A stretch of DNA of 51,550 nucleotides from a bacterium. GTDB lineage: Bacteria; Patescibacteriota; Minisyncoccia; CAIUEV01. Where the stretch lies: NCBI GenBank assembly GCA_021779915.1, contig JAJXZR010000046.1, forward strand, positions 1 to 51,550, given 5' to 3'. Position numbers and translations under genes: made by a program. Below, one piece after another: positions 1 to 51,550 of this stretch (its first letter is position 1; each line of letters starts with the position of its first letter). The notes under the pieces were generated by a model, which searched no databases, was not told the origin of the DNA, and saw nothing but the letters and a program-made list of their open reading frames with translations.

Positions 1-13
1 TATTTAAACCATT

Positions 14-571
14 ATGCTAAAAATTCCTACTCAATATACTTCTTTAAATTACGTCAAGCCTTTGTCTTGGGAAGATGTTTTTGATACTTGGAGAAAAGGA
101 GAAGCTCGTCAGAAATTTTGGAAAAAGCATTGGAAAAGCCGAGGATTTTCTTCTTGGGACGAGTGGCGAAAAGAGTATGCCAGACCATTAAAGACTGAGT
201 CACTAGAATGGTTTTTATTTGAAATTAAAAATCCTTTGAAAGACTTACCTTTATTTTACGGGGTTCCTTCCAAGACTTGGATAAAAAAAGCTTACAAGGG
301 AGAAAAAACTAAAATTTTAAGTGACATCGTCAATTTAACAATGGTCTCTAAGCATCCAAAAGTAATTGATATGCAAAAAGATTTTCCCAAAGAAACCATG
401 CTGACTGGACTTGTGTATGATAACAAAATAATCATAATTGAGGGAATGCACCGAGCCTGTGCTTTGGCAAGTTGGAAAGCTAGTAATAATTTCACTGGTG
501 TTGTCAAAATAGCACTTGCCGTTTGGCTAGAAAAAGAGATTCCATTAATTGGGGGAAATTCGAAAAGCTAA
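14..571 (+). CDS. Conserved hypothetical protein, possible ParB/Srx-like fold
   Basis: A 185-residue soluble protein that I do not recognise as a named family. The N-terminal half is rich in Trp, Lys and Arg. The C-terminal half has a hydrophobic strand followed by GMHRACALA (about residues 143-151), which resembles the GxHR loop of ParB/sulfiredoxin-like nucleotide-binding folds; that link is only a motif resemblance. The ATG follows 13 bases of sequence at the window edge, so upstream context is unknown. Its stop overlaps the stop of the convergent CDF transporter by a few bases, so it is probably not part of the metal operon. Confidence 0.6.
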   Translation: MLKIPTQYTSLNYVKPLSWEDVFDTWRKGEARQKFWKKHWKSRGFSSWDEWRKEYARPLKTESLEWFLFEIKNPLKDLPLFYGVPSKTWIKKAYKGEKTKILSDIVNLTMVSKHPKVIDMQKDFPKETMLTGLVYDNKIIIIEGMHRACALASWKASNNFTGVVKIALAVWLEKEIPLIGGNSKS

Positions 572-1533
572 TTGCAATGTTCACAATTCAATTTCAATTT
601 TTCCGCTTCTGTGACGGAAACCATTTGAATGGTTGTGTGATTGATTTTAAAATCTTTAAGCATTTCTTTTTGAATTTTAGCAATTAGATTCGTTCTTTTT
701 TCATTTTCCATATTCTCAATTTCCAGATGAGCACTTAAGAACCTCGTGTTACTATCAGTTTGCCAGATGTGCAAATCATTTATTTCCTTTACTCCTGAGA
801 GAGAAGCTAACCGGGCTTTGGCTTTTTCAAAATCAATGCCTTCTGGAACTGATTCCATTAGAATATTGACTGTTTGGGTAATTAATTCATACACTTCCCT
901 TAGAACATATGTCGAAAGCACAATAGAGATAATCGGATCAATGATGTACCAGTGAAAATAGTAGATTAGAACGGCACCAACAACGATGCCCAAAGAAAAC
1001 AAGGCGTCTTGAAAAGAATGTAACCAAGCGCTTTTCATGTTCAAATTTTTATGAGCGTCTTTTTCTAGAAGATAAGTCGCGATACCGTTACCAACCAAAG
1101 CCAGAAGTACTGTCCAAACCATGGAAAGTCCGGCAATTTTGGAAGGATGAAACAGTCTCTGCGCCGCCTCAACCAAAATAAAAACAATCACTGCCAGAAG
1201 AACCAGTGAATTGAAAAAAGCGATCAGAATTTCCGCTCGCTTGTAACCATAGGTTTTGAGTGTTGTATTGCCTTTGGTTTTCAATTTCTCTCCCCACCAG
1301 CTTAGAGAAAGCGATCCCACGTCGGAAAAATTATGAAGTGCCTCGGAAATCAAAGCCAAACTGCCGATAAAAATCCCGACCGTGATTTCAAAAGCGGTGA
1401 TAATAATATTAAACACAATCGCAAAAGCAATATTTTTATTGCCGGACGATTTATCCTTTGGAGATTTAGAATGAAAATGCGGTTTAGTGTGTAAATGCGT
1501 TTCAGGATGAGTGTGTGATGTTTTCTTTATCAT
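568..1533 (-). CDS. Cation diffusion facilitator (CDF) family metal efflux protein, CzcD/ZitB type
   Basis: A proton-coupled exporter of Zn(II), Co(II) or similar divalent cations in the inner membrane. The 321-residue length is normal. The first 22 residues hold six His in an HxH-rich cytoplasmic tail, a common metal-binding feature. Six membrane segments follow, with HNFSD in the second and HSFQD in the fifth, the HxxxD pairs that form the intramembrane zinc site of CDF proteins. The C-terminal cytoplasmic dimer domain contains LHIW and HLEIE strands. The gene starts 32 bases after the chromate transporter stop on the same strand, so it probably closes the ArsR-headed operon. Exact metal preference cannot be read from sequence. 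Confidence 0.9.
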   Translation of the reverse strand: MIKKTSHTHPETHLHTKPHFHSKSPKDKSSGNKNIAFAIVFNIIITAFEITVGIFIGSLALISEALHNFSDVGSLSLSWWGEKLKTKGNTTLKTYGYKRAEILIAFFNSLVLLAVIVFILVEAAQRLFHPSKIAGLSMVWTVLLALVGNGIATYLLEKDAHKNLNMKSAWLHSFQDALFSLGIVVGAVLIYYFHWYIIDPIISIVLSTYVLREVYELITQTVNILMESVPEGIDFEKAKARLASLSGVKEINDLHIWQTDSNTRFLSAHLEIENMENEKRTNLIAKIQKEMLKDFKINHTTIQMVSVTEAEKLKLNCEHCN

Positions 1534-1565
1534 CTTTTTGAGTTTTTTGTTTAAAAATTATTATT

Positions 1566-2771
1566 CTATTGAAATATCAAGAAAGAAAAAATGATTGTTC
1601 CCAAAATCGCCCAAACGGAACTTTTCTTGAGAATTATTAACCAAACAATTGCAAGCGTAAAAATCAGCCATGTTTGCCGACTAGTCAAGGATTTGAAAGC
1701 AAATTGTAAGGTAACCGCCACCAAAAGACCTATGAATCCTGACAAAAATCCTTTAATGACCACTTTTACAATTTTGAGATTTTGCACCCGTCCGTGGACA
1801 TCAGCGAGCAAAATCATGGCCGTAAGAGATGGCGTGAAAATTGCCAGTGTTGCCAAAAGAGCGCCAAAAATATTAGCCACGCGGTAACCAATAAAATTAG
1901 CGGTGATAAAAACCGGTCCTGGCGTGATTTGACCCAAGGCAATGCCGTCCAAAAATTGTTTGATGGTAAGCCAATTACGCAAATCGACAACTTGATGTTG
2001 AATTAGTGGAATAGTAGTAAAACCTCCGCCAAAAGCCAGTGCGCCAATCCCTAAAAAAGTGGTGATCAAATTGCGCACATTGGGGAAAATCAATCCGCCA
2101 GCAAAAATCAGTACAACTAAGATAACCGGTGTAAAATCCTTAGCGGATAAATTCTCCCGTTTCAAAAAATTCGGCTCTGACAAAAGTATTTCGCCTTTTT
2201 TAGCTTTTTCTTCTTCAAACTCGCGCGTGAAATAAAAGAAAAGAAAACCCAATGTCCCAGCTGTTATAATTATCCAAATGACATTAACTTTGAAAAAATA
2301 AACACCAATAAAAGATACTAAGCTAATCATAAAACCTTTCCAATCTCTAATACCTATTTTCTTAAAAACTGACTTTCCCAAAATCAAGGTGGCGTTTATA
2401 AGAAGTGCTACCACTAGCGCACCCAATCCGGCAAAAAGCGCTTTTACAAAAGAAATATCGCCAAAAGTAAAATAGACCCAAGCTAGAACAATCATCGCGA
2501 TTGTTGCGGGGAAAATATAAAGCAGAGGCGCTAAAATTCCACCCCACAACTTGTGCAATTTAAAACCTATGTAGCCTATTACACTAACACCGGTCGCACC
2601 TGGCAAAATTTGCGCTAAACTCAAGGCATTCATAAATTCTTTTTCTGAAATCCATTCTTTCTGTTGGACAAAGGTTTTTTTCATTAATGCCAAAATCGCC
2701 GGTCCACCATAACCAATAGCACCGATGTAGAAAGTAGTCTTAAGTAGTTCTGTTAAAGTTGGTTTTTTCAT
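1566..2771 (-). CDS. chrA: Chromate transporter (CHR family), bidomain ChrA
   Basis: A membrane protein of the CHR superfamily, whose characterised members export chromate from the cytoplasm. It has the long-chain form of about 400 residues with two homologous halves: the first carries GYGGPAILALM near the N terminus and PGATGVSVIGYIG, and the second carries GGGFTTIPLIQ and GQITPGPVF. I chose the ATG at 2771, four bases after the upstream TauE stop; an in-frame TTG at 2798 would add nine residues and overlap the previous gene. It lies in the metal-resistance operon. Chromate as substrate is inferred from the family. Confidence 0.88.
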   Translation of the reverse strand: MKKPTLTELLKTTFYIGAIGYGGPAILALMKKTFVQQKEWISEKEFMNALSLAQILPGATGVSVIGYIGFKLHKLWGGILAPLLYIFPATIAMIVLAWVYFTFGDISFVKALFAGLGALVVALLINATLILGKSVFKKIGIRDWKGFMISLVSFIGVYFFKVNVIWIIITAGTLGFLFFYFTREFEEEKAKKGEILLSEPNFLKRENLSAKDFTPVILVVLIFAGGLIFPNVRNLITTFLGIGALAFGGGFTTIPLIQHQVVDLRNWLTIKQFLDGIALGQITPGPVFITANFIGYRVANIFGALLATLAIFTPSLTAMILLADVHGRVQNLKIVKVVIKGFLSGFIGLLVAVTLQFAFKSLTSRQTWLIFTLAIVWLIILKKSSVWAILGTIIFSFLIFQ

Positions 2772-2775
2772 AAAA

Positions 2776-3561
2776 TTAAAAAAATCGAAAAGCCACAATA
2801 ATCAAGATAAAGCCGATAAAAATCTGAAATGGTTTTCGCCATTTATCTTTGAAAAATATCTGGGTTAATTCAAAAACAATATGAATTCCGAGCCAAAGCG
2901 TTATACCTAATAAAAAATCACTAACAGACATTATAAATTTTGGCGTGACATATAAACTGTGCAAAATAATGGCAAAGAAGGCTGAGTAAAAGGCAGTGAT
3001 GGTGTTTCCCAAATAAACCTGCCCCATATTCATCCGACCGATTTTTACTGCAAAAGGAATTTTGAGTGGCTTTAGAGTTGTTCCAATAAATCCCGCAAAA
3101 AAACCACTGACAACGGGACCAAAAAAACCACAGATTTTTTGATAGATTGGTTTTTCATTTTTATATTCCATTTCTTTGGGAGAAAAACGAACAAACACTA
3201 AACGCAAGCCATAAAGCAAGGCCAAAATCCCAAAAGTTGTAGTTAAAATTTTACCAGAAGCTACGCTAAAAACACTTGCTCCCAAAAATACTCCGATAAA
3301 GGCCAATAGTGGAACGAGAGTAAGAAATTTCTTTTTGTTTGTTTCAGGCATTTTTTTAATTTTTTCCCTATTTTTCCACAAAACATAACCAGCACTCAAA
3401 AACACAATCCACAAAAAAATATTGACTGCTCCCGTCGCGGGTAATTTCAGAATTGTTACCAGAAGAATAATGGCAAAAAATCGGTCGAATTGGATTTTTA
3501 GCCCAGCAGTGACAAAACCGACAACTAGGGAAATTGTTAGAATTGGAGCTAATAAGATCAT
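2776..3561 (-). CDS. Sulfite exporter TauE/SafE family permease
   Basis: A 261-residue polytopic membrane protein with about eight hydrophobic segments. The two-repeat layout has FVTAGLKIQFDRF near the N terminus and SGFFAGFIGTTLKPLKIPF in the second half, matching the TauE/SafE (DUF81) pattern of anion and organosulfur exporters. It begins four bases after the ArsG-like gene and ends four bases before chrA, so translation is likely coupled. TauE/SafE proteins often travel with metal or oxyanion resistance genes. Export of sulfite, thiosulfate or an oxyanion is possible, and the sequence does not decide which. Confidence 0.8.
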   Translation of the reverse strand: MILLAPILTISLVVGFVTAGLKIQFDRFFAIILLVTILKLPATGAVNIFLWIVFLSAGYVLWKNREKIKKMPETNKKKFLTLVPLLAFIGVFLGASVFSVASGKILTTTFGILALLYGLRLVFVRFSPKEMEYKNEKPIYQKICGFFGPVVSGFFAGFIGTTLKPLKIPFAVKIGRMNMGQVYLGNTITAFYSAFFAIILHSLYVTPKFIMSVSDFLLGITLWLGIHIVFELTQIFFKDKWRKPFQIFIGFILIIVAFRFF

Positions 3562-3565
3562 TTTT

Positions 3566-4285
3566 TTAAATTAGATTGATTAGATATTTCAATAAAAATT
3601 GCAAATAATAAACTCCCGCTACAAGAAAAATTGTGGCTGTGCCGTAACGCATTATTTTTTCTATTTTTCCAAGAGCATCATACACTTTGCTTATTTTTCC
3701 CATACTAAAGGCTAAAATAAATGAGAAAATTATTACCGGCAGTCCTGTTCCCAAAGCAAAAACTGGTGGCAAGATAAGGCTTTCTGTTGATTTCAAAACC
3801 AAGGGGACAAGAATACCAAAAAACATTACTCCACTGTAGGGACAAAAAGCGAAAGCAAACAACATTCCCAGTATAAATGCCCCTAAATAGCCTTTTTGAG
3901 CCAGCCATTCTTTTGTTTTTTCAAACCTATCATTTCTCCCAAACAAGTTTATTTTTATCACTCCAAACATGACCAAACCAATCAAAATTAAAACTATTCC
4001 CAGCACCTTATCTCCCCAAACCTGAAAGATTTTAGCAATCTCAAATGAAGAAAGTCCAAAATAGACAAGGGTTGCCAAGAGCGTATAGCTAATTGCCCGA
4101 CCCAAAGTGTAGTTTAAACCGTTAAGAAGTGTATGCCTAGCGGTTTTAATGTCCTTGGAGATATAGGCAATGGCTGTAATATTGGTCGCTAACGGACAAG
4201 GGCTGATGGAGGTCATAATACCCAAGGCAAAAGCAGTGAGAACAGGAAGATTGTATTGATCGATCAAACCATTTAAAAAATCCAT
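3566..4285 (-). CDS. ArsG-like efflux permease (CcdA/DsbD transmembrane family)
   Basis: A 239-residue, six-to-seven-helix membrane protein of the CcdA/DsbD fold. The paired cysteine motifs SPCPLATN (about residue 30) and FCPYSGVMFFG (about residue 150) are those of the family that includes ArsG, described as an aromatic arsenical efflux permease, and of thiol-redox CcdA proteins. Its ATG shares one base with the stop of the ArsF-like thioredoxin gene (TAATG), a coupled arrangement that matches known arsF-arsG pairs. A role in moving electrons to a periplasmic thioredoxin domain, instead of arsenical efflux, is the main alternative. Confidence 0.75.
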   Translation of the reverse strand: MDFLNGLIDQYNLPVLTAFALGIMTSISPCPLATNITAIAYISKDIKTARHTLLNGLNYTLGRAISYTLLATLVYFGLSSFEIAKIFQVWGDKVLGIVLILIGLVMFGVIKINLFGRNDRFEKTKEWLAQKGYLGAFILGMLFAFAFCPYSGVMFFGILVPLVLKSTESLILPPVFALGTGLPVIIFSFILAFSMGKISKVYDALGKIEKIMRYGTATIFLVAGVYYLQFLLKYLINLI

Positions 4286-4773
4286 TAGAGTAGTTTTTTA
4301 ATTTTATCTGTTAAATAACTAATAAACTCCTGCTCGTTGGAAACCAAGCGCCAAACTCGAGTGTCTTCTTCAATATTATCTTTTCCATCAATAATTGGAT
4401 TGATAAAAAGAGCCGATCCGGTCGCTTGAAATTTGCTGGCAAGAGCTTCATTTTCCGGAAGATCAATGTTTATTTCTTTAAATTCGATTTTTCCAGATTT
4501 TAGTTCCGGAGCGAAATTTTGTTCCACGGTTTCTTTGGCGAATTTGCCGATAGCAATGCAGGAAGGGCACCTCTGAGTAGAGTGGAAAAGAAAAACTTGA
4601 ATTTTTTCGGCTGGTTTTAGATTTTTTGGTTTTTCTGGACTCTTAACCTCTTTTGAAGTACTGGTTGAAGCTGACATAACGGGTTGATTCTCCTTTTTTC
4701 CTCTAGATAAAATTGCAAAAGCAACGAATAGGATAGACAAAATGACAACCGCATAAATTGTAAATTTTTTCAT
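4285..4773 (-). CDS. ArsF-like membrane-anchored thioredoxin-fold protein
   Basis: A 162-residue protein with one N-terminal membrane helix (about residues 5-23), a Ser/Thr/Lys linker, and a thioredoxin-like domain with a CPSC redox pair in FHSTQRCPSC (about residue 70). Family members annotated as ArsF are linked to reduction of nitrophenyl arsenicals together with ArsG. The domain faces outside the membrane if the helix is a signal anchor. The gene is coupled by TAATG overlap to the ArsG-like permease and lies four bases after the upstream permease. Assignment to ArsF rests on fold plus neighbourhood; a general extracytoplasmic thiol reductase is possible. Confidence 0.72.
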   Translation of the reverse strand: MKKFTIYAVVILSILFVAFAILSRGKKENQPVMSASTSTSKEVKSPEKPKNLKPAEKIQVFLFHSTQRCPSCIAIGKFAKETVEQNFAPELKSGKIEFKEINIDLPENEALASKFQATGSALFINPIIDGKDNIEEDTRVWRLVSNEQEFISYLTDKIKKLL

Positions 4774-4777
4774 TTTT

Positions 4778-5746
4778 TTATTTTAAAATTAAATTAAACA
4801 AATAACCGGTAATAATTATTCCTGCTCCGACTACCCCGGCAAAAATGAGAATTAATTTTATTTTCATCACTTTTCTTAGAATCAAAAACTCAGGAAGGGA
4901 AAGACCGGTTATGGCCATCATAAAGGCAAGGGTGGTTCCCATGGCGACCCCTTTTTCCGTGAGGGCGCTTACCAGTGGAATAACTCCGGCAGCGTTGGAA
5001 TAAAGAGGGATACCGATGAGGGTAGCAAGTGGGACGGCATACCATTTGTCGGCTCCGGCATAATGTGCCAAAAAATCGGCCGGCACATAACCGTGAATCC
5101 AAGCTCCAAGACCAATTCCGATTAGAATATAAATCCAAACTTTTTTGATAATATCTAAAGTGTACCCTTTGGCATAAGAAATTCTGTCTTTCCATTCCAT
5201 TTTTATGTCAAATTGCAAATTTTTGATTCTACTTTTCAAAACAAAATCTTCCACTAAATTTTCCACTTTTAGTTTTCCAATAACGATTCCAGAAAGAACG
5301 GCAATTAAAAGACCGCTTAGAATATAAATCAGAGCAACTTTCAATCCAAACATTCCCATCAGCATCACTAGTGCCACTTCGTTGATCATCGGCGAAGCCA
5401 CCAAAAAAGAGAAAGTAATTCCCAGAGGCACGCCCGCCTCCACAAAACCCAGAAACAAAGGGACGGCGCTACAGGAACAAAAAGGGGTGATAATTCCTAG
5501 CATGGAAGCCAAAATATTGCCAAGATATTTTTTTTCATGCGAAAGAATAACCCGGATTTTTTCCGGTGGCAGATAAGATCGGATAATGGAAACTGCAAAA
5601 ATAATCACGGAAAGCAAAATAAATATTTTCAACGTGTCATAAATGAAAAAGTTTACTGCTTCACCGGAAAGAGTTTTTGGCATCAAACCAAAAACACTGA
5701 AGCTTAGCCAATCGGCAAAAATTTTAACGGGATAAAAGACATCCAT
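4778..5746 (-). CDS. ArsP-type permease (DUF318/YraQ family)
   Basis: A 322-residue membrane permease with about eight to ten helices. The motif FCSCSAVPLFLGFVEAG (about residues 85-101) is the cysteine signature of the DUF318/ArsP permeases, some of which export trivalent organoarsenicals. The second half repeats a similar layout with GIPLYSNAAGVIPL. It follows the small redox thioredoxin after 26 bases and precedes the ArsF-like gene by four. Together with ArsR, ArsF and ArsG this points to organic arsenical or related metalloid detoxification; the real substrate is inferred. Confidence 0.85.
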   Translation of the reverse strand: MDVFYPVKIFADWLSFSVFGLMPKTLSGEAVNFFIYDTLKIFILLSVIIFAVSIIRSYLPPEKIRVILSHEKKYLGNILASMLGIITPFCSCSAVPLFLGFVEAGVPLGITFSFLVASPMINEVALVMLMGMFGLKVALIYILSGLLIAVLSGIVIGKLKVENLVEDFVLKSRIKNLQFDIKMEWKDRISYAKGYTLDIIKKVWIYILIGIGLGAWIHGYVPADFLAHYAGADKWYAVPLATLIGIPLYSNAAGVIPLVSALTEKGVAMGTTLAFMMAITGLSLPEFLILRKVMKIKLILIFAGVVGAGIIITGYLFNLILK

Positions 5747-5772
5747 AAAGTTTTTTTATTTTGTTATTCTGC

Positions 5773-6051
5773 TTAGCAACAACCGCAACTGTGGTCGCAA
5801 TAATCACATTTGGAATCTTCTGCGCTTAATACTTCTTTTATTTTTTCCAAATTTGGTAAATATCCAGCTAAGATAGGATTCCCATCAATTGCTAAAACGG
5901 GGCTTGACATAATGCCCATTTCTACAATCTTGCTGATGTCAGAAATATATTCCACTTTCTCTTTTAGTCCCATTTCGCTTACTGCCTGTTTGGTAAGCTC
6001 AAATAATTTTTCGCAGGTCGGGCAACCCGAACCTAAAACTTGGATTTTCAT
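5773..6051 (-). CDS. Small redox-active thioredoxin/glutaredoxin-like protein (TM0996/MTH895 type)
   Basis: A 92-residue thioredoxin-fold protein with the active-site motif GSGCPTC at residues 8-13 and the expected cis-Pro region SSPVLAIDG. The C-terminal tail is cysteine-rich (CDYCDHSCGCC), unusual for the family and a likely extra metal or metalloid binding site. The ATG overlaps the arsR stop (ATGA), so it is co-translated with the repressor. This class is commonly encoded beside DUF318 permeases and ArsR regulators. It may feed electrons to, or chelate, the operon's substrate. Confidence 0.85.
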   Translation of the reverse strand: MKIQVLGSGCPTCEKLFELTKQAVSEMGLKEKVEYISDISKIVEMGIMSSPVLAIDGNPILAGYLPNLEKIKEVLSAEDSKCDYCDHSCGCC

Positions 6052-6368
6052 CGCTTATTCTTAATAGTTAAAAATTGGTTAAATGACTTTAAATAATTTG
6101 CCAAAGCATTTTGATCTATCGAATAAAAGACCTTAAGACCTTCTTTTTTGGATTTTATCAAGCCAAAATCCTTCAAAACCTTGAGATGGTGGGAGGTTAG
6201 ATTTTGAGGCAGATCCAGATATTGCCAAATTTCACAAACGCATTTTTCTTCCTTCTTCAAAATACAAAGAATTTTTAAACGATTTTCTTCGGAAATAACT
6301 TTGAGAAATTCGGTAATTTTAGCTATTTGTCCTTTTATCTCGTTATTTTTATAACAATTTGGTTGCAT
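6048..6368 (-). CDS. ArsR/SmtB family metal-sensing repressor
   Basis: A 106-residue winged-helix repressor that heads the eight-gene operon. The sensing helix contains KCVCEIWQYL (Cys43 and Cys45), the classic ELCVCDL-type site for As(III)/Sb(III) and related thiophilic ions. Cys5 and Cys35 could provide further ligands. The recognition helix is in NLTSHHLKVLKDFGLI. In this family metal binding releases DNA. The promoter and a direct repeat over the -10 region lie just upstream, which suggests autoregulation of the whole resistance operon. Confidence 0.93.
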   Translation of the reverse strand: MQPNCYKNNEIKGQIAKITEFLKVISEENRLKILCILKKEEKCVCEIWQYLDLPQNLTSHHLKVLKDFGLIKSKKEGLKVFYSIDQNALANYLKSFNQFLTIKNKR

Positions 6369-6385
6369 AAGTATAACTAATTTAA

Positions 6386-6435
6386 ATTGATATAGTTTAT
6401 ATTGATATATATAGGTTCTTTTCTTTTTTTGTCAA
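6386..6435 (-). promoter_or_regulatory. Promoter and candidate ArsR operator of the metal-resistance operon
   Basis: Reading the minus strand there is a perfect -35 (TTGACA, 6435-6430), a 16-base spacer and a -10 TATATA (6413-6408). Directly downstream are two identical 9-mers, TATATCAAT, separated by six bases (6409-6401 and 6394-6386). The repeat would overlap the transcription start, a natural place for repressor binding. Operator function is inferred. Confidence 0.6.
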
Positions 6436-6503
6436 ATTTATTTTTTTGCCCCTTTCTTTAAAAAAGAATAACATAGGGACATCATTAACAGATAAAAAAT
6501 CCC

Positions 6504-7031
6504 ATGGGGAAACTCTTTGATTATGAAAATTTCCTAAAAAAGAAAAATACGGAGAGAGAGGAACAAAAAAGAATGACGAGTGTTAAAGAAGAGAAATTTT
6601 CAGAAGAAGATTTGAAAAAAATGGTTGAAGAAAAAGGAATTTTGGAGCGGGAAGAAGAAACCGCCAAAAAGATTCCCGAAAGAGAAGGGCCATTGCAAAC
6701 AAGAGAAATTACTGATATTGCCTCGAAAAGAGAGGAACGAAACAAGCAAGTTTTGCGGGATGCCGGAATTAAGATCGGAACTTTTGATAAAGAAAAAATC
6801 ATTCTTCAGCAAGCTCTTCTAGAGGATGCACAGAAATATCAAAGATTAAGAGGATTTTTAGGAGATTTTGGAATTAAGCTGATCAAGCCAAGCAAGCACG
6901 CCATCATGATAGAAAAGTTCAGTTCTGAGGATCTGGTCTATAATTATAGACGATCTGACATAGAAGATTGGAAAAAAGAACCGTCTTTTTATAAAGCTTT
7001 GTTTCTAGAAATACTAAATAGGCTTAATTAA
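6504..7031 (+). CDS. Hypothetical charged, coiled-coil protein
   Basis: A 175-residue protein without recognised family. The first ~95 residues are almost all Lys, Glu and Arg and are predicted here by eye to be helical or disordered; the C-terminal ~80 residues look globular (LRGFLGDFGIKLIKPSKHAIMIEKF). No membrane segment or cysteine is seen. It is divergent from the arsR operon and starts with an ATG about 70 bases from that promoter region. Similar charged proteins occur in other CPR genomes, but I cannot assign a function. Confidence 0.6.
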   Translation: MGKLFDYENFLKKKNTEREEQKRMTSVKEEKFSEEDLKKMVEEKGILEREEETAKKIPEREGPLQTREITDIASKREERNKQVLRDAGIKIGTFDKEKIILQQALLEDAQKYQRLRGFLGDFGIKLIKPSKHAIMIEKFSSEDLVYNYRRSDIEDWKKEPSFYKALFLEILNRLN

Positions 7032-7057
7032 TTTTAAATTTTTTAATCTAAACTTGT

Positions 7058-7606
7058 ATGCCCATTATTCATAGACCGAGCTGGGATGCTTATTTTATGG
7101 CGCTTGCCAAGTTAGCCGCCTCTCGCTCCACTTGTCTTTCCCGACCGACCGGATGTGTTATTGTAAAAAACAAGCAAGTTGTTTCTACTGGTTACAACGG
7201 ATCAATGCCGGGAGTGGCTCATTGCTCGGACGAGGGAGTGTGCTATCGGCGCAGTATTGACGCTAAGGATGCCGGAAAATATGATTTTTGTCGAAGCATT
7301 CACGCCGAAGCTAACGCTGTTGCCCTAGCCGCTAAGGCCGGAGTAAATGTCGAGGGAAGCATAGCCTACGTTACGCTCTTCCCCTGCTATGTTTGTACCA
7401 AACTTCTTGTAAGAGCCGGGATAAAAGAAATAGTCTACGAAATTGGTTACGAGTCCAAAAACTCTGATCGCGACAAACATTGGCAGGAGGTGTTTAAAGA
7501 TGTAAAAGTTGAAGTAAAGGAAATGAAACTCACTGACGATGAAAAGAAACTTTTTGTGGAGTTTATCAGAAAGAATACTTCAATGAGGAGAATTAAAAGT
7601 GAGTAG
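7058..7606 (+). CDS. Deoxycytidylate (dCMP) deaminase, ComEB type
   Basis: Converts dCMP to dUMP for dTMP synthesis, with a catalytic zinc. The zinc and proton-shuttle motif HAEANA (about residues 88-93) and the second zinc motif PCYVC (about residues 114-118) are both intact, as are upstream residues of the nucleotide pocket (TGYNGSMPG). The 182-residue length fits dCMP deaminases. The ATG lies 27 bases after the preceding hypothetical gene on the same strand. No thymidylate synthase is in this window, so the rest of the pathway must be elsewhere or salvaged. Confidence 0.92.
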   Translation: MPIIHRPSWDAYFMALAKLAASRSTCLSRPTGCVIVKNKQVVSTGYNGSMPGVAHCSDEGVCYRRSIDAKDAGKYDFCRSIHAEANAVALAAKAGVNVEGSIAYVTLFPCYVCTKLLVRAGIKEIVYEIGYESKNSDRDKHWQEVFKDVKVEVKEMKLTDDEKKLFVEFIRKNTSMRRIKSE

Positions 7607-7665
7607 ATATAGGAACAATTTAAAATTTTTATTTATTTCAATTCGAAATTTCAATTATCATAGTA

Positions 7666-8595
7666 ATGTTCTGGCGTAAATTTCTTATCAATCAAACAAA
7701 AGAATTAGCAAAATACCTGCAATCCGACATTCAATATCAAGGGATTTTGACGGAAGATGTTTTTCGAATTGCCCAAAAAGAGCTTGAAATCTATATTAAT
7801 CATAAGAAAAATTGGAATGCAAAACAATTGTTTCTTAACGAAAAAAAGGAAATTACCAGAACAGATCAAGCAAACATTGAAAAATTTGTTAGTGAAAGAA
7901 AAAAACGGATCCCTTTGGGATATATTATTGGCACACAAAGTTTCTACGGTTTGGATTTCAAAGTTAATCGACATACCTTGATTCCTCGCCCCGAAACGGA
8001 AGAACTGGTTGAATATGCTCTTTTGGAAATCACTAAAATCAAAAAAAGGTCGATAATTCTCGCTGACATTGGAACTGGGTCTGGATGCATTATCACGGCT
8101 TTTTTAAGAAATTTACCGAGAAACATTAAGCTTAACGGTGTTTTTGCAATCGACCAAAATCTCAATGCTTTGAAATATGCAAAACTAAACGCAAATCTCC
8201 TACTTGGAAAAAATAATGGCGTGAAATTTCTGAAAGGCTCATTACTTTCACCGATTTTAAGAAAAAAAACATCTCTTGATTCTTTGTATTTTATTCTTGC
8301 CAACCTCCCTTATCTTTCGGAGGAAGAATTTGGCGGATTAAGCTTGGAAGTTTCCCAGGAGGAGCCAAGGATCGCTCTAGTTGGCGGAAAATACGGACAA
8401 GAATTGATAATTCAGCTAATTAACGAGGCGCTCCAAGAAAAAAGAAAGCATCTCGAAAAGAATTTTGAAATATTTCTTGAAATATCTCCCACAATTTCTA
8501 ATGCAATCAAAAAATACTGTTTATCAAACAACATTAAAACAAAAGTAAAAAAAGACCTTTCGGGTAAAGATCGTTTTTTACACTTGTCTTTTTAG
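7666..8595 (+). CDS. prmC: Peptide chain release factor N5-glutamine methyltransferase PrmC/HemK
   Basis: An SAM-dependent methyltransferase that modifies the Gln of the GGQ loop in release factors. Recognisable parts are the N-terminal helical substrate domain, the LIPRPETEELVE motif, the SAM loop DIGTGSGCI, and ANLPYLSEEE in place of the usual NPPY. The first Pro of NPPY is Leu here, a moderate change beside the substrate glutamine. The 309-residue length is slightly above average. It is convergent with prfB and their stop codons overlap, so enzyme and substrate genes are physically adjacent. Confidence 0.88.
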   Translation: MFWRKFLINQTKELAKYLQSDIQYQGILTEDVFRIAQKELEIYINHKKNWNAKQLFLNEKKEITRTDQANIEKFVSERKKRIPLGYIIGTQSFYGLDFKVNRHTLIPRPETEELVEYALLEITKIKKRSIILADIGTGSGCIITAFLRNLPRNIKLNGVFAIDQNLNALKYAKLNANLLLGKNNGVKFLKGSLLSPILRKKTSLDSLYFILANLPYLSEEEFGGLSLEVSQEEPRIALVGGKYGQELIIQLINEALQEKRKHLEKNFEIFLEISPTISNAIKKYCLSNNIKTKVKKDLSGKDRFLHLSF

Positions 8596-9720
8596 TCTTT
8601 CTGCTGATTTTCCCAGTTTAAGTAGCTATTTATTAGTTCGTCCAAGTCGCCAGAGAGAACTTTATCCACCTGGGACGTGGAGAAATTGGTGCGGTGGTCT
8701 TTTACCAGGGTGTAGGGCTGAAGAACATAAGATCTGATTTGATTTCCCCAGGCTGCATCTTTTCTTTCTCCCCTCAAGGAAAGAAGATTTTCTTTATCCG
8801 CTTCTTCTTTTCGCTTAAGTAACTTGGCTTTAAGAACTTCCATAGCTAAGAGTTTGTTTTGCATTTGACTTCTTTCATTCTGACAAACTACTACTATGCC
8901 CGAAGGCGAATGAGTGATTCGTACGGCCGAAGACGTGGTGTTCACGTGTTGTCCTCCTGGACCACCCGCCCGAAAAGTTTCGATTTTCAAATCATTTTCC
9001 TGAATTTCCAGGGGGATATCGGTGATAAAAGGCACCACTTCCACAAAAGCGAACGAGGTTTCTCGGCTTCCCCCAGAATTGAAAGGTGAAATACGCACCA
9101 ATCGATGAACTCCGTGTTCTCCTCGAAAATAACCATAAGCAAAGGGTCCCTTCACCTGAATCTCCACACTTTTTATACCAGCTTCTTTCCCTGGGGTTTT
9201 GTCGATTATATTGACAACAAAATCCTTTTTTTCAATATATTTAAGATACATTTTAAGGAGCATGTCCGCCCAATCTTGGGCATCAGTACCTCCAGCGCCC
9301 GACTGAATGGAAATAACTGCATCGTTTTGGTCATGAAGCCCATTAAAAAGGAGAAGAGATTGCTTCTTGCTTAACAAATCGAAAATTTTACGCAGTTCGT
9401 CCTGAAATTCATTGTAATTAATTCTCCAATCAATATCTCTTTCTTCTTCTGGAATTCCTTGTAAAAATTTGTATTCTTCTGTTAATTTAAGCACTTCGCT
9501 TTCCGAACCAAGAAGAAAACCTATGCTCTCTTCAACAGATTTTACCTGATTAAGCGCCTCCTGAGCCCTATCTTTATTTTGCCACAGATCGGCTGAAGAC
9601 AAACTTTCTTTTAGTTTTAAGAGTTCTTTTTTTTTATTAGCATAGTCAAAGGCAGTGGTTTAGTTTTTGCCAAAGAGAGATGAGGTCTTCAAAAGAGGGA
9701 GGAGTTTGTTCGAGAGACAT
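8592..9720 (-). CDS. prfB: Peptide chain release factor 2, expressed by programmed +1 frameshift
   Basis: RF2 reads UAA and UGA. The long downstream frame (8592-9647) has the SPF stop-recognition tripeptide (HRLVRISPFNSGG) and GGPGGQHVN, the peptidyl-tRNA hydrolysis loop. It lacks a proper N terminus. A 24-codon ORF starting at ATG 9720 reaches CTT TGA C at 9651-9645, the same slip site as in E. coli prfB; shifting +1 after CTT (skipping T9648) joins the frames as ...NHCL-DYANKKKELL. The joined product is 375 residues, normal for RF2. The in-frame TGA gives autoregulation by RF2 level. No AGGGGG-like stimulator is visible before the slip. A TTG at 9602 is an unlikely start, since it would drop the first helix. 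Confidence 0.9.
9645..9651 (-). promoter_or_regulatory. prfB +1 frameshift site CTT-TGA-C
   Basis: On the minus strand the zero-frame codons are TGC CTT TGA followed by C, at codons 23-25 of the upstream ORF. CUU-UGA-C is the conserved RF2 slip heptamer. The normally conserved Shine-Dalgarno a few bases upstream is absent (the sequence there is AAACCACTGC). Confidence 0.88.
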
Positions 9721-9728
9721 AATAATAG

Positions 9729-9844
9729 AATGACGAATGACAAATTTCCAATGACAAATTGATGTGTCGCCGAAGGCGACCTTCAACTGATTGTCGCCTT
9801 CGGCGACACCAAAATTCGTCATTCGTCATTTGACATTAGTCATT
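9729..9844. repeat. Nested palindromic repeat, GTCGCC family copy 1
   Basis: The outer arms are iterated words of the type AATGACGAATGACAAAT on the left and ATTCGTCATTCGTCATTTG on the right. The inner part is a perfect 17-bp inverted repeat, GTGTCGCCGAAGGCGAC at 9764-9780 and its complement at 9793-9809. It fills the gap between atpD and prfB. A nearly identical copy lies at 16119-16241. Confidence 0.85.
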
Positions 9845-9852
9845 TTTCTATA

Positions 9853-11277
<1,425 letters not shown>

Positions 11278-11350
11278 TTATGGGATAATTTTTTGTATCG
11301 GAATAAAATTTTTAATTTTGTAATTCTCTAATTTTTAAATAAGAAACACG

Positions 11351-11439
11351 TGTCATTTCCGCGAATACGGGAATCCAAGAAAGTAATATTTTTTAGTCTA
11401 ATATAATTCTCCTAGATCCTCGCTTTCGCAAGGATGACA
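11351..11439. repeat. Short TGTCATCC-ended miniature palindromic element
   Basis: Starts TGTCATTTCCGCGAATACGG and ends CTTTCGCAAGGATGACA. The ends are inverted and the inside keeps TTAGTCTAAT, a word shared with the longer copies at 33665, 34446 and 36919. This 89-bp version occupies the atpD-rpsK gap together with the repeat that follows it. Confidence 0.75.
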
Positions 11440-11461
11440 CACGAGGCTAATGTCGTTTATT

Positions 11462-11553
11462 AAATTGGGAAGTTTCGTAATTGAAAATTATTTGAAAATT
11501 GTCTCCTTAGGCGACCCGCCTAGGGCGGGAAAATTAGAAATTGGAAATTTTTA
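11462..11553. repeat. AT-word arms around a degenerate GTCGCC-type core
   Basis: Arms of the type AATTGAAAATT and AATTAGAAATTGGAAATT surround GTCTCCTTAGGCGACCCGCC. The same inner sequence recurs at 43823-43850. It directly abuts the rpsK stop. The 309 bases between atpD and rpsK hold only this and the preceding repeat. Confidence 0.7.
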
Positions 11554-11556
11554 TAT

Positions 11557-12066
11557 CTACACTCTCCTGGGTTTCTTGGGTCTGCAACCGTTGTGGGGAA
11601 CCGGAGTTACGTCTTTTATAGAGTTGACTTGGATTCCTGCAGCAATTAAAGCCCGCACCGATGCCTCTCTTCCACCTCCCACTCCTTTGACGAAAACATC
11701 CACTTCTTTCACTCCAAAACGAGCCGTTTTTTCGATTACTTTCTGGGTTACCAACGTAGCGGCAAAAGGAGTAGACTTTTTTGCTCCTCTAAACCCGATT
11801 GAACCGGAACTTGACCACCCCAAGGCATTCCCAGTCAGGTCGCTCATATTGATAACCGTGTTATTATAAGTACATAAAATATGAACCTGACCTCGAGGTA
11901 CATGTCTTCTTTTAGAAGATTTTGTTGTTCTTGCCGTTTGAAGAGAAGCTTTCGAGTCATCTTCTTGCTTTTTGATTTCAGCATTAACTTTCTCAGCCTC
12001 TGCTTTGACAATATCAACAACAATTTCTTCTTTTGCTTTTTCTTCTGGTTTAATTTCTTCTGGCAT
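11557..12066 (-). CDS. rpsK: 30S ribosomal protein S11 with N-terminal extension
   Basis: The core S11 fold starts near residue 52 (KRRHVPRGQVHILCTYNNT) and runs to the basic tail GCRPKKPRRV. Conserved GxxGFRGAKKSTPFAA and the DVTPVPHNG signature are intact. S11 normally has about 130 residues. This one has 169, because about 50 extra residues precede the core and are rich in Glu, Lys and Ala. The ATG at 12066 is the only ATG before the core. The extension is probably an added helix or flexible tail on the platform of the small subunit. It follows rpsM in an operon with rpmJ and infA. Confidence 0.97.
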   Translation of the reverse strand: MPEEIKPEEKAKEEIVVDIVKAEAEKVNAEIKKQEDDSKASLQTARTTKSSKRRHVPRGQVHILCTYNNTVINMSDLTGNALGWSSSGSIGFRGAKKSTPFAATLVTQKVIEKTARFGVKEVDVFVKGVGGGREASVRALIAAGIQVNSIKDVTPVPHNGCRPKKPRRV

Positions 12067-12101
12067 ATCGTTAAAATCTTATAATTTATAAGTTAGTATG
12101 A

Positions 12102-12485
12102 TTATTTTTTCTCCATCTTTCTCTTTCCACTAGTCATAGTCTTTCTAGCATTTCCTCTTACGGTTCTTGAATTAGTCTTAGTCTGCTGTCCTCTTGCAGG
12201 AAGATGTTTGGAATGTCTGGAACCGCGATAGCAACCTATTTCCTTCAATCTCTTGATATTAGAACTAATATCATGTCTTAATTCTCCTTCAATACGCTTT
12301 TTTTCAAGCTCTAGTTTTAGGGTATTAATCTCTTCGGCAGTCAAATCTTTTGCTCTTCGATTTTTGTCAATCCCAACTCTTTCCAAAACCTTTGAGCTGG
12401 TTGTTTTGCCCACTCCATAAATGTAAGTCAAGGAAATCTCAATTCTCTTATTTTCCGGAATATTTACTCCAGCAATTCTTGGCAT
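12102..12485 (-). CDS. rpsM: 30S ribosomal protein S13
   Basis: A 127-residue S13 in the head of the small subunit, contacting tRNA and the large subunit. The N-terminal motif RIAGVNIPENKRIEISLTYIYGVG and the C-terminal RGxRHSKHLPARGQQTKTNSRTVRG region are canonical. It sits 35 bases upstream of rpsK and downstream of rpmJ, the usual order rpmJ-rpsM-rpsK. Between rpmJ and rpsM lies a 9-bp tandem array. Confidence 0.98.
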   Translation of the reverse strand: MPRIAGVNIPENKRIEISLTYIYGVGKTTSSKVLERVGIDKNRRAKDLTAEEINTLKLELEKKRIEGELRHDISSNIKRLKEIGCYRGSRHSKHLPARGQQTKTNSRTVRGNARKTMTSGKRKMEKK

Positions 12486-12489
12486 AAGA

Positions 12490-12600
12490 TAAGTTTATAA
12501 AGTTATAAAGTTTATCAAGTTTATCAAGTAGTATTTTTGATGAACTTTATGAACTTTATGAACTTTATGAACTTTATGAACTTTATGAACTTTATGAACT
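12490..12600. repeat. 9-bp tandem array (GAACTTTAT)n with inverted left arm
   Basis: The right arm, 12542-12600, is about 6.6 perfect copies of GAACTTTAT. The left arm, 12490-12530, is made of the roughly complementary words TATAAAGTT and TATCAAGTT, also with 9-base spacing. The unit separates rpmJ from rpsM inside the ribosomal operon. Sister copies occur at 30558-30660 and 47650-47755. Confidence 0.88.
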
Positions 12601-12604
12601 AATA

Positions 12605-12721
12605 TTACCCTTGTCTTTGCTTATGACGGGGATTCTTTTTGCACACTACATAAAGACGGCTCTTTCTTTTGACGATCTTACAGTTTCGACACCTGGTTTT
12701 TACTGAAGCTTTAACTTTCAT
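12605..12721 (-). CDS. rpmJ: 50S ribosomal protein L36
   Basis: A 38-residue protein found by translating the minus strand: it begins [17 protein letters not shown] and ends PRHKQRQG. The zinc-ribbon ligands Cys11, Cys14, Cys27 and His32/33 are in the usual positions for the C+ form of L36. The gene is in its standard place between infA and rpsM. Its stop lies immediately next to the 9-bp repeat array. Confidence 0.95.
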
Positions 12722-12790
12722 TAGTTTAGGTAACAAATAAATCCGAAGAGTCTTCCCCGGTGTGCTTATTCCTCTAATTTTTTCAAAGAC

Positions 12791-12821
12791 AAAAAATATT
12801 TAGGAACAATACATTCCTAAA
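12791..12821 (-). terminator. Possible terminator after infA
   Basis: An 8-bp stem TTTAGGAA/TTCCTAAA with a 7-base loop (12799-12821), followed on the minus strand by TATTTTTT. It lies about 30 bases after the infA stop and could attenuate transcription into rpmJ. Confidence 0.45.
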
Positions 12822-12852
12822 CCAAAAAATCACAAACCGCAAGTTCAGCCAA

Positions 12853-13116
12853 TTATAATCTGCGGGTAATTCTCCCTTTTGTCAAATCATAAGGGCTCAT
12901 TTCAATCAAAACACGATCCCCCGGAAGAAGTTTTATATAATTTACCCGCATTCTTCCCGAAATGTGAGCCAGAACCTCGTGGTTGTTCTCAAGTTTTACT
13001 TTAAAAGTCGCATTGGGAAGAAGCTCTAAAACTTCTCCTTCAAGACCAACAATTTCTTTTTCCATAATATGTTTTGATTTCCCAAAGAGAATAGGCTCTA
13101 TTTTTTCTCTTGGCAA
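12853..13116 (-). CDS. infA: Translation initiation factor IF-1
   Basis: An S1-type OB-fold protein that binds the A site during initiation. The 87-residue sequence has the typical [31 protein letters not shown] core, followed by [27 protein letters not shown]. It is about 15 residues longer than the usual 72, all at the N terminus ([20 protein letters not shown]). An internal start at the second Met ([12 protein letters not shown]) would give a standard-length protein, and the sequence does not decide between them. It leads the minus-strand rpmJ-rpsM-rpsK group. Confidence 0.95.
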
Positions 13117-13220
13117 CTAAATAGAATTTTTAATTTTATAATTTTTTTAATTTTTAAATAAATCTCAATGTTTAAAAATTAAAAAATTGGGATTTATTTA
13201 TAAAATTAAAAATTACAAAA

Positions 13221-13556
13221 TTATAAAATTTTATCAAATATCATCTTAATCTCCCCCCTCAGTTCATCGAATTTTTTCTCTCCTGCTCCAGGATAAACCA
13301 TAATCACTCCTTCCAACCCCGATTTAAGAACAGGCAGGATTTCTTGAATTAAAATATTTCTGATTTGCCTTTTGATTTTGTTGCGCCCCACCGCTGTTTT
13401 AATCGTTTTTTTACTGACAACTATTCCCAATTTCGGTTTTTCTTGCGATTGGGTTTTAATATACACCAAAGTCAAAACACCTCCCCGAACTCTTCGACCG
13501 GTTTTAAAAATCTTCGTAAAAGCCTCTTTTGATAAACGATTTTCTTTAGGAAGCAT
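13221..13556 (-). CDS. rnpA: Ribonuclease P protein component
   Basis: The small basic protein subunit of RNase P, 111 residues from the ATG at 13556 (MLPKENRLSKEAF, the usual family start). A TTG at 13571 would add five residues. The RNR signature is present as VGRNKIKRQIRNIL. The typical partner gene rpmH is not upstream; instead there is an AT-rich palindrome. The gene therefore stands alone. The RNase P RNA gene was not recognised in the window. Confidence 0.93.
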   Translation of the reverse strand: MLPKENRLSKEAFTKIFKTGRRVRGGVLTLVYIKTQSQEKPKLGIVVSKKTIKTAVGRNKIKRQIRNILIQEILPVLKSGLEGVIMVYPGAGEKKFDELRGEIKMIFDKIL

Positions 13557-13564
13557 TGATTTAA

Positions 13565-13688
13565 TTTTCAATTTCTAATTTCTAATTTTCAAACAATTTT
13601 CAATGATATAATGACAAAAAAATTAAAACACTTAAAAAATTAGAAAATTGTTTGGGAATTATAAGTTGTAAATTGAAAATTGGGAATA
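13565..13688. repeat. AT-rich word palindrome upstream of rnpA
   Basis: Left arm words TTTCTAATTTTCAAACAATT, right arm AATTAGAAAATTGTTTGGG. The same arms with a different middle recur at 50538-50678, and similar words occur around 33600-33890 and 43680-43870. Confidence 0.7.
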
Positions 13689-13759
13689 GACATCTTCAAG
13701 AAATAATCAGCAAACTTTAAACAAATATTCTAACTATCTCATAATTATACAGTGATTTC

Positions 13760-14959
13760 CTACCCCACCCAATACCAATTAAACAATTTTAAAGATAGAA
13801 TGGCCAGCATCATTATCCAAACCAGAGAAAGTGCTGTATCAAAGGTGCGATTTTTGGCTCCGGCAATTCCGAGAATTAAAAAAACCGGGAATGAAACCGA
13901 TAAGTAACGCATCAAGGACATCGTTTGGCCAGACATAAGGGGTAAAATAGCAACCGAGAGTCCATAAATAAAGTAAGAAAAACGGATCTTTTTGTAAAAA
14001 AATATCAACAAGACAAGAAAAGCCAGAACAAAAATCAAATCTAGCTTTGAAGAATAAAAACTATGTAAAGGCAAAGAATTGAAATTAGATATTTTATCAT
14101 AAAGAACGGTAAATAATTTTCCCAAGCCTATCTTGGAACGACTCCAATAGGAAAGTGCGTCAAAATAAGCAAAAAAATTCCCTATAGAAAAATATAGATA
14201 AATAAAATAAGACAAAGTGCCTAGCGGAATTAAAAAAGCAGCCAAAAAAGAAATTTTCTTTTTCAGAGGTTGTAACCAATATTCTTTCCACTTTTTTCCG
14301 CGAAGAGAAACAGCAAATTCAATAATAAACGGTAAAAAAAGCAATATTCCCGGGGGTCTAGTCAAAGCTCCCAACAAACCTGCTATTCCCGCCATCCACC
14401 ACTTTTTCTTGCGAAGCAGGTAGAAAGTTAAAATAGAAAGAAAAAAGAACAAGCTCTCAGTGTAGACTGCGCAAAAGAAAAAGGCTGTAGGATAAATCAA
14501 AAAATATTTTATAGAGAAAAAGGCCGTATCTTCACTTTCATCCAGAAGTACTAATTTATAAAAAAAGATCGTTCCAAAAAGACTGGCAACCAAACTGATA
14601 ATAATTCCCGCTATAGTAAAATCGTTTCCAAAAAAAGGAGCCCCCAATCTTATTAGAAAGGGATATAAAGGGAAAAAGGCAAACTTTTTTGAGTCAATCT
14701 CCCCAATTTTCTTGTAACCAAAATAGGCAATATCCAGATACTGGGGTGCGTCATAAGGAGAAAATCCTTGTTCAATATTGGATTGTTCCTGTCCATGAAA
14801 ATGGTCGCTATTAACTTCATAATCGCGGGAACTAAAGGGAAGAACATTATAGAAAGTCAGGATAAAAGCAATCAGAATTATTTTTACGGCGAAAAAAAGA
14901 ACTAAGATGTTCTTTCCGCCTTTATTTAAGGAGAAATATTTTAGGAATTTGGTATTCAT
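13760..14959 (-). CDS. PIG-V-like membrane mannosyltransferase (GT-C fold)
   Basis: A 399-residue polytopic protein with about ten helices. After the first helix is an extracytoplasmic loop ending SPYDAPQYLDIAYFGY, then FFPLYPFLIRL, YPTAFFFCAVYTESLFF and GALTRPPGILLFLPF. This order matches the PIG-V family of lipid-linked GT-C mannosyltransferases, which use polyprenyl-phosphate sugars. It probably adds a sugar to a cell-surface lipid or protein. The gene is monocistronic between rnpA and map. Sugar and acceptor cannot be told from the sequence. Confidence 0.75.
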   Translation of the reverse strand: MNTKFLKYFSLNKGGKNILVLFFAVKIILIAFILTFYNVLPFSSRDYEVNSDHFHGQEQSNIEQGFSPYDAPQYLDIAYFGYKKIGEIDSKKFAFFPLYPFLIRLGAPFFGNDFTIAGIIISLVASLFGTIFFYKLVLLDESEDTAFFSIKYFLIYPTAFFFCAVYTESLFFFLSILTFYLLRKKKWWMAGIAGLLGALTRPPGILLFLPFIIEFAVSLRGKKWKEYWLQPLKKKISFLAAFLIPLGTLSYFIYLYFSIGNFFAYFDALSYWSRSKIGLGKLFTVLYDKISNFNSLPLHSFYSSKLDLIFVLAFLVLLIFFYKKIRFSYFIYGLSVAILPLMSGQTMSLMRYLSVSFPVFLILGIAGAKNRTFDTALSLVWIMMLAILSLKLFNWYWVG

Positions 14960-14992
14960 ATTTTAATTTTCAAGAAAATAAAATCATATGCC

Positions 14993-15263
14993 CCGCATCA
15001 TCCCAGGCTTAACCCGGGATTGTAAAAGTTAACTAATTCGTTGATACTTTCTTAAAAAACCTATTTCTTCCTCTCCTTTTTAAGGAGAGGTGGCTGGAGG
15101 CCGGAGAGGTTAGAACGTGGTTGTTTAAAACCCCTCCGCCCTACGGGCACCTCCCCTTGAAAAAGGGGAGGAAATCAATTTACGGGCACTTCCCCTTCGA
15201 AAGGGGAGAAAGAGACTGACTTATTAATTTTAACGAATTAGTTAACTTCTACAGGGATGAAAT
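14993..15263. repeat. Composite nested palindrome between map and the mannosyltransferase
   Basis: The gap of about 350 bases has no gene. The outer ends resemble the TGTCATCCC family (CATCATCCCAGGCTTAACCC and CAGGGATGA). Next is a perfect 15-bp pair GTTAACTAATTCGTT (15028-15042 and its complement 15232-15246). Inside are hairpins of the CCTCTCCTTTTTAAGGAGAGG and CTCCCCTTGAAAAAGGGGAG type. The GTTAACTAATTCGTT word recurs at 45088-45103. Confidence 0.75.
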
Positions 15264-15309
15264 GTGGTTTTTATTTGTCGCCTCAGGTGGGAAAATTCAA
15301 AAATTCTAT

Positions 15310-16110
15310 CTATACCCAATCCAGAGGGGTCAGAATAATCGGTTCTTTTTCAGTAATTGCCACTGTCCATTCAAAATGGGCACTTAGAGAGCCATCGGAC
15401 GTTCGAAAAGTCCATTGATCCCGAGAATCCAAGATTGCTTCTTCTGATCCAACATTCAGCATCGGCTCAATAGCGATAACCATTCCAGGATTGAGTCGCA
15501 TTCCCTCTCCCCTTTTCCCATAGTTTGGTACCATAGGATCTTCATGAACAGCATGTCCCACTCCATGGCCTACTAAACATTTTACAACTGAATACCCTCT
15601 TGATTTTGCCAAGGACTCAACTATAAAGCCAATATCTCCGATTCTTGATCCAGCTCGGCATTCATTCAAGGTTTTTTTGAGAGCCAGAAAAGTCGTTTCA
15701 ATAAGCCTGTTTTTTTTGTCAATCTCTTTTTGTCGCTCTATCGCCTCAAATTCATTTTTATAGGGAACAAAGTGGGTAAACGCCGAATCGGTAAAAAGCC
15801 CTTTATATTTTATTCCTGCATCAATTCCCACTATGTCACCTTCATTTATTTTTTTTTCAAAAGGAATTCCGTGAACTATTTCATCGTTTTTTGACATGCA
15901 AATGTGGGCGGGAAATCCTTCGTATTGATAAAAGGAACAATAAGCATGATATTTTTTTGCCATCTCTTTAGCTTTTCTATCCAAATCTTCTCCCTTGGCT
16001 CCTGGGACAAGCATGGTTCTAAGTTTTTCAAGAATGCTGGCAAGAATCAAACCGCCTTCCTTCAAAATTTCAATTTCTTTAGGAGATTTAAGGGTGATTT
16101 TAGAAGACAT
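15310..16110 (-). CDS. map: Methionine aminopeptidase, type I
   Basis: Removes the initiator Met from nascent proteins. The five metal ligands of the pita-bread fold are visible: Asp in GIDAGIKY, Asp in FTDSAFTH, His in GHGVGHAVHEDP, Glu in AIEPML and Glu in EWTVAITE. The substrate His lies in FPAHICMS. At 266 residues it is slightly longer than the usual 250, because of a charged insert (FEAIERQKEIDKKNRLIE) after the second ligand. The gene is outside the usual secY-adk-map-infA order. A GTCGCC-family repeat lies directly upstream. Confidence 0.96.
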   Translation of the reverse strand: MSSKITLKSPKEIEILKEGGLILASILEKLRTMLVPGAKGEDLDRKAKEMAKKYHAYCSFYQYEGFPAHICMSKNDEIVHGIPFEKKINEGDIVGIDAGIKYKGLFTDSAFTHFVPYKNEFEAIERQKEIDKKNRLIETTFLALKKTLNECRAGSRIGDIGFIVESLAKSRGYSVVKCLVGHGVGHAVHEDPMVPNYGKRGEGMRLNPGMVIAIEPMLNVGSEEAILDSRDQWTFRTSDGSLSAHFEWTVAITEKEPIILTPLDWV

Positions 16111-16118
16111 GGTGATAA

Positions 16119-16241
16119 AATGACGAATGTCGAATTTCCAATGACAAATTAATGTGTCGCCGAAGGCGACAATAGATTAGAAGTCGCCTTCGGCGACACC
16201 AAAATTCGTCATTCGTCATTCGTCATTTGACATTCGTCATT
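16119..16241. repeat. Nested palindromic repeat, GTCGCC family copy 2
   Basis: Near-identical to 9729-9844. Core GTGTCGCCGAAGGCGAC is at 16154-16170 with its complement at 16183-16199, and TGACGAATG-type word arms lie outside. Only the few bases between the core arms differ clearly from copy 1. Confidence 0.88.
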
Positions 16242-16245
16242 CTAA

Positions 16246-17382
16246 CTAGATTATCTCTTCAATCTTTCCCACCGCCTCTTCGAAAGTGTTTCCTTCTTCC
16301 TTTAGCATAGTAAAACTCAGAATTTCGTTGTTTACTAGCTCCCCTCCTGTTTTTTCAATGATTTTTTTATCTTCTTCCAGTTCTTTGTTTATTTTATAAA
16401 CCAGTAGATTCAACCTCTCCTTTCCCTCCCACAAAACTACCAGTTTTTTATTGGAAAGAGAAATATAATTTTTGAGTCTAATAAAAAATCTTCTAAGCAT
16501 CACGTCGGGCATCTCAAATCCCATTAGTTCTTCCTTTGAAAGATAAGACCAAACCAGCCGGTCTCTCTCCTTGAGTTTCTTTAAAAGCTCCCCCCACAAT
16601 TTAAGAGAACCAAGGGATTCAGTGTCGTAAAGCGCAGTCAAAATTTCCTGGTGATTTCCCCCTCTTTCCATTAGGAGCGCCGCTACGTCAAAAGTGTGCG
16701 GTGTCACTTTGGAACTTTTTAAATTATCCGTCGCTTCTACTAAGGCTGTTAACAGACATTTGGCAATTTCATCACGCACCAAAGTTTCATCCAAACTCAT
16801 CATTATATCAACAGAGAATTCTGCAATTGAGCTGGGCATTGGATTGATGATGTTAAGCTGGCCATAGTTGTCGTTACCGGGATTATTGTCAATGTTAGCT
16901 ATCGGAAGTTCAAAAAACAAATCGCTATTTTGATTATAAGCTTCACCAAGATCGCTGAAATCAGAAACTCCCAACGTCATAATCATGTCGTAATTAAACT
17001 TAGCAGGAATAAAGGAAAAATCCTTGGGATTGACACTGCCTTTTTCCGGAGTAATAAAAATATCCAAATGGTCATTATGTTTTTCCCACCGGACATTTTC
17101 AATATTATTTTCCTTTGTATTGAAAGAAAGTATAAAATCCCTCACACCGCTTAAGTCTGAAATAACCGGGGAATACTCCGGAAGGAAGCTGTAAATTTTC
17201 TTCAGGTCGTTGTAGCGCGGAATATAAAGAGCAGGAAAATCTTTCCCTGTATACTTTCCGACAAACATTCCCCACGCCAAAAGACTGCCAAAAAGATCGC
17301 CGTTAATTTCATTTTTGGTGACTAGAATCTTCTCGCTATGATTTTTCAATAACTGGGACAACTGTTCTTCTTTGCTGAGCAT
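16246..17382 (-). CDS. DHH-family phosphoesterase homologue with degenerate active site
   Basis: A 378-residue protein from the ATG at 17382; a GTG at 17409 would add nine residues. Layout follows NrnA/RecJ-like DHH proteins, but the motifs are altered. The first motif, normally xPDxDAIGS, reads EINGDLFGSLLA. The second, normally xxLDTSD, reads MTLGVSDFSDLG. The DHH itself reads IDNNPGNDNYGQLN, so both His are Asn. The SSIAE helix after it is kept, and a DHHA1-like domain follows. Metal binding is likely weakened or lost, so the protein may bind nucleotides or serve as a structural partner. Monocistronic. Confidence 0.7.
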   Translation of the reverse strand: MLSKEEQLSQLLKNHSEKILVTKNEINGDLFGSLLAWGMFVGKYTGKDFPALYIPRYNDLKKIYSFLPEYSPVISDLSGVRDFILSFNTKENNIENVRWEKHNDHLDIFITPEKGSVNPKDFSFIPAKFNYDMIMTLGVSDFSDLGEAYNQNSDLFFELPIANIDNNPGNDNYGQLNIINPMPSSIAEFSVDIMMSLDETLVRDEIAKCLLTALVEATDNLKSSKVTPHTFDVAALLMERGGNHQEILTALYDTESLGSLKLWGELLKKLKERDRLVWSYLSKEELMGFEMPDVMLRRFFIRLKNYISLSNKKLVVLWEGKERLNLLVYKINKELEEDKKIIEKTGGELVNNEILSFTMLKEEGNTFEEAVGKIEEII

Positions 17383-17473
17383 TTGATAAAAAAGTTTAAT
17401 AATGGACACTTGGCTTTAAATACACCATCAAACTAAACTAGCCTCTTTTTTTATTATTGCAACTTTGAAAATT

Positions 17474-17546
17474 AGTTTGGAAAGTAAAAAGTTTGGAAAG
17501 TTTAGAAAGTAATGGGTTTTGTTTTATATTTTTCATAACTTTCTAA
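17474..17546. repeat. Word-arm palindrome (TTTAGAAAG type)
   Basis: Left words AGTTTGGAAAGT and AGTTTAGAAAGT, right ACTTTCTAAACT, spanning the divergent gap between the DHH-like gene and clpC. The same words occur at 35743-35830. Confidence 0.6.
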
Positions 17547-17634
17547 ACTCATCATTGTTGTCATCATTATTCTTTGGAGCTATAAATAAGGGCGGAATTA
17601 AACCTTTAGACCGATAATTTTTTATTACTCAAAA

Positions 17635-20364
17635 ATGAAAAATATAATTTCTCGTTATTTTACTGTTCACACCAAGAATGTTCTTATAAAAGCCGAAAAA
17701 ATAGCTATGTGCAGAAACAAAAAACAAGTAGAAATTGTTGATGCTTTTCTTGCTCTGGCTCAAGAGAAAGGAAGTGTGGGAGCTAGTTTAATTCCTCTAA
17801 TTAAAGAATCAACAAAAAAAACACATACCCAAAAAATAAAAAATCTTCCTTTCTCAAGAGAATTAAAAACAGTATTGCTTCAATCATTGAAAGTGGCACA
17901 AGCTTTTCAATTTCCCTACGTAGGAACTGAGCATTTGCTTTACGCTATAGTTGAAAGCGATGATAAAAAGACCCTCGCCGTTCTCCAAAAAAACAGCATT
18001 GATTCTCGCAATATTCTTAACCAACTTAACAAAATTCTAAGCAAATCAACCGATCTAGCTTCTGACCCTTTGATTATTATCCCTGACCAAAAGAAAAAGG
18101 CGAAGAAAAAAATAGCCGACGGTTCCAATTTAAAAACTCAGCAAAACGACCGGCAAGATTTTATCTATGATGTCATGAGTGATATCAATGATCTTGTTCA
18201 ATCCATAATCGACAAGAAAGGCAAAGGAGAATTTGATCCGGAAAAAACAAATAGACAATTGATGAGACCGTCTTTCGGATTGGTTAATTCAGGAAAAAAA
18301 ACGGTTACAAAGTTTTTAGATTATTTTTCCAGAGATCTAAACCAAGAGAATCTGGAAGGAAAAAATGATCCCGTTGTAGGGAGAGACAAAGAAATAGACG
18401 GTCTTGTCAGAATACTGATGCGAAAAAACAAGAATAATCCGGTTTTAGTTGGAGATCCTGGAGTGGGAAAGACGGCTATTGTAAGCGGATTATCCCAAAG
18501 AATTATCGACAGAAATGTTCCCGAATCATTGTTAGGAAAAAGAATTATGAGTCTGGATCTTGGATTAATGGTAGCTGGAACTTCTTTTCGCGGAGAATTT
18601 GAAGATCGCTTCAAAAGAGTATTAGAAGAAGCTGAAAATGATTCCTCAATAATTTTGTTTATTGATGAATTGCACAATATTATCGGTGCAGGAAGCGCAC
18701 AGGGCAGTCTTGATGCCGCCAATATTCTAAAACCTATCCTGGCTCGTGGTCGAATCCACTGCATCGGAGCCACTACTATCGAAGAGTATCACAAATATAT
18801 CGAAAAAGATGGCGCTCTGGAACGTCGCTTCCAGCCTGTTTGGGTAAAAGAAGAAAGCCTGGAAGATACCGAAAAAATCCTAATGGGGCTTAAACCGTTT
18901 TTCGAAGAATACCATCGGGTTAAAATTGCTGACGGAGCCATCAAAAAAGTCGTTGAGCTTTCCAACAAATTTATGACCGATCGCTATTTTCCAGATAAGG
19001 CGCTAGATCTTCTCGATGAAACCGCCGCTTATGTTGTTCAGGATGAACATCAAAAAGGCGCTTCGAGAGATTTCCAAAAATTGCTTTCTCAAAAGGAAAA
19101 ATTAAGCCTGCTTAAGGAGAAAATGGTAAAAAATAACAATTTTATCGTTGCCTCGTCAATTCTGGAAGAAGAAAAATTACTGGAAAAAAATATTTTAGAA
19201 ATTAACAAAAAAGTACTTGCAGAGAGAGAACTTATTCCGGTAGTTTCTGAAATGGATGTAGCCGAGGTACTCTCTCTTAAAATTGACATTCCTTCTGAGC
19301 TTATTCTGGAAACAATCGGGGAACGTCTGGCAAAAATGGAAAGCACCTTGCAAGAAAGTATAAAAGGCCAAGACGAAGCCTTAAAAAAAATCAGTTTCAA
19401 TCTAAAAAGGACTCTTTCGGGAATTTCCGATCCGGAAAGACCTGCTACCGCCTTGCTTTTGGTAGGCCCTACGGGAGTAGGAAAAACCTATCTTGCTAAA
19501 ACCTTAGCTAAGGAGCTATTTTTGCGACCAGAAGCTCTCCTTCGAATTGATATGAGCGAGTTTTCTGAAAAACATACGGTGGCGAGACTGGTAGGTTCTC
19601 CTCCCGGATACGTAGGTTATGGAGAAAAAAACTATTTTTCTGACAAAGTAAGGAAAAACCCTTACAGTTTGATTCTTTTTGATGAAATTGAAAAAGCGCA
19701 CCCAGAAGTTTTCAACATCCTGCTTCAAGTGTTGGAAGATGGGATGCTGACTGACAATCTTGGTAGAAAAATCAATTTCAAAAATACGCTTATTATTTTT
19801 ACTTCCAATCTGGGAAATGATGAATTTCTCAAGGAAGTTATGGGTTTTGGAAACTCCAAGGAAGAATTTAAGAGTATTTCAAAAGACAAAGCTTCTCGAA
19901 TTAGAAAAAGACTGGAAGAATTTTTACGTCCCGAACTTCTTAATCGACTGACTGATATTATTTATTTTAAACCTCTCTCTGAGGATTCCCTTGAAAGTAT
20001 CGCTCGAATCGAAATTGAGAAACTTAAAAAAAGAATAAGCGAGAAAAAATCAATCGGGCTTTTTGTAGGAGAAAAATTAATAAAAGATCTTGCCAAAAAA
20101 AGCGTAGACAACAAAGAAGGGGTGAGATTGCTTCGAAGAATGATTCAGCAGAAGATAGAAGAGCCGATTTCAGAAGCAATCCTTTCTGGAAAAACAGAAA
20201 AAAACAGCAAAATATTCATTGACAGCTATCTTGGAAAGAAAAAAGGGGTAGAAGTTAAAATTATTTCTCCAAACAGAAAGGATTTTGATAAATATTTTAA
20301 TCAAAAGCAAGCACAATCAAACCCTCTATGGCGAAAAATAAGGAAAAAATCGGCGATCGTATAA
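17635..20364 (+). CDS. clpC: ClpC-type AAA+ unfoldase (Clp ATPase subunit)
   Basis: An ATP-dependent unfoldase of 909 residues. It has an N-terminal Clp_N repeat domain (about 1-150) and a linker. The first AAA+ module has Walker A GDPGVGKTA near residue 273 and Walker B ILFIDELHNIIGAG. A short middle coiled coil at about 480-540 is ClpC-like and much shorter than in ClpB. The second AAA+ module has Walker A VGPTGVGKT near residue 610, SEFSEKHTVARLVGSPPGYVGYGE and LILFDEIEKAHP. No ClpP is in the window. The C terminus overlaps the ligA start by 37 bases. ClpB is less likely because of the short middle domain. Confidence 0.92.
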   Translation: MKNIISRYFTVHTKNVLIKAEKIAMCRNKKQVEIVDAFLALAQEKGSVGASLIPLIKESTKKTHTQKIKNLPFSRELKTVLLQSLKVAQAFQFPYVGTEHLLYAIVESDDKKTLAVLQKNSIDSRNILNQLNKILSKSTDLASDPLIIIPDQKKKAKKKIADGSNLKTQQNDRQDFIYDVMSDINDLVQSIIDKKGKGEFDPEKTNRQLMRPSFGLVNSGKKTVTKFLDYFSRDLNQENLEGKNDPVVGRDKEIDGLVRILMRKNKNNPVLVGDPGVGKTAIVSGLSQRIIDRNVPESLLGKRIMSLDLGLMVAGTSFRGEFEDRFKRVLEEAENDSSIILFIDELHNIIGAGSAQGSLDAANILKPILARGRIHCIGATTIEEYHKYIEKDGALERRFQPVWVKEESLEDTEKILMGLKPFFEEYHRVKIADGAIKKVVELSNKFMTDRYFPDKALDLLDETAAYVVQDEHQKGASRDFQKLLSQKEKLSLLKEKMVKNNNFIVASSILEEEKLLEKNILEINKKVLAERELIPVVSEMDVAEVLSLKIDIPSELILETIGERLAKMESTLQESIKGQDEALKKISFNLKRTLSGISDPERPATALLLVGPTGVGKTYLAKTLAKELFLRPEALLRIDMSEFSEKHTVARLVGSPPGYVGYGEKNYFSDKVRKNPYSLILFDEIEKAHPEVFNILLQVLEDGMLTDNLGRKINFKNTLIIFTSNLGNDEFLKEVMGFGNSKEEFKSISKDKASRIRKRLEEFLRPELLNRLTDIIYFKPLSEDSLESIARIEIEKLKKRISEKKSIGLFVGEKLIKDLAKKSVDNKEGVRLLRRMIQQKIEEPISEAILSGKTEKNSKIFIDSYLGKKKGVEVKIISPNRKDFDKYFNQKQAQSNPLWRKIRKKSAIV

Positions 20365-22409
20365 ATAAGCTTCGCCTTGAAATTGAAAGATTGCGGGAAA
20401 AATACCACGTCTATAACGACCCCGAAATAACCGACGAAACTTACACTTCGCTTCGCCACGAATTGTCCGTGTTAGAAGAAAAATATCCCGAATTTAAACT
20501 TGTCCGTTCCAAAATAGACAGGGTCGCCGGAAAACCACTGGAAAAATTTGAAAAAACCATTCACTTATTTCGGCAATGGAGTTTGGATGATGTTTTTAGT
20601 CCAGAGGAACTAAAAAATTGGGAAGATAAAAATGATCGTATTTTGGAAAAAAAATTGCTTTCGAAATCAAAATTCGACTATGTTTGCGAAATCAAAATAG
20701 ACGGGTTGCACATAGTTCTAACCTATCGGAAAGGAGAGTTGGCGATGGGAGCTACCAGAGGAGATGGCAGGGTTGGGGAAAATGTTACTCAAAATATTAA
20801 AACTATTAAAAGTATTCCTCTCGTTTTATCTCAAAAAGTGGATGTAGTTGTAGAGGGTGAATGCTGGTTATCCTCTCAAGAACTCGAGAGAATCAACAAA
20901 GAAAGAAAAGAGAACGGCGAGCCACTTTTTGCAAATGCCAGAAATGCTGCCGCCGGATCCATTCGTCAGCTTGATCCTTCCATTGTTCTTAAAAGAAATT
21001 TGGACAGCTTTATTTATGAAATACACCCGATTTCTGAGGGTTTTTTCCCTTTCACAATTAAAAGCCAGATTGAAAAGTTAGAAATTTTGGAACGGCTGGG
21101 GTTTAAAGTCAATAAAAATTATCGCCATTGCAACAATCTTTCGGAAATTCAAAAATATTATGAAGAGTTTGGCAAAAATAAAAACAAATTCGAATACGGA
21201 ATAGATGGGATGGTAGTGAAAGTTAATTCACCAGAATATCAGGCCAATCTCGGATTCACCGGCAAGTCCCCTCGTTATGCCGTTGCCTACAAATTTCCAG
21301 CAGAAACTGCCACCACAATTTTAAAAGAAATTCATGTTCAAGTGGGAAGGACAGGGGCTCTCACCCCGGTAGCTGTTCTGGAACCAATCAATATAGCCGG
21401 TTCAGTAGTCAGTCGGGCGAGCCTTCACAATGAAGATGAAATTAAAAGATTGGATTTAAAAATCGGCGATACTGTTGTCCTGAGAAAAGCTGGAGATATT
21501 ATCCCAGAAATTGTCGAGGTCATCAAAAACTTAAGAAACGGTTCGGAAAGAAGCTTCAGAATGCCCTCTATTTGTCCTGTCTGTGGTTCCAAGGTGGAAA
21601 AAAGAAAACTCGCAAAAGAAAAAGAAGAGGCGGCCTTGTATTGTTCTAACAAAAAATGTTTTGCCAAGGAAAGAGAAAAGTTGATTTATTTTGCTTCTAA
21701 AAAAGGTTTCGATATTGAAGGAATGGGGGATAAAATAATCGAGCAACTAATGGAAAACGACCTAATCGGCGACATTTCTGATATTTTCCAAATCAAGGAA
21801 GGAGATCTTCTTCCTTTACCCCGGTTCGCCGAACTTTCCGTTAGGAATCTTTTGGATGCTATCGAAAAAAGCAAATTTATTAAAATCGAAAAGTTTATTA
21901 ATGCACTGGGAATCCGTTATATTGGAGAAGAAACCGCCTTCTTGATTGCGAAGTTCATTAAAGAGGATTTTATGGATAAAAAAGTTGTCTCTCCTTATAA
22001 ATTAACTCTTTTGGTTAAAGAAAAAACAATTTCTGATTGGCAAGGAATCAAAGGAGTGGGCGAGAAAGCTTCCCAAAGCCTTCATGAATATTTCAACGAT
22101 AAAAACCGACTAGAGGAAATAAATAAACTTTCTAAACTAGGAGTCCGCATCGATTTGGGAGAGGCTATAAACAACACTGCCTCGTCAATCGCAAAAACAT
22201 CCTTTGTCTTTACCGGAAGCTTAGAAACTTTATCGAGGGATCAAGCCAAGGAAATAGTCAGAAATCTAGGTGGAGAGGTTTCCTCCAGTATCAGTAAAAA
22301 CACCGGTTACCTGGTTCTAGGCAAAGACCCGGGAAGTAAATTAGAGAAAGCTAAGAAACTGGGAATTAAGGTCATTGACGAGGAGGAGTTCAAAAAGATT
22401 ACTGGATAA
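20328..22409 (+). CDS. ligA: NAD-dependent DNA ligase
   Basis: Seals nicks with NAD+. All LigA domains are present in 693 residues: Ia (YxxxxPEITDETYTSLRHEL), the adenylation domain with the lysine nucleophile K123 in CEIKIDG, and an OB fold (GRTGALTPVAVLEP). Next come a four-Cys zinc finger (CPVCG ... CSNKKC), helix-hairpin-helix repeats (ALGIRYIGEETA, IKGVGEKAS) and a C-terminal BRCT (SFVFTGSLETLSRDQAKE). The ATG at 20328 lies inside clpC, giving a 37-base overlap; domain Ia begins soon after, so a later start is unlikely. It is probably co-transcribed with clpC. Confidence 0.98.
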   Translation: MAKNKEKIGDRINKLRLEIERLREKYHVYNDPEITDETYTSLRHELSVLEEKYPEFKLVRSKIDRVAGKPLEKFEKTIHLFRQWSLDDVFSPEELKNWEDKNDRILEKKLLSKSKFDYVCEIKIDGLHIVLTYRKGELAMGATRGDGRVGENVTQNIKTIKSIPLVLSQKVDVVVEGECWLSSQELERINKERKENGEPLFANARNAAAGSIRQLDPSIVLKRNLDSFIYEIHPISEGFFPFTIKSQIEKLEILERLGFKVNKNYRHCNNLSEIQKYYEEFGKNKNKFEYGIDGMVVKVNSPEYQANLGFTGKSPRYAVAYKFPAETATTILKEIHVQVGRTGALTPVAVLEPINIAGSVVSRASLHNEDEIKRLDLKIGDTVVLRKAGDIIPEIVEVIKNLRNGSERSFRMPSICPVCGSKVEKRKLAKEKEEAALYCSNKKCFAKEREKLIYFASKKGFDIEGMGDKIIEQLMENDLIGDISDIFQIKEGDLLPLPRFAELSVRNLLDAIEKSKFIKIEKFINALGIRYIGEETAFLIAKFIKEDFMDKKVVSPYKLTLLVKEKTISDWQGIKGVGEKASQSLHEYFNDKNRLEEINKLSKLGVRIDLGEAINNTASSIAKTSFVFTGSLETLSRDQAKEIVRNLGGEVSSSISKNTGYLVLGKDPGSKLEKAKKLGIKVIDEEEFKKITG

Positions 22410-22531
22410 CAATTTAAAATTTAAAATGCAAAGTTCAAAATTATGGAATGGACTACGCCCATATTCAATCGGTTGTCGCCTATGGCGACACCAAAATTTT
22501 TAATTTTGCATTTTTAACTTTAAATTGTCTT
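22410..22531. repeat. Nested palindromic repeat, GTCGCC family copy 3
   Basis: Arms AATTTAAAATTTAAAATGCA on the left and TTTTGCATTTTTAACTTTAA on the right, with the core TTGTCGCCTATGGCGACA. The right arm ends ATTGTCTT directly before the ATG at 22532, as also seen before dnaB. Confidence 0.75.
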
Positions 22532-22780
22532 ATGTATCTTTACGAGCATGATCGTGAAAATCTGGCAAACAAAATCAATGAAGCCTCTGGAGTTAACCAG
22601 TATTATCGAGATAATTTAGTTTATAAGTTTAAGATGCTAAACGGTCTTGAATTGAGTAATGTCGAACAAGAAAAAATTGTTAAATCAATAAAATACAACC
22701 AGTATGAGGCTAAGAAAATCATTACTGAAAATATCAACGATCCTCTCCAATTAATCGATAAATTAAGAAAATTATCTTAA
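22532..22780 (+). CDS. Small hypothetical protein
   Basis: An 82-residue, charged, helical protein beginning MYLYEHDRENLANKINEASG. No known domain is recognised. An in-frame extension upstream to 22448 is open, but it is made of repeat sequence, so I take ATG 22532 as the start. It is followed by the next small gene after only three bases, so the two probably form a pair downstream of ligA. Confidence 0.55.
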   Translation: MYLYEHDRENLANKINEASGVNQYYRDNLVYKFKMLNGLELSNVEQEKIVKSIKYNQYEAKKIITENINDPLQLIDKLRKLS

Positions 22781-22783
22781 ACA

Positions 22784-23308
22784 ATGGAAAACCAACTAAA
22801 TACCGAAAAAATAGAAACTAATTTTGAAAATATAGAGAAGCAGGAAACGGAAAATCCTCAAAAGATTGAAAAACTGTCAGAAAATAAAGAAATTTATCCT
22901 GAAATGAACTCCCCACAACAGGAAAAAACTGCCTTTGAAACAGAAGGTACTCCAGAAAAACCAGAAATAAGGTCTTTTGGAGAGAGTTTTAATGAAGCGG
23001 AAGTTCCTTCCAGCATTACAAATAATCTCGGGAAAAGTATTGAAAGTTTAAAAACAATAATTGACAATCCCGCTCAAGAATTAGACATGGAAAGCAATTC
23101 GGTCTATGAAACTAACATTTATCAGGTAGCAGAAAATATCCTTGCTTTGGCGGGAGACAATCAGGGTCGGATTGAAAATGGAATAGAAAAAGCAGCTTCT
23201 GTTCTTACTTCCACTCTTCCACAAGAACAAAAAATTGCCACTAAAGAATACTTGATAGAAGTCCTAAGACAAAAAATCACTGAAAAAATTCAAAAAGCTG
23301 GGATCTAA
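22784..23308 (+). CDS. Acidic hypothetical protein
   Basis: A 174-residue protein. The first ~90 residues are Glu/Lys/Asn/Thr-rich and look disordered; the last ~80 (SNSVYETNIYQVAENILALAGD onward) look helical and globular. No membrane segment, cysteine or family motif is seen. It starts three bases after the previous small gene. Its stop codon (23306-23308) is also the first three bases of the long perfect palindrome described next. Function unknown. Confidence 0.6.
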   Translation: MENQLNTEKIETNFENIEKQETENPQKIEKLSENKEIYPEMNSPQQEKTAFETEGTPEKPEIRSFGESFNEAEVPSSITNNLGKSIESLKTIIDNPAQELDMESNSVYETNIYQVAENILALAGDNQGRIENGIEKAASVLTSTLPQEQKIATKEYLIEVLRQKITEKIQKAGI

Positions 23309-23410
23309 TTGGAAAAATCAGTTTCGGGAAACACTTTTTAAAACTAGGGGATTTCCTACAAGAAAATCATAGTTTTAAAAAGTGTTTCCCGAAACTGATT
23401 TTTCCAATTA
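23306..23410. repeat. Perfect 41-bp inverted repeat, element A of a core-sharing pair
   Basis: Arms 23306-23346 and 23370-23410 are exactly complementary over 41 bp with a 23-base centre. Positions 23334-23382 match, in reverse complement and with two mismatches, positions 50768-50816. The shared loop on that strand reads ATTTTCTTGTAGGAAATC between AAAACTA and TAGTTTT. Outside this 49-nt core the arms of the two copies are unrelated. It could end transcription in both directions, but no clear U-run follows the stem. Confidence 0.9.
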
Positions 23411-23448
23411 AATTTTCTCAAATTTAACTGATCTTCAATATTAGATTC

Positions 23449-24903
23449 ATGCTAATAATTCAATCTCTCAAAAAACCTTGGGATTCCTCAGAAATATTCC
23501 TCCTCTTGATATGGCTTTTTGCTTTTGTTTTAGGAATTTTAGGAATCGTTTATTCCCCCTTGCTTTTCCTTCTGGGAATATTGCTAATAACTTCCACTTT
23601 GCTAACCTGGAAATTCATGATTCCTATCCTGATTTTTCTCCCCGCTATATTACCTTTTCAGCCAGCCCTAAATCCGAGCAGTGATTTTGATTTGGCTTCA
23701 GGACGAGTGGTAATCTTATTTTTAGCCTCTATTGCCTTTTTCTATGTACTTTATAAAAAAATATCTTGGTTTTGTCTTTCTAATACAACAATTTTTATCC
23801 TCCTTTTCCTGGCTTGGAGCGTCTTTGGAAGCATCGTTGCAGTGGATCAAGAAAGATTTTTACGCAAAATACTAGTTTATCTTTCTATTTTTCCTATTTA
23901 TTTTCTTCTCTTGACTTTTCTTAAAAAATTTAACCAGTGGGAAAAATTATTTTCATTTTGGTCATGGAGCGCTTTTCTGGTTGCTTTAATCGGACTAACT
24001 CAATTTGCATCCCAATTTGTTTTAGGAAGGGAAGTCTTCTTCAAGTTTTGGGGAAAAATTATTGCTCCCATTCTCTACGGTTCTAACGCTGGAGAAGCGA
24101 TCGTGAGTAATCCCAGTTGGTTTGTGGGAACTGGATCGGGAGATTTACTGCGAGCGATTTCGACCTTTCCCGACCCTCATATGCTGGCTTTTTATTTGGG
24201 AATGAGCTTGCCAATTCAAGTCGCTTTAATTGTTCGAAGAAAAAGTTCAAAATTCTTTTGGTTGATACCGGGAGTTTCTCTTCTAACTTTACTTTTAACT
24301 TTCTCTCGAGGAAGCTATGTCGGACTTGCAGGGGTTTTGCTTTGGCTTTTTTTAAAACTTCCCAAACTTTCTAAATTCCGTTCTTACGCCTTCAAGGGAG
24401 CTCTAGTGGGATTTATTTTTATTTTTTCCGCTCTTTTCATTGCCCCTTTGCGAGAAAGGTTTGTTTCCATTTTGGATGTTTCGGAAGGTTCAAATTTGGG
24501 AAGATTGGAAATTTGGAATGACTCTTTTGAAGTCATCAGTAAAAATCCTATCCTAGGAGTTGGCCTGGGAAATTACGCTTTTGCCGTAAGACCAGAATCG
24601 AAGCTTCGAGAGCCAATCTACGCTCACAATACCTATCTCGACATTGCTAGTGAAGAGGGTCTTGTTGGTCTTTCTATCTGGATCATAATTGTTCTGCCGA
24701 GTCTTTTTCCCCTCTTTCAAAATAATTGCTTTTCTCATCAAAATTTTCTTAAAACGGCTATTTCTCTTTCGGTATTATGGTTCTCTTTACACGCTTTTTT
24801 TGAAACGCCTCTGTTTTCTCCTCAAATATTGCCTCTTTTTATAACCTTAATCGCTTTTGGAGTGTTTGATACAAAAGGAGCAATGCGATCAGAATCCGAT
24901 TGA
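23449..24903 (+). CDS. O-antigen ligase/polymerase-like membrane protein (Wzy_C domain)
   Basis: A 484-residue membrane protein with about eleven hydrophobic segments. The Wzy_C signature is present: a periplasmic loop, then LLLTFSRGSYVGLAGVLL (about residue 285) and IYAHNTYLDIASEEGLVGLSIWI (about residue 390). Family members polymerise or transfer polysaccharide from undecaprenyl carriers. CPR cells usually lack LPS, so it may act on an S-layer or other surface glycan instead. The last 82 bases overlap the convergent gene on the minus strand. Confidence 0.8.
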   Translation: MLIIQSLKKPWDSSEIFLLLIWLFAFVLGILGIVYSPLLFLLGILLITSTLLTWKFMIPILIFLPAILPFQPALNPSSDFDLASGRVVILFLASIAFFYVLYKKISWFCLSNTTIFILLFLAWSVFGSIVAVDQERFLRKILVYLSIFPIYFLLLTFLKKFNQWEKLFSFWSWSAFLVALIGLTQFASQFVLGREVFFKFWGKIIAPILYGSNAGEAIVSNPSWFVGTGSGDLLRAISTFPDPHMLAFYLGMSLPIQVALIVRRKSSKFFWLIPGVSLLTLLLTFSRGSYVGLAGVLLWLFLKLPKLSKFRSYAFKGALVGFIFIFSALFIAPLRERFVSILDVSEGSNLGRLEIWNDSFEVISKNPILGVGLGNYAFAVRPESKLREPIYAHNTYLDIASEEGLVGLSIWIIIVLPSLFPLFQNNCFSHQNFLKTAISLSVLWFSLHAFFETPLFSPQILPLFITLIAFGVFDTKGAMRSESD

Positions 24904-25664
24904 ATTTTTTTAACAACCCCCTCGCGCAGTTTGTACCCCAAATATCGATAGTGTTCGATTGGTTTTGTTTCAAAATACAATTTTTCAAGCTTATTTTTAA
25001 GAGTCCACAATAGAACTTCACTGGAACGAATGCTCCTTCTAAGACGATTTCCATAAAGATAAGAAGAAATTTCTTCGAGCCCCAAAAACCCAAAACGAAA
25101 TCGCCAAAGAACTAGAAAAAGAGCCTCTTCTTTTTTACTAAGGAAAGAACTGGTTTGGGGTAAAACTTCTCTTCTTTTTAGCATTATCTGTTTTGTTTTT
25201 ACGAATTCTCTGGTCGTCATAAAATAATTATTTTTTCTTATGGCATAAAAATCTGACTTGGATGCCAAGGAATAATTGAAAGAAGAAGGAGAAAAAAACA
25301 GATACAGAAATACTTGGCTTTGATATCGTTGAAAAAGCTTCACTAGTCCTTCTCTAAGCCTGGATGGGGTATCGCCAACATTCCAATACCAAAATATTTT
25401 TTGTTGGCTATTGGAATCTGAAATTTCTTTTGTTCTTCGGGGAAAAGAAAAAGTCCCGTCGGTAGACGGGACTTTGAGAGAGGAAGAGGTGCTGGATAAA
25501 AAATTTTTTTGGAATAAATTGGATAAATAGGAAGAATAATTTATTAACGATAATGGATATGTTTCATAACTTTTACGATAATGATCGGGCAGAAAGCTAA
25601 TAAGAGACTTGATGTTTTTGCGAAATCTTTTTTCTCCAGTAATAAAATTTTCTATCGATTTCAT
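24822..25664 (-). CDS. Hypothetical protein with C-terminal winged-helix-like segment
   Basis: A 280-residue protein, basic and serine-rich, not recognised as a whole. The C-terminal region (RRSIRSSEVLLWTLKNKLEKL ... YRYLGYKL) resembles the end of OmpR-type DNA-binding domains, where a recognition helix is followed by a wing ending GYRL. The last 27 residues lie in the overlap with the convergent O-antigen ligase-like gene. A terminator-shaped GC hairpin lies within the coding region at 25450-25475. A DNA-binding role is a guess from the motif. Confidence 0.55.
   Translation of the reverse strand: MKSIENFITGEKRFRKNIKSLISFLPDHYRKSYETYPLSLINYSSYLSNLFQKNFLSSTSSSLKVPSTDGTFSFPRRTKEISDSNSQQKIFWYWNVGDTPSRLREGLVKLFQRYQSQVFLYLFFSPSSFNYSLASKSDFYAIRKNNYFMTTREFVKTKQIMLKRREVLPQTSSFLSKKEEALFLVLWRFRFGFLGLEEISSYLYGNRLRRSIRSSEVLLWTLKNKLEKLYFETKPIEHYRYLGYKLREGVVKKIQSDSDRIAPFVSNTPKAIKVIKRGNI
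25450..25475 (-). other. Intragenic GC hairpin with following U-run
   Basis: An 11-bp perfect stem AAGTCCCGTC/GACGGGACTT with a 4-base loop. Read on the minus strand, the gene's own strand, it is followed by TTCTTTTC, the shape of an intrinsic terminator. It encodes KVPSTDGTF in frame. Confidence 0.6.
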
Positions 25665-25781
25665 CGGAGTTTAATGAGTAAACTTAAGAATCCCTTTAAA
25701 TATGCTTATAATAAGCACTTTTAAAGATCTTCCTAAGTAATTAAGCCTTTAAACATCTAGAGAATTATTTTGTCAAATATA

Positions 25782-25902
25782 TAACAATTTAAAATTAAAA
25801 GTGTAAAGTGCAAAATTAATGAGTCGTCTCTGACGACAATCAATTAACTGTCACCTTCGGCGACTCCTTAATTTTGAACTTATAACTTTTAACTTTAAAT
25901 TA
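25782..25902. repeat. Nested palindromic repeat, GTCGCC family, diverged copy
   Basis: Arms AATTTAAAATTAAAAGTG and TTATAACTTTTAACTTTAAA, with inner pieces GAGTCGTCTCTGACGACA and TGTCACCTTCGGCGACTC. The 292-base gap upstream of recO holds this plus AT-rich DNA; I see no gene. Confidence 0.65.
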
Positions 25903-25956
25903 TGTTGACCAAATAATTATTCGCAATGCATAATTCAAATAAATAATAGTTTCCTT

Positions 25957-26775
25957 ATGCTTGAACTTAAGACCCAATCTTTTGTCTTAGAAAAAAATCC
26001 GGGATACCACGACGAGGGGTATCTTCTTCTCTTGACCAGAGACAATGGATTGATCTGGGTTTTGGGAAACGGGATTTGGAAAAGCGGAGCAAAACTTTCC
26101 GCCTGGAGCGACCCCCCTGCTTTAGTGGAAGCTAATCTTATTTTGCATGAAAAACAAAATTTTTCCTCGAAATTATTGAATTTTACGCCTATTTCCTATT
26201 TTTCCCATATTCGAACTTCTTATGAAAATTTTTGTCAGTTTTATTTCTACGTTTTTGTTGTTAAACATTTCCTTCCTTTGGCCGTGCCTAATATTCGGCT
26301 TTTTCTAACCTTACAAGAAGTTCTTTCTTGTAAGGATTGGGATAATGAAACGCAAAAAAACATTAATTTCGCTTATTTTTTAACTAATGCGCTTGATTCA
26401 GAGGGACTCTGTCCGGATTGGAAAAGATGTATTGAATGTCAGAAAGAATTTCAAGAAGAATGCTATTTTATTGCTTCCGGAGAACAAGGCTTTCTTTGCA
26501 AGGATTGTTTGTCTCGAAAAATCAAACAACATCCGTTTCTGAAACAGCGCATTTCCTTGGAATTTTTAAAAATTCTTCCTGAAAAATATCACCTTCAGTT
26601 TCCCGAAGGAGTTATTAGAATAAAACCACAAGAACGAGAAGCTCTTCAAACCATCAGAGAGAAAGGGGATCTGAAGACCATCTTTGCAAAACTCAATTCT
26701 TCTTCTAAGATAAATGACCAAACCATAAAAAAAGTCCTTAATTTTTTGTTGTTATTCCTTGGAACAACGTTATAA
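25957..26775 (+). CDS. recO: DNA repair protein RecO
   Basis: RecO loads RecA on SSB-coated DNA in the RecFOR pathway and anneals strands. The N-terminal OB fold is recognisable (FVLEKNPGYHDEGYLLLLTRDNGLIWVLGNG...AKL), followed by the helical region and a four-Cys zinc ribbon RCIEC ... GFLCKDC near residues 158-185. The 272-residue length is near normal. Sequence similarity is low but the order of elements is right. It lies upstream of dnaB on the same strand with a repeat between. Confidence 0.82.
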   Translation: MLELKTQSFVLEKNPGYHDEGYLLLLTRDNGLIWVLGNGIWKSGAKLSAWSDPPALVEANLILHEKQNFSSKLLNFTPISYFSHIRTSYENFCQFYFYVFVVKHFLPLAVPNIRLFLTLQEVLSCKDWDNETQKNINFAYFLTNALDSEGLCPDWKRCIECQKEFQEECYFIASGEQGFLCKDCLSRKIKQHPFLKQRISLEFLKILPEKYHLQFPEGVIRIKPQEREALQTIREKGDLKTIFAKLNSSSKINDQTIKKVLNFLLLFLGTTL

Positions 26776-26885
26776 GAGTTATAAAGTTGAAAGTTTTGGA
26801 GTGAGCTTCGCTCACATTTTAATTAAATGTCACCATAGGAGACTCCAAAATTTTGCATTTTGCATTTTTAATTTTTCATTGTCTT
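26775..26885. repeat. Diverged nested palindrome before dnaB
   Basis: Left words AAGAGTTATAAAGTTGAAAG, right TTTGCATTTTGCATTTTTAA, with inner hairpin GTGAGCTTCGCTCAC and a TGTCACCATAGGAGACTCC remnant. It ends ATTGTCTT at the dnaB ATG. Confidence 0.65.
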
Positions 26886-28244
26886 ATGCCCGATCTTCGT
26901 TTACCTCCTCAAAATTTGGAAGCTGAAAGAGCCGTTTTAGGGGCTTTGATGATTGATGAAAATGCCATTGTTAAGGTGGCAGATTTTCTTTCTTCGGAAG
27001 ACTTTTATCGTGATGCGCACGGTAAAATTTTCGAGGCGATGCTTCATTTATACGAAAAACAAGAGCCTATTGACGCTCTTAATGTTTCCAACATTCTGAC
27101 CGATCAAAAACAACTGGAAAGCATCGGAGGATCAGCCTATCTAGCAGAACTGGTTGGGGGGGTGGCTTCTTCTTCCAACGTCGCTTTTTATGCTAAAACT
27201 GTCCAAAAAAAAGCTACCCTTCGCAGATTAATTAGAGCTGCTGCTGAAATCGGGGAGATCGGCCAAGGAGAAAGTGAAGATATTGAGAAGCTACTTGATA
27301 CTGCCGAACAAAAATTGTACGCGGTTTCCCAGAAACATATGCGCCAAGAGTTTGTCCCCATCAGAGAAATATTAGGAGAAGCTTTTGAACGAATTGAAAA
27401 TATCCATAAAAATTCCCACCTGTTGCGTGGCGTTCCAACTGGATACAAAGGATTGGACAATATTCTCGGTGGATTACAAAAATCGGATCTGGTTATCCTT
27501 GCAGCTAGGCCCAGTTTAGGAAAAACTACTCTGGCACTGGACATTCTCCGAAACGCCGCTGTCAAAGAAAAAATGGCAGTAGCTATGTTTTCACTAGAAA
27601 TGAGCAAGGATCAGTTGGTCGACCGTCTTTTGTCCGCTCAAGCCGAAGTGGATCTTTGGAAACTACGCACTGGAAAGTTAGAAGATGAAGGAGAATACAA
27701 TGATTTTCAAAGATTAGGCGAGTCTTTCGGGATTCTTTCTGACGCACCAATTTTTATTGATGATTCAGGAACCGCTAACATAATGGAGATGCGTACTCTG
27801 GCAAGAAGGCTTCAGATGGAACATGATATCAAGTTAATTGTTGTAGACTATTTGCAACTGATGGAAGGAAGAAAGGCCGAAAGTCGAGTTCAAGAAATCG
27901 CCGAAATTTCTCGTTCCCTCAAGGGTCTTGCTCGAGAACTCAACATTCCCGTTCTTGCCCTTTCTCAACTTTCCCGAGCGGTGGAAGCTAGGTCACCTCA
28001 AATTCCTAAACTTTCCGACCTCAGAGAATCCGGCTCAATTGAACAAGACGCAGACGTCGTTCTCTTTATCTATCGAGAAGATCGAGAGAAAAAGGATACG
28101 GAAAAGAAAAATATCGCTGACATTATCGTTGCTAAGCACAGGAATGGACCACTGGGAAAAGTTCCTCTTTATTTTGACGAAAAGATGGTTCGGTTTTCCA
28201 ATTTGGAAAATAATTTGGAAGGGTTTGAAGGGCTGGACGAATAG
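26886..28244 (+). CDS. dnaB: Replicative DNA helicase DnaB
   Basis: The hexameric 5'-3' fork helicase, 452 residues from the ATG at 26886 (MPDLRLPPQNLEAERAVLGALM, the usual family start). The open frame extends to 26853 but only through repeat sequence. It has the N-terminal helical domain, linker and RecA-like domain with Walker A ARPSLGKTTLALD near residue 205. Walker B is LIVVDYLQLM, and LSQLSRAVEARSPQIPKLSDLRESGSIEQDAD holds the arginine-finger region. No intein is present. The gene stands alone downstream of recO. Confidence 0.97.
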   Translation: MPDLRLPPQNLEAERAVLGALMIDENAIVKVADFLSSEDFYRDAHGKIFEAMLHLYEKQEPIDALNVSNILTDQKQLESIGGSAYLAELVGGVASSSNVAFYAKTVQKKATLRRLIRAAAEIGEIGQGESEDIEKLLDTAEQKLYAVSQKHMRQEFVPIREILGEAFERIENIHKNSHLLRGVPTGYKGLDNILGGLQKSDLVILAARPSLGKTTLALDILRNAAVKEKMAVAMFSLEMSKDQLVDRLLSAQAEVDLWKLRTGKLEDEGEYNDFQRLGESFGILSDAPIFIDDSGTANIMEMRTLARRLQMEHDIKLIVVDYLQLMEGRKAESRVQEIAEISRSLKGLARELNIPVLALSQLSRAVEARSPQIPKLSDLRESGSIEQDADVVLFIYREDREKKDTEKKNIADIIVAKHRNGPLGKVPLYFDEKMVRFSNLENNLEGFEGLDE

Positions 28245-28246
28245 TG

Positions 28247-28909
28247 CTAGTTGGCAATCAAAATATTATAAACAACCAGCGCGTCAAGAATAAAAGACAA
28301 CCCCCACCCAAAAATAATGGGATAAAGAACAGAATTGCTCCTATAACAAATCCAGGAAGCCAACACTGCAGTAAAAGAAGCTAAAATAATTTCTACCATT
28401 GGCCTGCCAAGATAAAAAAGAGGTACGCAGAGAAAACTTAAAACAAAAATTGATTTGCTTCTCCCCAACATTCTACCAATTCCCCCAAGAGCGTATCCAA
28501 AAAGAAAAGTTTGCACCGCAAAAAAAGCGGGAAGCATTATTAAAAATTCCAGTGCTATAAGATTTGAGATGTTTTCCCTCATCGGGGCAAAGGGCGGATA
28601 AAGTTTCTGAAACTCAGGTTGAGTAGAAAGCAGGTTCAAAAAAGGATATGCAATCAGCCAACTCAAAATTATCCCGGAAATTCCTGGAATAATTTTCCCT
28701 TTTCTGAACCCCATGAATCGAATATTTTCTATAAGGATAAAACGAGTAACCAAAAAGGGGACTATCACAAACAAAACGAAGGAACCAACAACAATTTCAA
28801 AAGGGTTGATGGGTCGCATAAGAGCATAAGCAATCGTGATAAGAGGCAAGGAAAGCAGAAACACACCCTCTTTTTCCAATCGAATTGTTTCTCCGAATTT
28901 AATTTTCAT
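28247..28909 (-). CDS. CPBP-like intramembrane protein lacking protease residues
   Basis: A 220-residue membrane protein with about six helices. Its second half follows the CPBP (CAAX protease/bacteriocin-processing) topology, but the catalytic EExxxR motif is replaced by AFFAVQTFLFGYALG, and the two expected His positions read FLCVPLFYLG and IIFGWGLSFILD. It is therefore a probable non-proteolytic homologue, or another six-helix protein that looks similar. Convergent with dnaB, with two bases between the stops. Confidence 0.5.
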   Translation of the reverse strand: MKIKFGETIRLEKEGVFLLSLPLITIAYALMRPINPFEIVVGSFVLFVIVPFLVTRFILIENIRFMGFRKGKIIPGISGIILSWLIAYPFLNLLSTQPEFQKLYPPFAPMRENISNLIALEFLIMLPAFFAVQTFLFGYALGGIGRMLGRSKSIFVLSFLCVPLFYLGRPMVEIILASFTAVLASWICYRSNSVLYPIIFGWGLSFILDALVVYNILIAN

Positions 28910-28992
28910 AATTTTTTAGTCTACGTTAATCTTGACATTTTTTATTCTCTCTTACAATCTAATAACTAATAAATTAATATTACACAAGAATT

Positions 28993-30000
28993 ATGTTTTT
29001 CAAAGGCAAACTTTGGCGCAAAACAAGCGGGGAAATCATTGAGTCCTTGAACGATATCCCCAAAATCAAAAACGGAAAAATTGTTATTGCTCTTTCTGGA
29101 GGGCAGGATTCAGTTTTTTTATTAGCAAGTTTTCTTGAGCTAAAAAAGAAATTCGGTTTTGAGCTTTTTCCTGTTCACATTGATCACCACTTACTTAAAG
29201 AAGATCAACTTTATAAAAAGATTGCAATTAAAATTGGAGAAAAAGCCGGGGTCGAGTGCGTAGTCCTAAAAGCTCTTTCTCAAAAGAAAAAAACAAATCT
29301 CGAAAATTGGATGCGAGAAGAAAGATATCGGTTACTCGAAGAATATCGCAAAAAAATACCAGCTGATTTCATTGCAATAGCCCACCACAAAAAGGATTTA
29401 GCCGAATCTATCCTCCTACACCTCTTACGGGGGTGTTCCCTCACAGGTCTTAAAGGAATGGCAACTAAAAGAGGAAAAATTATTCGACCGCTTCTGGCAG
29501 TTGATAAAAAAGACATTGAAACTTTGATGAAAGAAACTAATTTTCCTTATTACAACGACAAATTAAACTATTCCAAAAAGAATACCCGTAGCAAAATCCG
29601 CTTTAAGCTTCTTCCCTACTTAGAAAAAAACTTTGATCCCCAAATCGAAAATCATCTTTTCAACCTTTCAAAAACCGCCCAGGAACACCAACGATGGCTC
29701 CAAAAAGAGGTTGAAAAACTGGTCAAAAAATATACAAAAAACGATCAAGATCAATTCATTCTTTCTATTAAAACTTTCACAAAAATTGATCCTTATCTCC
29801 AAAAAAGTCTCTTAAGGCAAATTATTAAAAAACTAAGCCCCACTGAAGAACTTTCCACCTCAGCCACCCAAAAACTTCTCTACTGGATCAACCAGAAAAA
29901 AGGTGGTCAGCTATTTTTCAAAACCACCCAAGCAAAACTCCAAAAAGGACAAGTAACTTTTTCCAAAAGACCTAAAATCTGGACCAAACCGAATAACTAA
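28993..30000 (+). CDS. tilS: tRNA(Ile)-lysidine synthase
   Basis: Modifies C34 of tRNA-Ile(CAU) to lysidine so that it reads AUA. The PP-loop motif ALSGGQDSVFLL is near residue 33, and VHIDHHL, AHHKKDLAES and LLRGCSLTGLKGM follow as in TilS. The C-terminal part has a short substrate-binding region (KGGQLFFKTTQAKLQKGQVTF). The 335-residue length fits short TilS forms. The gene precedes a small membrane protein gene that has its own strong ribosome-binding site. Confidence 0.92.
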   Translation: MFFKGKLWRKTSGEIIESLNDIPKIKNGKIVIALSGGQDSVFLLASFLELKKKFGFELFPVHIDHHLLKEDQLYKKIAIKIGEKAGVECVVLKALSQKKKTNLENWMREERYRLLEEYRKKIPADFIAIAHHKKDLAESILLHLLRGCSLTGLKGMATKRGKIIRPLLAVDKKDIETLMKETNFPYYNDKLNYSKKNTRSKIRFKLLPYLEKNFDPQIENHLFNLSKTAQEHQRWLQKEVEKLVKKYTKNDQDQFILSIKTFTKIDPYLQKSLLRQIIKKLSPTEELSTSATQKLLYWINQKKGGQLFFKTTQAKLQKGQVTFSKRPKIWTKPNN

Positions 30001-30030
30001 GCTAAAAAACAAAAAAGTTCTTTTAAAAAA

Positions 30031-30036
30031 GGAGGT
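30031..30036 (+). promoter_or_regulatory. Strong Shine-Dalgarno GGAGGT
   Basis: Preceded by AAAAAA and located four bases before the ATG at 30041. Most genes in the window show no such site, so this gene is probably translated at a high rate. Confidence 0.7.
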
Positions 30037-30040
30037 CAAA

Positions 30041-30481
30041 ATGTTCATTGGATCTATTTTTTCACCACTGGCAAATATTGCTGTTACCCCGATCAATCTT
30101 GGTGTCGTTTTAATAATTATTGGAGTGATAATAGTGTTGCTTGTCTTTGATAAAATGAAAAAATTCCAAGCAATCGTAAAAGATAAAAACAATAAAAGAG
30201 AACTCAATCGTAAAATAATGACCAGGGTAGTGCAAAAGCTCATGGATCGCAAAGCGAAAGAAATCGCAAAAGGTCTCTACACTGAAAAAACTGTTTTCCA
30301 AGATTTCCTTGATATTGATTATTTGGCTTTTTTAACAGAAGTTTCAAGAGAAAAAATCTACTCCTTCCGATATTCAGTAGGTAAAGAATTTGAGAAAAAC
30401 ACCAATATATTTTTATATGCTAAACTACTCCCCGAAAACGAAGAAAGAGTCAAACAATTTCTAAAAAAACCTCTAAATTAA
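30041..30481 (+). CDS. Small single-pass membrane protein, hypothetical
   Basis: A 146-residue protein with one N-terminal membrane helix (about residues 20-39, IIIGVIIVLLVF) and a basic cytoplasmic domain (KDKNNKRELNRKIMTRVVQKL). No known family. It has the best Shine-Dalgarno in the window and a clean intrinsic terminator eight bases after its stop, so it is a well-defined gene. A role at the membrane is all that can be said. Confidence 0.65.
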   Translation: MFIGSIFSPLANIAVTPINLGVVLIIIGVIIVLLVFDKMKKFQAIVKDKNNKRELNRKIMTRVVQKLMDRKAKEIAKGLYTEKTVFQDFLDIDYLAFLTEVSREKIYSFRYSVGKEFEKNTNIFLYAKLLPENEERVKQFLKKPLN

Positions 30482-30488
30482 AGTTTTA

Positions 30489-30520
30489 AAAACCTGTAAC
30501 CAATTTACAGGTTTTATTAT
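30489..30520 (+). terminator. Intrinsic terminator after the small membrane protein gene
   Basis: An 11-bp stem AAAACCTGTAA/TTACAGGTTTT with a 5-base loop, followed by TTTTATTAT. Confidence 0.85.
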
Positions 30521-30557
30521 AACTCTTTGCCTATTGATTTATTTGTTGTGTAATAAA

Positions 30558-30660
30558 ACTAGTTCATCAAGTTTATCAAAATTAGTTTATCAAGTTATAA
30601 AGCTCATCAAGAAATTTTACTTGACAAACTTTATAACTTGATAAACTTGATAAACTAGTA
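30558..30660. repeat. 9-bp word palindrome (AGTTTATCA / TGATAAACT)
   Basis: Left words AGTTCATCAAGTTTATCA, right TTATAACTTGATAAACTTGA. Belongs to the same word family as 12490-12600 and 47650-47755. It ends two bases before tRNA-Ser. Confidence 0.75.
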
Positions 30661-30662
30661 TT

Positions 30663-30747
30663 GGAGAGGTCGCATAGTGGTCGAGTGCGCCTGACTTGAA
30701 ATCAGGTGTGTCGCAAGGCACCGGGAGTTCGAATCTCCCCCTCTCCG
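30663..30747 (+). tRNA. tRNA-Ser (anticodon UGA)
   Basis: An 85-nt class II tRNA. Acceptor GGAGAGG pairs with CCTCTCC, anticodon stem CCTGA/TCAGG encloses loop CTTGAAA with anticodon TGA, the variable arm is long, and the T arm is GGGAG TTCGAAT CTCCC. The discriminator is G as for serine. CCA is not encoded. A 9-bp palindrome begins at the discriminator base. Confidence 0.97.
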
Positions 30748-30765
30748 CCCTGTACGGTACAGGGC
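30747..30765. repeat. Short perfect palindrome at the tRNA 3' end
   Basis: GCCCTGTAC-G-GTACAGGGC. It starts on the tRNA discriminator base and may serve in 3' processing. Confidence 0.6.
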
Positions 30766-30876
30766 TCCGCCCAAGGACGATAGTCCTGCTTGTTTGGAGC
30801 TCCTGTTTCGTGCAAATTTTAGATTTTATTCTTGTACTAAAATGAAATTTTAGGCATAATAGCAACAATGTGTTTT

Positions 30877-30904
30877 TTGACATCCCTAAAATTCTAACTA
30901 AAAT
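30877..30904 (+). promoter_or_regulatory. Promoter of the unassigned RNA
   Basis: A perfect TTGACA at 30877-30882, a 16-base spacer, then TAAAAT at 30899-30904. No ORF follows; a structured RNA ending in a terminator does. Confidence 0.65.
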
Positions 30905-30910
30905 AAACTT

Positions 30911-31204
30911 ATTAGTTCCACACCTCCTGCCCTCGAGTCGGCCTCTGAAAGAGGGACTAGAGGAACGAAAGTTCTTTTCTCACACAAGAGGCCTTCTCAG
31001 AGGGTCCAAAGCACCTTAAGAAAAACATCAAACAAAAAATATAACCCAAGGAGGTTAACGCAAAAAGCAAAGGCGGTCAGTATCGCAGGAGAAAACCGTA
31101 AAACAACAACCGATTTTCTTTTACTCCTTCAATCTGGTTCGTTACGAACCGGAGCCTCCCAACCAACAAAAGAGCCCACCATTTAGCTGTGAGCTCTTTT
31201 TTCT
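30911..31204 (+). ncRNA. Unassigned structured RNA, about 290 nt
   Basis: Bounded by a promoter and an intrinsic terminator, with no ORF of note. Stems visible are ACCTCCT (30922-30928) with AGGAGGT (31049-31055), CCCTC with GAGGG (31000-31004), and GGCCTCT (30940-30946) with AGAGGCC (30987-30993). A GAAC-GAAA-GTTC hairpin (30963-30974) caps this long rod. A 3' hairpin is closed by TCTGGTTCG/CGAACCGGA (31133-31153). I looked for conserved signatures of RNase P RNA, tmRNA and SRP RNA and did not find them. A 6S-like rod is possible. No identity is claimed. Confidence 0.55.
31168..31204 (+). terminator. Intrinsic terminator of the unassigned RNA
   Basis: Stem AAAAGAGC-C-CA / TG-A-GCTCTTTT followed by a T run. 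Confidence 0.8.
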
Positions 31205-31244
31205 TTTGATTTTAAAACTTTTTATAAGCTTTAATCAAAATGGA

Positions 31245-33536
31245 TCAATTCCCTCCACCTCGACTGCAAGCTTTTTCGGTTGGGGGTGGACCATTGGAAC
31301 TGTCTTTTTTATCCTTTTTATCTCCACTGCCTTGGTTCCAATTTTGCACTCCGTCCTCCCAATATTTAAACATCGGATCGTTTTGCGGTTTATCCGGAAT
31401 TGGCCCAAGGGGATCGCTTTTGTCAACATAATAAAGAATGGAGTGGGCATCGATGAAGGTTTTTTTCTTGGTGTACTTGTCAGGACAGTCATCTTCGGCC
31501 AGGAGTCCGGTTTTTTTATCGATTCGAACCTCAATTTTGTCTCCTAATTTTCCGTTAAGCATCGTTTTGTCTGGTAATTTAGATTCCATGGGAGCAATAA
31601 ATTTTTCTTTAAGAGAGTTGGCCAAAACTTTTCGCATATATTCGTTCCAGATAGGTGCGGCGACATAAACTCCCTCTCCCGCCCGAGTGGAACTGTTGTC
31701 GTTGTTTCCCGTCCAGACTCCGGTCACAATGGTAGGAGTGTAACCTACCGTCCATCCATCTTTAAATTCCTGAGTAGTTCCTGATTTAGCAGCTACATCG
31801 AAGCCATCGATGTAGAGAGCGCTATGACTCCCAAAAACTTTCGATCTTGCTCCATTGTCAGAAAGTACGCTGTTTATCTGCCTTGCCACCTCTTCTGACA
31901 TCACTTTTTTCCCTTTGCTTTCTGGTTTTTGATAAATTATTTTTCCATTGGCATCCTCAATTTTTAGTACCGATTGAGGATCTTGTCTGATTCCGTCATT
32001 GGCAAAAACCCCGTAGGCTGCAGTTTCTTCAAGAAGCGTTACACCTCCCCCTCCTAGCACCAGGGCTAATCCGTAATTTTTTGTATCAGTAAGAGTGCTT
32101 ATCCCCAACGAATTGGCAAAGTCAACTGCGTCAGGAACACCTACTAGATAAAGAGTTTTGACCGCGGGAATGTTGAGCGAGCAAGCCAAGGCTTGTCTCA
32201 TACTAACCGGACCGTTGAAAGACCCGTTAAAATTTTGAGGGATGTAATCTTTATCATTAACCTTAAAGTTGGTTTTAACATCATAAAGCATAGTGCTGGG
32301 ATTGTAGCCTTTAGTGAAGGCCAAAGCATAAACAAAAGGCTTAAAAGACGACCCTGGCTGTCTGAGCCTTGTCGTCACATTGACATTGCCATCATTGGCG
32401 GTATCGAAATAATCTCTTGATCCCACCATTGCCAAGATGTCCCCATTTTTTGGATCAATAGAAACTAGTGCGGCATTCCTAGAAGCAAAATTCTTCTCAT
32501 TTCTTTCCGCTCCCGCCCGAACTGCCTCCTCAGCCCATTGTTGTTTTTCATAATCAAGCGTGGTGTAAACTTTGAATCCTCCGCTTTGCACCGCTTCTTC
32601 TCCATATTTATCCACCAACCAGCTTTTAACATACATAACAAAATGCGGGGCTTTAATGGAATTCACAATCGGAATCACTCTTTTCAGGGCGTCATCCTGT
32701 TTAGCTACTTCCGCTTCTTGAGAAGAAATATAGCCAAGATTTACCATCCTATCCAGCACCCAAGCTTGTCTAGTTCTAAGCTCGTCCGTGTAGCTTCCAT
32801 AAGGTGAATAATGAGTAGGGGCTTGAGGAATAGCTGCCAACATACTGCATTCCGAGAGACTCAAATTGCTAGCGCTTTTTCCGAAAAAAGTCTGGGAAGC
32901 CGCTTCTATCCCATAAGCGTTAGAACCATAAGGAATCTGATTCAGATACATTTCCAATATTTGATCTTTGGAAAATTTTTGTTCTAATTCCAATGATAAA
33001 ATCGCTTCTTTAATTTTTCTTTGGAAGGTCTTGCTGTTGTCCAAAACGGAATTTTTTATGAGTTGCTGAGTTATTGTAGATGCACCCTGACTTTTTGATC
33101 CCCCCATAATGTCCTCGAAAGTCGCCCTCGCAATTGCCTTAAAATCCAATCCGTGATGATTATAAAATTCCGCGTCCTCTGCCGAGATAGTTGCGTCCTT
33201 GATACACTTGGGCATTTGATCAAAAGAAATAGCCGTCCGGTTTTCCTCCCCATGAATTTCATACAAGACAGTTTGCCCAGTTCGATCCAATATTTTCGTC
33301 GATTCAGCTACGTGCCTACTAGAAAGCCCTTCGGGACTCGGAAGATCCTTGGTGAAATAAGCCAGAACTCCGATTGTAAAAACAACAAAACCAGCAAAAC
33401 TCCAAAGTAAAAAATAAAGACATCCCCGCATGAATTTCTTTTTGGTAGGAACAGGGACTTCCCCGTTAATTTCATCAACAATTTCCTTGGGAATCTTGTT
33501 TTTCTTTCTGCCAGCTGGAAAATAAATTTTTGGCAC
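31245..33536 (-). CDS. Class A penicillin-binding protein (PBP1A-type transglycosylase/transpeptidase)
   Basis: A 763-residue bifunctional peptidoglycan synthase. It has a short cytoplasmic basic tail and one membrane helix (about 35-58). The GT51 glycosyltransferase has the catalytic Glu in SAEDAEFYNHHGLDF and GASTITQQLIKN. The transpeptidase has SxxK as PGSSFKPF, SxN as CSLN and KTG-type KSGTTQ. The C-terminal ~25 residues are low complexity (Lys, Asp, Gly, Pro). All active-site motifs are intact. With mreB and the dcw genes it shows a peptidoglycan wall. The gene starts at 33536 with no tidy Shine-Dalgarno. Confidence 0.96.
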   Translation of the reverse strand: MPKIYFPAGRKKNKIPKEIVDEINGEVPVPTKKKFMRGCLYFLLWSFAGFVVFTIGVLAYFTKDLPSPEGLSSRHVAESTKILDRTGQTVLYEIHGEENRTAISFDQMPKCIKDATISAEDAEFYNHHGLDFKAIARATFEDIMGGSKSQGASTITQQLIKNSVLDNSKTFQRKIKEAILSLELEQKFSKDQILEMYLNQIPYGSNAYGIEAASQTFFGKSASNLSLSECSMLAAIPQAPTHYSPYGSYTDELRTRQAWVLDRMVNLGYISSQEAEVAKQDDALKRVIPIVNSIKAPHFVMYVKSWLVDKYGEEAVQSGGFKVYTTLDYEKQQWAEEAVRAGAERNEKNFASRNAALVSIDPKNGDILAMVGSRDYFDTANDGNVNVTTRLRQPGSSFKPFVYALAFTKGYNPSTMLYDVKTNFKVNDKDYIPQNFNGSFNGPVSMRQALACSLNIPAVKTLYLVGVPDAVDFANSLGISTLTDTKNYGLALVLGGGGVTLLEETAAYGVFANDGIRQDPQSVLKIEDANGKIIYQKPESKGKKVMSEEVARQINSVLSDNGARSKVFGSHSALYIDGFDVAAKSGTTQEFKDGWTVGYTPTIVTGVWTGNNDNSSTRAGEGVYVAAPIWNEYMRKVLANSLKEKFIAPMESKLPDKTMLNGKLGDKIEVRIDKKTGLLAEDDCPDKYTKKKTFIDAHSILYYVDKSDPLGPIPDKPQNDPMFKYWEDGVQNWNQGSGDKKDKKDSSNGPPPTEKACSRGGGN

Positions 33537-33595
33537 AAATGGTAGTTGAATTATTAAATTCTTTTGATTTTAACCTAAAAAAACGAGAAAAGAAA

Positions 33596-33890
33596 GTTTA
33601 AAATTCAATTTTCAATTTCACAATGCTCTAATTTTAAAAACAAGAGAATTTTGTAGACTCTCTGTGTCATCCCGGGCTTGACCCGGGATCCAGGAGAGTA
33701 GGTTTAGTCTAATAAAATGTTATTAAGTTCAGTTTTTTAACGACAGGCGTTGAAATAACACTCTGTTAGTCTAACTGGATCCCGGATCAAGCCCGGGATG
33801 ACAAAAGAACTACAATTTTTCTTTGTTTGAATAATTGAGAAATTAATAAATTGAAAATTGATTGAAAATTATAAATTGGAAATTGGAAAT
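33596..33890. repeat. AT-word arms enclosing a full TGTCATCC-ended element
   Basis: The element proper is 33665-33803. Its ends are TGTCATCCCGGGCTTGACCC and CAAGCCCGGGATGACA, with internal TTAGTCTAAT and TTAGTCTAAC as an inner pair and AATGTTATT/AATAACACT further in. The whole lies between AT-rich word arms. The 359-base gap before PBP1A contains only this. Confidence 0.85.
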
Positions 33891-33895
33891 TGAAT

Positions 33896-34402
33896 TTAAG
33901 CCGCTTTCTTGTCCTCTTCCAAACTCCATTCTCTCCCAATTTCGCTCTTTAAAAAATCCGGATTTTGCTCCAATTTTTTTAAGTATTCGTACAATTCGCC
34001 CATTTTTGTCCTAATAATTCTGATTTCATTTTGATCATTACTGATAGTTTCTCCCTTTGCTAGGGATTTTTCAAGTCTGTTAACAAGAGGAAGGACAATT
34101 CCCTCAAAATTTCCTATTTTGTCGTGAAAATAGTTGTGTTTAACAATCGCCTCTGCCGATTGCAGGGAAGTTTCGATTCCTTTTCCAATCAGTACCAGCA
34201 TTTTCCATACAAAAAATACCTCTTCTTGGAACTCGTTATCACCTTGAAATACAGGAATATTTTGTACCCGCCCATTCTTCAAAAACGATTCAATCTTCGA
34301 CATCCTGTCAAGCAATATTTTACATTCTTCCTTCACCGCCAGCATATTTTTACCCTCCTGGGAAAGACCTTCTTCTTGAAAATATTCTTGTTTATTTTCC
34401 AC
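33896..34402 (-). CDS. Hypothetical helical protein
   Basis: A 168-residue, acidic, mostly helical protein with a GTG start. There is no membrane segment and no recognised domain. It is isolated: both flanks are full TGTCATCC-type elements (33665-33803 and 34446-34594), so it could be a cargo-like or recently inserted gene, though its base composition looks like its neighbours. Function unknown. Confidence 0.5.
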   Translation of the reverse strand: MENKQEYFQEEGLSQEGKNMLAVKEECKILLDRMSKIESFLKNGRVQNIPVFQGDNEFQEEVFFVWKMLVLIGKGIETSLQSAEAIVKHNYFHDKIGNFEGIVLPLVNRLEKSLAKGETISNDQNEIRIIRTKMGELYEYLKKLEQNPDFLKSEIGREWSLEEDKKAA

Positions 34403-34445
34403 CTTAAAAAATTAAAAAATTAATAAAAAACCGTTTACCCTTCCG

Positions 34446-34594
34446 TGTCATCCCGGGCTTGACCCGGGATCCAGGAAAGTAGAACTAGTCTAATGAAATG
34501 TTATTATGTTCAGTTTCTTAATAATACACATTAAAATAACATTCTCTTAGTCTAATCATGTTTCCTGGATCCCGACTCGGGGGCCGGGATGACA
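34446..34594. repeat. TGTCATCC-ended miniature element, second full copy
   Basis: Ends TGTCATCCCGGGCTTGACCC and GGGGGCCGGGATGACA, with inner CTAGTCTAAT and TTAGTCTAAT words. Very close to the copy at 33665 for its left half, with the right end diverged. Confidence 0.85.
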
Positions 34595-34627
34595 CCTGTT
34601 GACAAGTTTCTTAAAGATCCATTAGAT

Positions 34628-35728
34628 TCAGATTGATTCTAACATTATTTTTTTTGTTTCAACAGCACATCTCTGCCAACTGAATTTTTGCAGGTTTAAA
34701 AGACCCAAAGTTTGCAGTTGTTTTAATTTTTCTGGGTTTTTATATAAATTGACTATTTTTTTTGCAATTTTCTCTTCCTTTTCGGTGCTATCCACAAAAA
34801 TAATTCCTTCCCCTCCGACTTCCTCAAGACCACTGTCTTTTATAACGATTGGAACAGCACTAAAATTTTGCGCTTCAAGCACGGGAAAGCCAAAGCCTTC
34901 GTAAGCGCTTAGATACAACAAAAAATGGGAATTTTTGAGATATTCATTCTTTTCTTCTTCGGAAAAATATTTTTTGTAAACGATGTTATTTTTGTTGTGA
35001 TCTATCAGTTCTTTTAGTTTAGTATTCTTTATCCTTCCTGAAATATAGAGCTTGGCTTGCCCTCGGGTAATTTTTTTAATCCAAAGAAAAATTTTCACCG
35101 CCTTTCTCAAATTTTTTCTGGAATTTCCGTTTCCGGCAAAAGCGATGCACTTAAGCATTTCCTGACTCTTCTGTAAGGCCTGACTATTTGGTTTTTCTAA
35201 AGTCCCCGGACCACTTTGAATGACTTTAATAAGGCTTAGAGGAATATTATAGAATTTTGCAATATCTTCTTTGGTATGCCTAGAAACAGCGATTATAACA
35301 GCGCTCTTCTTGAGAACCGGTTTTATTAAAAATATTTCTTCGATCTTTTTAATAAAACTGCTTTTTTGTTTTACATATTTTCCTTCCAATCCGTGAATTA
35401 CGTTAACCGTTGGAATGCCAGAAAGAAAAAATGGCGCCATATAAGAAGGCGAGAAGAGAAGAAGCGGAGGATGTTTACGAAGATATTTCGCTAAATAAAT
35501 CTGAGTCCAGAATATTTTTCCTTCCAGTGGTTTTATTTCCCAATTTGAAGGAAGGGGAAGAGGTTGATTTTTATTATTTAACAGATGTTGAGGGACAAAC
35601 AAAATCACCTTGGGATCATCTTCTTTCCATTCCAAAGCCAAGTGTTTTAAGAGCTGAAAGGCATAAAATTCAACGCCGGTTTTGTAGGATTTAAAGATGG
35701 AAGTGGCGTTTATGGCAACGTAGGACAT
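34628..35728 (-). CDS. Glycosyltransferase, GT4 family
   Basis: A 366-residue GT-B glycosyltransferase. The N-terminal domain has the acceptor-side motif around VNVIHGLEGKY. The C-terminal donor domain has AGNGNSRKNLRKAVKIF, a Rossmann start, LYISGRIKNTKL, and HFLLYLSAYEGFGFPVLEAQNFSAVPIV with the EX7E-type donor site. It probably uses a nucleotide sugar for surface glycan assembly. It lies near mreB and another GT4 enzyme, suggesting a cell-envelope region. The exact sugar is unknown. Confidence 0.85.
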   Translation of the reverse strand: MSYVAINATSIFKSYKTGVEFYAFQLLKHLALEWKEDDPKVILFVPQHLLNNKNQPLPLPSNWEIKPLEGKIFWTQIYLAKYLRKHPPLLLFSPSYMAPFFLSGIPTVNVIHGLEGKYVKQKSSFIKKIEEIFLIKPVLKKSAVIIAVSRHTKEDIAKFYNIPLSLIKVIQSGPGTLEKPNSQALQKSQEMLKCIAFAGNGNSRKNLRKAVKIFLWIKKITRGQAKLYISGRIKNTKLKELIDHNKNNIVYKKYFSEEEKNEYLKNSHFLLYLSAYEGFGFPVLEAQNFSAVPIVIKDSGLEEVGGEGIIFVDSTEKEEKIAKKIVNLYKNPEKLKQLQTLGLLNLQKFSWQRCAVETKKIMLESI

Positions 35729-35742
35729 AGAAGCAATAGTTT

Positions 35743-35828
35743 AGAAAGTTTAGAAAGTATAAAGTTTAGAAAGAAATAATTTTCCCAATTTTTAATTTTC
35801 TTAACTTTCCAAACCTTCTAAACTTTCC
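35743..35828. repeat. Word-arm palindrome before the mreB stop
   Basis: Left AGTTTAGAAAGTTTAGAAAG, right CTTTCCAAACCTTCTAAACT. Same word type as at 17474-17546. Confidence 0.6.
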
Positions 35829-36829
35829 TAGCTTATCAAACTTCGTTTATACGTATCCAGATTCTCCAGCACAATCTGAATTCCCTTTATAACGCAAGTG
35901 GTAGGTTCATCGGCAACGTAGCAGGGAACTCCGACTGCTTTAGCCAGAAGATTGTCGAGATTTTTCAGTTGAGCGCTTCCTCCCGTCAAAATCATCCCCC
36001 TGTCAATAATATCCGCTGCTAGTTCCGGCGGGGTTTCCTGCAACACTTTTTTGATTGCCTGAATGGTTTCTCGGAGTTCATCCTGAATCGCCTCAGTCAC
36101 TTCGTTACTTCTGAGATTAATAACTTTAGGAAGACCAGTGCTTAGGTCTCTTCCTCGCACTTCCATTTTATCTTCTTTGCTTTGCAGTATGGCACTTCCC
36201 AATTTTATTTTGCACTTTTCCGCCGTCTGTTCTCCAATTGCCAGCATGTATTTTTTTCTCACGTAGTCCGTGATAGCCTCATCAAATTTGTTGCCACCTA
36301 CTCTAGCAGAATAGGCCGAAACAATCCCACCCAAGGATATCACCGCGATTTCCGCCGTTCCTCCTCCAATATCGATAATGATGTTACCTGCCGGAGAATT
36401 GATGGGAATACCGGCTCCAATAGCAGCCAAAACTGGTTTTTTGACAAGATAGGCCGATTTTGCCCCCGCTTCAAGAGCCGCGTCTACTACTGCCCTTCTC
36501 TCGGTCGAAGTAATTCCCGCCGGGATAGAAATCAAAATCTCCGGACGAAATATTTTAACCGCACCAGTAACCTTGTGAATAAAATAATAAATCAAGGCTT
36601 CTGTTACCCGAAAATCGGCAATTACTCCGTCTTTCAAGGGGCAAGCCGCTTTGATTATTTCCGGAGTTTTTCCCAACATTTCTTTTGCCTCGTGTCCAAC
36701 TGCCAAAATTTTGTTATCATCCAAAGAAATAGCCACCACTGAAGGCTCGCTGGCAACCACTCCTTTCTTGGGAACAGTCACTACCGTGTTGGAAGTACCA
36801 AGATCAATGCCAATTCTGCGAGAAAACAT
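35828..36829 (-). CDS. mreB: Rod-shape determining protein MreB
   Basis: The bacterial actin that guides lateral wall synthesis. The 333-residue protein has the phosphate-1 motif GIDLGTSNT at the N terminus, phosphate-2 IIDIGGGTAEIAVISLGG, and the adenosine motif MILTGGSAQLKNLDNL. The usual mreC/mreD do not follow; the gene is flanked by glycosyltransferases and repeats. It points to an elongated cell with a MreB-directed wall machine together with the PBP1A nearby. Confidence 0.96.
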   Translation of the reverse strand: MFSRRIGIDLGTSNTVVTVPKKGVVASEPSVVAISLDDNKILAVGHEAKEMLGKTPEIIKAACPLKDGVIADFRVTEALIYYFIHKVTGAVKIFRPEILISIPAGITSTERRAVVDAALEAGAKSAYLVKKPVLAAIGAGIPINSPAGNIIIDIGGGTAEIAVISLGGIVSAYSARVGGNKFDEAITDYVRKKYMLAIGEQTAEKCKIKLGSAILQSKEDKMEVRGRDLSTGLPKVINLRSNEVTEAIQDELRETIQAIKKVLQETPPELAADIIDRGMILTGGSAQLKNLDNLLAKAVGVPCYVADEPTTCVIKGIQIVLENLDTYKRSLIS

Positions 36830-36834
36830 AGGGA

Positions 36835-37148
36835 TAGGATTAAAATTTTTGAATTTTGTAATTTTTAAATTTTGTAAATAAATTCTAATTTTTTAAATTT
36901 TTAAACCTCATGTTTATGTGTCATCCCGGCCTCCGAGCCGGGATCCAGGAAATAGGACTAGCCTAACAAAATGCTATTTCAATGTTTATCGTTAAAAAAC
37001 TAAACATACTAACATTTTATCAGACTAACACCACTCTCCTAGATCCCGGGTCAAGCCCGGGATGACACGTGGTTTTGATATTTACTAGTTTAAAAAATTT
37101 AGAAATTTAGAAATTTAGATTTATTTAAAAATTACAAAATTTAAAAAT
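36835..37148. repeat. AT-word arms enclosing a full TGTCATCC-ended element
   Basis: The element is 36919-37067: ends TGTCATCCCGGCCTCCGAGC and TCAAGCCCGGGATGACA, with inner AAATGCTATTTC and related words. It is flanked by AAATTTTTAAAT-type arms. The gap of about 320 bases before mreB holds nothing else. Confidence 0.8.
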
Positions 37149-38285
37149 TTAAAAATTAACTTTCTCCCCAACAACCTTCAAAAACTCCTCCTTAAACCTT
37201 TCTTTACTAAATCTCTTAGCACTTTCTTTCAAATAGGTCGCTTGATAATTTTTCTCATTTTCCACTAATCTTCGCAATCCGTCAACTAGAGTTTCCACTT
37301 CCGGCGCGTTGAAAAATTCTCCGGTTTTTCCTTCTTCGACAATTTCCTCGGCCCCTCCTTTTCGAAGGGCTAGTACCGGTTTTCCGCTAGCCATTGCCTC
37401 AACCATAGTGATTCCAAAATCATCTTCTCCTGGGAAAATCAGAGCCCTGGCACCGGAATACAGTTTGGCCAATTTTCTCTCCGGAACAAAACCAAGAAAT
37501 CGAATATTTCTGTTTGCCATTTTCATCAGTCTCTTTTTTTCTTTTCCTTCTCCAGCAATAACAAGTGGCCATTTTAGACGATTAAAGGCTTCCACCACTA
37601 AATTGATGTTTTTATAAGGAGAAAGTCTCGAAACAACTAAAAAATACTTTCCTGTCCGTTCTTGTTCTTTAATAAATTTCTCGATATCTACCGGCGGGTA
37701 AACAACCTTGGCTTTTCTTTTGTAATATTTCCTGATTCTTTGTGCGGTATAATGAGAATTAGCGATGAATAAATCAACTCTTCTGGCACTGGACTGATCC
37801 CACATTCTGAGGTAATTGAGAATCACCCGGATAACAATTTTTCTGGGCGAAAAGAAATTTTTCTTTCCAAAAGTATCAAAAAAATATTCCTCGCTAGAAT
37901 CCCAAAGATAACGAGTGGGGGTGTGGCAATAACAAATATGCACTGTTTTAGGTTTTACTACCAGCCCTTTCATAAAGGAAGATGTGGAAGAGACAACCAT
38001 ATCATATTCCCTCAAATCAATCGATTCGGCAACAATCGGGTAAAGTGGCAACAAATACTTATGTGGCACTATAAAGGCTATTTTATCTAAAAATGAGCTC
38101 ATTATTTTTCTTTTTCCAAGAAACATTTTTAAAACAAAAGACTCTTTTTTTAATAAAGTAAAAATTGGCGCCTCGGGGAAAATTTTAGCTATCTCCACAA
38201 GCACCCTCTCCGCCCCTCCTTGGTAAAGCAAGAAGTCATGGGCAATAGCAACGTTTAAATTGTTTTTTTTGGGTAAAGAGTTCAT
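37149..38285 (-). CDS. Glycosyltransferase, GT4 family
   Basis: A 378-residue GT-B enzyme. The N terminus AIAHDFLLYQGGAERVLVEIAKIFPEAP has the GG loop typical of GT4. The middle part is CYCHTPTRYLWDSSEEYFF, and the C-terminal donor domain carries VVSRLSPYKNINLVVEAFN, LVIAGEGKEKKRL and FPGEDDFGITMVEAMASGKPVLALRKGG, the EX7E donor site. It is well conserved and probably acts on a surface polysaccharide or lipid carrier. It is alone between two repeats. Confidence 0.9.
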   Translation of the reverse strand: MNSLPKKNNLNVAIAHDFLLYQGGAERVLVEIAKIFPEAPIFTLLKKESFVLKMFLGKRKIMSSFLDKIAFIVPHKYLLPLYPIVAESIDLREYDMVVSSTSSFMKGLVVKPKTVHICYCHTPTRYLWDSSEEYFFDTFGKKNFFSPRKIVIRVILNYLRMWDQSSARRVDLFIANSHYTAQRIRKYYKRKAKVVYPPVDIEKFIKEQERTGKYFLVVSRLSPYKNINLVVEAFNRLKWPLVIAGEGKEKKRLMKMANRNIRFLGFVPERKLAKLYSGARALIFPGEDDFGITMVEAMASGKPVLALRKGGAEEIVEEGKTGEFFNAPEVETLVDGLRRLVENEKNYQATYLKESAKRFSKERFKEEFLKVVGEKVNF

Positions 38286-38306
38286 AAAGCGGAATTAACA
38301 ATAACG

Positions 38307-38571
38307 TGTCATCCCGAGCCCCAAACCATTCGGTACGGGGTAAACTTGACCCGGGATCCAGGAGAATGGGAAATTACTCTAATTGACCTAATTATACTAA
38401 TTGACCTAAAAAAGCACCAAAGACCAAATAATAAAAAATAAAGTTTAAAAATTGGTTTTTGGGATTTTGTTTAGAATAACCTGCCTGCCGGTAGGCAAGT
38501 TAGGTTAATTAGTGCAATTAGAATAATTAATTAGCCTAACTGGATTCCCGGTCGACACGCCGGGTATGACA
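38307..38571. repeat. Long TGTCATCC-ended element with internal GCCTGCCGGTAGGC hairpin
   Basis: At 265 bp this is longer than the ~145-bp copies. Left end TGTCATCCCGAGCCCCAAAC, right end GACACGCCGGGTATGACA. The inside holds TAATTGACCTAATTA words and a CTGCCTGCCGGTAGGCA hairpin. It fills the 309-base gap. Confidence 0.8.
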
Positions 38572-38594
38572 CATTAACACTGGTTTTACTTTAT

Positions 38595-39407
38595 TTAACG
38601 TATCTCCTCCATCCATTCATCCGGTATCATCCTTTTATTCTGTCTCCAGGCTTTGTTGAAAAGCTTAAAAAGCATCTCGTCTTTTTGATTCAGGTTACTG
38701 TTTGAAAAAACCTCTCGTCCCGCAAGAGAAAGAAAAAAATAAGGATGCATCAATATTTCTGGAACTAGCATTTTTTGCCAAAAAGAATTTTGTACCAAAG
38801 TCAATGAATATCTCTTTTTCCAATCTTTCAGGTTCTGACTTTTCAGAATAAAATAGAGAAAAAATGATGACAAACTAAAAATCGCAAGACCACCCCAAAA
38901 GAATTTTCCGCCAATATCGGGAAAGAAAAAGTCAAAAATATCGGGATTAACGTGAGAGCGAAAATCGTTGGACAGTTCAATCCCTCCAATAGAAAAAAGG
39001 ATCAACCCGAAAATTTCCATTCCTTTCAAAAATATTTGAGTCATCTTTCTGATATATTTTCCAGAAAAAAATTCGAAAGTTAACAAACTGAGATTTTTTT
39101 TCATTCTTTCCGCGCTGTTATCTTTTGAATTGTTTCTTTCGATTTTCCAGAACATAAAAAGAGAAGTAAATATTGATTTTTTCCCACCAACAATAATGAA
39201 GTTCACTATCGCTATGGGAAAAATCAACAACAAAATAAAAGAAACGAGTGTGCTAAAAAACAATAAAGAAGCCATTATAATCTGGCTTAGAAAAAAAAGA
39301 CCATCTCTTTTTTCCTTTAAAACCCAAGAAGGACAGACAGACCAGAAGATCGATAAAGGAATGTATCTCAAATAAAAAAACCCCCAAAGAAAAATCAAGC
39401 TCCTCAT
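38595..39407 (-). CDS. Hypothetical membrane protein
   Basis: A 270-residue protein with five or six hydrophobic segments and basic loops. The sequence ends EWMEEIR after a soluble stretch. No domain recognised. It is rich in Phe, Ser and Lys. It is isolated on the minus strand between repeats and divergent from the pilin-like gene. Possible roles are in envelope or transport; nothing more specific is supported. Confidence 0.55.
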   Translation of the reverse strand: MRSLIFLWGFFYLRYIPLSIFWSVCPSWVLKEKRDGLFFLSQIIMASLLFFSTLVSFILLLIFPIAIVNFIIVGGKKSIFTSLFMFWKIERNNSKDNSAERMKKNLSLLTFEFFSGKYIRKMTQIFLKGMEIFGLILFSIGGIELSNDFRSHVNPDIFDFFFPDIGGKFFWGGLAIFSLSSFFLYFILKSQNLKDWKKRYSLTLVQNSFWQKMLVPEILMHPYFFLSLAGREVFSNSNLNQKDEMLFKLFNKAWRQNKRMIPDEWMEEIR

Positions 39408-39455
39408 TAATAAAATAAAAAATAAGGCAACTAGTTATTAGATACTTACTGATAT

Positions 39456-39607
39456 ATTGACAAAAGTCAAAAGTACCTAGTGAAAGGTAAAAGTACTTTG
39501 TAAAAAGTAAAAAATTAAAAGTCTATGTATAAATAATGGCAGTATTAGAATTTTCCTTTTTACTTTCGACTTTTGCCTAGGTACTTTTACCTATTGTTGA
39601 CTTTTTT
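39456..39607. repeat. Word-arm palindrome (AAAAGTACTT type) before the pilin-like gene
   Basis: Left words CAAAAGTCAAAAGTACC and AAAGTACTTTGT, right TTTACTTTCGACTTTTGCC and GGTACTTTTACC. The arms mirror each other word by word with imperfect length. Confidence 0.65.
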
Positions 39608-39623
39608 AAATACTTAAAGAAAT

Positions 39624-40106
39624 ATGAAAGTAAGAAACCAAGGTGGGATTTTTCCCATTTTAAAGCAACGCCTCATTATGCCAGTGAATAAAAAAATAAA
39701 AAGAAACAATTTCAAATTAGGAGTCGTTAATTATTGTCTTTTCGCGATTTTCTGCGCCTATTTTTCCGTTCCCCTGCTCGCAAAAGCGGAAAGCGGTTGG
39801 AAACTGGAAGTGCCTCTTCCAGGTCTGGGAGGAGGGAAGAGCGTTGATATAGCAAACTATGTAATTAAAATATACAATATAGCCGGAGGAATTGTCGGGA
39901 TTGTCGGAGTACTCATGTTTATGATTGGAGGGTTTCAATATATGATTGCCGCAGGCAAAAAAGACATGTCTTCTGAAGCGAAAAAAAGTATGATCAATGC
40001 AATCATCGGGATCGCTCTGGTTTTAACTGCCCGAGTTGTTTTGGGTACTATCAATAAAGAATTGATAGATTTACAAAGTCTTAATTTAGGAGGAGGAAAC
40101 CAGTAA
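39624..40106 (+). CDS. Pilin-like protein of the TrbC/VirB2 (Mbov_0395) type
   Basis: A 160-residue small membrane protein. A signal-peptide-like N terminus (LGVVNYCLFAIFCAYFSVPLLAKAES, cleavage probably after AKA) is followed by a short loop. Two hydrophobic helices, NIAGGIVGIVGVLMFMIGGFQYM and KSMINAIIGIALVLTARVVL, lie either side of a charged AAGKKDMSSEAKK turn. This is the VirB2/TrbC layout seen in CPR as pilin-like conjugal transfer proteins. An ATG at 39678 is an alternative start. No VirB4 or other T4SS gene is in the window, so its machine is unknown. Confidence 0.75.
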   Translation: MKVRNQGGIFPILKQRLIMPVNKKIKRNNFKLGVVNYCLFAIFCAYFSVPLLAKAESGWKLEVPLPGLGGGKSVDIANYVIKIYNIAGGIVGIVGVLMFMIGGFQYMIAAGKKDMSSEAKKSMINAIIGIALVLTARVVLGTINKELIDLQSLNLGGGNQ

Positions 40107-40310
40107 TAGAATTTCTAATTCCTAATTCACCTAAGTTCTAATAAAAATCACAATGAACAAAATATCTAATTAAAAAATATTTTAACATTGAACATTGAGA
40201 CTTTTATTAGGTAAATTAGAAATTATTTTTATTACCCTAGATCCCGGCTCGAAGGACGGAATGACAGATAAATTATAAAATTACAAAATTTAAAAATTCT
40301 ATTACCCCCT

Positions 40311-41303
40311 ATGGCAACAAAAACAAACAAGAGAAATCCCAAAAAAGCAACGACCAGAAAAAGGCCGGCTGTCAGAGCAAAAAAAACTGCAAGAGGTTCA
40401 ACAAAGAAAAAACCCGTTTCGAAAATAACAAAAAAAGTTATCAAAAAGAAAATTCCCGAAAAAGAAGTTTCTAAAGCAACTGAAAAAGTGGTCAAAGAAA
40501 AGATGCCTCTCAAGGAAGACATCATCCTCTCTATCGTTATTCCCGCCTACAAAGAAGAGAAAAGGATTGGAAATACTTTGCTTTCACTGGACAAATATTT
40601 AAGTCCGCTCAATTTTCCTTACGAAATATTGGTTGTGATCGATGGATCGCCAGACAACACCTTCCAAGTGGTTGAGAAATATCAGAAAATGATTAAAAAT
40701 CTAAAGATTATCAACAATCCTGAGAACCATGGCAAAGGTTATGTTGTAAGACAAGGGTTGCTTGCGGCCAAAGGAATCTATCGCCTCTTTATGGACGCCG
40801 ATAATTCAGTAGACATCGCTCAAATTGAAAATTTTTCTCCTCATTTCGAGGATCCGGACGTTGGAGTAGTGATTGGCTCAAGAGATATCAAAGGAAGCAA
40901 TATTAAAAGGCATCAGCCTCTTCTCAAAGAAGTCGCCGGTGACGTAGGAAACAGAATGATCCAAGTTGTAGCCGGTCTTTGGGGAATTAAGGATACCCAA
41001 TGCGGATTTAAAATTTTAACTGCTGAAGCCGCTGAAATTATTTGCCCGTTAATGCTCATAAATCGCTGGGGGTTTGACATTGAAATGTTAACTCTTGCCA
41101 AAATACTTGGATACAAAATCAAGGAAGTTCCCGTAGTATGGGTCAATGACGAGGCTAGCACAGTAACTTTGGGAGGGTATTTCAATACTTTAAAAGAACT
41201 CTTTGCCATTCGTTTGGGGCTCTGGACGGGAAAATACGACATCAAAGGAGCAATGGAGAAAAAAACCACTTTGAGACTTTCTTCGGGAATAAAAAATGAT
41301 TAA
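40311..41303 (+). CDS. Glycosyltransferase family 2 with lysine-rich N-terminal tail
   Basis: A 330-residue protein. Residues ~70-310 are a GT2 domain: ILSIVIPAYKEEKRIGNTLLS, VVIDGSPDNT with the first Asp of the donor site, LFMDADNS (the DxD-like motif) and DTQCGFKI, like dolichyl-phosphate glucosyl/mannosyltransferases. The first ~65 residues are almost pure Lys, Arg, Thr, Ala and Val (KKATTRKRPAVRAKKTARG), like histone H1 or a nucleic-acid-binding tail. The product of the GT2 part is probably a polyprenyl-phosphate sugar that could supply the PIG-V-like enzyme. No membrane segment is evident. Confidence 0.85.
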   Translation: MATKTNKRNPKKATTRKRPAVRAKKTARGSTKKKPVSKITKKVIKKKIPEKEVSKATEKVVKEKMPLKEDIILSIVIPAYKEEKRIGNTLLSLDKYLSPLNFPYEILVVIDGSPDNTFQVVEKYQKMIKNLKIINNPENHGKGYVVRQGLLAAKGIYRLFMDADNSVDIAQIENFSPHFEDPDVGVVIGSRDIKGSNIKRHQPLLKEVAGDVGNRMIQVVAGLWGIKDTQCGFKILTAEAAEIICPLMLINRWGFDIEMLTLAKILGYKIKEVPVVWVNDEASTVTLGGYFNTLKELFAIRLGLWTGKYDIKGAMEKKTTLRLSSGIKND

Positions 41304-41314
41304 TTTTAGGCCTA

Positions 41315-41680
41315 ATGAATAAAAAAACCACAAAAAAAGACCAATCCTCCAATCCAAAAAGTTCCTTAAATTTTTCGGGGGATGCTTGGAATTTAATAAA
41401 ACAAATCTTGGAAAAAACCGTAATTACAGTTTTTTGGGAAAGCGTTGATGATGTAAAAAAAAAGGCTAAAGTTTCATTAAAATTCGGACTTACGTTTGCA
41501 CTGGGCGTCATAGCAATTTTTACTGGATTGATTTTCCTGATTATAGGGATAAGCCAAATGCTTGACCAATTGATTGTAATCAGCCCAGGAATTGGTTACG
41601 TGATTTGTGGCACGCTGGTTGTGGTCTTTGGTTTTTTGACGCTGGATAAAGCAAAAAAGGAGAAAACCGACGAAAAATAA
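41315..41680 (+). CDS. Small membrane protein, holin/DUF1469-like
   Basis: A 121-residue protein with a polar N terminus and two hydrophobic helices (ALGVIAIFTGLIFLIIGIS and YVICGTLVVVFGFLTL), ending in KKEKTDEK. The layout resembles small phage-shock or holin-superfamily proteins, but the sequence evidence is weak. It begins 11 bases after the GT2 gene and is followed closely by another small gene, so it is likely co-transcribed. Function unknown. Confidence 0.6.
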   Translation: MNKKTTKKDQSSNPKSSLNFSGDAWNLIKQILEKTVITVFWESVDDVKKKAKVSLKFGLTFALGVIAIFTGLIFLIIGISQMLDQLIVISPGIGYVICGTLVVVFGFLTLDKAKKEKTDEK

Positions 41681-41702
41681 AATTTATAAATTGAACAAAA
41701 TA

Positions 41703-41966
41703 ATGACCATCGATCAAAAAAAATTACAGAAAAATCTAAAAGGGGCAGAGAAAAAAGCCCTAAGAGAAGTAAAAAAAATTAAAACCGAACTTAACGCACT
41801 TGGGAAAAAGACTAAACGATTTATTAGAGAAAATCCCGAAGAATCTTTGGCAATAGCCGCTGGGGTGGGATCGTTGATCGGAGCAGGAGTGAGATCAATG
41901 TTTGGAAACAAGGAGACTAAGAAAGCGAAACCGAAAAAGGCGATTAAGATGAAAGCAAAGAAATGA
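41703..41966 (+). CDS. DUF883/YqjD-like small membrane-anchored protein
   Basis: An 87-residue protein from the ATG at 41703; TTG at 41691 is open but less likely. The N terminus is helical and basic, then FIRENPEESLAIAAGVGSLIGAGVRSMFG matches the C-terminal motif of ElaB/YqjD/DUF883 proteins, which tether ribosomes to the inner membrane in E. coli. The tail is Lys-rich (KKAKPKKAIKMKAKK). It lies between the holin-like gene and the repeat before ackA. Confidence 0.65.
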   Translation: MTIDQKKLQKNLKGAEKKALREVKKIKTELNALGKKTKRFIRENPEESLAIAAGVGSLIGAGVRSMFGNKETKKAKPKKAIKMKAKK

Positions 41967-42079
41967 CAAATTTCCAATAACGAATGACGAATTAAGGTGT
42001 CGCCATAGGTGGCATTTGGTTGAATAAGTGAGCAAAAGCTCACACCAAAATTCTCATTCGTCATTTGACATTCGTCATT
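41962..42079. repeat. Nested palindrome with GTCGCC-family outer arms and altered core
   Basis: Outer arms AATGACAAATTTCCAATAAC and TCATTTGACATTCGTCATT match copies 1 and 2. The core is GTGTCGCCATAGGTGGC on the left but GTGAGCAAAAGCTCACACC on the right, so the two halves are no longer partners. It overlaps the end of the preceding gene. Confidence 0.75.
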
Positions 42080-42097
42080 ATTTTTATCCTATCTTCT

Positions 42098-43180
42098 ATG
42101 TTTCTCCCCAAGAAAAAACATATTCTAGTCTTAAACGTTGGATCTACCTCGATTAAAAGTCGGGTTTTTTCTTTTTCCGGGAGAAAAGAAAAAGAAATAT
42201 TTACTTGGAGTAAAAATGACATTGACCCCAAAAACGGACACCAGAAATATTTTGGAGAATTATTGTCAGATCTTAAAAAAAACAATCTTTTTGAAAAAAT
42301 TAATGCAGTCGGTCACAGAGTGGTTCATGGTGGAATGATTAAAGGGAGCTCTCTGATTGATGAAAAAATAGAAAAGATTATCAAAGAAAATGAAAAATTA
42401 GCTCCTCTCCATAATCCTTATAATTTGGAAGGGATACGCACTATTAAGAGTTGGTGGCCGAAAGGTGTGAAGCAAGTAGCCGTTTTCGACACTTCCTTTT
42501 ATAAAACAATCCCTTCATTTGCTTCAACTTATCCTATACCCTTGGAACTAAGTAAAAAATACCAAATCAAAAAACTCGGGTTCCACGGTATTTCCCACCA
42601 GTATGTTGCAAATGTCACTGCCAGACTACTTAAAAAACCTCTTTTTAAACTTAATCTGATTACCATCCACCTAGGAGGCGGAGGCAGTATCACCGCTATA
42701 AGAAACGGGAAAGCTGTCGACACTAGCATGGGTTTCACTCCTCTGGAAGGTTTGGTAATGGGAACCCGCTCAGGAGATATCGACCCGGGAATAATCTTTT
42801 TTTTGGCAAGAAAAATAAAAAAATCCCTTAGTGAAATTGAAAAAATTTTGGAGCATGAAAGCGGTATATTTGGTTTATGCCAAGCAAAAAATATGTTGGA
42901 ATTAATCGAGAAATATCAAAAAAAAGACCCGGCTGCAATTCTGGCTTTTGACGTATTCACTTACCGGATAAAGAAGTACATCGGCGCTTACTATGCAATT
43001 TTGGGAAAGTGCGATGCGTTAGTATTTACAGGAACAGTAGGTGCGGGAAGATCCCTAACCAGAAGAAAGATCACACGCACTTTAAAAAATGGGGTTCTGA
43101 AAAATACAAAAGTTCTAGTAGTTAAGACGAACGAAGAAAAGATGATTGCGGAAGAAACCGATAGAATAGTTAAAAATTAA
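42098..43180 (+). CDS. ackA: Acetate kinase (acetate/butyrate kinase family), short form
   Basis: Makes ATP from acetyl phosphate and ADP, a plausible fermentative step for CPR cells. The protein has 360 residues from ATG 42098; TTG 42065 is open but lies in repeat. Motifs are LNVGSTSIKSRV (phosphate-1), GHRVVHGG, FDTSFY, LGFHGISHQYV, HLGGGGSITAIRNGKAVDTSMGFTPLEGLVMGTRSGDIDPG and DALVFTGTVGAGR. The family normally has about 400 residues and ends FTGGIGEN; both points differ here. No phosphotransacetylase gene is adjacent. The function is likely, but a changed substrate is possible. Confidence 0.88.
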   Translation: MFLPKKKHILVLNVGSTSIKSRVFSFSGRKEKEIFTWSKNDIDPKNGHQKYFGELLSDLKKNNLFEKINAVGHRVVHGGMIKGSSLIDEKIEKIIKENEKLAPLHNPYNLEGIRTIKSWWPKGVKQVAVFDTSFYKTIPSFASTYPIPLELSKKYQIKKLGFHGISHQYVANVTARLLKKPLFKLNLITIHLGGGGSITAIRNGKAVDTSMGFTPLEGLVMGTRSGDIDPGIIFFLARKIKKSLSEIEKILEHESGIFGLCQAKNMLELIEKYQKKDPAAILAFDVFTYRIKKYIGAYYAILGKCDALVFTGTVGAGRSLTRRKITRTLKNGVLKNTKVLVVKTNEEKMIAEETDRIVKN

Positions 43181-43182
43181 AA

Positions 43183-43281
43183 ATGCAAAATACAAAATTG
43201 TTGAGTCGCCGAAAGCGACAATCAATTGAGTGTGAGTTTTGCCCTCGCCAAAATTTTGAATTTTTAATTTTGAATTTTTAA
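43183..43281. repeat. Diverged GTCGCC-family palindrome after ackA
   Basis: Left AAAAATGCAAAATACAAAAT, core TTGAGTCGCCGAAAGCGACAA, right AAATTTTGAATTTTTAATTT. The element runs to just before the next start. Confidence 0.65.
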
Positions 43282-43282
43282 T

Positions 43283-43678
43283 TTGAAAAACGTGCTTCAA
43301 ATCAACTACCACTTCCACTCCAGTCTAAAAGACAACGAAAAAGAGAAAATTAAGAAATATTTGGATAAAAAATTAAATTCCTGGGAACGTTTTTTCAAGA
43401 GATCTGATTTTCCTTCTTCTTTTGGGGTGGAAGGTGAATTTCTACCCAGAAAAAAGCGGTACCGAGCTGAAATTCAGTTAGAGACCGCTATTGGAAAGAT
43501 GATTAGTTCTTGCGAAAAAAACGAAATAATGGAGGGGTTTGACGAAGTTTTAGAAGATCTGAGCCGTCAATTCAAAAGGCAAAAAGAGAAGATTGCCACC
43601 ATAAGAAAAAGAGGAGGCACGAGCATCAAGAAAAAATTTACTATCCATAATGGAGCGAGGTTTAGGAAGACAAGTTGA
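43283..43678 (+). CDS. HPF/RaiA-like ribosome hibernation protein
   Basis: A 131-residue basic protein. The second half (YRAEIQLETAIGKMISSCEKNEIMEGFDEVLEDLSRQFKRQKEK) matches HPF/RaiA, which bind the 30S decoding site and stop translation in resting cells; the first half is less conserved. The start is uncertain: TTG at 43283 and GTG at 43292 are both in frame and both follow repeat sequence. The C-terminal tail after residue 110 is short, so this is an HPF-short-like form. A different function cannot be excluded. Confidence 0.65.
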   Translation: MKNVLQINYHFHSSLKDNEKEKIKKYLDKKLNSWERFFKRSDFPSSFGVEGEFLPRKKRYRAEIQLETAIGKMISSCEKNEIMEGFDEVLEDLSRQFKRQKEKIATIRKRGGTSIKKKFTIHNGARFRKTS

Positions 43679-43679
43679 T

Positions 43680-43876
43680 AACTAATTTCTAATTTTCAAT
43701 TTCGCAATGCTCCAATTTTAAAACAAGAAAATTTTACAGACTTCCTATGCCACCCCGGGCTTAATCCGAAGTCTACAATTTTCTTTGTTTAATAAATTCC
43801 AAAATTGAAAATTGTTTGTCTCCTTAGGCGACCCGCCTCGGGCGGGAAAATTGAAAATTAGATTGGAAATTAGTTC
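43680..43876. repeat. AT-word arms with degenerate TGTCATCC and GTCGCC pieces
   Basis: Left words ATTTCTAATTTTCAATTTCG, a fragment CCACCCCGGGCTTAATCC at 43750-43768, then GTCTCCTTAGGCGACCCGCC at 43820-43839, ending in AAATTGAAAATTAGATTGG. It mixes both repeat families in one gap. Confidence 0.65.
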
Positions 43877-43938
43877 TTGCTTCCTTTAAAAAATCCCTTT
43901 ACTTTAAAAGGGTTGTTTTATTTTTGTGTTTGTTTCTA

Positions 43939-44505
43939 ATGGGCAAAAAAAACAAAAGGATGCTAGTTGTTGGCTTAATTGGAGCGGGTGGAAGCGGTAA
44001 AGATACGGTCGCCTCCCACTTGAAAAAAAAATATAAGGCCGAGGAATTTCGTTTTTCCTTTATCCTAGTTAAGGCTCTCAAACTGCTCTGCATCAAGGTT
44101 TCCCGCAAGAATTTAGTTTGGCTTATGAATACTCTTAAGGAAAAATTTGGAGAAGATATTCTAACCAAAGCCATGCAAAAAGCGATTGAAGAGCTTTCTA
44201 CCAGCAATATGGTTGTTATTAATGGTTTAAGGCTTCCTCCTGATTATATTTGGGTCAGAGGTTTCGAAAACAACGCGATTATTTATCTTAAAGCTCCAGC
44301 AAAGATGCGCTGGCAGAGAGTTTGTAAAAGACTAGAAAAAGAAGATGACAATGTTCCTTTCAAAGAATTTCAAAAACTTAACAGTCTGTCCACTGAGAAA
44401 CACATCAAAACTCTCGGTAAAAAAGCTGATTATATAATCGTAAACGACGGTAATCTTGAAGATCTATACAACAAAACCGACGAGATAATTTCCAAACTGT
44501 TGTAA
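43939..44505 (+). CDS. P-loop nucleoside/nucleotide kinase-like protein
   Basis: A 188-residue protein from ATG 43939; an upstream TTG at 43924 is open. Walker A is LIGAGGSGKDT near residue 18, and the lid-like part has MRWQRVCKRLEKEDD. The arrangement resembles dephospho-CoA kinase and the AAA_18/dNMP-kinase groups: a short kinase with IIYLKAPAKMRW in place of the usual VVDxPLL. The true substrate is unclear. It is monocistronic or linked to the gene after it. Confidence 0.65.
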   Translation: MGKKNKRMLVVGLIGAGGSGKDTVASHLKKKYKAEEFRFSFILVKALKLLCIKVSRKNLVWLMNTLKEKFGEDILTKAMQKAIEELSTSNMVVINGLRLPPDYIWVRGFENNAIIYLKAPAKMRWQRVCKRLEKEDDNVPFKEFQKLNSLSTEKHIKTLGKKADYIIVNDGNLEDLYNKTDEIISKLL

Positions 44506-44587
44506 GCGCGCTGTTTGTTTTAAGGATTATTCAAGAAATCAAAAAATCTGCTAAAATAAAAAACCAAGCATTAAGCTATTAATATCC

Positions 44588-44977
44588 GTGAATACCGTAA
44601 TTAGAATAATACTTATTGTGGTTGGACTTGGAGCAGTCATTCTCATTGCCCTGGCAGTTACTCAGGAGACTTATAGGCGTTATCAAATCCAAAAAGAGAT
44701 CGACGATCTAAAAACCCAAGCGGAAAAAAAAGAGAAAAATAATCAAAAATTAGAAGGTCTGATTGGATACCTAAAAACCGATGATTTTCAGGAAAAAGAA
44801 GCTAAAGAAAAGCTCAGTCTTCAAAAGGAAGGAGAAAAAGTAATGATTATTAAAGAAGACAATCAAAGCAATAATGTAAATACAAACGACAACAGTAGTT
44901 TTGAAGCCCCTTCTCAGCCACAACAAGACCAAAGATCAAATCAAAAAAGATGGTGGGACTATTTTTTTGCAGACTAA
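44588..44977 (+). CDS. FtsB/DivIC-like septum-formation protein
   Basis: A 129-residue bitopic protein with a GTG start. One membrane helix (about 6-24) is followed by a coiled coil (YRRYQIQKEIDDLKTQAEKKEKNNQKLEGLIGYLKTDDFQEKEAKEKL), the FtsB/DivIC pattern, in which the segment after the coil reads YLxTDxFxExxAREKL. The C-terminal tail is Asn/Ser/Gln-rich. FtsB proteins act with FtsL and FtsQ at the septum. A terminator follows. Confidence 0.8.
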   Translation: MNTVIRIILIVVGLGAVILIALAVTQETYRRYQIQKEIDDLKTQAEKKEKNNQKLEGLIGYLKTDDFQEKEAKEKLSLQKEGEKVMIIKEDNQSNNVNTNDNSSFEAPSQPQQDQRSNQKRWWDYFFAD

Positions 44978-45011
44978 GAGGCCTTCTTATTATATTTGCT
45001 TAAAATTAATT

Positions 45012-45042
45012 AAAGTCTTCTTTGCGTAAGAAGACTTTTTTT
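45012..45042 (+). terminator. Intrinsic terminator after the FtsB-like gene
   Basis: An 11-bp stem AAAGTCTTCTT/AAGAAGACTTT with a 5-base loop, followed by TTTTT. Confidence 0.9.
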
Positions 45043-45076
45043 AATACATCAAACAAATTATCTTAATTTATTAATG

Positions 45077-45381
45077 TGTCATCCCTGTAAAGGTTAACTA
45101 ATTCGTTGGCATTTTATTGTTTTAAACATTTTTTGTGTCATCCCGTTGCTCTCTGTGTCATCCCGGGCTTGACCCGGGATCCAGGAGGATGGAATTAATC
45201 TAACAAAATTCCAAATTCCAAGAAACAAATTGCAAACAAGATACAATTTTCCAAATTCAAAATTAAAAACATTATTTTTTTGTTTGGAATTTGTGATTTT
45301 AAATTTGTTTGTAATTTGTTTCTTGTTTCTTGGAATTTTAAGTCTTACTTTCCTGGATTCCGGGTCAAGCCCGGAATGACA
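45077..45381. repeat. Cluster of TGTCATCC-ended elements, one long copy
   Basis: Three left ends lie in a row (45077, 45136 and 45156). The last pairs with the right end at 45381 (CAAGCCCGGAATGACA). The inside is an inverted repeat of AATTCCAAGAAACAAATTGC-type words. GTTAACTAATTCGTT near 45088 matches the element at 15028. The 600-base region from 44978 to 45580 has no gene beyond this and the terminator. Confidence 0.8.
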
Positions 45382-45580
45382 TGAGAACAATAATTTTCTT
45401 TTTGTAACACAATCTTTTAAAATTGCGTTCCTATATATCCTCATCAATTCTAACTAAAACCCTTCTCTCCCAACCCTCCTTGATTTTCAGTTTATTTTTC
45501 CCTCTTTACAGGAACATTTTTTAAGTTTAAGAGTTGACAATTTATCAAAAACTCTAAAACTTAATCATTCTTTAAAAAAA

Positions 45581-46285
45581 ATGAAACTTCTAATGATAGA
45601 AATGGATAGAAAAACTAATCAGTCCTTTTCTTTTGGACTGAAGCAAGAAGGTTATTTGGTCGACAATACCCATTCGATGAAAAAAGGGATTTGGATGGCT
45701 AAAACAAACTATTATGACCTCATTATCCTTTTGGCAGAAAAAGAAGTTTTGAAATTAGAAGAGATTTTAAAAGATTTATCTTTGGAATGCCCTTTGAGTT
45801 TTATTTTAATCTCCACTAGAAACCAAACTACTGAAAACAAAATCAAACTTTTTGAGCTTGGCGCTGACGATATTGTTGATTCCAATTTTTCTTTTAAGGA
45901 GTTTTTGTTAAAAATTAAAATTCTCCTTCGAAGAGAAAAATTACCCACCTTTTCTTTACCCGTTCTTCAAGTCGACGACCTAATTATTAATCGGAAAAAT
46001 TTTCAGGTTTCACGAGGAGGAGAAAAAATATATTTACGCCGAAAAGAGTTTGATCTTCTTTGCTATTTCTATCAAAACAGAGATCAGATCCTCTCCCGAC
46101 CTAACTTATTAGAAAATGTTTGGGATTCAAATGCAGACTTCTTTACTAACACACTAGAGGTTCACATTCTAAATCTCCGAAAAAAGATTGATTCCCGCTA
46201 CCCAAAAAGTCGCAGACTAATTCAAACGATACATGGCAGAGGTTATCGTTTTGGATTAGCCCCTTCGCTTTCTGGGGAAATTTGA
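45581..46285 (+). CDS. OmpR-family regulator with a pseudo-receiver domain
   Basis: A 234-residue protein with receiver plus winged-helix DNA-binding layout. In the receiver (1-125), the phosphoacceptor Asp is Leu51 (DLIILLAEKE, normally LIILDV). The conserved Lys of the KPF loop is Ser in DIVDSNFSF, and the second acidic residue near the N terminus is Met8. The C-terminal wHTH is intact: RRKEFDLLCYFYQN, TLEVHILNLRKKID and TIHGRGYRFGL. No histidine kinase is adjacent. It probably controls genes without phosphorylation. It is convergent with the FtsL-like gene and overlaps it by 43 bases. Confidence 0.85.
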   Translation: MKLLMIEMDRKTNQSFSFGLKQEGYLVDNTHSMKKGIWMAKTNYYDLIILLAEKEVLKLEEILKDLSLECPLSFILISTRNQTTENKIKLFELGADDIVDSNFSFKEFLLKIKILLRREKLPTFSLPVLQVDDLIINRKNFQVSRGGEKIYLRRKEFDLLCYFYQNRDQILSRPNLLENVWDSNADFFTNTLEVHILNLRKKIDSRYPKSRRLIQTIHGRGYRFGLAPSLSGEI

Positions 46286-46653
46286 GCCAGAGTCGAATTT
46301 TTCTTCAAAAAAACCAAAACATCGTCATTTCGATTCTGAGGGACAAGGTTTAATTTTTCGGGCATCTGATTTAATTGGTTAGTAGAGCGAAGTTTAGCCA
46401 TTTCTAATTCTAATTTCTCTCCCTGAGAATCAAGTTTTTTAATTCTTTCTTGTTCATTTTCAATCTCAAACCCTTTAGTAGCAGTAGAATTGGCCTGTAT
46501 TAGGTAAAGCAGGCTCATTAAAAGAATAACCAGCACGGTAATAACTCCCAGAGTGGCAGGTCCGATCTGTAGTTTCGGCATAAAAGCGTGTTGCCTTTTC
46601 GGCTTTGGATCAATATTTCCTGTTTGTTTATAGAAGGTTACTACCGGACTCAT
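46243..46653 (-). CDS. FtsL-like cell-division protein
   Basis: A 136-residue bitopic protein: a basic N terminus, a membrane helix (TLGVITVLVILLMSLLYLIQA) and a coiled coil (GFEIENEQERIKKLDSQGEKLELEMAKLRS). It lies six bases after rsmH, the standard place of ftsL in the dcw cluster, which is the main evidence. The sequence itself is weakly conserved as in all FtsL. The end overlaps the convergent regulator gene. The transpeptidase gene ftsI that usually follows is absent here. Confidence 0.7.
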   Translation of the reverse strand: MSPVVTFYKQTGNIDPKPKRQHAFMPKLQIGPATLGVITVLVILLMSLLYLIQANSTATKGFEIENEQERIKKLDSQGEKLELEMAKLRSTNQLNQMPEKLNLVPQNRNDDVLVFLKKNSTLAQISPESEGANPKR

Positions 46654-46658
46654 ATTCT

Positions 46659-47645
46659 CTAAATTATTTTTTGAGCAGCTCGAAGTTTAGCGCTTCTTGC
46701 TCTCGGATTAATTAAAAGTTCTTCTTTAGAAGCCACTATCGGCTTTTTTGTAATTATCCGTAATGTTCTTTCGTGGTCGCATCGGCAAATCGGAAAATTT
46801 TCCGGGCAAATACACTCTTTTGAATGAAGTTTGAAAAATTGTTTTACCATTCTGTCCTCTCCTGAATGAAAACTGATTGCAACCAGGTTTCCGCCTCCAG
46901 AAACAATGTTTTTTGCTCCTTCGAGCCCCTTCTCGATTGCTTCCCGTTCCCCATTCACAGCAATCCTAATTCCTTGAAACGTTCTGGTAGCAAAGTGAAT
47001 ATGGTATTTTCTATAGAATCGACCGACCGTTTTCTCTAGAATTTGATACAAATCTCCCACTTTTTTGAATTCCTCACCTTCCTGTCTTGCCTTGATAACC
47101 GCTCCTGCAATTAATCTAGCAAATTTTTCTTCTCCGTATTCCCGAATTATTTTTTCCAAATCCTCCTTTGAATAACTATTCAAAATCTCCGAAGCGTTCA
47201 AAATCTCTTTGTCGCTTGAATTAAAACGCATATCCAAACTGGCTTCTTTATCGGAAAAACTGAACCCTCTGCCTTCTTCCAATTGAGTGCTGCAAAAACC
47301 TAGATCAAACAGCACTCCTAAAACCGGCAACCCTCGAAAATCTTCTTTCTTTCGAAGACTCTCGATCGCGTTTTGAATATTTTGAAAGCTTTGCGAAATT
47401 AAATACAATTTTTTATTTTTGATCTCTTCTTTGTATTTTTCTTCTCCCTTTTTAATTCTGACTTTATCCAGATCAAAACCAATAATTTTTATTTTTTGTT
47501 CCTTTGCTCTTTTAAGAAGCTCCATTGAATGTCCTCCTTCCCCGAAGGTGGCGTCAATATAAATTCCTTCTTGTGGCCTTTCTTCGCCTCCCTCCAACCC
47601 TCCCCACAAAACGACTGCTTCTTCAAGTAAAACGGGAATATGCAT
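46659..47645 (-). CDS. rsmH: 16S rRNA (cytosine-1402 N4)-methyltransferase RsmH
   Basis: Adds N4-methyl to C1402 of 16S rRNA in the decoding centre. The 328-residue protein begins HIPVLLEEAV, has the SAM motif YIDATFGEGGHSMELL, GVLFDLGFCSTQLEEGRGFSF, and ends with ISFHSGEDRMVKQFF and NPRARSAKLRAAQ, all characteristic. It sits second in the mraZ-rsmH-ftsL cluster. A 9-bp repeat array separates it from mraZ. Confidence 0.97.
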   Translation of the reverse strand: MHIPVLLEEAVVLWGGLEGGEERPQEGIYIDATFGEGGHSMELLKRAKEQKIKIIGFDLDKVRIKKGEEKYKEEIKNKKLYLISQSFQNIQNAIESLRKKEDFRGLPVLGVLFDLGFCSTQLEEGRGFSFSDKEASLDMRFNSSDKEILNASEILNSYSKEDLEKIIREYGEEKFARLIAGAVIKARQEGEEFKKVGDLYQILEKTVGRFYRKYHIHFATRTFQGIRIAVNGEREAIEKGLEGAKNIVSGGGNLVAISFHSGEDRMVKQFFKLHSKECICPENFPICRCDHERTLRIITKKPIVASKEELLINPRARSAKLRAAQKII

Positions 47646-47649
47646 ATCG

Positions 47650-47755
47650 GAGTTTATAAAGTTTGAAAGTTTATAAAGTTGATAAAGTTAGAAGGAATAC
47701 ATTCATCTAAACGTTCTTTATGAACTTTATGAACTTTATGAACTTTATGAACTAA
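47650..47755. repeat. 9-bp word palindrome between mraZ and rsmH
   Basis: Left words GTTTATAAAGTTTGAAAG and GTTGATAAAGTTAGA, right (GAACTTTAT) about four copies at 47722-47752. Close to the array at 12542-12600. Confidence 0.85.
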
Positions 47756-48186
47756 TATATTCCCATCTTTCCCAATTCTTCCGCCACTTGTTCCTGCTCT
47801 TTTTCGGCTGATTGCCTGGATTTGTCCCAAACGTCTTTATCCCAAGCTTCCAGTCTGTCATAAAGACCTACTAAAACAACATCTTTTTTGAGATTGGCAA
47901 ACTGGCTTAGGAAATTGGGAATCAAGATTCTTCCTTGTTTGTCAACTTCCGATTCAATCGCTCCGGAAAGCATAATTCTTACAAATTGGCGCATCCTTTT
48001 TTCTCCCAAAGGAATATTACTCAACTTTTCGGCTATACCCTCCCAAACTTTTTCCGGATAAATGAAGAGGCAACCATCAAGACCCTTAGTTACAATTGCT
48101 TTTCCTCGAAATAAACCCCGAAACTTAGAAGGGATCGCCAATCTTCTCTTGAAATCCAATGTGTGGTTGTACTCTCCGATAAACAT
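47752..48186 (-). CDS. mraZ: Transcriptional regulator MraZ
   Basis: A 144-residue DNA-binding protein of the dcw cluster with two AbrB-like SWAPT repeats: EYNHTLDFKRRLAIPSKFRG at the N terminus and ESEVDKQGRILIPNFLSQFA in the second half. Length is normal. MraZ represses its own operon in several bacteria. Tandem 10-base boxes upstream match the known MraZ site style. It is followed by rsmH and an FtsL-like gene. Confidence 0.95.
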   Translation of the reverse strand: MFIGEYNHTLDFKRRLAIPSKFRGLFRGKAIVTKGLDGCLFIYPEKVWEGIAEKLSNIPLGEKRMRQFVRIMLSGAIESEVDKQGRILIPNFLSQFANLKKDVVLVGLYDRLEAWDKDVWDKSRQSAEKEQEQVAEELGKMGIY

Positions 48187-48229
48187 TTTGATTTCTTCTT
48201 AACCTTTTTATTTACTACGTTTTTGTCTT

Positions 48230-48293
48230 CTTACACAATTCCCCACTTCACACCACTTTAGTTTAATACTACCCCACAAAAAATAGTTGTCAA
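48230..48293 (-). promoter_or_regulatory. mraZ promoter with three tandem MraZ boxes
   Basis: On the minus strand: -35 TTGACA (48293-48288), 16-base spacer, -10 TAGTAT (48271-48266), then three head-to-tail 10-mers AAAGTGGTGT, GAAGTGGGGA and ATTGTGTAAG (48259-48230). This matches the AAAGTGKNNN boxes known for MraZ in Mollicutes. The boxes begin at the expected transcription start. Confidence 0.75.
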
Positions 48294-48359
48294 ATTATTA
48301 AAAAACGAATAAATCAATTAAAGTAAAATTAAATTTGCTAACAAGTAATAACAACTTTA

Positions 48360-49019
48360 ATGCCCGATCTTATTCAATTAGCCCTTGATCAAGGAGTGCC
48401 TCAAGAAACAATCATTTATATCTTGATGTATCCTGTCATTCTCACCGTAATTGCAGCTGCCAGGCAAGTTGTTGGTATTAAAGCGTTTGGTATCTATACT
48501 CCTTCCATTATTGCCGTCGCCTTTCTGGCCACCACTCTGAAATATGGACTAGCTATTTTCTTTGTCGTTTTGGCAGTAGCACTGGGAACAAGGTTCATCC
48601 TTAAAAGCTCGAAATTGCTTTACATATCGAAAACGGCTATCATGCTTTCGGTAGTAGCTCTTGCGGTATTGGCTTTTTTAGCTCTAGGAGGCAGTTTTCG
48701 TCGCACCGGCTTAGCTAACGTTTCAATTTTTCCTTTGCTTATTATGATCACGATTGTGGAAAAGTTTGTAGTCGTACAAATTGAAAACGGTTTTAAAACG
48801 GCTATGTACCTTGCTGTTGAAACAATTTTTCTTGCTTCAGTCTGTTATTACCTTGTAAAATGGGAAGCTTTTCAAAATTTAGTCCTTGCCTATCCTGCCA
48901 TTGTTGTTCTCATCGTAATTTTGAATATTGCCTTGGGAAAATGGACAGGGCTGAGACTTAGTGAATATTTTAGATTTCGTGATGTAATAAACAATGTTGA
49001 GCTACCTAGAAAGAAGTAA
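48360..49019 (+). CDS. 7TM protein of the transglutaminase-associated (UUP1/7TM_transglut) family
   Basis: A 219-residue membrane protein with about seven helices. Its N-terminal signature LMYPVILTVIAAARQVVGIKAFGIYTPSIIAVAFL is the hallmark of the 7TM_transglut domain, which in Proteobacteria follows an inactive transglutaminase domain. Here that soluble domain is absent. The gene overlaps the next one by 26 bases, so the two work together. In the known systems these partners lie beside a RimK-like ligase and a retropepsin-like protease. It may form the membrane part of a peptide-handling system. Confidence 0.85.
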   Translation: MPDLIQLALDQGVPQETIIYILMYPVILTVIAAARQVVGIKAFGIYTPSIIAVAFLATTLKYGLAIFFVVLAVALGTRFILKSSKLLYISKTAIMLSVVALAVLAFLALGGSFRRTGLANVSIFPLLIMITIVEKFVVVQIENGFKTAMYLAVETIFLASVCYYLVKWEAFQNLVLAYPAIVVLIVILNIALGKWTGLRLSEYFRFRDVINNVELPRKK

Positions 49020-50463
49020 GCTAATTTTGGGCATGAATGCCCGTAATATGCTGTATGTAAGACCATACAACCCAAAATCGGCCAAAAAAATTGCTGACGA
49101 CAAGTTATTGTGTAAAAAAGTTCTCAAGAAGGCCGACTTGCCAGTTCCTTTTTTATTGGGAAAGATTCGTAACCCCGAAGAACTTGCAAACTTCGATTGG
49201 AACACCCTTCCCAAAAGTTTCGTTTTAAAACCTAACCGAGGTCTGGGAGGGGAAGGTATCATGGTTGTCTATGGAAAAAACAAAAAAAGTGGAAACTGGG
49301 TGAAAGCTGATCGTCAAGAGATAACAATCCCAGAATTAGAAGCTCACATCAGAAACGTATTTGAAGGGAACTATTCCCTTTCGGGTCAGCCTGACACAGT
49401 CTTTTTTGAGGAAAGGGTAAAATTGAATCGTATATTTAAACCTTACAGTTATCGGGGAATCCCTGATGTCAGAATTATTGTGTTTAATAGAATGCCCATT
49501 ATGGCGATGCTCCGCCTCCCTACGGAACAATCAAGAGGAAGAGCTAATTTACATTTGGGTGGAATTTGTCTTGGAATTGATTTGACAACGGGAGTAACTA
49601 CTCACGCTATTTCAAGAAATTTGTCCACTCAACAAGATTATCGGATAGAATACCTGCCGGGGACCAGAATTCCCTTGGCGGGAATCAGAATTCCTTATTG
49701 GCAGGAATCTTTGGAAATTGCTTCCATGTGCCAAGAAGTAAGCGGTTTGGGATTCTTAGGAGTAGATATTATGCTAGATCGAGACAGGGGCCCTGTTGTA
49801 GCGGAAATTAATGCGAGACCAGGACTTTCTATCCAAAATGCCAATCAAGCTCCTCTTCGAGAAAGACTAGAAAGAGTTAAAGGACTAAAAATCAGTAGCG
49901 CTAAAAAAGGAGTCCGGCTTGCCCAAGATCTCTTTGGGGGAGAGATCGAAGAAGAAGTCGAAGAAGCCACCGGTAAAAGAGTCGTAGGGATTTTTAAGAA
50001 GATTATCATTGAGGGGCCCCGCGGTAAAAGAATTGTAGATGCCAAACTTGACACCGGAGCTTATTATACTTCCATTGATGAAGAACTCGCTATTGAATTG
50101 GGCTTTGGTGAAGTAGTCAAAGCCTTTAAAGAATACTTTCCACATTTCCACGGATCCTTGATGTTCCCTGGGAAAGACATTGATTATCAGCTGGCTGAGA
50201 CACGGAAAATCCGAGATCTTCATATTGAAGAAATTGTACAAAAATCAACTGGACTCCTCCAAAATATCCGACTGGTTTCTTCTTCAAATGGCATTAGTAT
50301 CCGGCCAGTTATCGAAACAAAAATCATTCTAGACCGTTCCGCCATTTTGACCAAAGCCACCATCGTCCGCCGAAAGCATCTGCGCTTTCCGGTCATCATC
50401 GGAAGAAAAAGCTTGAAGTCTTTTATTATCGACGTGGGAAAGAAAAAGGAAGAAAGCCTATAA
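48994..50463 (+). CDS. RimK-like ATP-grasp glutamate ligase fused to a RimB-like retropepsin-fold protease
   Basis: A 489-residue two-domain protein. The first ~310 residues match alpha-L-glutamate ligase-like ATP-grasp proteins: LGMNARNMLYVRPYNPKSAKKIADDKLLCKK, FVLKPNRGLGGEGIMVVYG (glycine-rich loop), DVRIIVFNRMP, and the metal site VDIMLD...VVAEINARPGLSIQNAN. The second part (about 320-489) has the retropepsin motif AKLDTGAYYTSID (Asp353) and FPVIIGRKSLKSF, as in PF05618 proteases. In Proteobacteria these are usually separate genes. The product could ligate amino acids to a substrate and process it. It overlaps the 7TM gene by 26 bases. ATG 48994 is the first start; Met at 49033 is an alternative. 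Confidence 0.88.
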   Translation: MLSYLERSKLILGMNARNMLYVRPYNPKSAKKIADDKLLCKKVLKKADLPVPFLLGKIRNPEELANFDWNTLPKSFVLKPNRGLGGEGIMVVYGKNKKSGNWVKADRQEITIPELEAHIRNVFEGNYSLSGQPDTVFFEERVKLNRIFKPYSYRGIPDVRIIVFNRMPIMAMLRLPTEQSRGRANLHLGGICLGIDLTTGVTTHAISRNLSTQQDYRIEYLPGTRIPLAGIRIPYWQESLEIASMCQEVSGLGFLGVDIMLDRDRGPVVAEINARPGLSIQNANQAPLRERLERVKGLKISSAKKGVRLAQDLFGGEIEEEVEEATGKRVVGIFKKIIIEGPRGKRIVDAKLDTGAYYTSIDEELAIELGFGEVVKAFKEYFPHFHGSLMFPGKDIDYQLAETRKIRDLHIEEIVQKSTGLLQNIRLVSSSNGISIRPVIETKIILDRSAILTKATIVRRKHLRFPVIIGRKSLKSFIIDVGKKKEESL

Positions 50464-50537
50464 CTTGTTTATCTAAGATAGGAATATTTTAATATTTATA
50501 AGCGGCTACAATTATTTTTCTTTGCTACTTTGTTATT

Positions 50538-50678
50538 AATTTCCAATTTTCAATTTCCAATTTTCAAACAATTTTTCAATGATTTTAATTTTAAAATTTT
50601 CAAAAAACACTTTTGAAACATTTAGAAATTGAGAAATTGAAAATTGTTTGGAAATTGTGAATTGAAAATTGAAATTTT
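50538..50678. repeat. AT-word palindrome upstream of the groEL promoter
   Basis: Left words AATTTCCAATTTTCAA and TTTTCAAACAATTTTTCAAT, right ATTGAAAATTGTTTGG and AATTGAAAATTGAAATTT. Arms shared with 13565-13688. Confidence 0.75.
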
Positions 50679-50684
50679 TATAAG
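50655..50684 (+). promoter_or_regulatory. Candidate groEL promoter
   Basis: TTGTGA at 50655-50660 and TATAAG at 50679-50684 with an 18-base spacer, directly before the CIRCE operator. The -35 lies within the AT-word palindrome. Confidence 0.5.
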
Positions 50685-50711
50685 TTAGCACTCGAACTTG
50701 ACGAGTGCTAA
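50685..50711 (+). promoter_or_regulatory. CIRCE operator (HrcA site)
   Basis: TTAGCACTC-N9-GAGTGCTAA, a perfect match to the consensus inverted repeat. It predicts HrcA repression of groEL and heat-shock induction. HrcA itself is not in the window. Confidence 0.95.
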
Positions 50712-50737
50712 AATTTTTATTATTCTTTTACCGGTAG

Positions 50738-50846
50738 AGATTTTTTTAACTATTTTTTAAAAGATTGCTTTTTAAAACTAGGATTTTCTTGTAGGAAATC
50801 TCCTAGTTTTAAAAAGCAATCTTTTAAAAAATAGTTAAAAAAATCT
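50738..50846. repeat. Perfect 46-bp inverted repeat, element B, in the groEL leader
   Basis: Arms 50738-50783 and 50801-50846 are perfectly complementary with a 17-base loop TTTTCTTGTAGGAAATC. The 49-nt core 50768-50816 matches element A at 23334-23382 (reverse complement, two mismatches). Transcribed from the groEL promoter it would form a very stable hairpin ending 26 bases before the ATG. Confidence 0.9.
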
Positions 50847-50848
50847 AA

Positions 50849-51550
<702 letters not shown>

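Follow-up and report, generated by a model that had tools for sequence, protein, structure and literature searches.

How two hairpins can share a nearly identical centre while their outer arms look unrelated and still pair without fault is the question raised by two palindromes in the window (the whole stretch of 51,550 nt analysed here). The layout given in the original prediction was borne out: element A (23306-23410) possesses arms of 41 bp and element B (50738-50846) arms of 46 bp, each with 0 mismatches, and their centres, which lie in opposite orientation, are identical at 47 of 49 positions (96%) (Table 1). The core of element A folds into a loop stem of 7 bp, including one G.U pair, with a 5-nt loop and a 1/3-nt internal loop. 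Element B differs at two core positions that are conserved elsewhere; these altered positions form the innermost bases of its arms and jointly lengthen the pairing into the core. No target-site duplication was apparent by eye at either element and the palindrome ends are not sharp. A ranking of the palindromes of the window placed A and B as the strongest, with the remainder clearly weaker.

Table 1. Positions of elements A and B and of the groEL features in the window
Feature	Position	Strand	Remarks
Element A, left arm on the + strand (3' arm on the folded strand)	23306..23346	-	Its first bases are the stop codon (TAA) of ORF 22784-23308
Element A, core	23347..23369	-	T-GATTTTC-TTGTA-GGAAATC-CCC on the folded strand
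Element A, 5' arm on the folded strand	23370..23410	-	
CIRCE heat-shock operator, TTAGCACTC-N9-GAGTGCTAA	50685..50711	+	Upstream of groEL; empty-site landmark in relatives
Element B, 5' arm (46 bp)	50738..50783	+	
Element B, loop TTTTCTTGTAGGAAATC	50784..50800	+	
Element B, 3' arm (46 bp)	50801..50846	+	
groEL (Cpn60), truncated by the contig end	50873..51550	+	Leader contains element B

The genome comprises 1.12 Mb in 48 contigs (approximately 96% complete), the window being contig 45, and was scanned for palindromes stretch by stretch. At least three groups of hairpins with a conserved loop and arms of 36-57 bp were identified, and nearly all of the strongest palindromes follow one design, in which long matched arms enclose a conserved centre. 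The search for further copies across the whole genome, which the original prediction had proposed, placed A and B in a family of about 24 members, consisting of F1 (centre as listed for element A in Table 1; unit length approximately 105-131 bp) and its variant F1b. A second family, F2 (centre TTGT-GAGGACTGTCTGAGCGAAGCGAGTTCCGCA-ACAA), is present in 15 copies, a few of which are cut by contig ends. Only two of the 39 element centres lie inside ORFs of at least 90 aa, though such ORFs cover 83% of the genome. Apart from AT-rich sequence and other repeats, no clear match to the arms was found in genes or other loci beyond the elements themselves.

Other repeats were also observed in the window. 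One hairpin group has the centre GTCGCCTTCGGCGAC (9715-9851, 16105-16242, 22406-22534, 25781-25909 and 43154-43291), its arms consisting of short words (of AATGACG or AAATTAAAA type) that are complementary within a copy and differ between copies. Arrays of 9-mers (ACTTTATGA / AGTTTATCA type) form intergenic inverted repeats at 12492-12614, 30584-30661 and 47651-47767, and also adjoin several F1 elements. A dispersed repeat, TGTCATCCCGGG...GATCCAG, occurs in both orientations (33658-33718, 34439-34499, 36912-36972 and 45149-45209) and is very common genome-wide, one copy adjoining a truncated F1 element at C32:9902.

The genomic context of the families bears on whether they are ordinary intrinsic transcription terminators or artefacts of assembly. 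Approximately one third of the elements lie 30 nt or less downstream of a stop codon, as terminators might, and contigs are broken at palindromes (at the ends of C27, C32 and C21), as might be seen with misassembly. Terminators are expected downstream of genes in a fitting orientation, whereas the orientation of the elements towards their neighbours is mixed and includes antisense positions, many of them lie between divergent genes, and element B is found in a leader, with the CIRCE promoter region on one side and groEL on the other. Against an artefact, most copies have unique flanks on both sides, and the same design was met in two independently assembled genera. Both explanations are considered extremely unlikely.

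The apparent lack of similarity between the outer arms of A and B, as originally described, is true of that pair alone and did not survive comparison across the family. In gapped all-against-all comparisons, arm similarity at more than 12 nt from the core amounted to 1214 for F1, versus 451+-48 in shuffles, and at more than 10 nt from the core to 1463 for F2, versus 484+-54. The best pairs of arms from unrelated loci share approximately 75-88% identity over most of the arm, and some arms are homologous along their full length when gaps are allowed. Element B has an arm match in the C16 copy (p=0.005), and element A has one in the C29 copy (p about 0.05). When F1 arms were compared ungapped and anchored on the core, similarity stood above that of shifted registers to approximately 30 nt and was at background from there outward; the relatedness of F1 arms may not reach into the outermost 10-20 bp in every copy. 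Elements A and B are accordingly not strangers that happen to share a core: as judged from these alignments, they are two distant members of one family whose arms are related and have drifted far, and the impression of no similarity arose because only two very diverged copies had been seen. It had been held that many copies with conserved arms would mark an ordinary repeat; copies are indeed many and their arms homologous, but these are strongly diverged.

Whether such units arrive whole was addressed by relatives that lack them. CIRCE and the groEL start codon are 161 nt apart here, versus 56, 79 and 56 nt in genomes G001, G002 and G003 of the same family, in which the groEL leader is without element B. 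If the full 109 nt of B are taken out, 52 nt remain; if the core and one arm are taken out, 98 nt would remain. The spacing fits an arrival of B as an entire 109-nt palindrome. In the window (50685-50873), groEL carries its own CIRCE operator with groES not directly upstream, and the order CIRCE-groEL is also seen in G001-G003.

A second case was found in recJ of genus g49, which belongs to the same class. The RecJ linker region is 46 aa (sometimes 49 aa) in most of the genomes read, and several species of this genus carry in-frame inserts in it, five of which possess an F2-like centre with different arms. The insert of G294 is 90 nt in length and its palindrome 89 nt, which implies that both arms are foreign. 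G313 and G356 apparently share one insert with arms partly decayed by one-sided changes, and in G358 the core lies in the opposite orientation. The linker, between VQGF.KKYGEYFKIK.G and EKW, is an in-frame insertion hot spot in general, several of its inserts being palindromic and belonging to different repeat families.

These results weigh on the model that accompanied the original prediction, in which a short core inserts and the local flank is then made self-complementary. It would account for the outermost F1 arm positions (31 and beyond), which show no ungapped similarity between copies, for palindromes that start at or beside the stop codon of a neighbouring gene (A, C29 and C36), and for one arm of the G313 recJ insert, which is possibly partly native. 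The homology of arms across loci, in some cases over the full length with gaps, argues against it, as do the groEL leader spacing, which fits the insertion of both arms, and the G294 recJ insert, which is an entire palindrome. An origin of the arms from local flanks is thus very unlikely.

The pairing within the stems was then compared with the differences between copies. Among approximately 1650 arm pairs from 39 elements, 1607 are Watson-Crick, 13 are G.U, 6 are A.C, 15 are other mismatches and 9 are indels, five of which represent one G bulge at arm position 10 common to five F2 copies. Differences between copies are mostly two-sided, that is, present on both arms: 4138 versus 257 one-sided for F1, and 1849 versus 115 for F2. 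Indels between copies are mirrored as well, at equal offset on both arms, with examples of 3 nt at offset 30 in C8/C4 and at offset 22 in C29/C4, and in the nearly identical F2 copies C14:239 and C21:22 a T6/T7 difference on one arm is mirrored by A6/A7 on the other. The core of C21:22, a copy at a contig end, is flipped relative to the flank that it has in common with C14:239. Two-sided changes are often transversions (9 of 12 in C23/C4), for which there is no path through G.U.

The centre behaves differently from the arms. In an alignment of 18 F1 copies, 20 of the 26 pairs of the outer helix show two-sided changes and almost none one-sided changes, whereas in the 7-bp loop stem 15 of 126 cells are one-sided (G.U) and 6 two-sided, the stem remaining 100% paired on one strand. 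This contrast suggests, and does not prove, that the loop stem acts as a selected folded strand and the arms act as DNA copied from the partner arm, the loop-stem numbers resting on few independent events.

Compensatory change of this kind could also be read as selection on pairing in a functional RNA, either regulatory or double-stranded. The strong covariation, the loop stem that varies through G.U while staying paired on one strand, and the excess of G.U over A.C among the residual pairs of this genome (13 versus 6) are in keeping with such an RNA. However, G.U makes up just 0.8% of the arm pairs (13 of approximately 1650) versus 5.9% in the stems of this genome's tRNAs (58 of 989 pairs), G.U and A.C are nearly equal in a sister genus, the elements are in mixed orientation to genes, including antisense positions and divergent pairs, and the mirrored changes include indels and transversions. 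At gathering score, the sole Rfam match in the window was a tRNA, and a loose threshold gave matches only to generic hairpins such as microRNA models. A functional RNA is therefore regarded as unlikely, and the strong selection for dsRNA that had been offered as one explanation is disfavoured.

Searches beyond this genome gave a narrow distribution for F1 and a wider one for its design. A search of 141 relatives gave the F1 pattern in no genome but its own, and an F1 covariance model run on 286 genomes of the class, with few candidates scored per genome, likewise gave hits in its own genome and in 0 of the 285 others. The core pattern gave five matches in GTDB and viral contigs, all of them armless and judged to be chance, and the F2 core was not found in viral contigs. 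In the sister genus, approximately 499 kb of G001 carry 16 hairpins with an unrelated centre, GAAGTCACCCTGCCGGGGGCA, most of whose arms are locus-specific, nearly perfect and approximately 26-34 bp in length, and a second centre, GGGTTTGCTRCGCAAAA, is present in 3 copies with nearly perfect, locus-specific arms. Differences within the GAAGTCACCCTGCCGGGGGCA family are two-sided in 1084 cases and one-sided in 52, with all five arm differences mirrored in one pair of loci. The residual pairs of this family (5 G.U versus 6 A.C) are as expected for unselected decay once the arms have been made identical, and a tandem C.T/T.C mismatch common to copies of the family has stayed uncorrected. One hairpin design evidently recurs with unrelated loops in separate genera.

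Taken together, the elements are probably dispersed, mobile-like palindromic repeats with a conserved loop stem; they would insert as complete units, and template switching would re-copy one arm from the other. An F1 unit, a non-coding palindrome, would insert in its entirety and its central loop stem would be kept, as expected if a spreading factor recognises the folded form. The arms would drift freely, and fold-back DNA synthesis, in which the nascent strand switches template to the sister arm (quasipalindrome correction), would carry each change over to the partner arm. Copies would in this way diverge from one another while each stem remains nearly perfect. Template switching in DNA as the mode of copying, the mobility of the units and the role of the loop as recognition site are inferred. 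The active upkeep of self-complementary stems in the original prediction stands in this form, with DNA copying between arms as the best explanation in place of simple decay or an ordinary conserved repeat; its origin of the arms from local flanks does not.

The arms may be re-copied in place as the DNA is replicated, or else at each duplication of an element by self-primed fold-back synthesis. A fuller version of the latter is rather doubtful: mobile palindromes would duplicate by way of a single-stranded hairpin from which synthesis of the second arm is primed, perfect arms being remade with every jump; the loop alone would be selected, as recognition site, and different species would have unrelated loops. 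Arm correction is not always at work: the G bulge shared by F2 copies persists, a few decayed copies such as C41:34289 exist, and in recJ the inserts carried by G356 and G313 have accumulated one-sided changes. Two reverse transcriptases of approximately 420-430 aa are encoded in the genome (C10:7767-8486 and C28:29559-30239; motif GIPIGNLTSQ / GLPIGNLTSQ), neither of them near an element. The one that was scanned matched general RT models only, below NCBIfam cut-offs; we assume that both are possibly of the diversity-generating type.

Several known systems resemble these families in part. REP/BIME sequences, mobilised by RAYT (Y1), likewise number in the tens and are short imperfect palindromes in intergenic DNA, but their stems are conserved in sequence, whereas the stems of F1 and F2 vary and the loop region is conserved; moreover, the RAYT-type Y1 transposase of REP systems was not found in this genome, approximately 96% complete (no match to PF01797, with control genomes positive). 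MITEs, derivatives of DDE transposons, are likewise small non-coding inverted-repeat units inserted whole. They keep their outer ends, while here these are least conserved (at background more than 30 nt from the core in ungapped F1 comparisons). Integron attC sites have conserved outer boxes and a variable centre, the reverse of F1 and F2. Rickettsia palindromic elements and similar repeats insert in-frame in genes, as do the F2-type cores in the recJ linker of the related genus; F1 is intergenic and was found in its own genome only among the collections searched, and the likeness is one of layout, not of sequence. Mitochondrial double-hairpin elements of fungi are dispersed and combine a conserved loop with variable stems that show compensatory change. 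They contain two hairpins per element and belong to another compartment, and are compared here by layout, not homology. Literature searches for double-hairpin elements and for palindromes of these phyla returned nothing usable.

The closest mechanistic parallel is template switching. In yeast and E. coli it homogenises the arms of inverted repeats, and it has been put forward as a source of perfect RNA hairpins and as the process that keeps them perfect (PMC8604942, PMC7202029, PMC8794818). Quasipalindrome correction shares with the present families mirrored multi-base changes and perfect stems, and its hallmark, mirrored substitutions and indels with few one-sided intermediates, is found here. 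It also inverts the spacer, of which the reversed cores of G358 and C21:22 may be cases. The template-switch literature (PMC8794818, PMC8604942, PMC7202029) concerns mutation at single sites, whereas here the process would act on dispersed repeat families that are strongly diverged between copies and near-perfect within them.

When the paired positions of a stem change together, this is commonly taken to prove that an RNA structure is under selection. The approximately 40 hairpins of this genome and the 16 of the sister genus show near-perfect covariation with hardly any G.U, beside a loop stem in which G.U variation does occur, and this helps to tell DNA arm-copying from RNA selection inside one molecule. 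They form a natural data set for measuring template-switch correction, and call for caution, as covariation alone is not evidence of RNA function.
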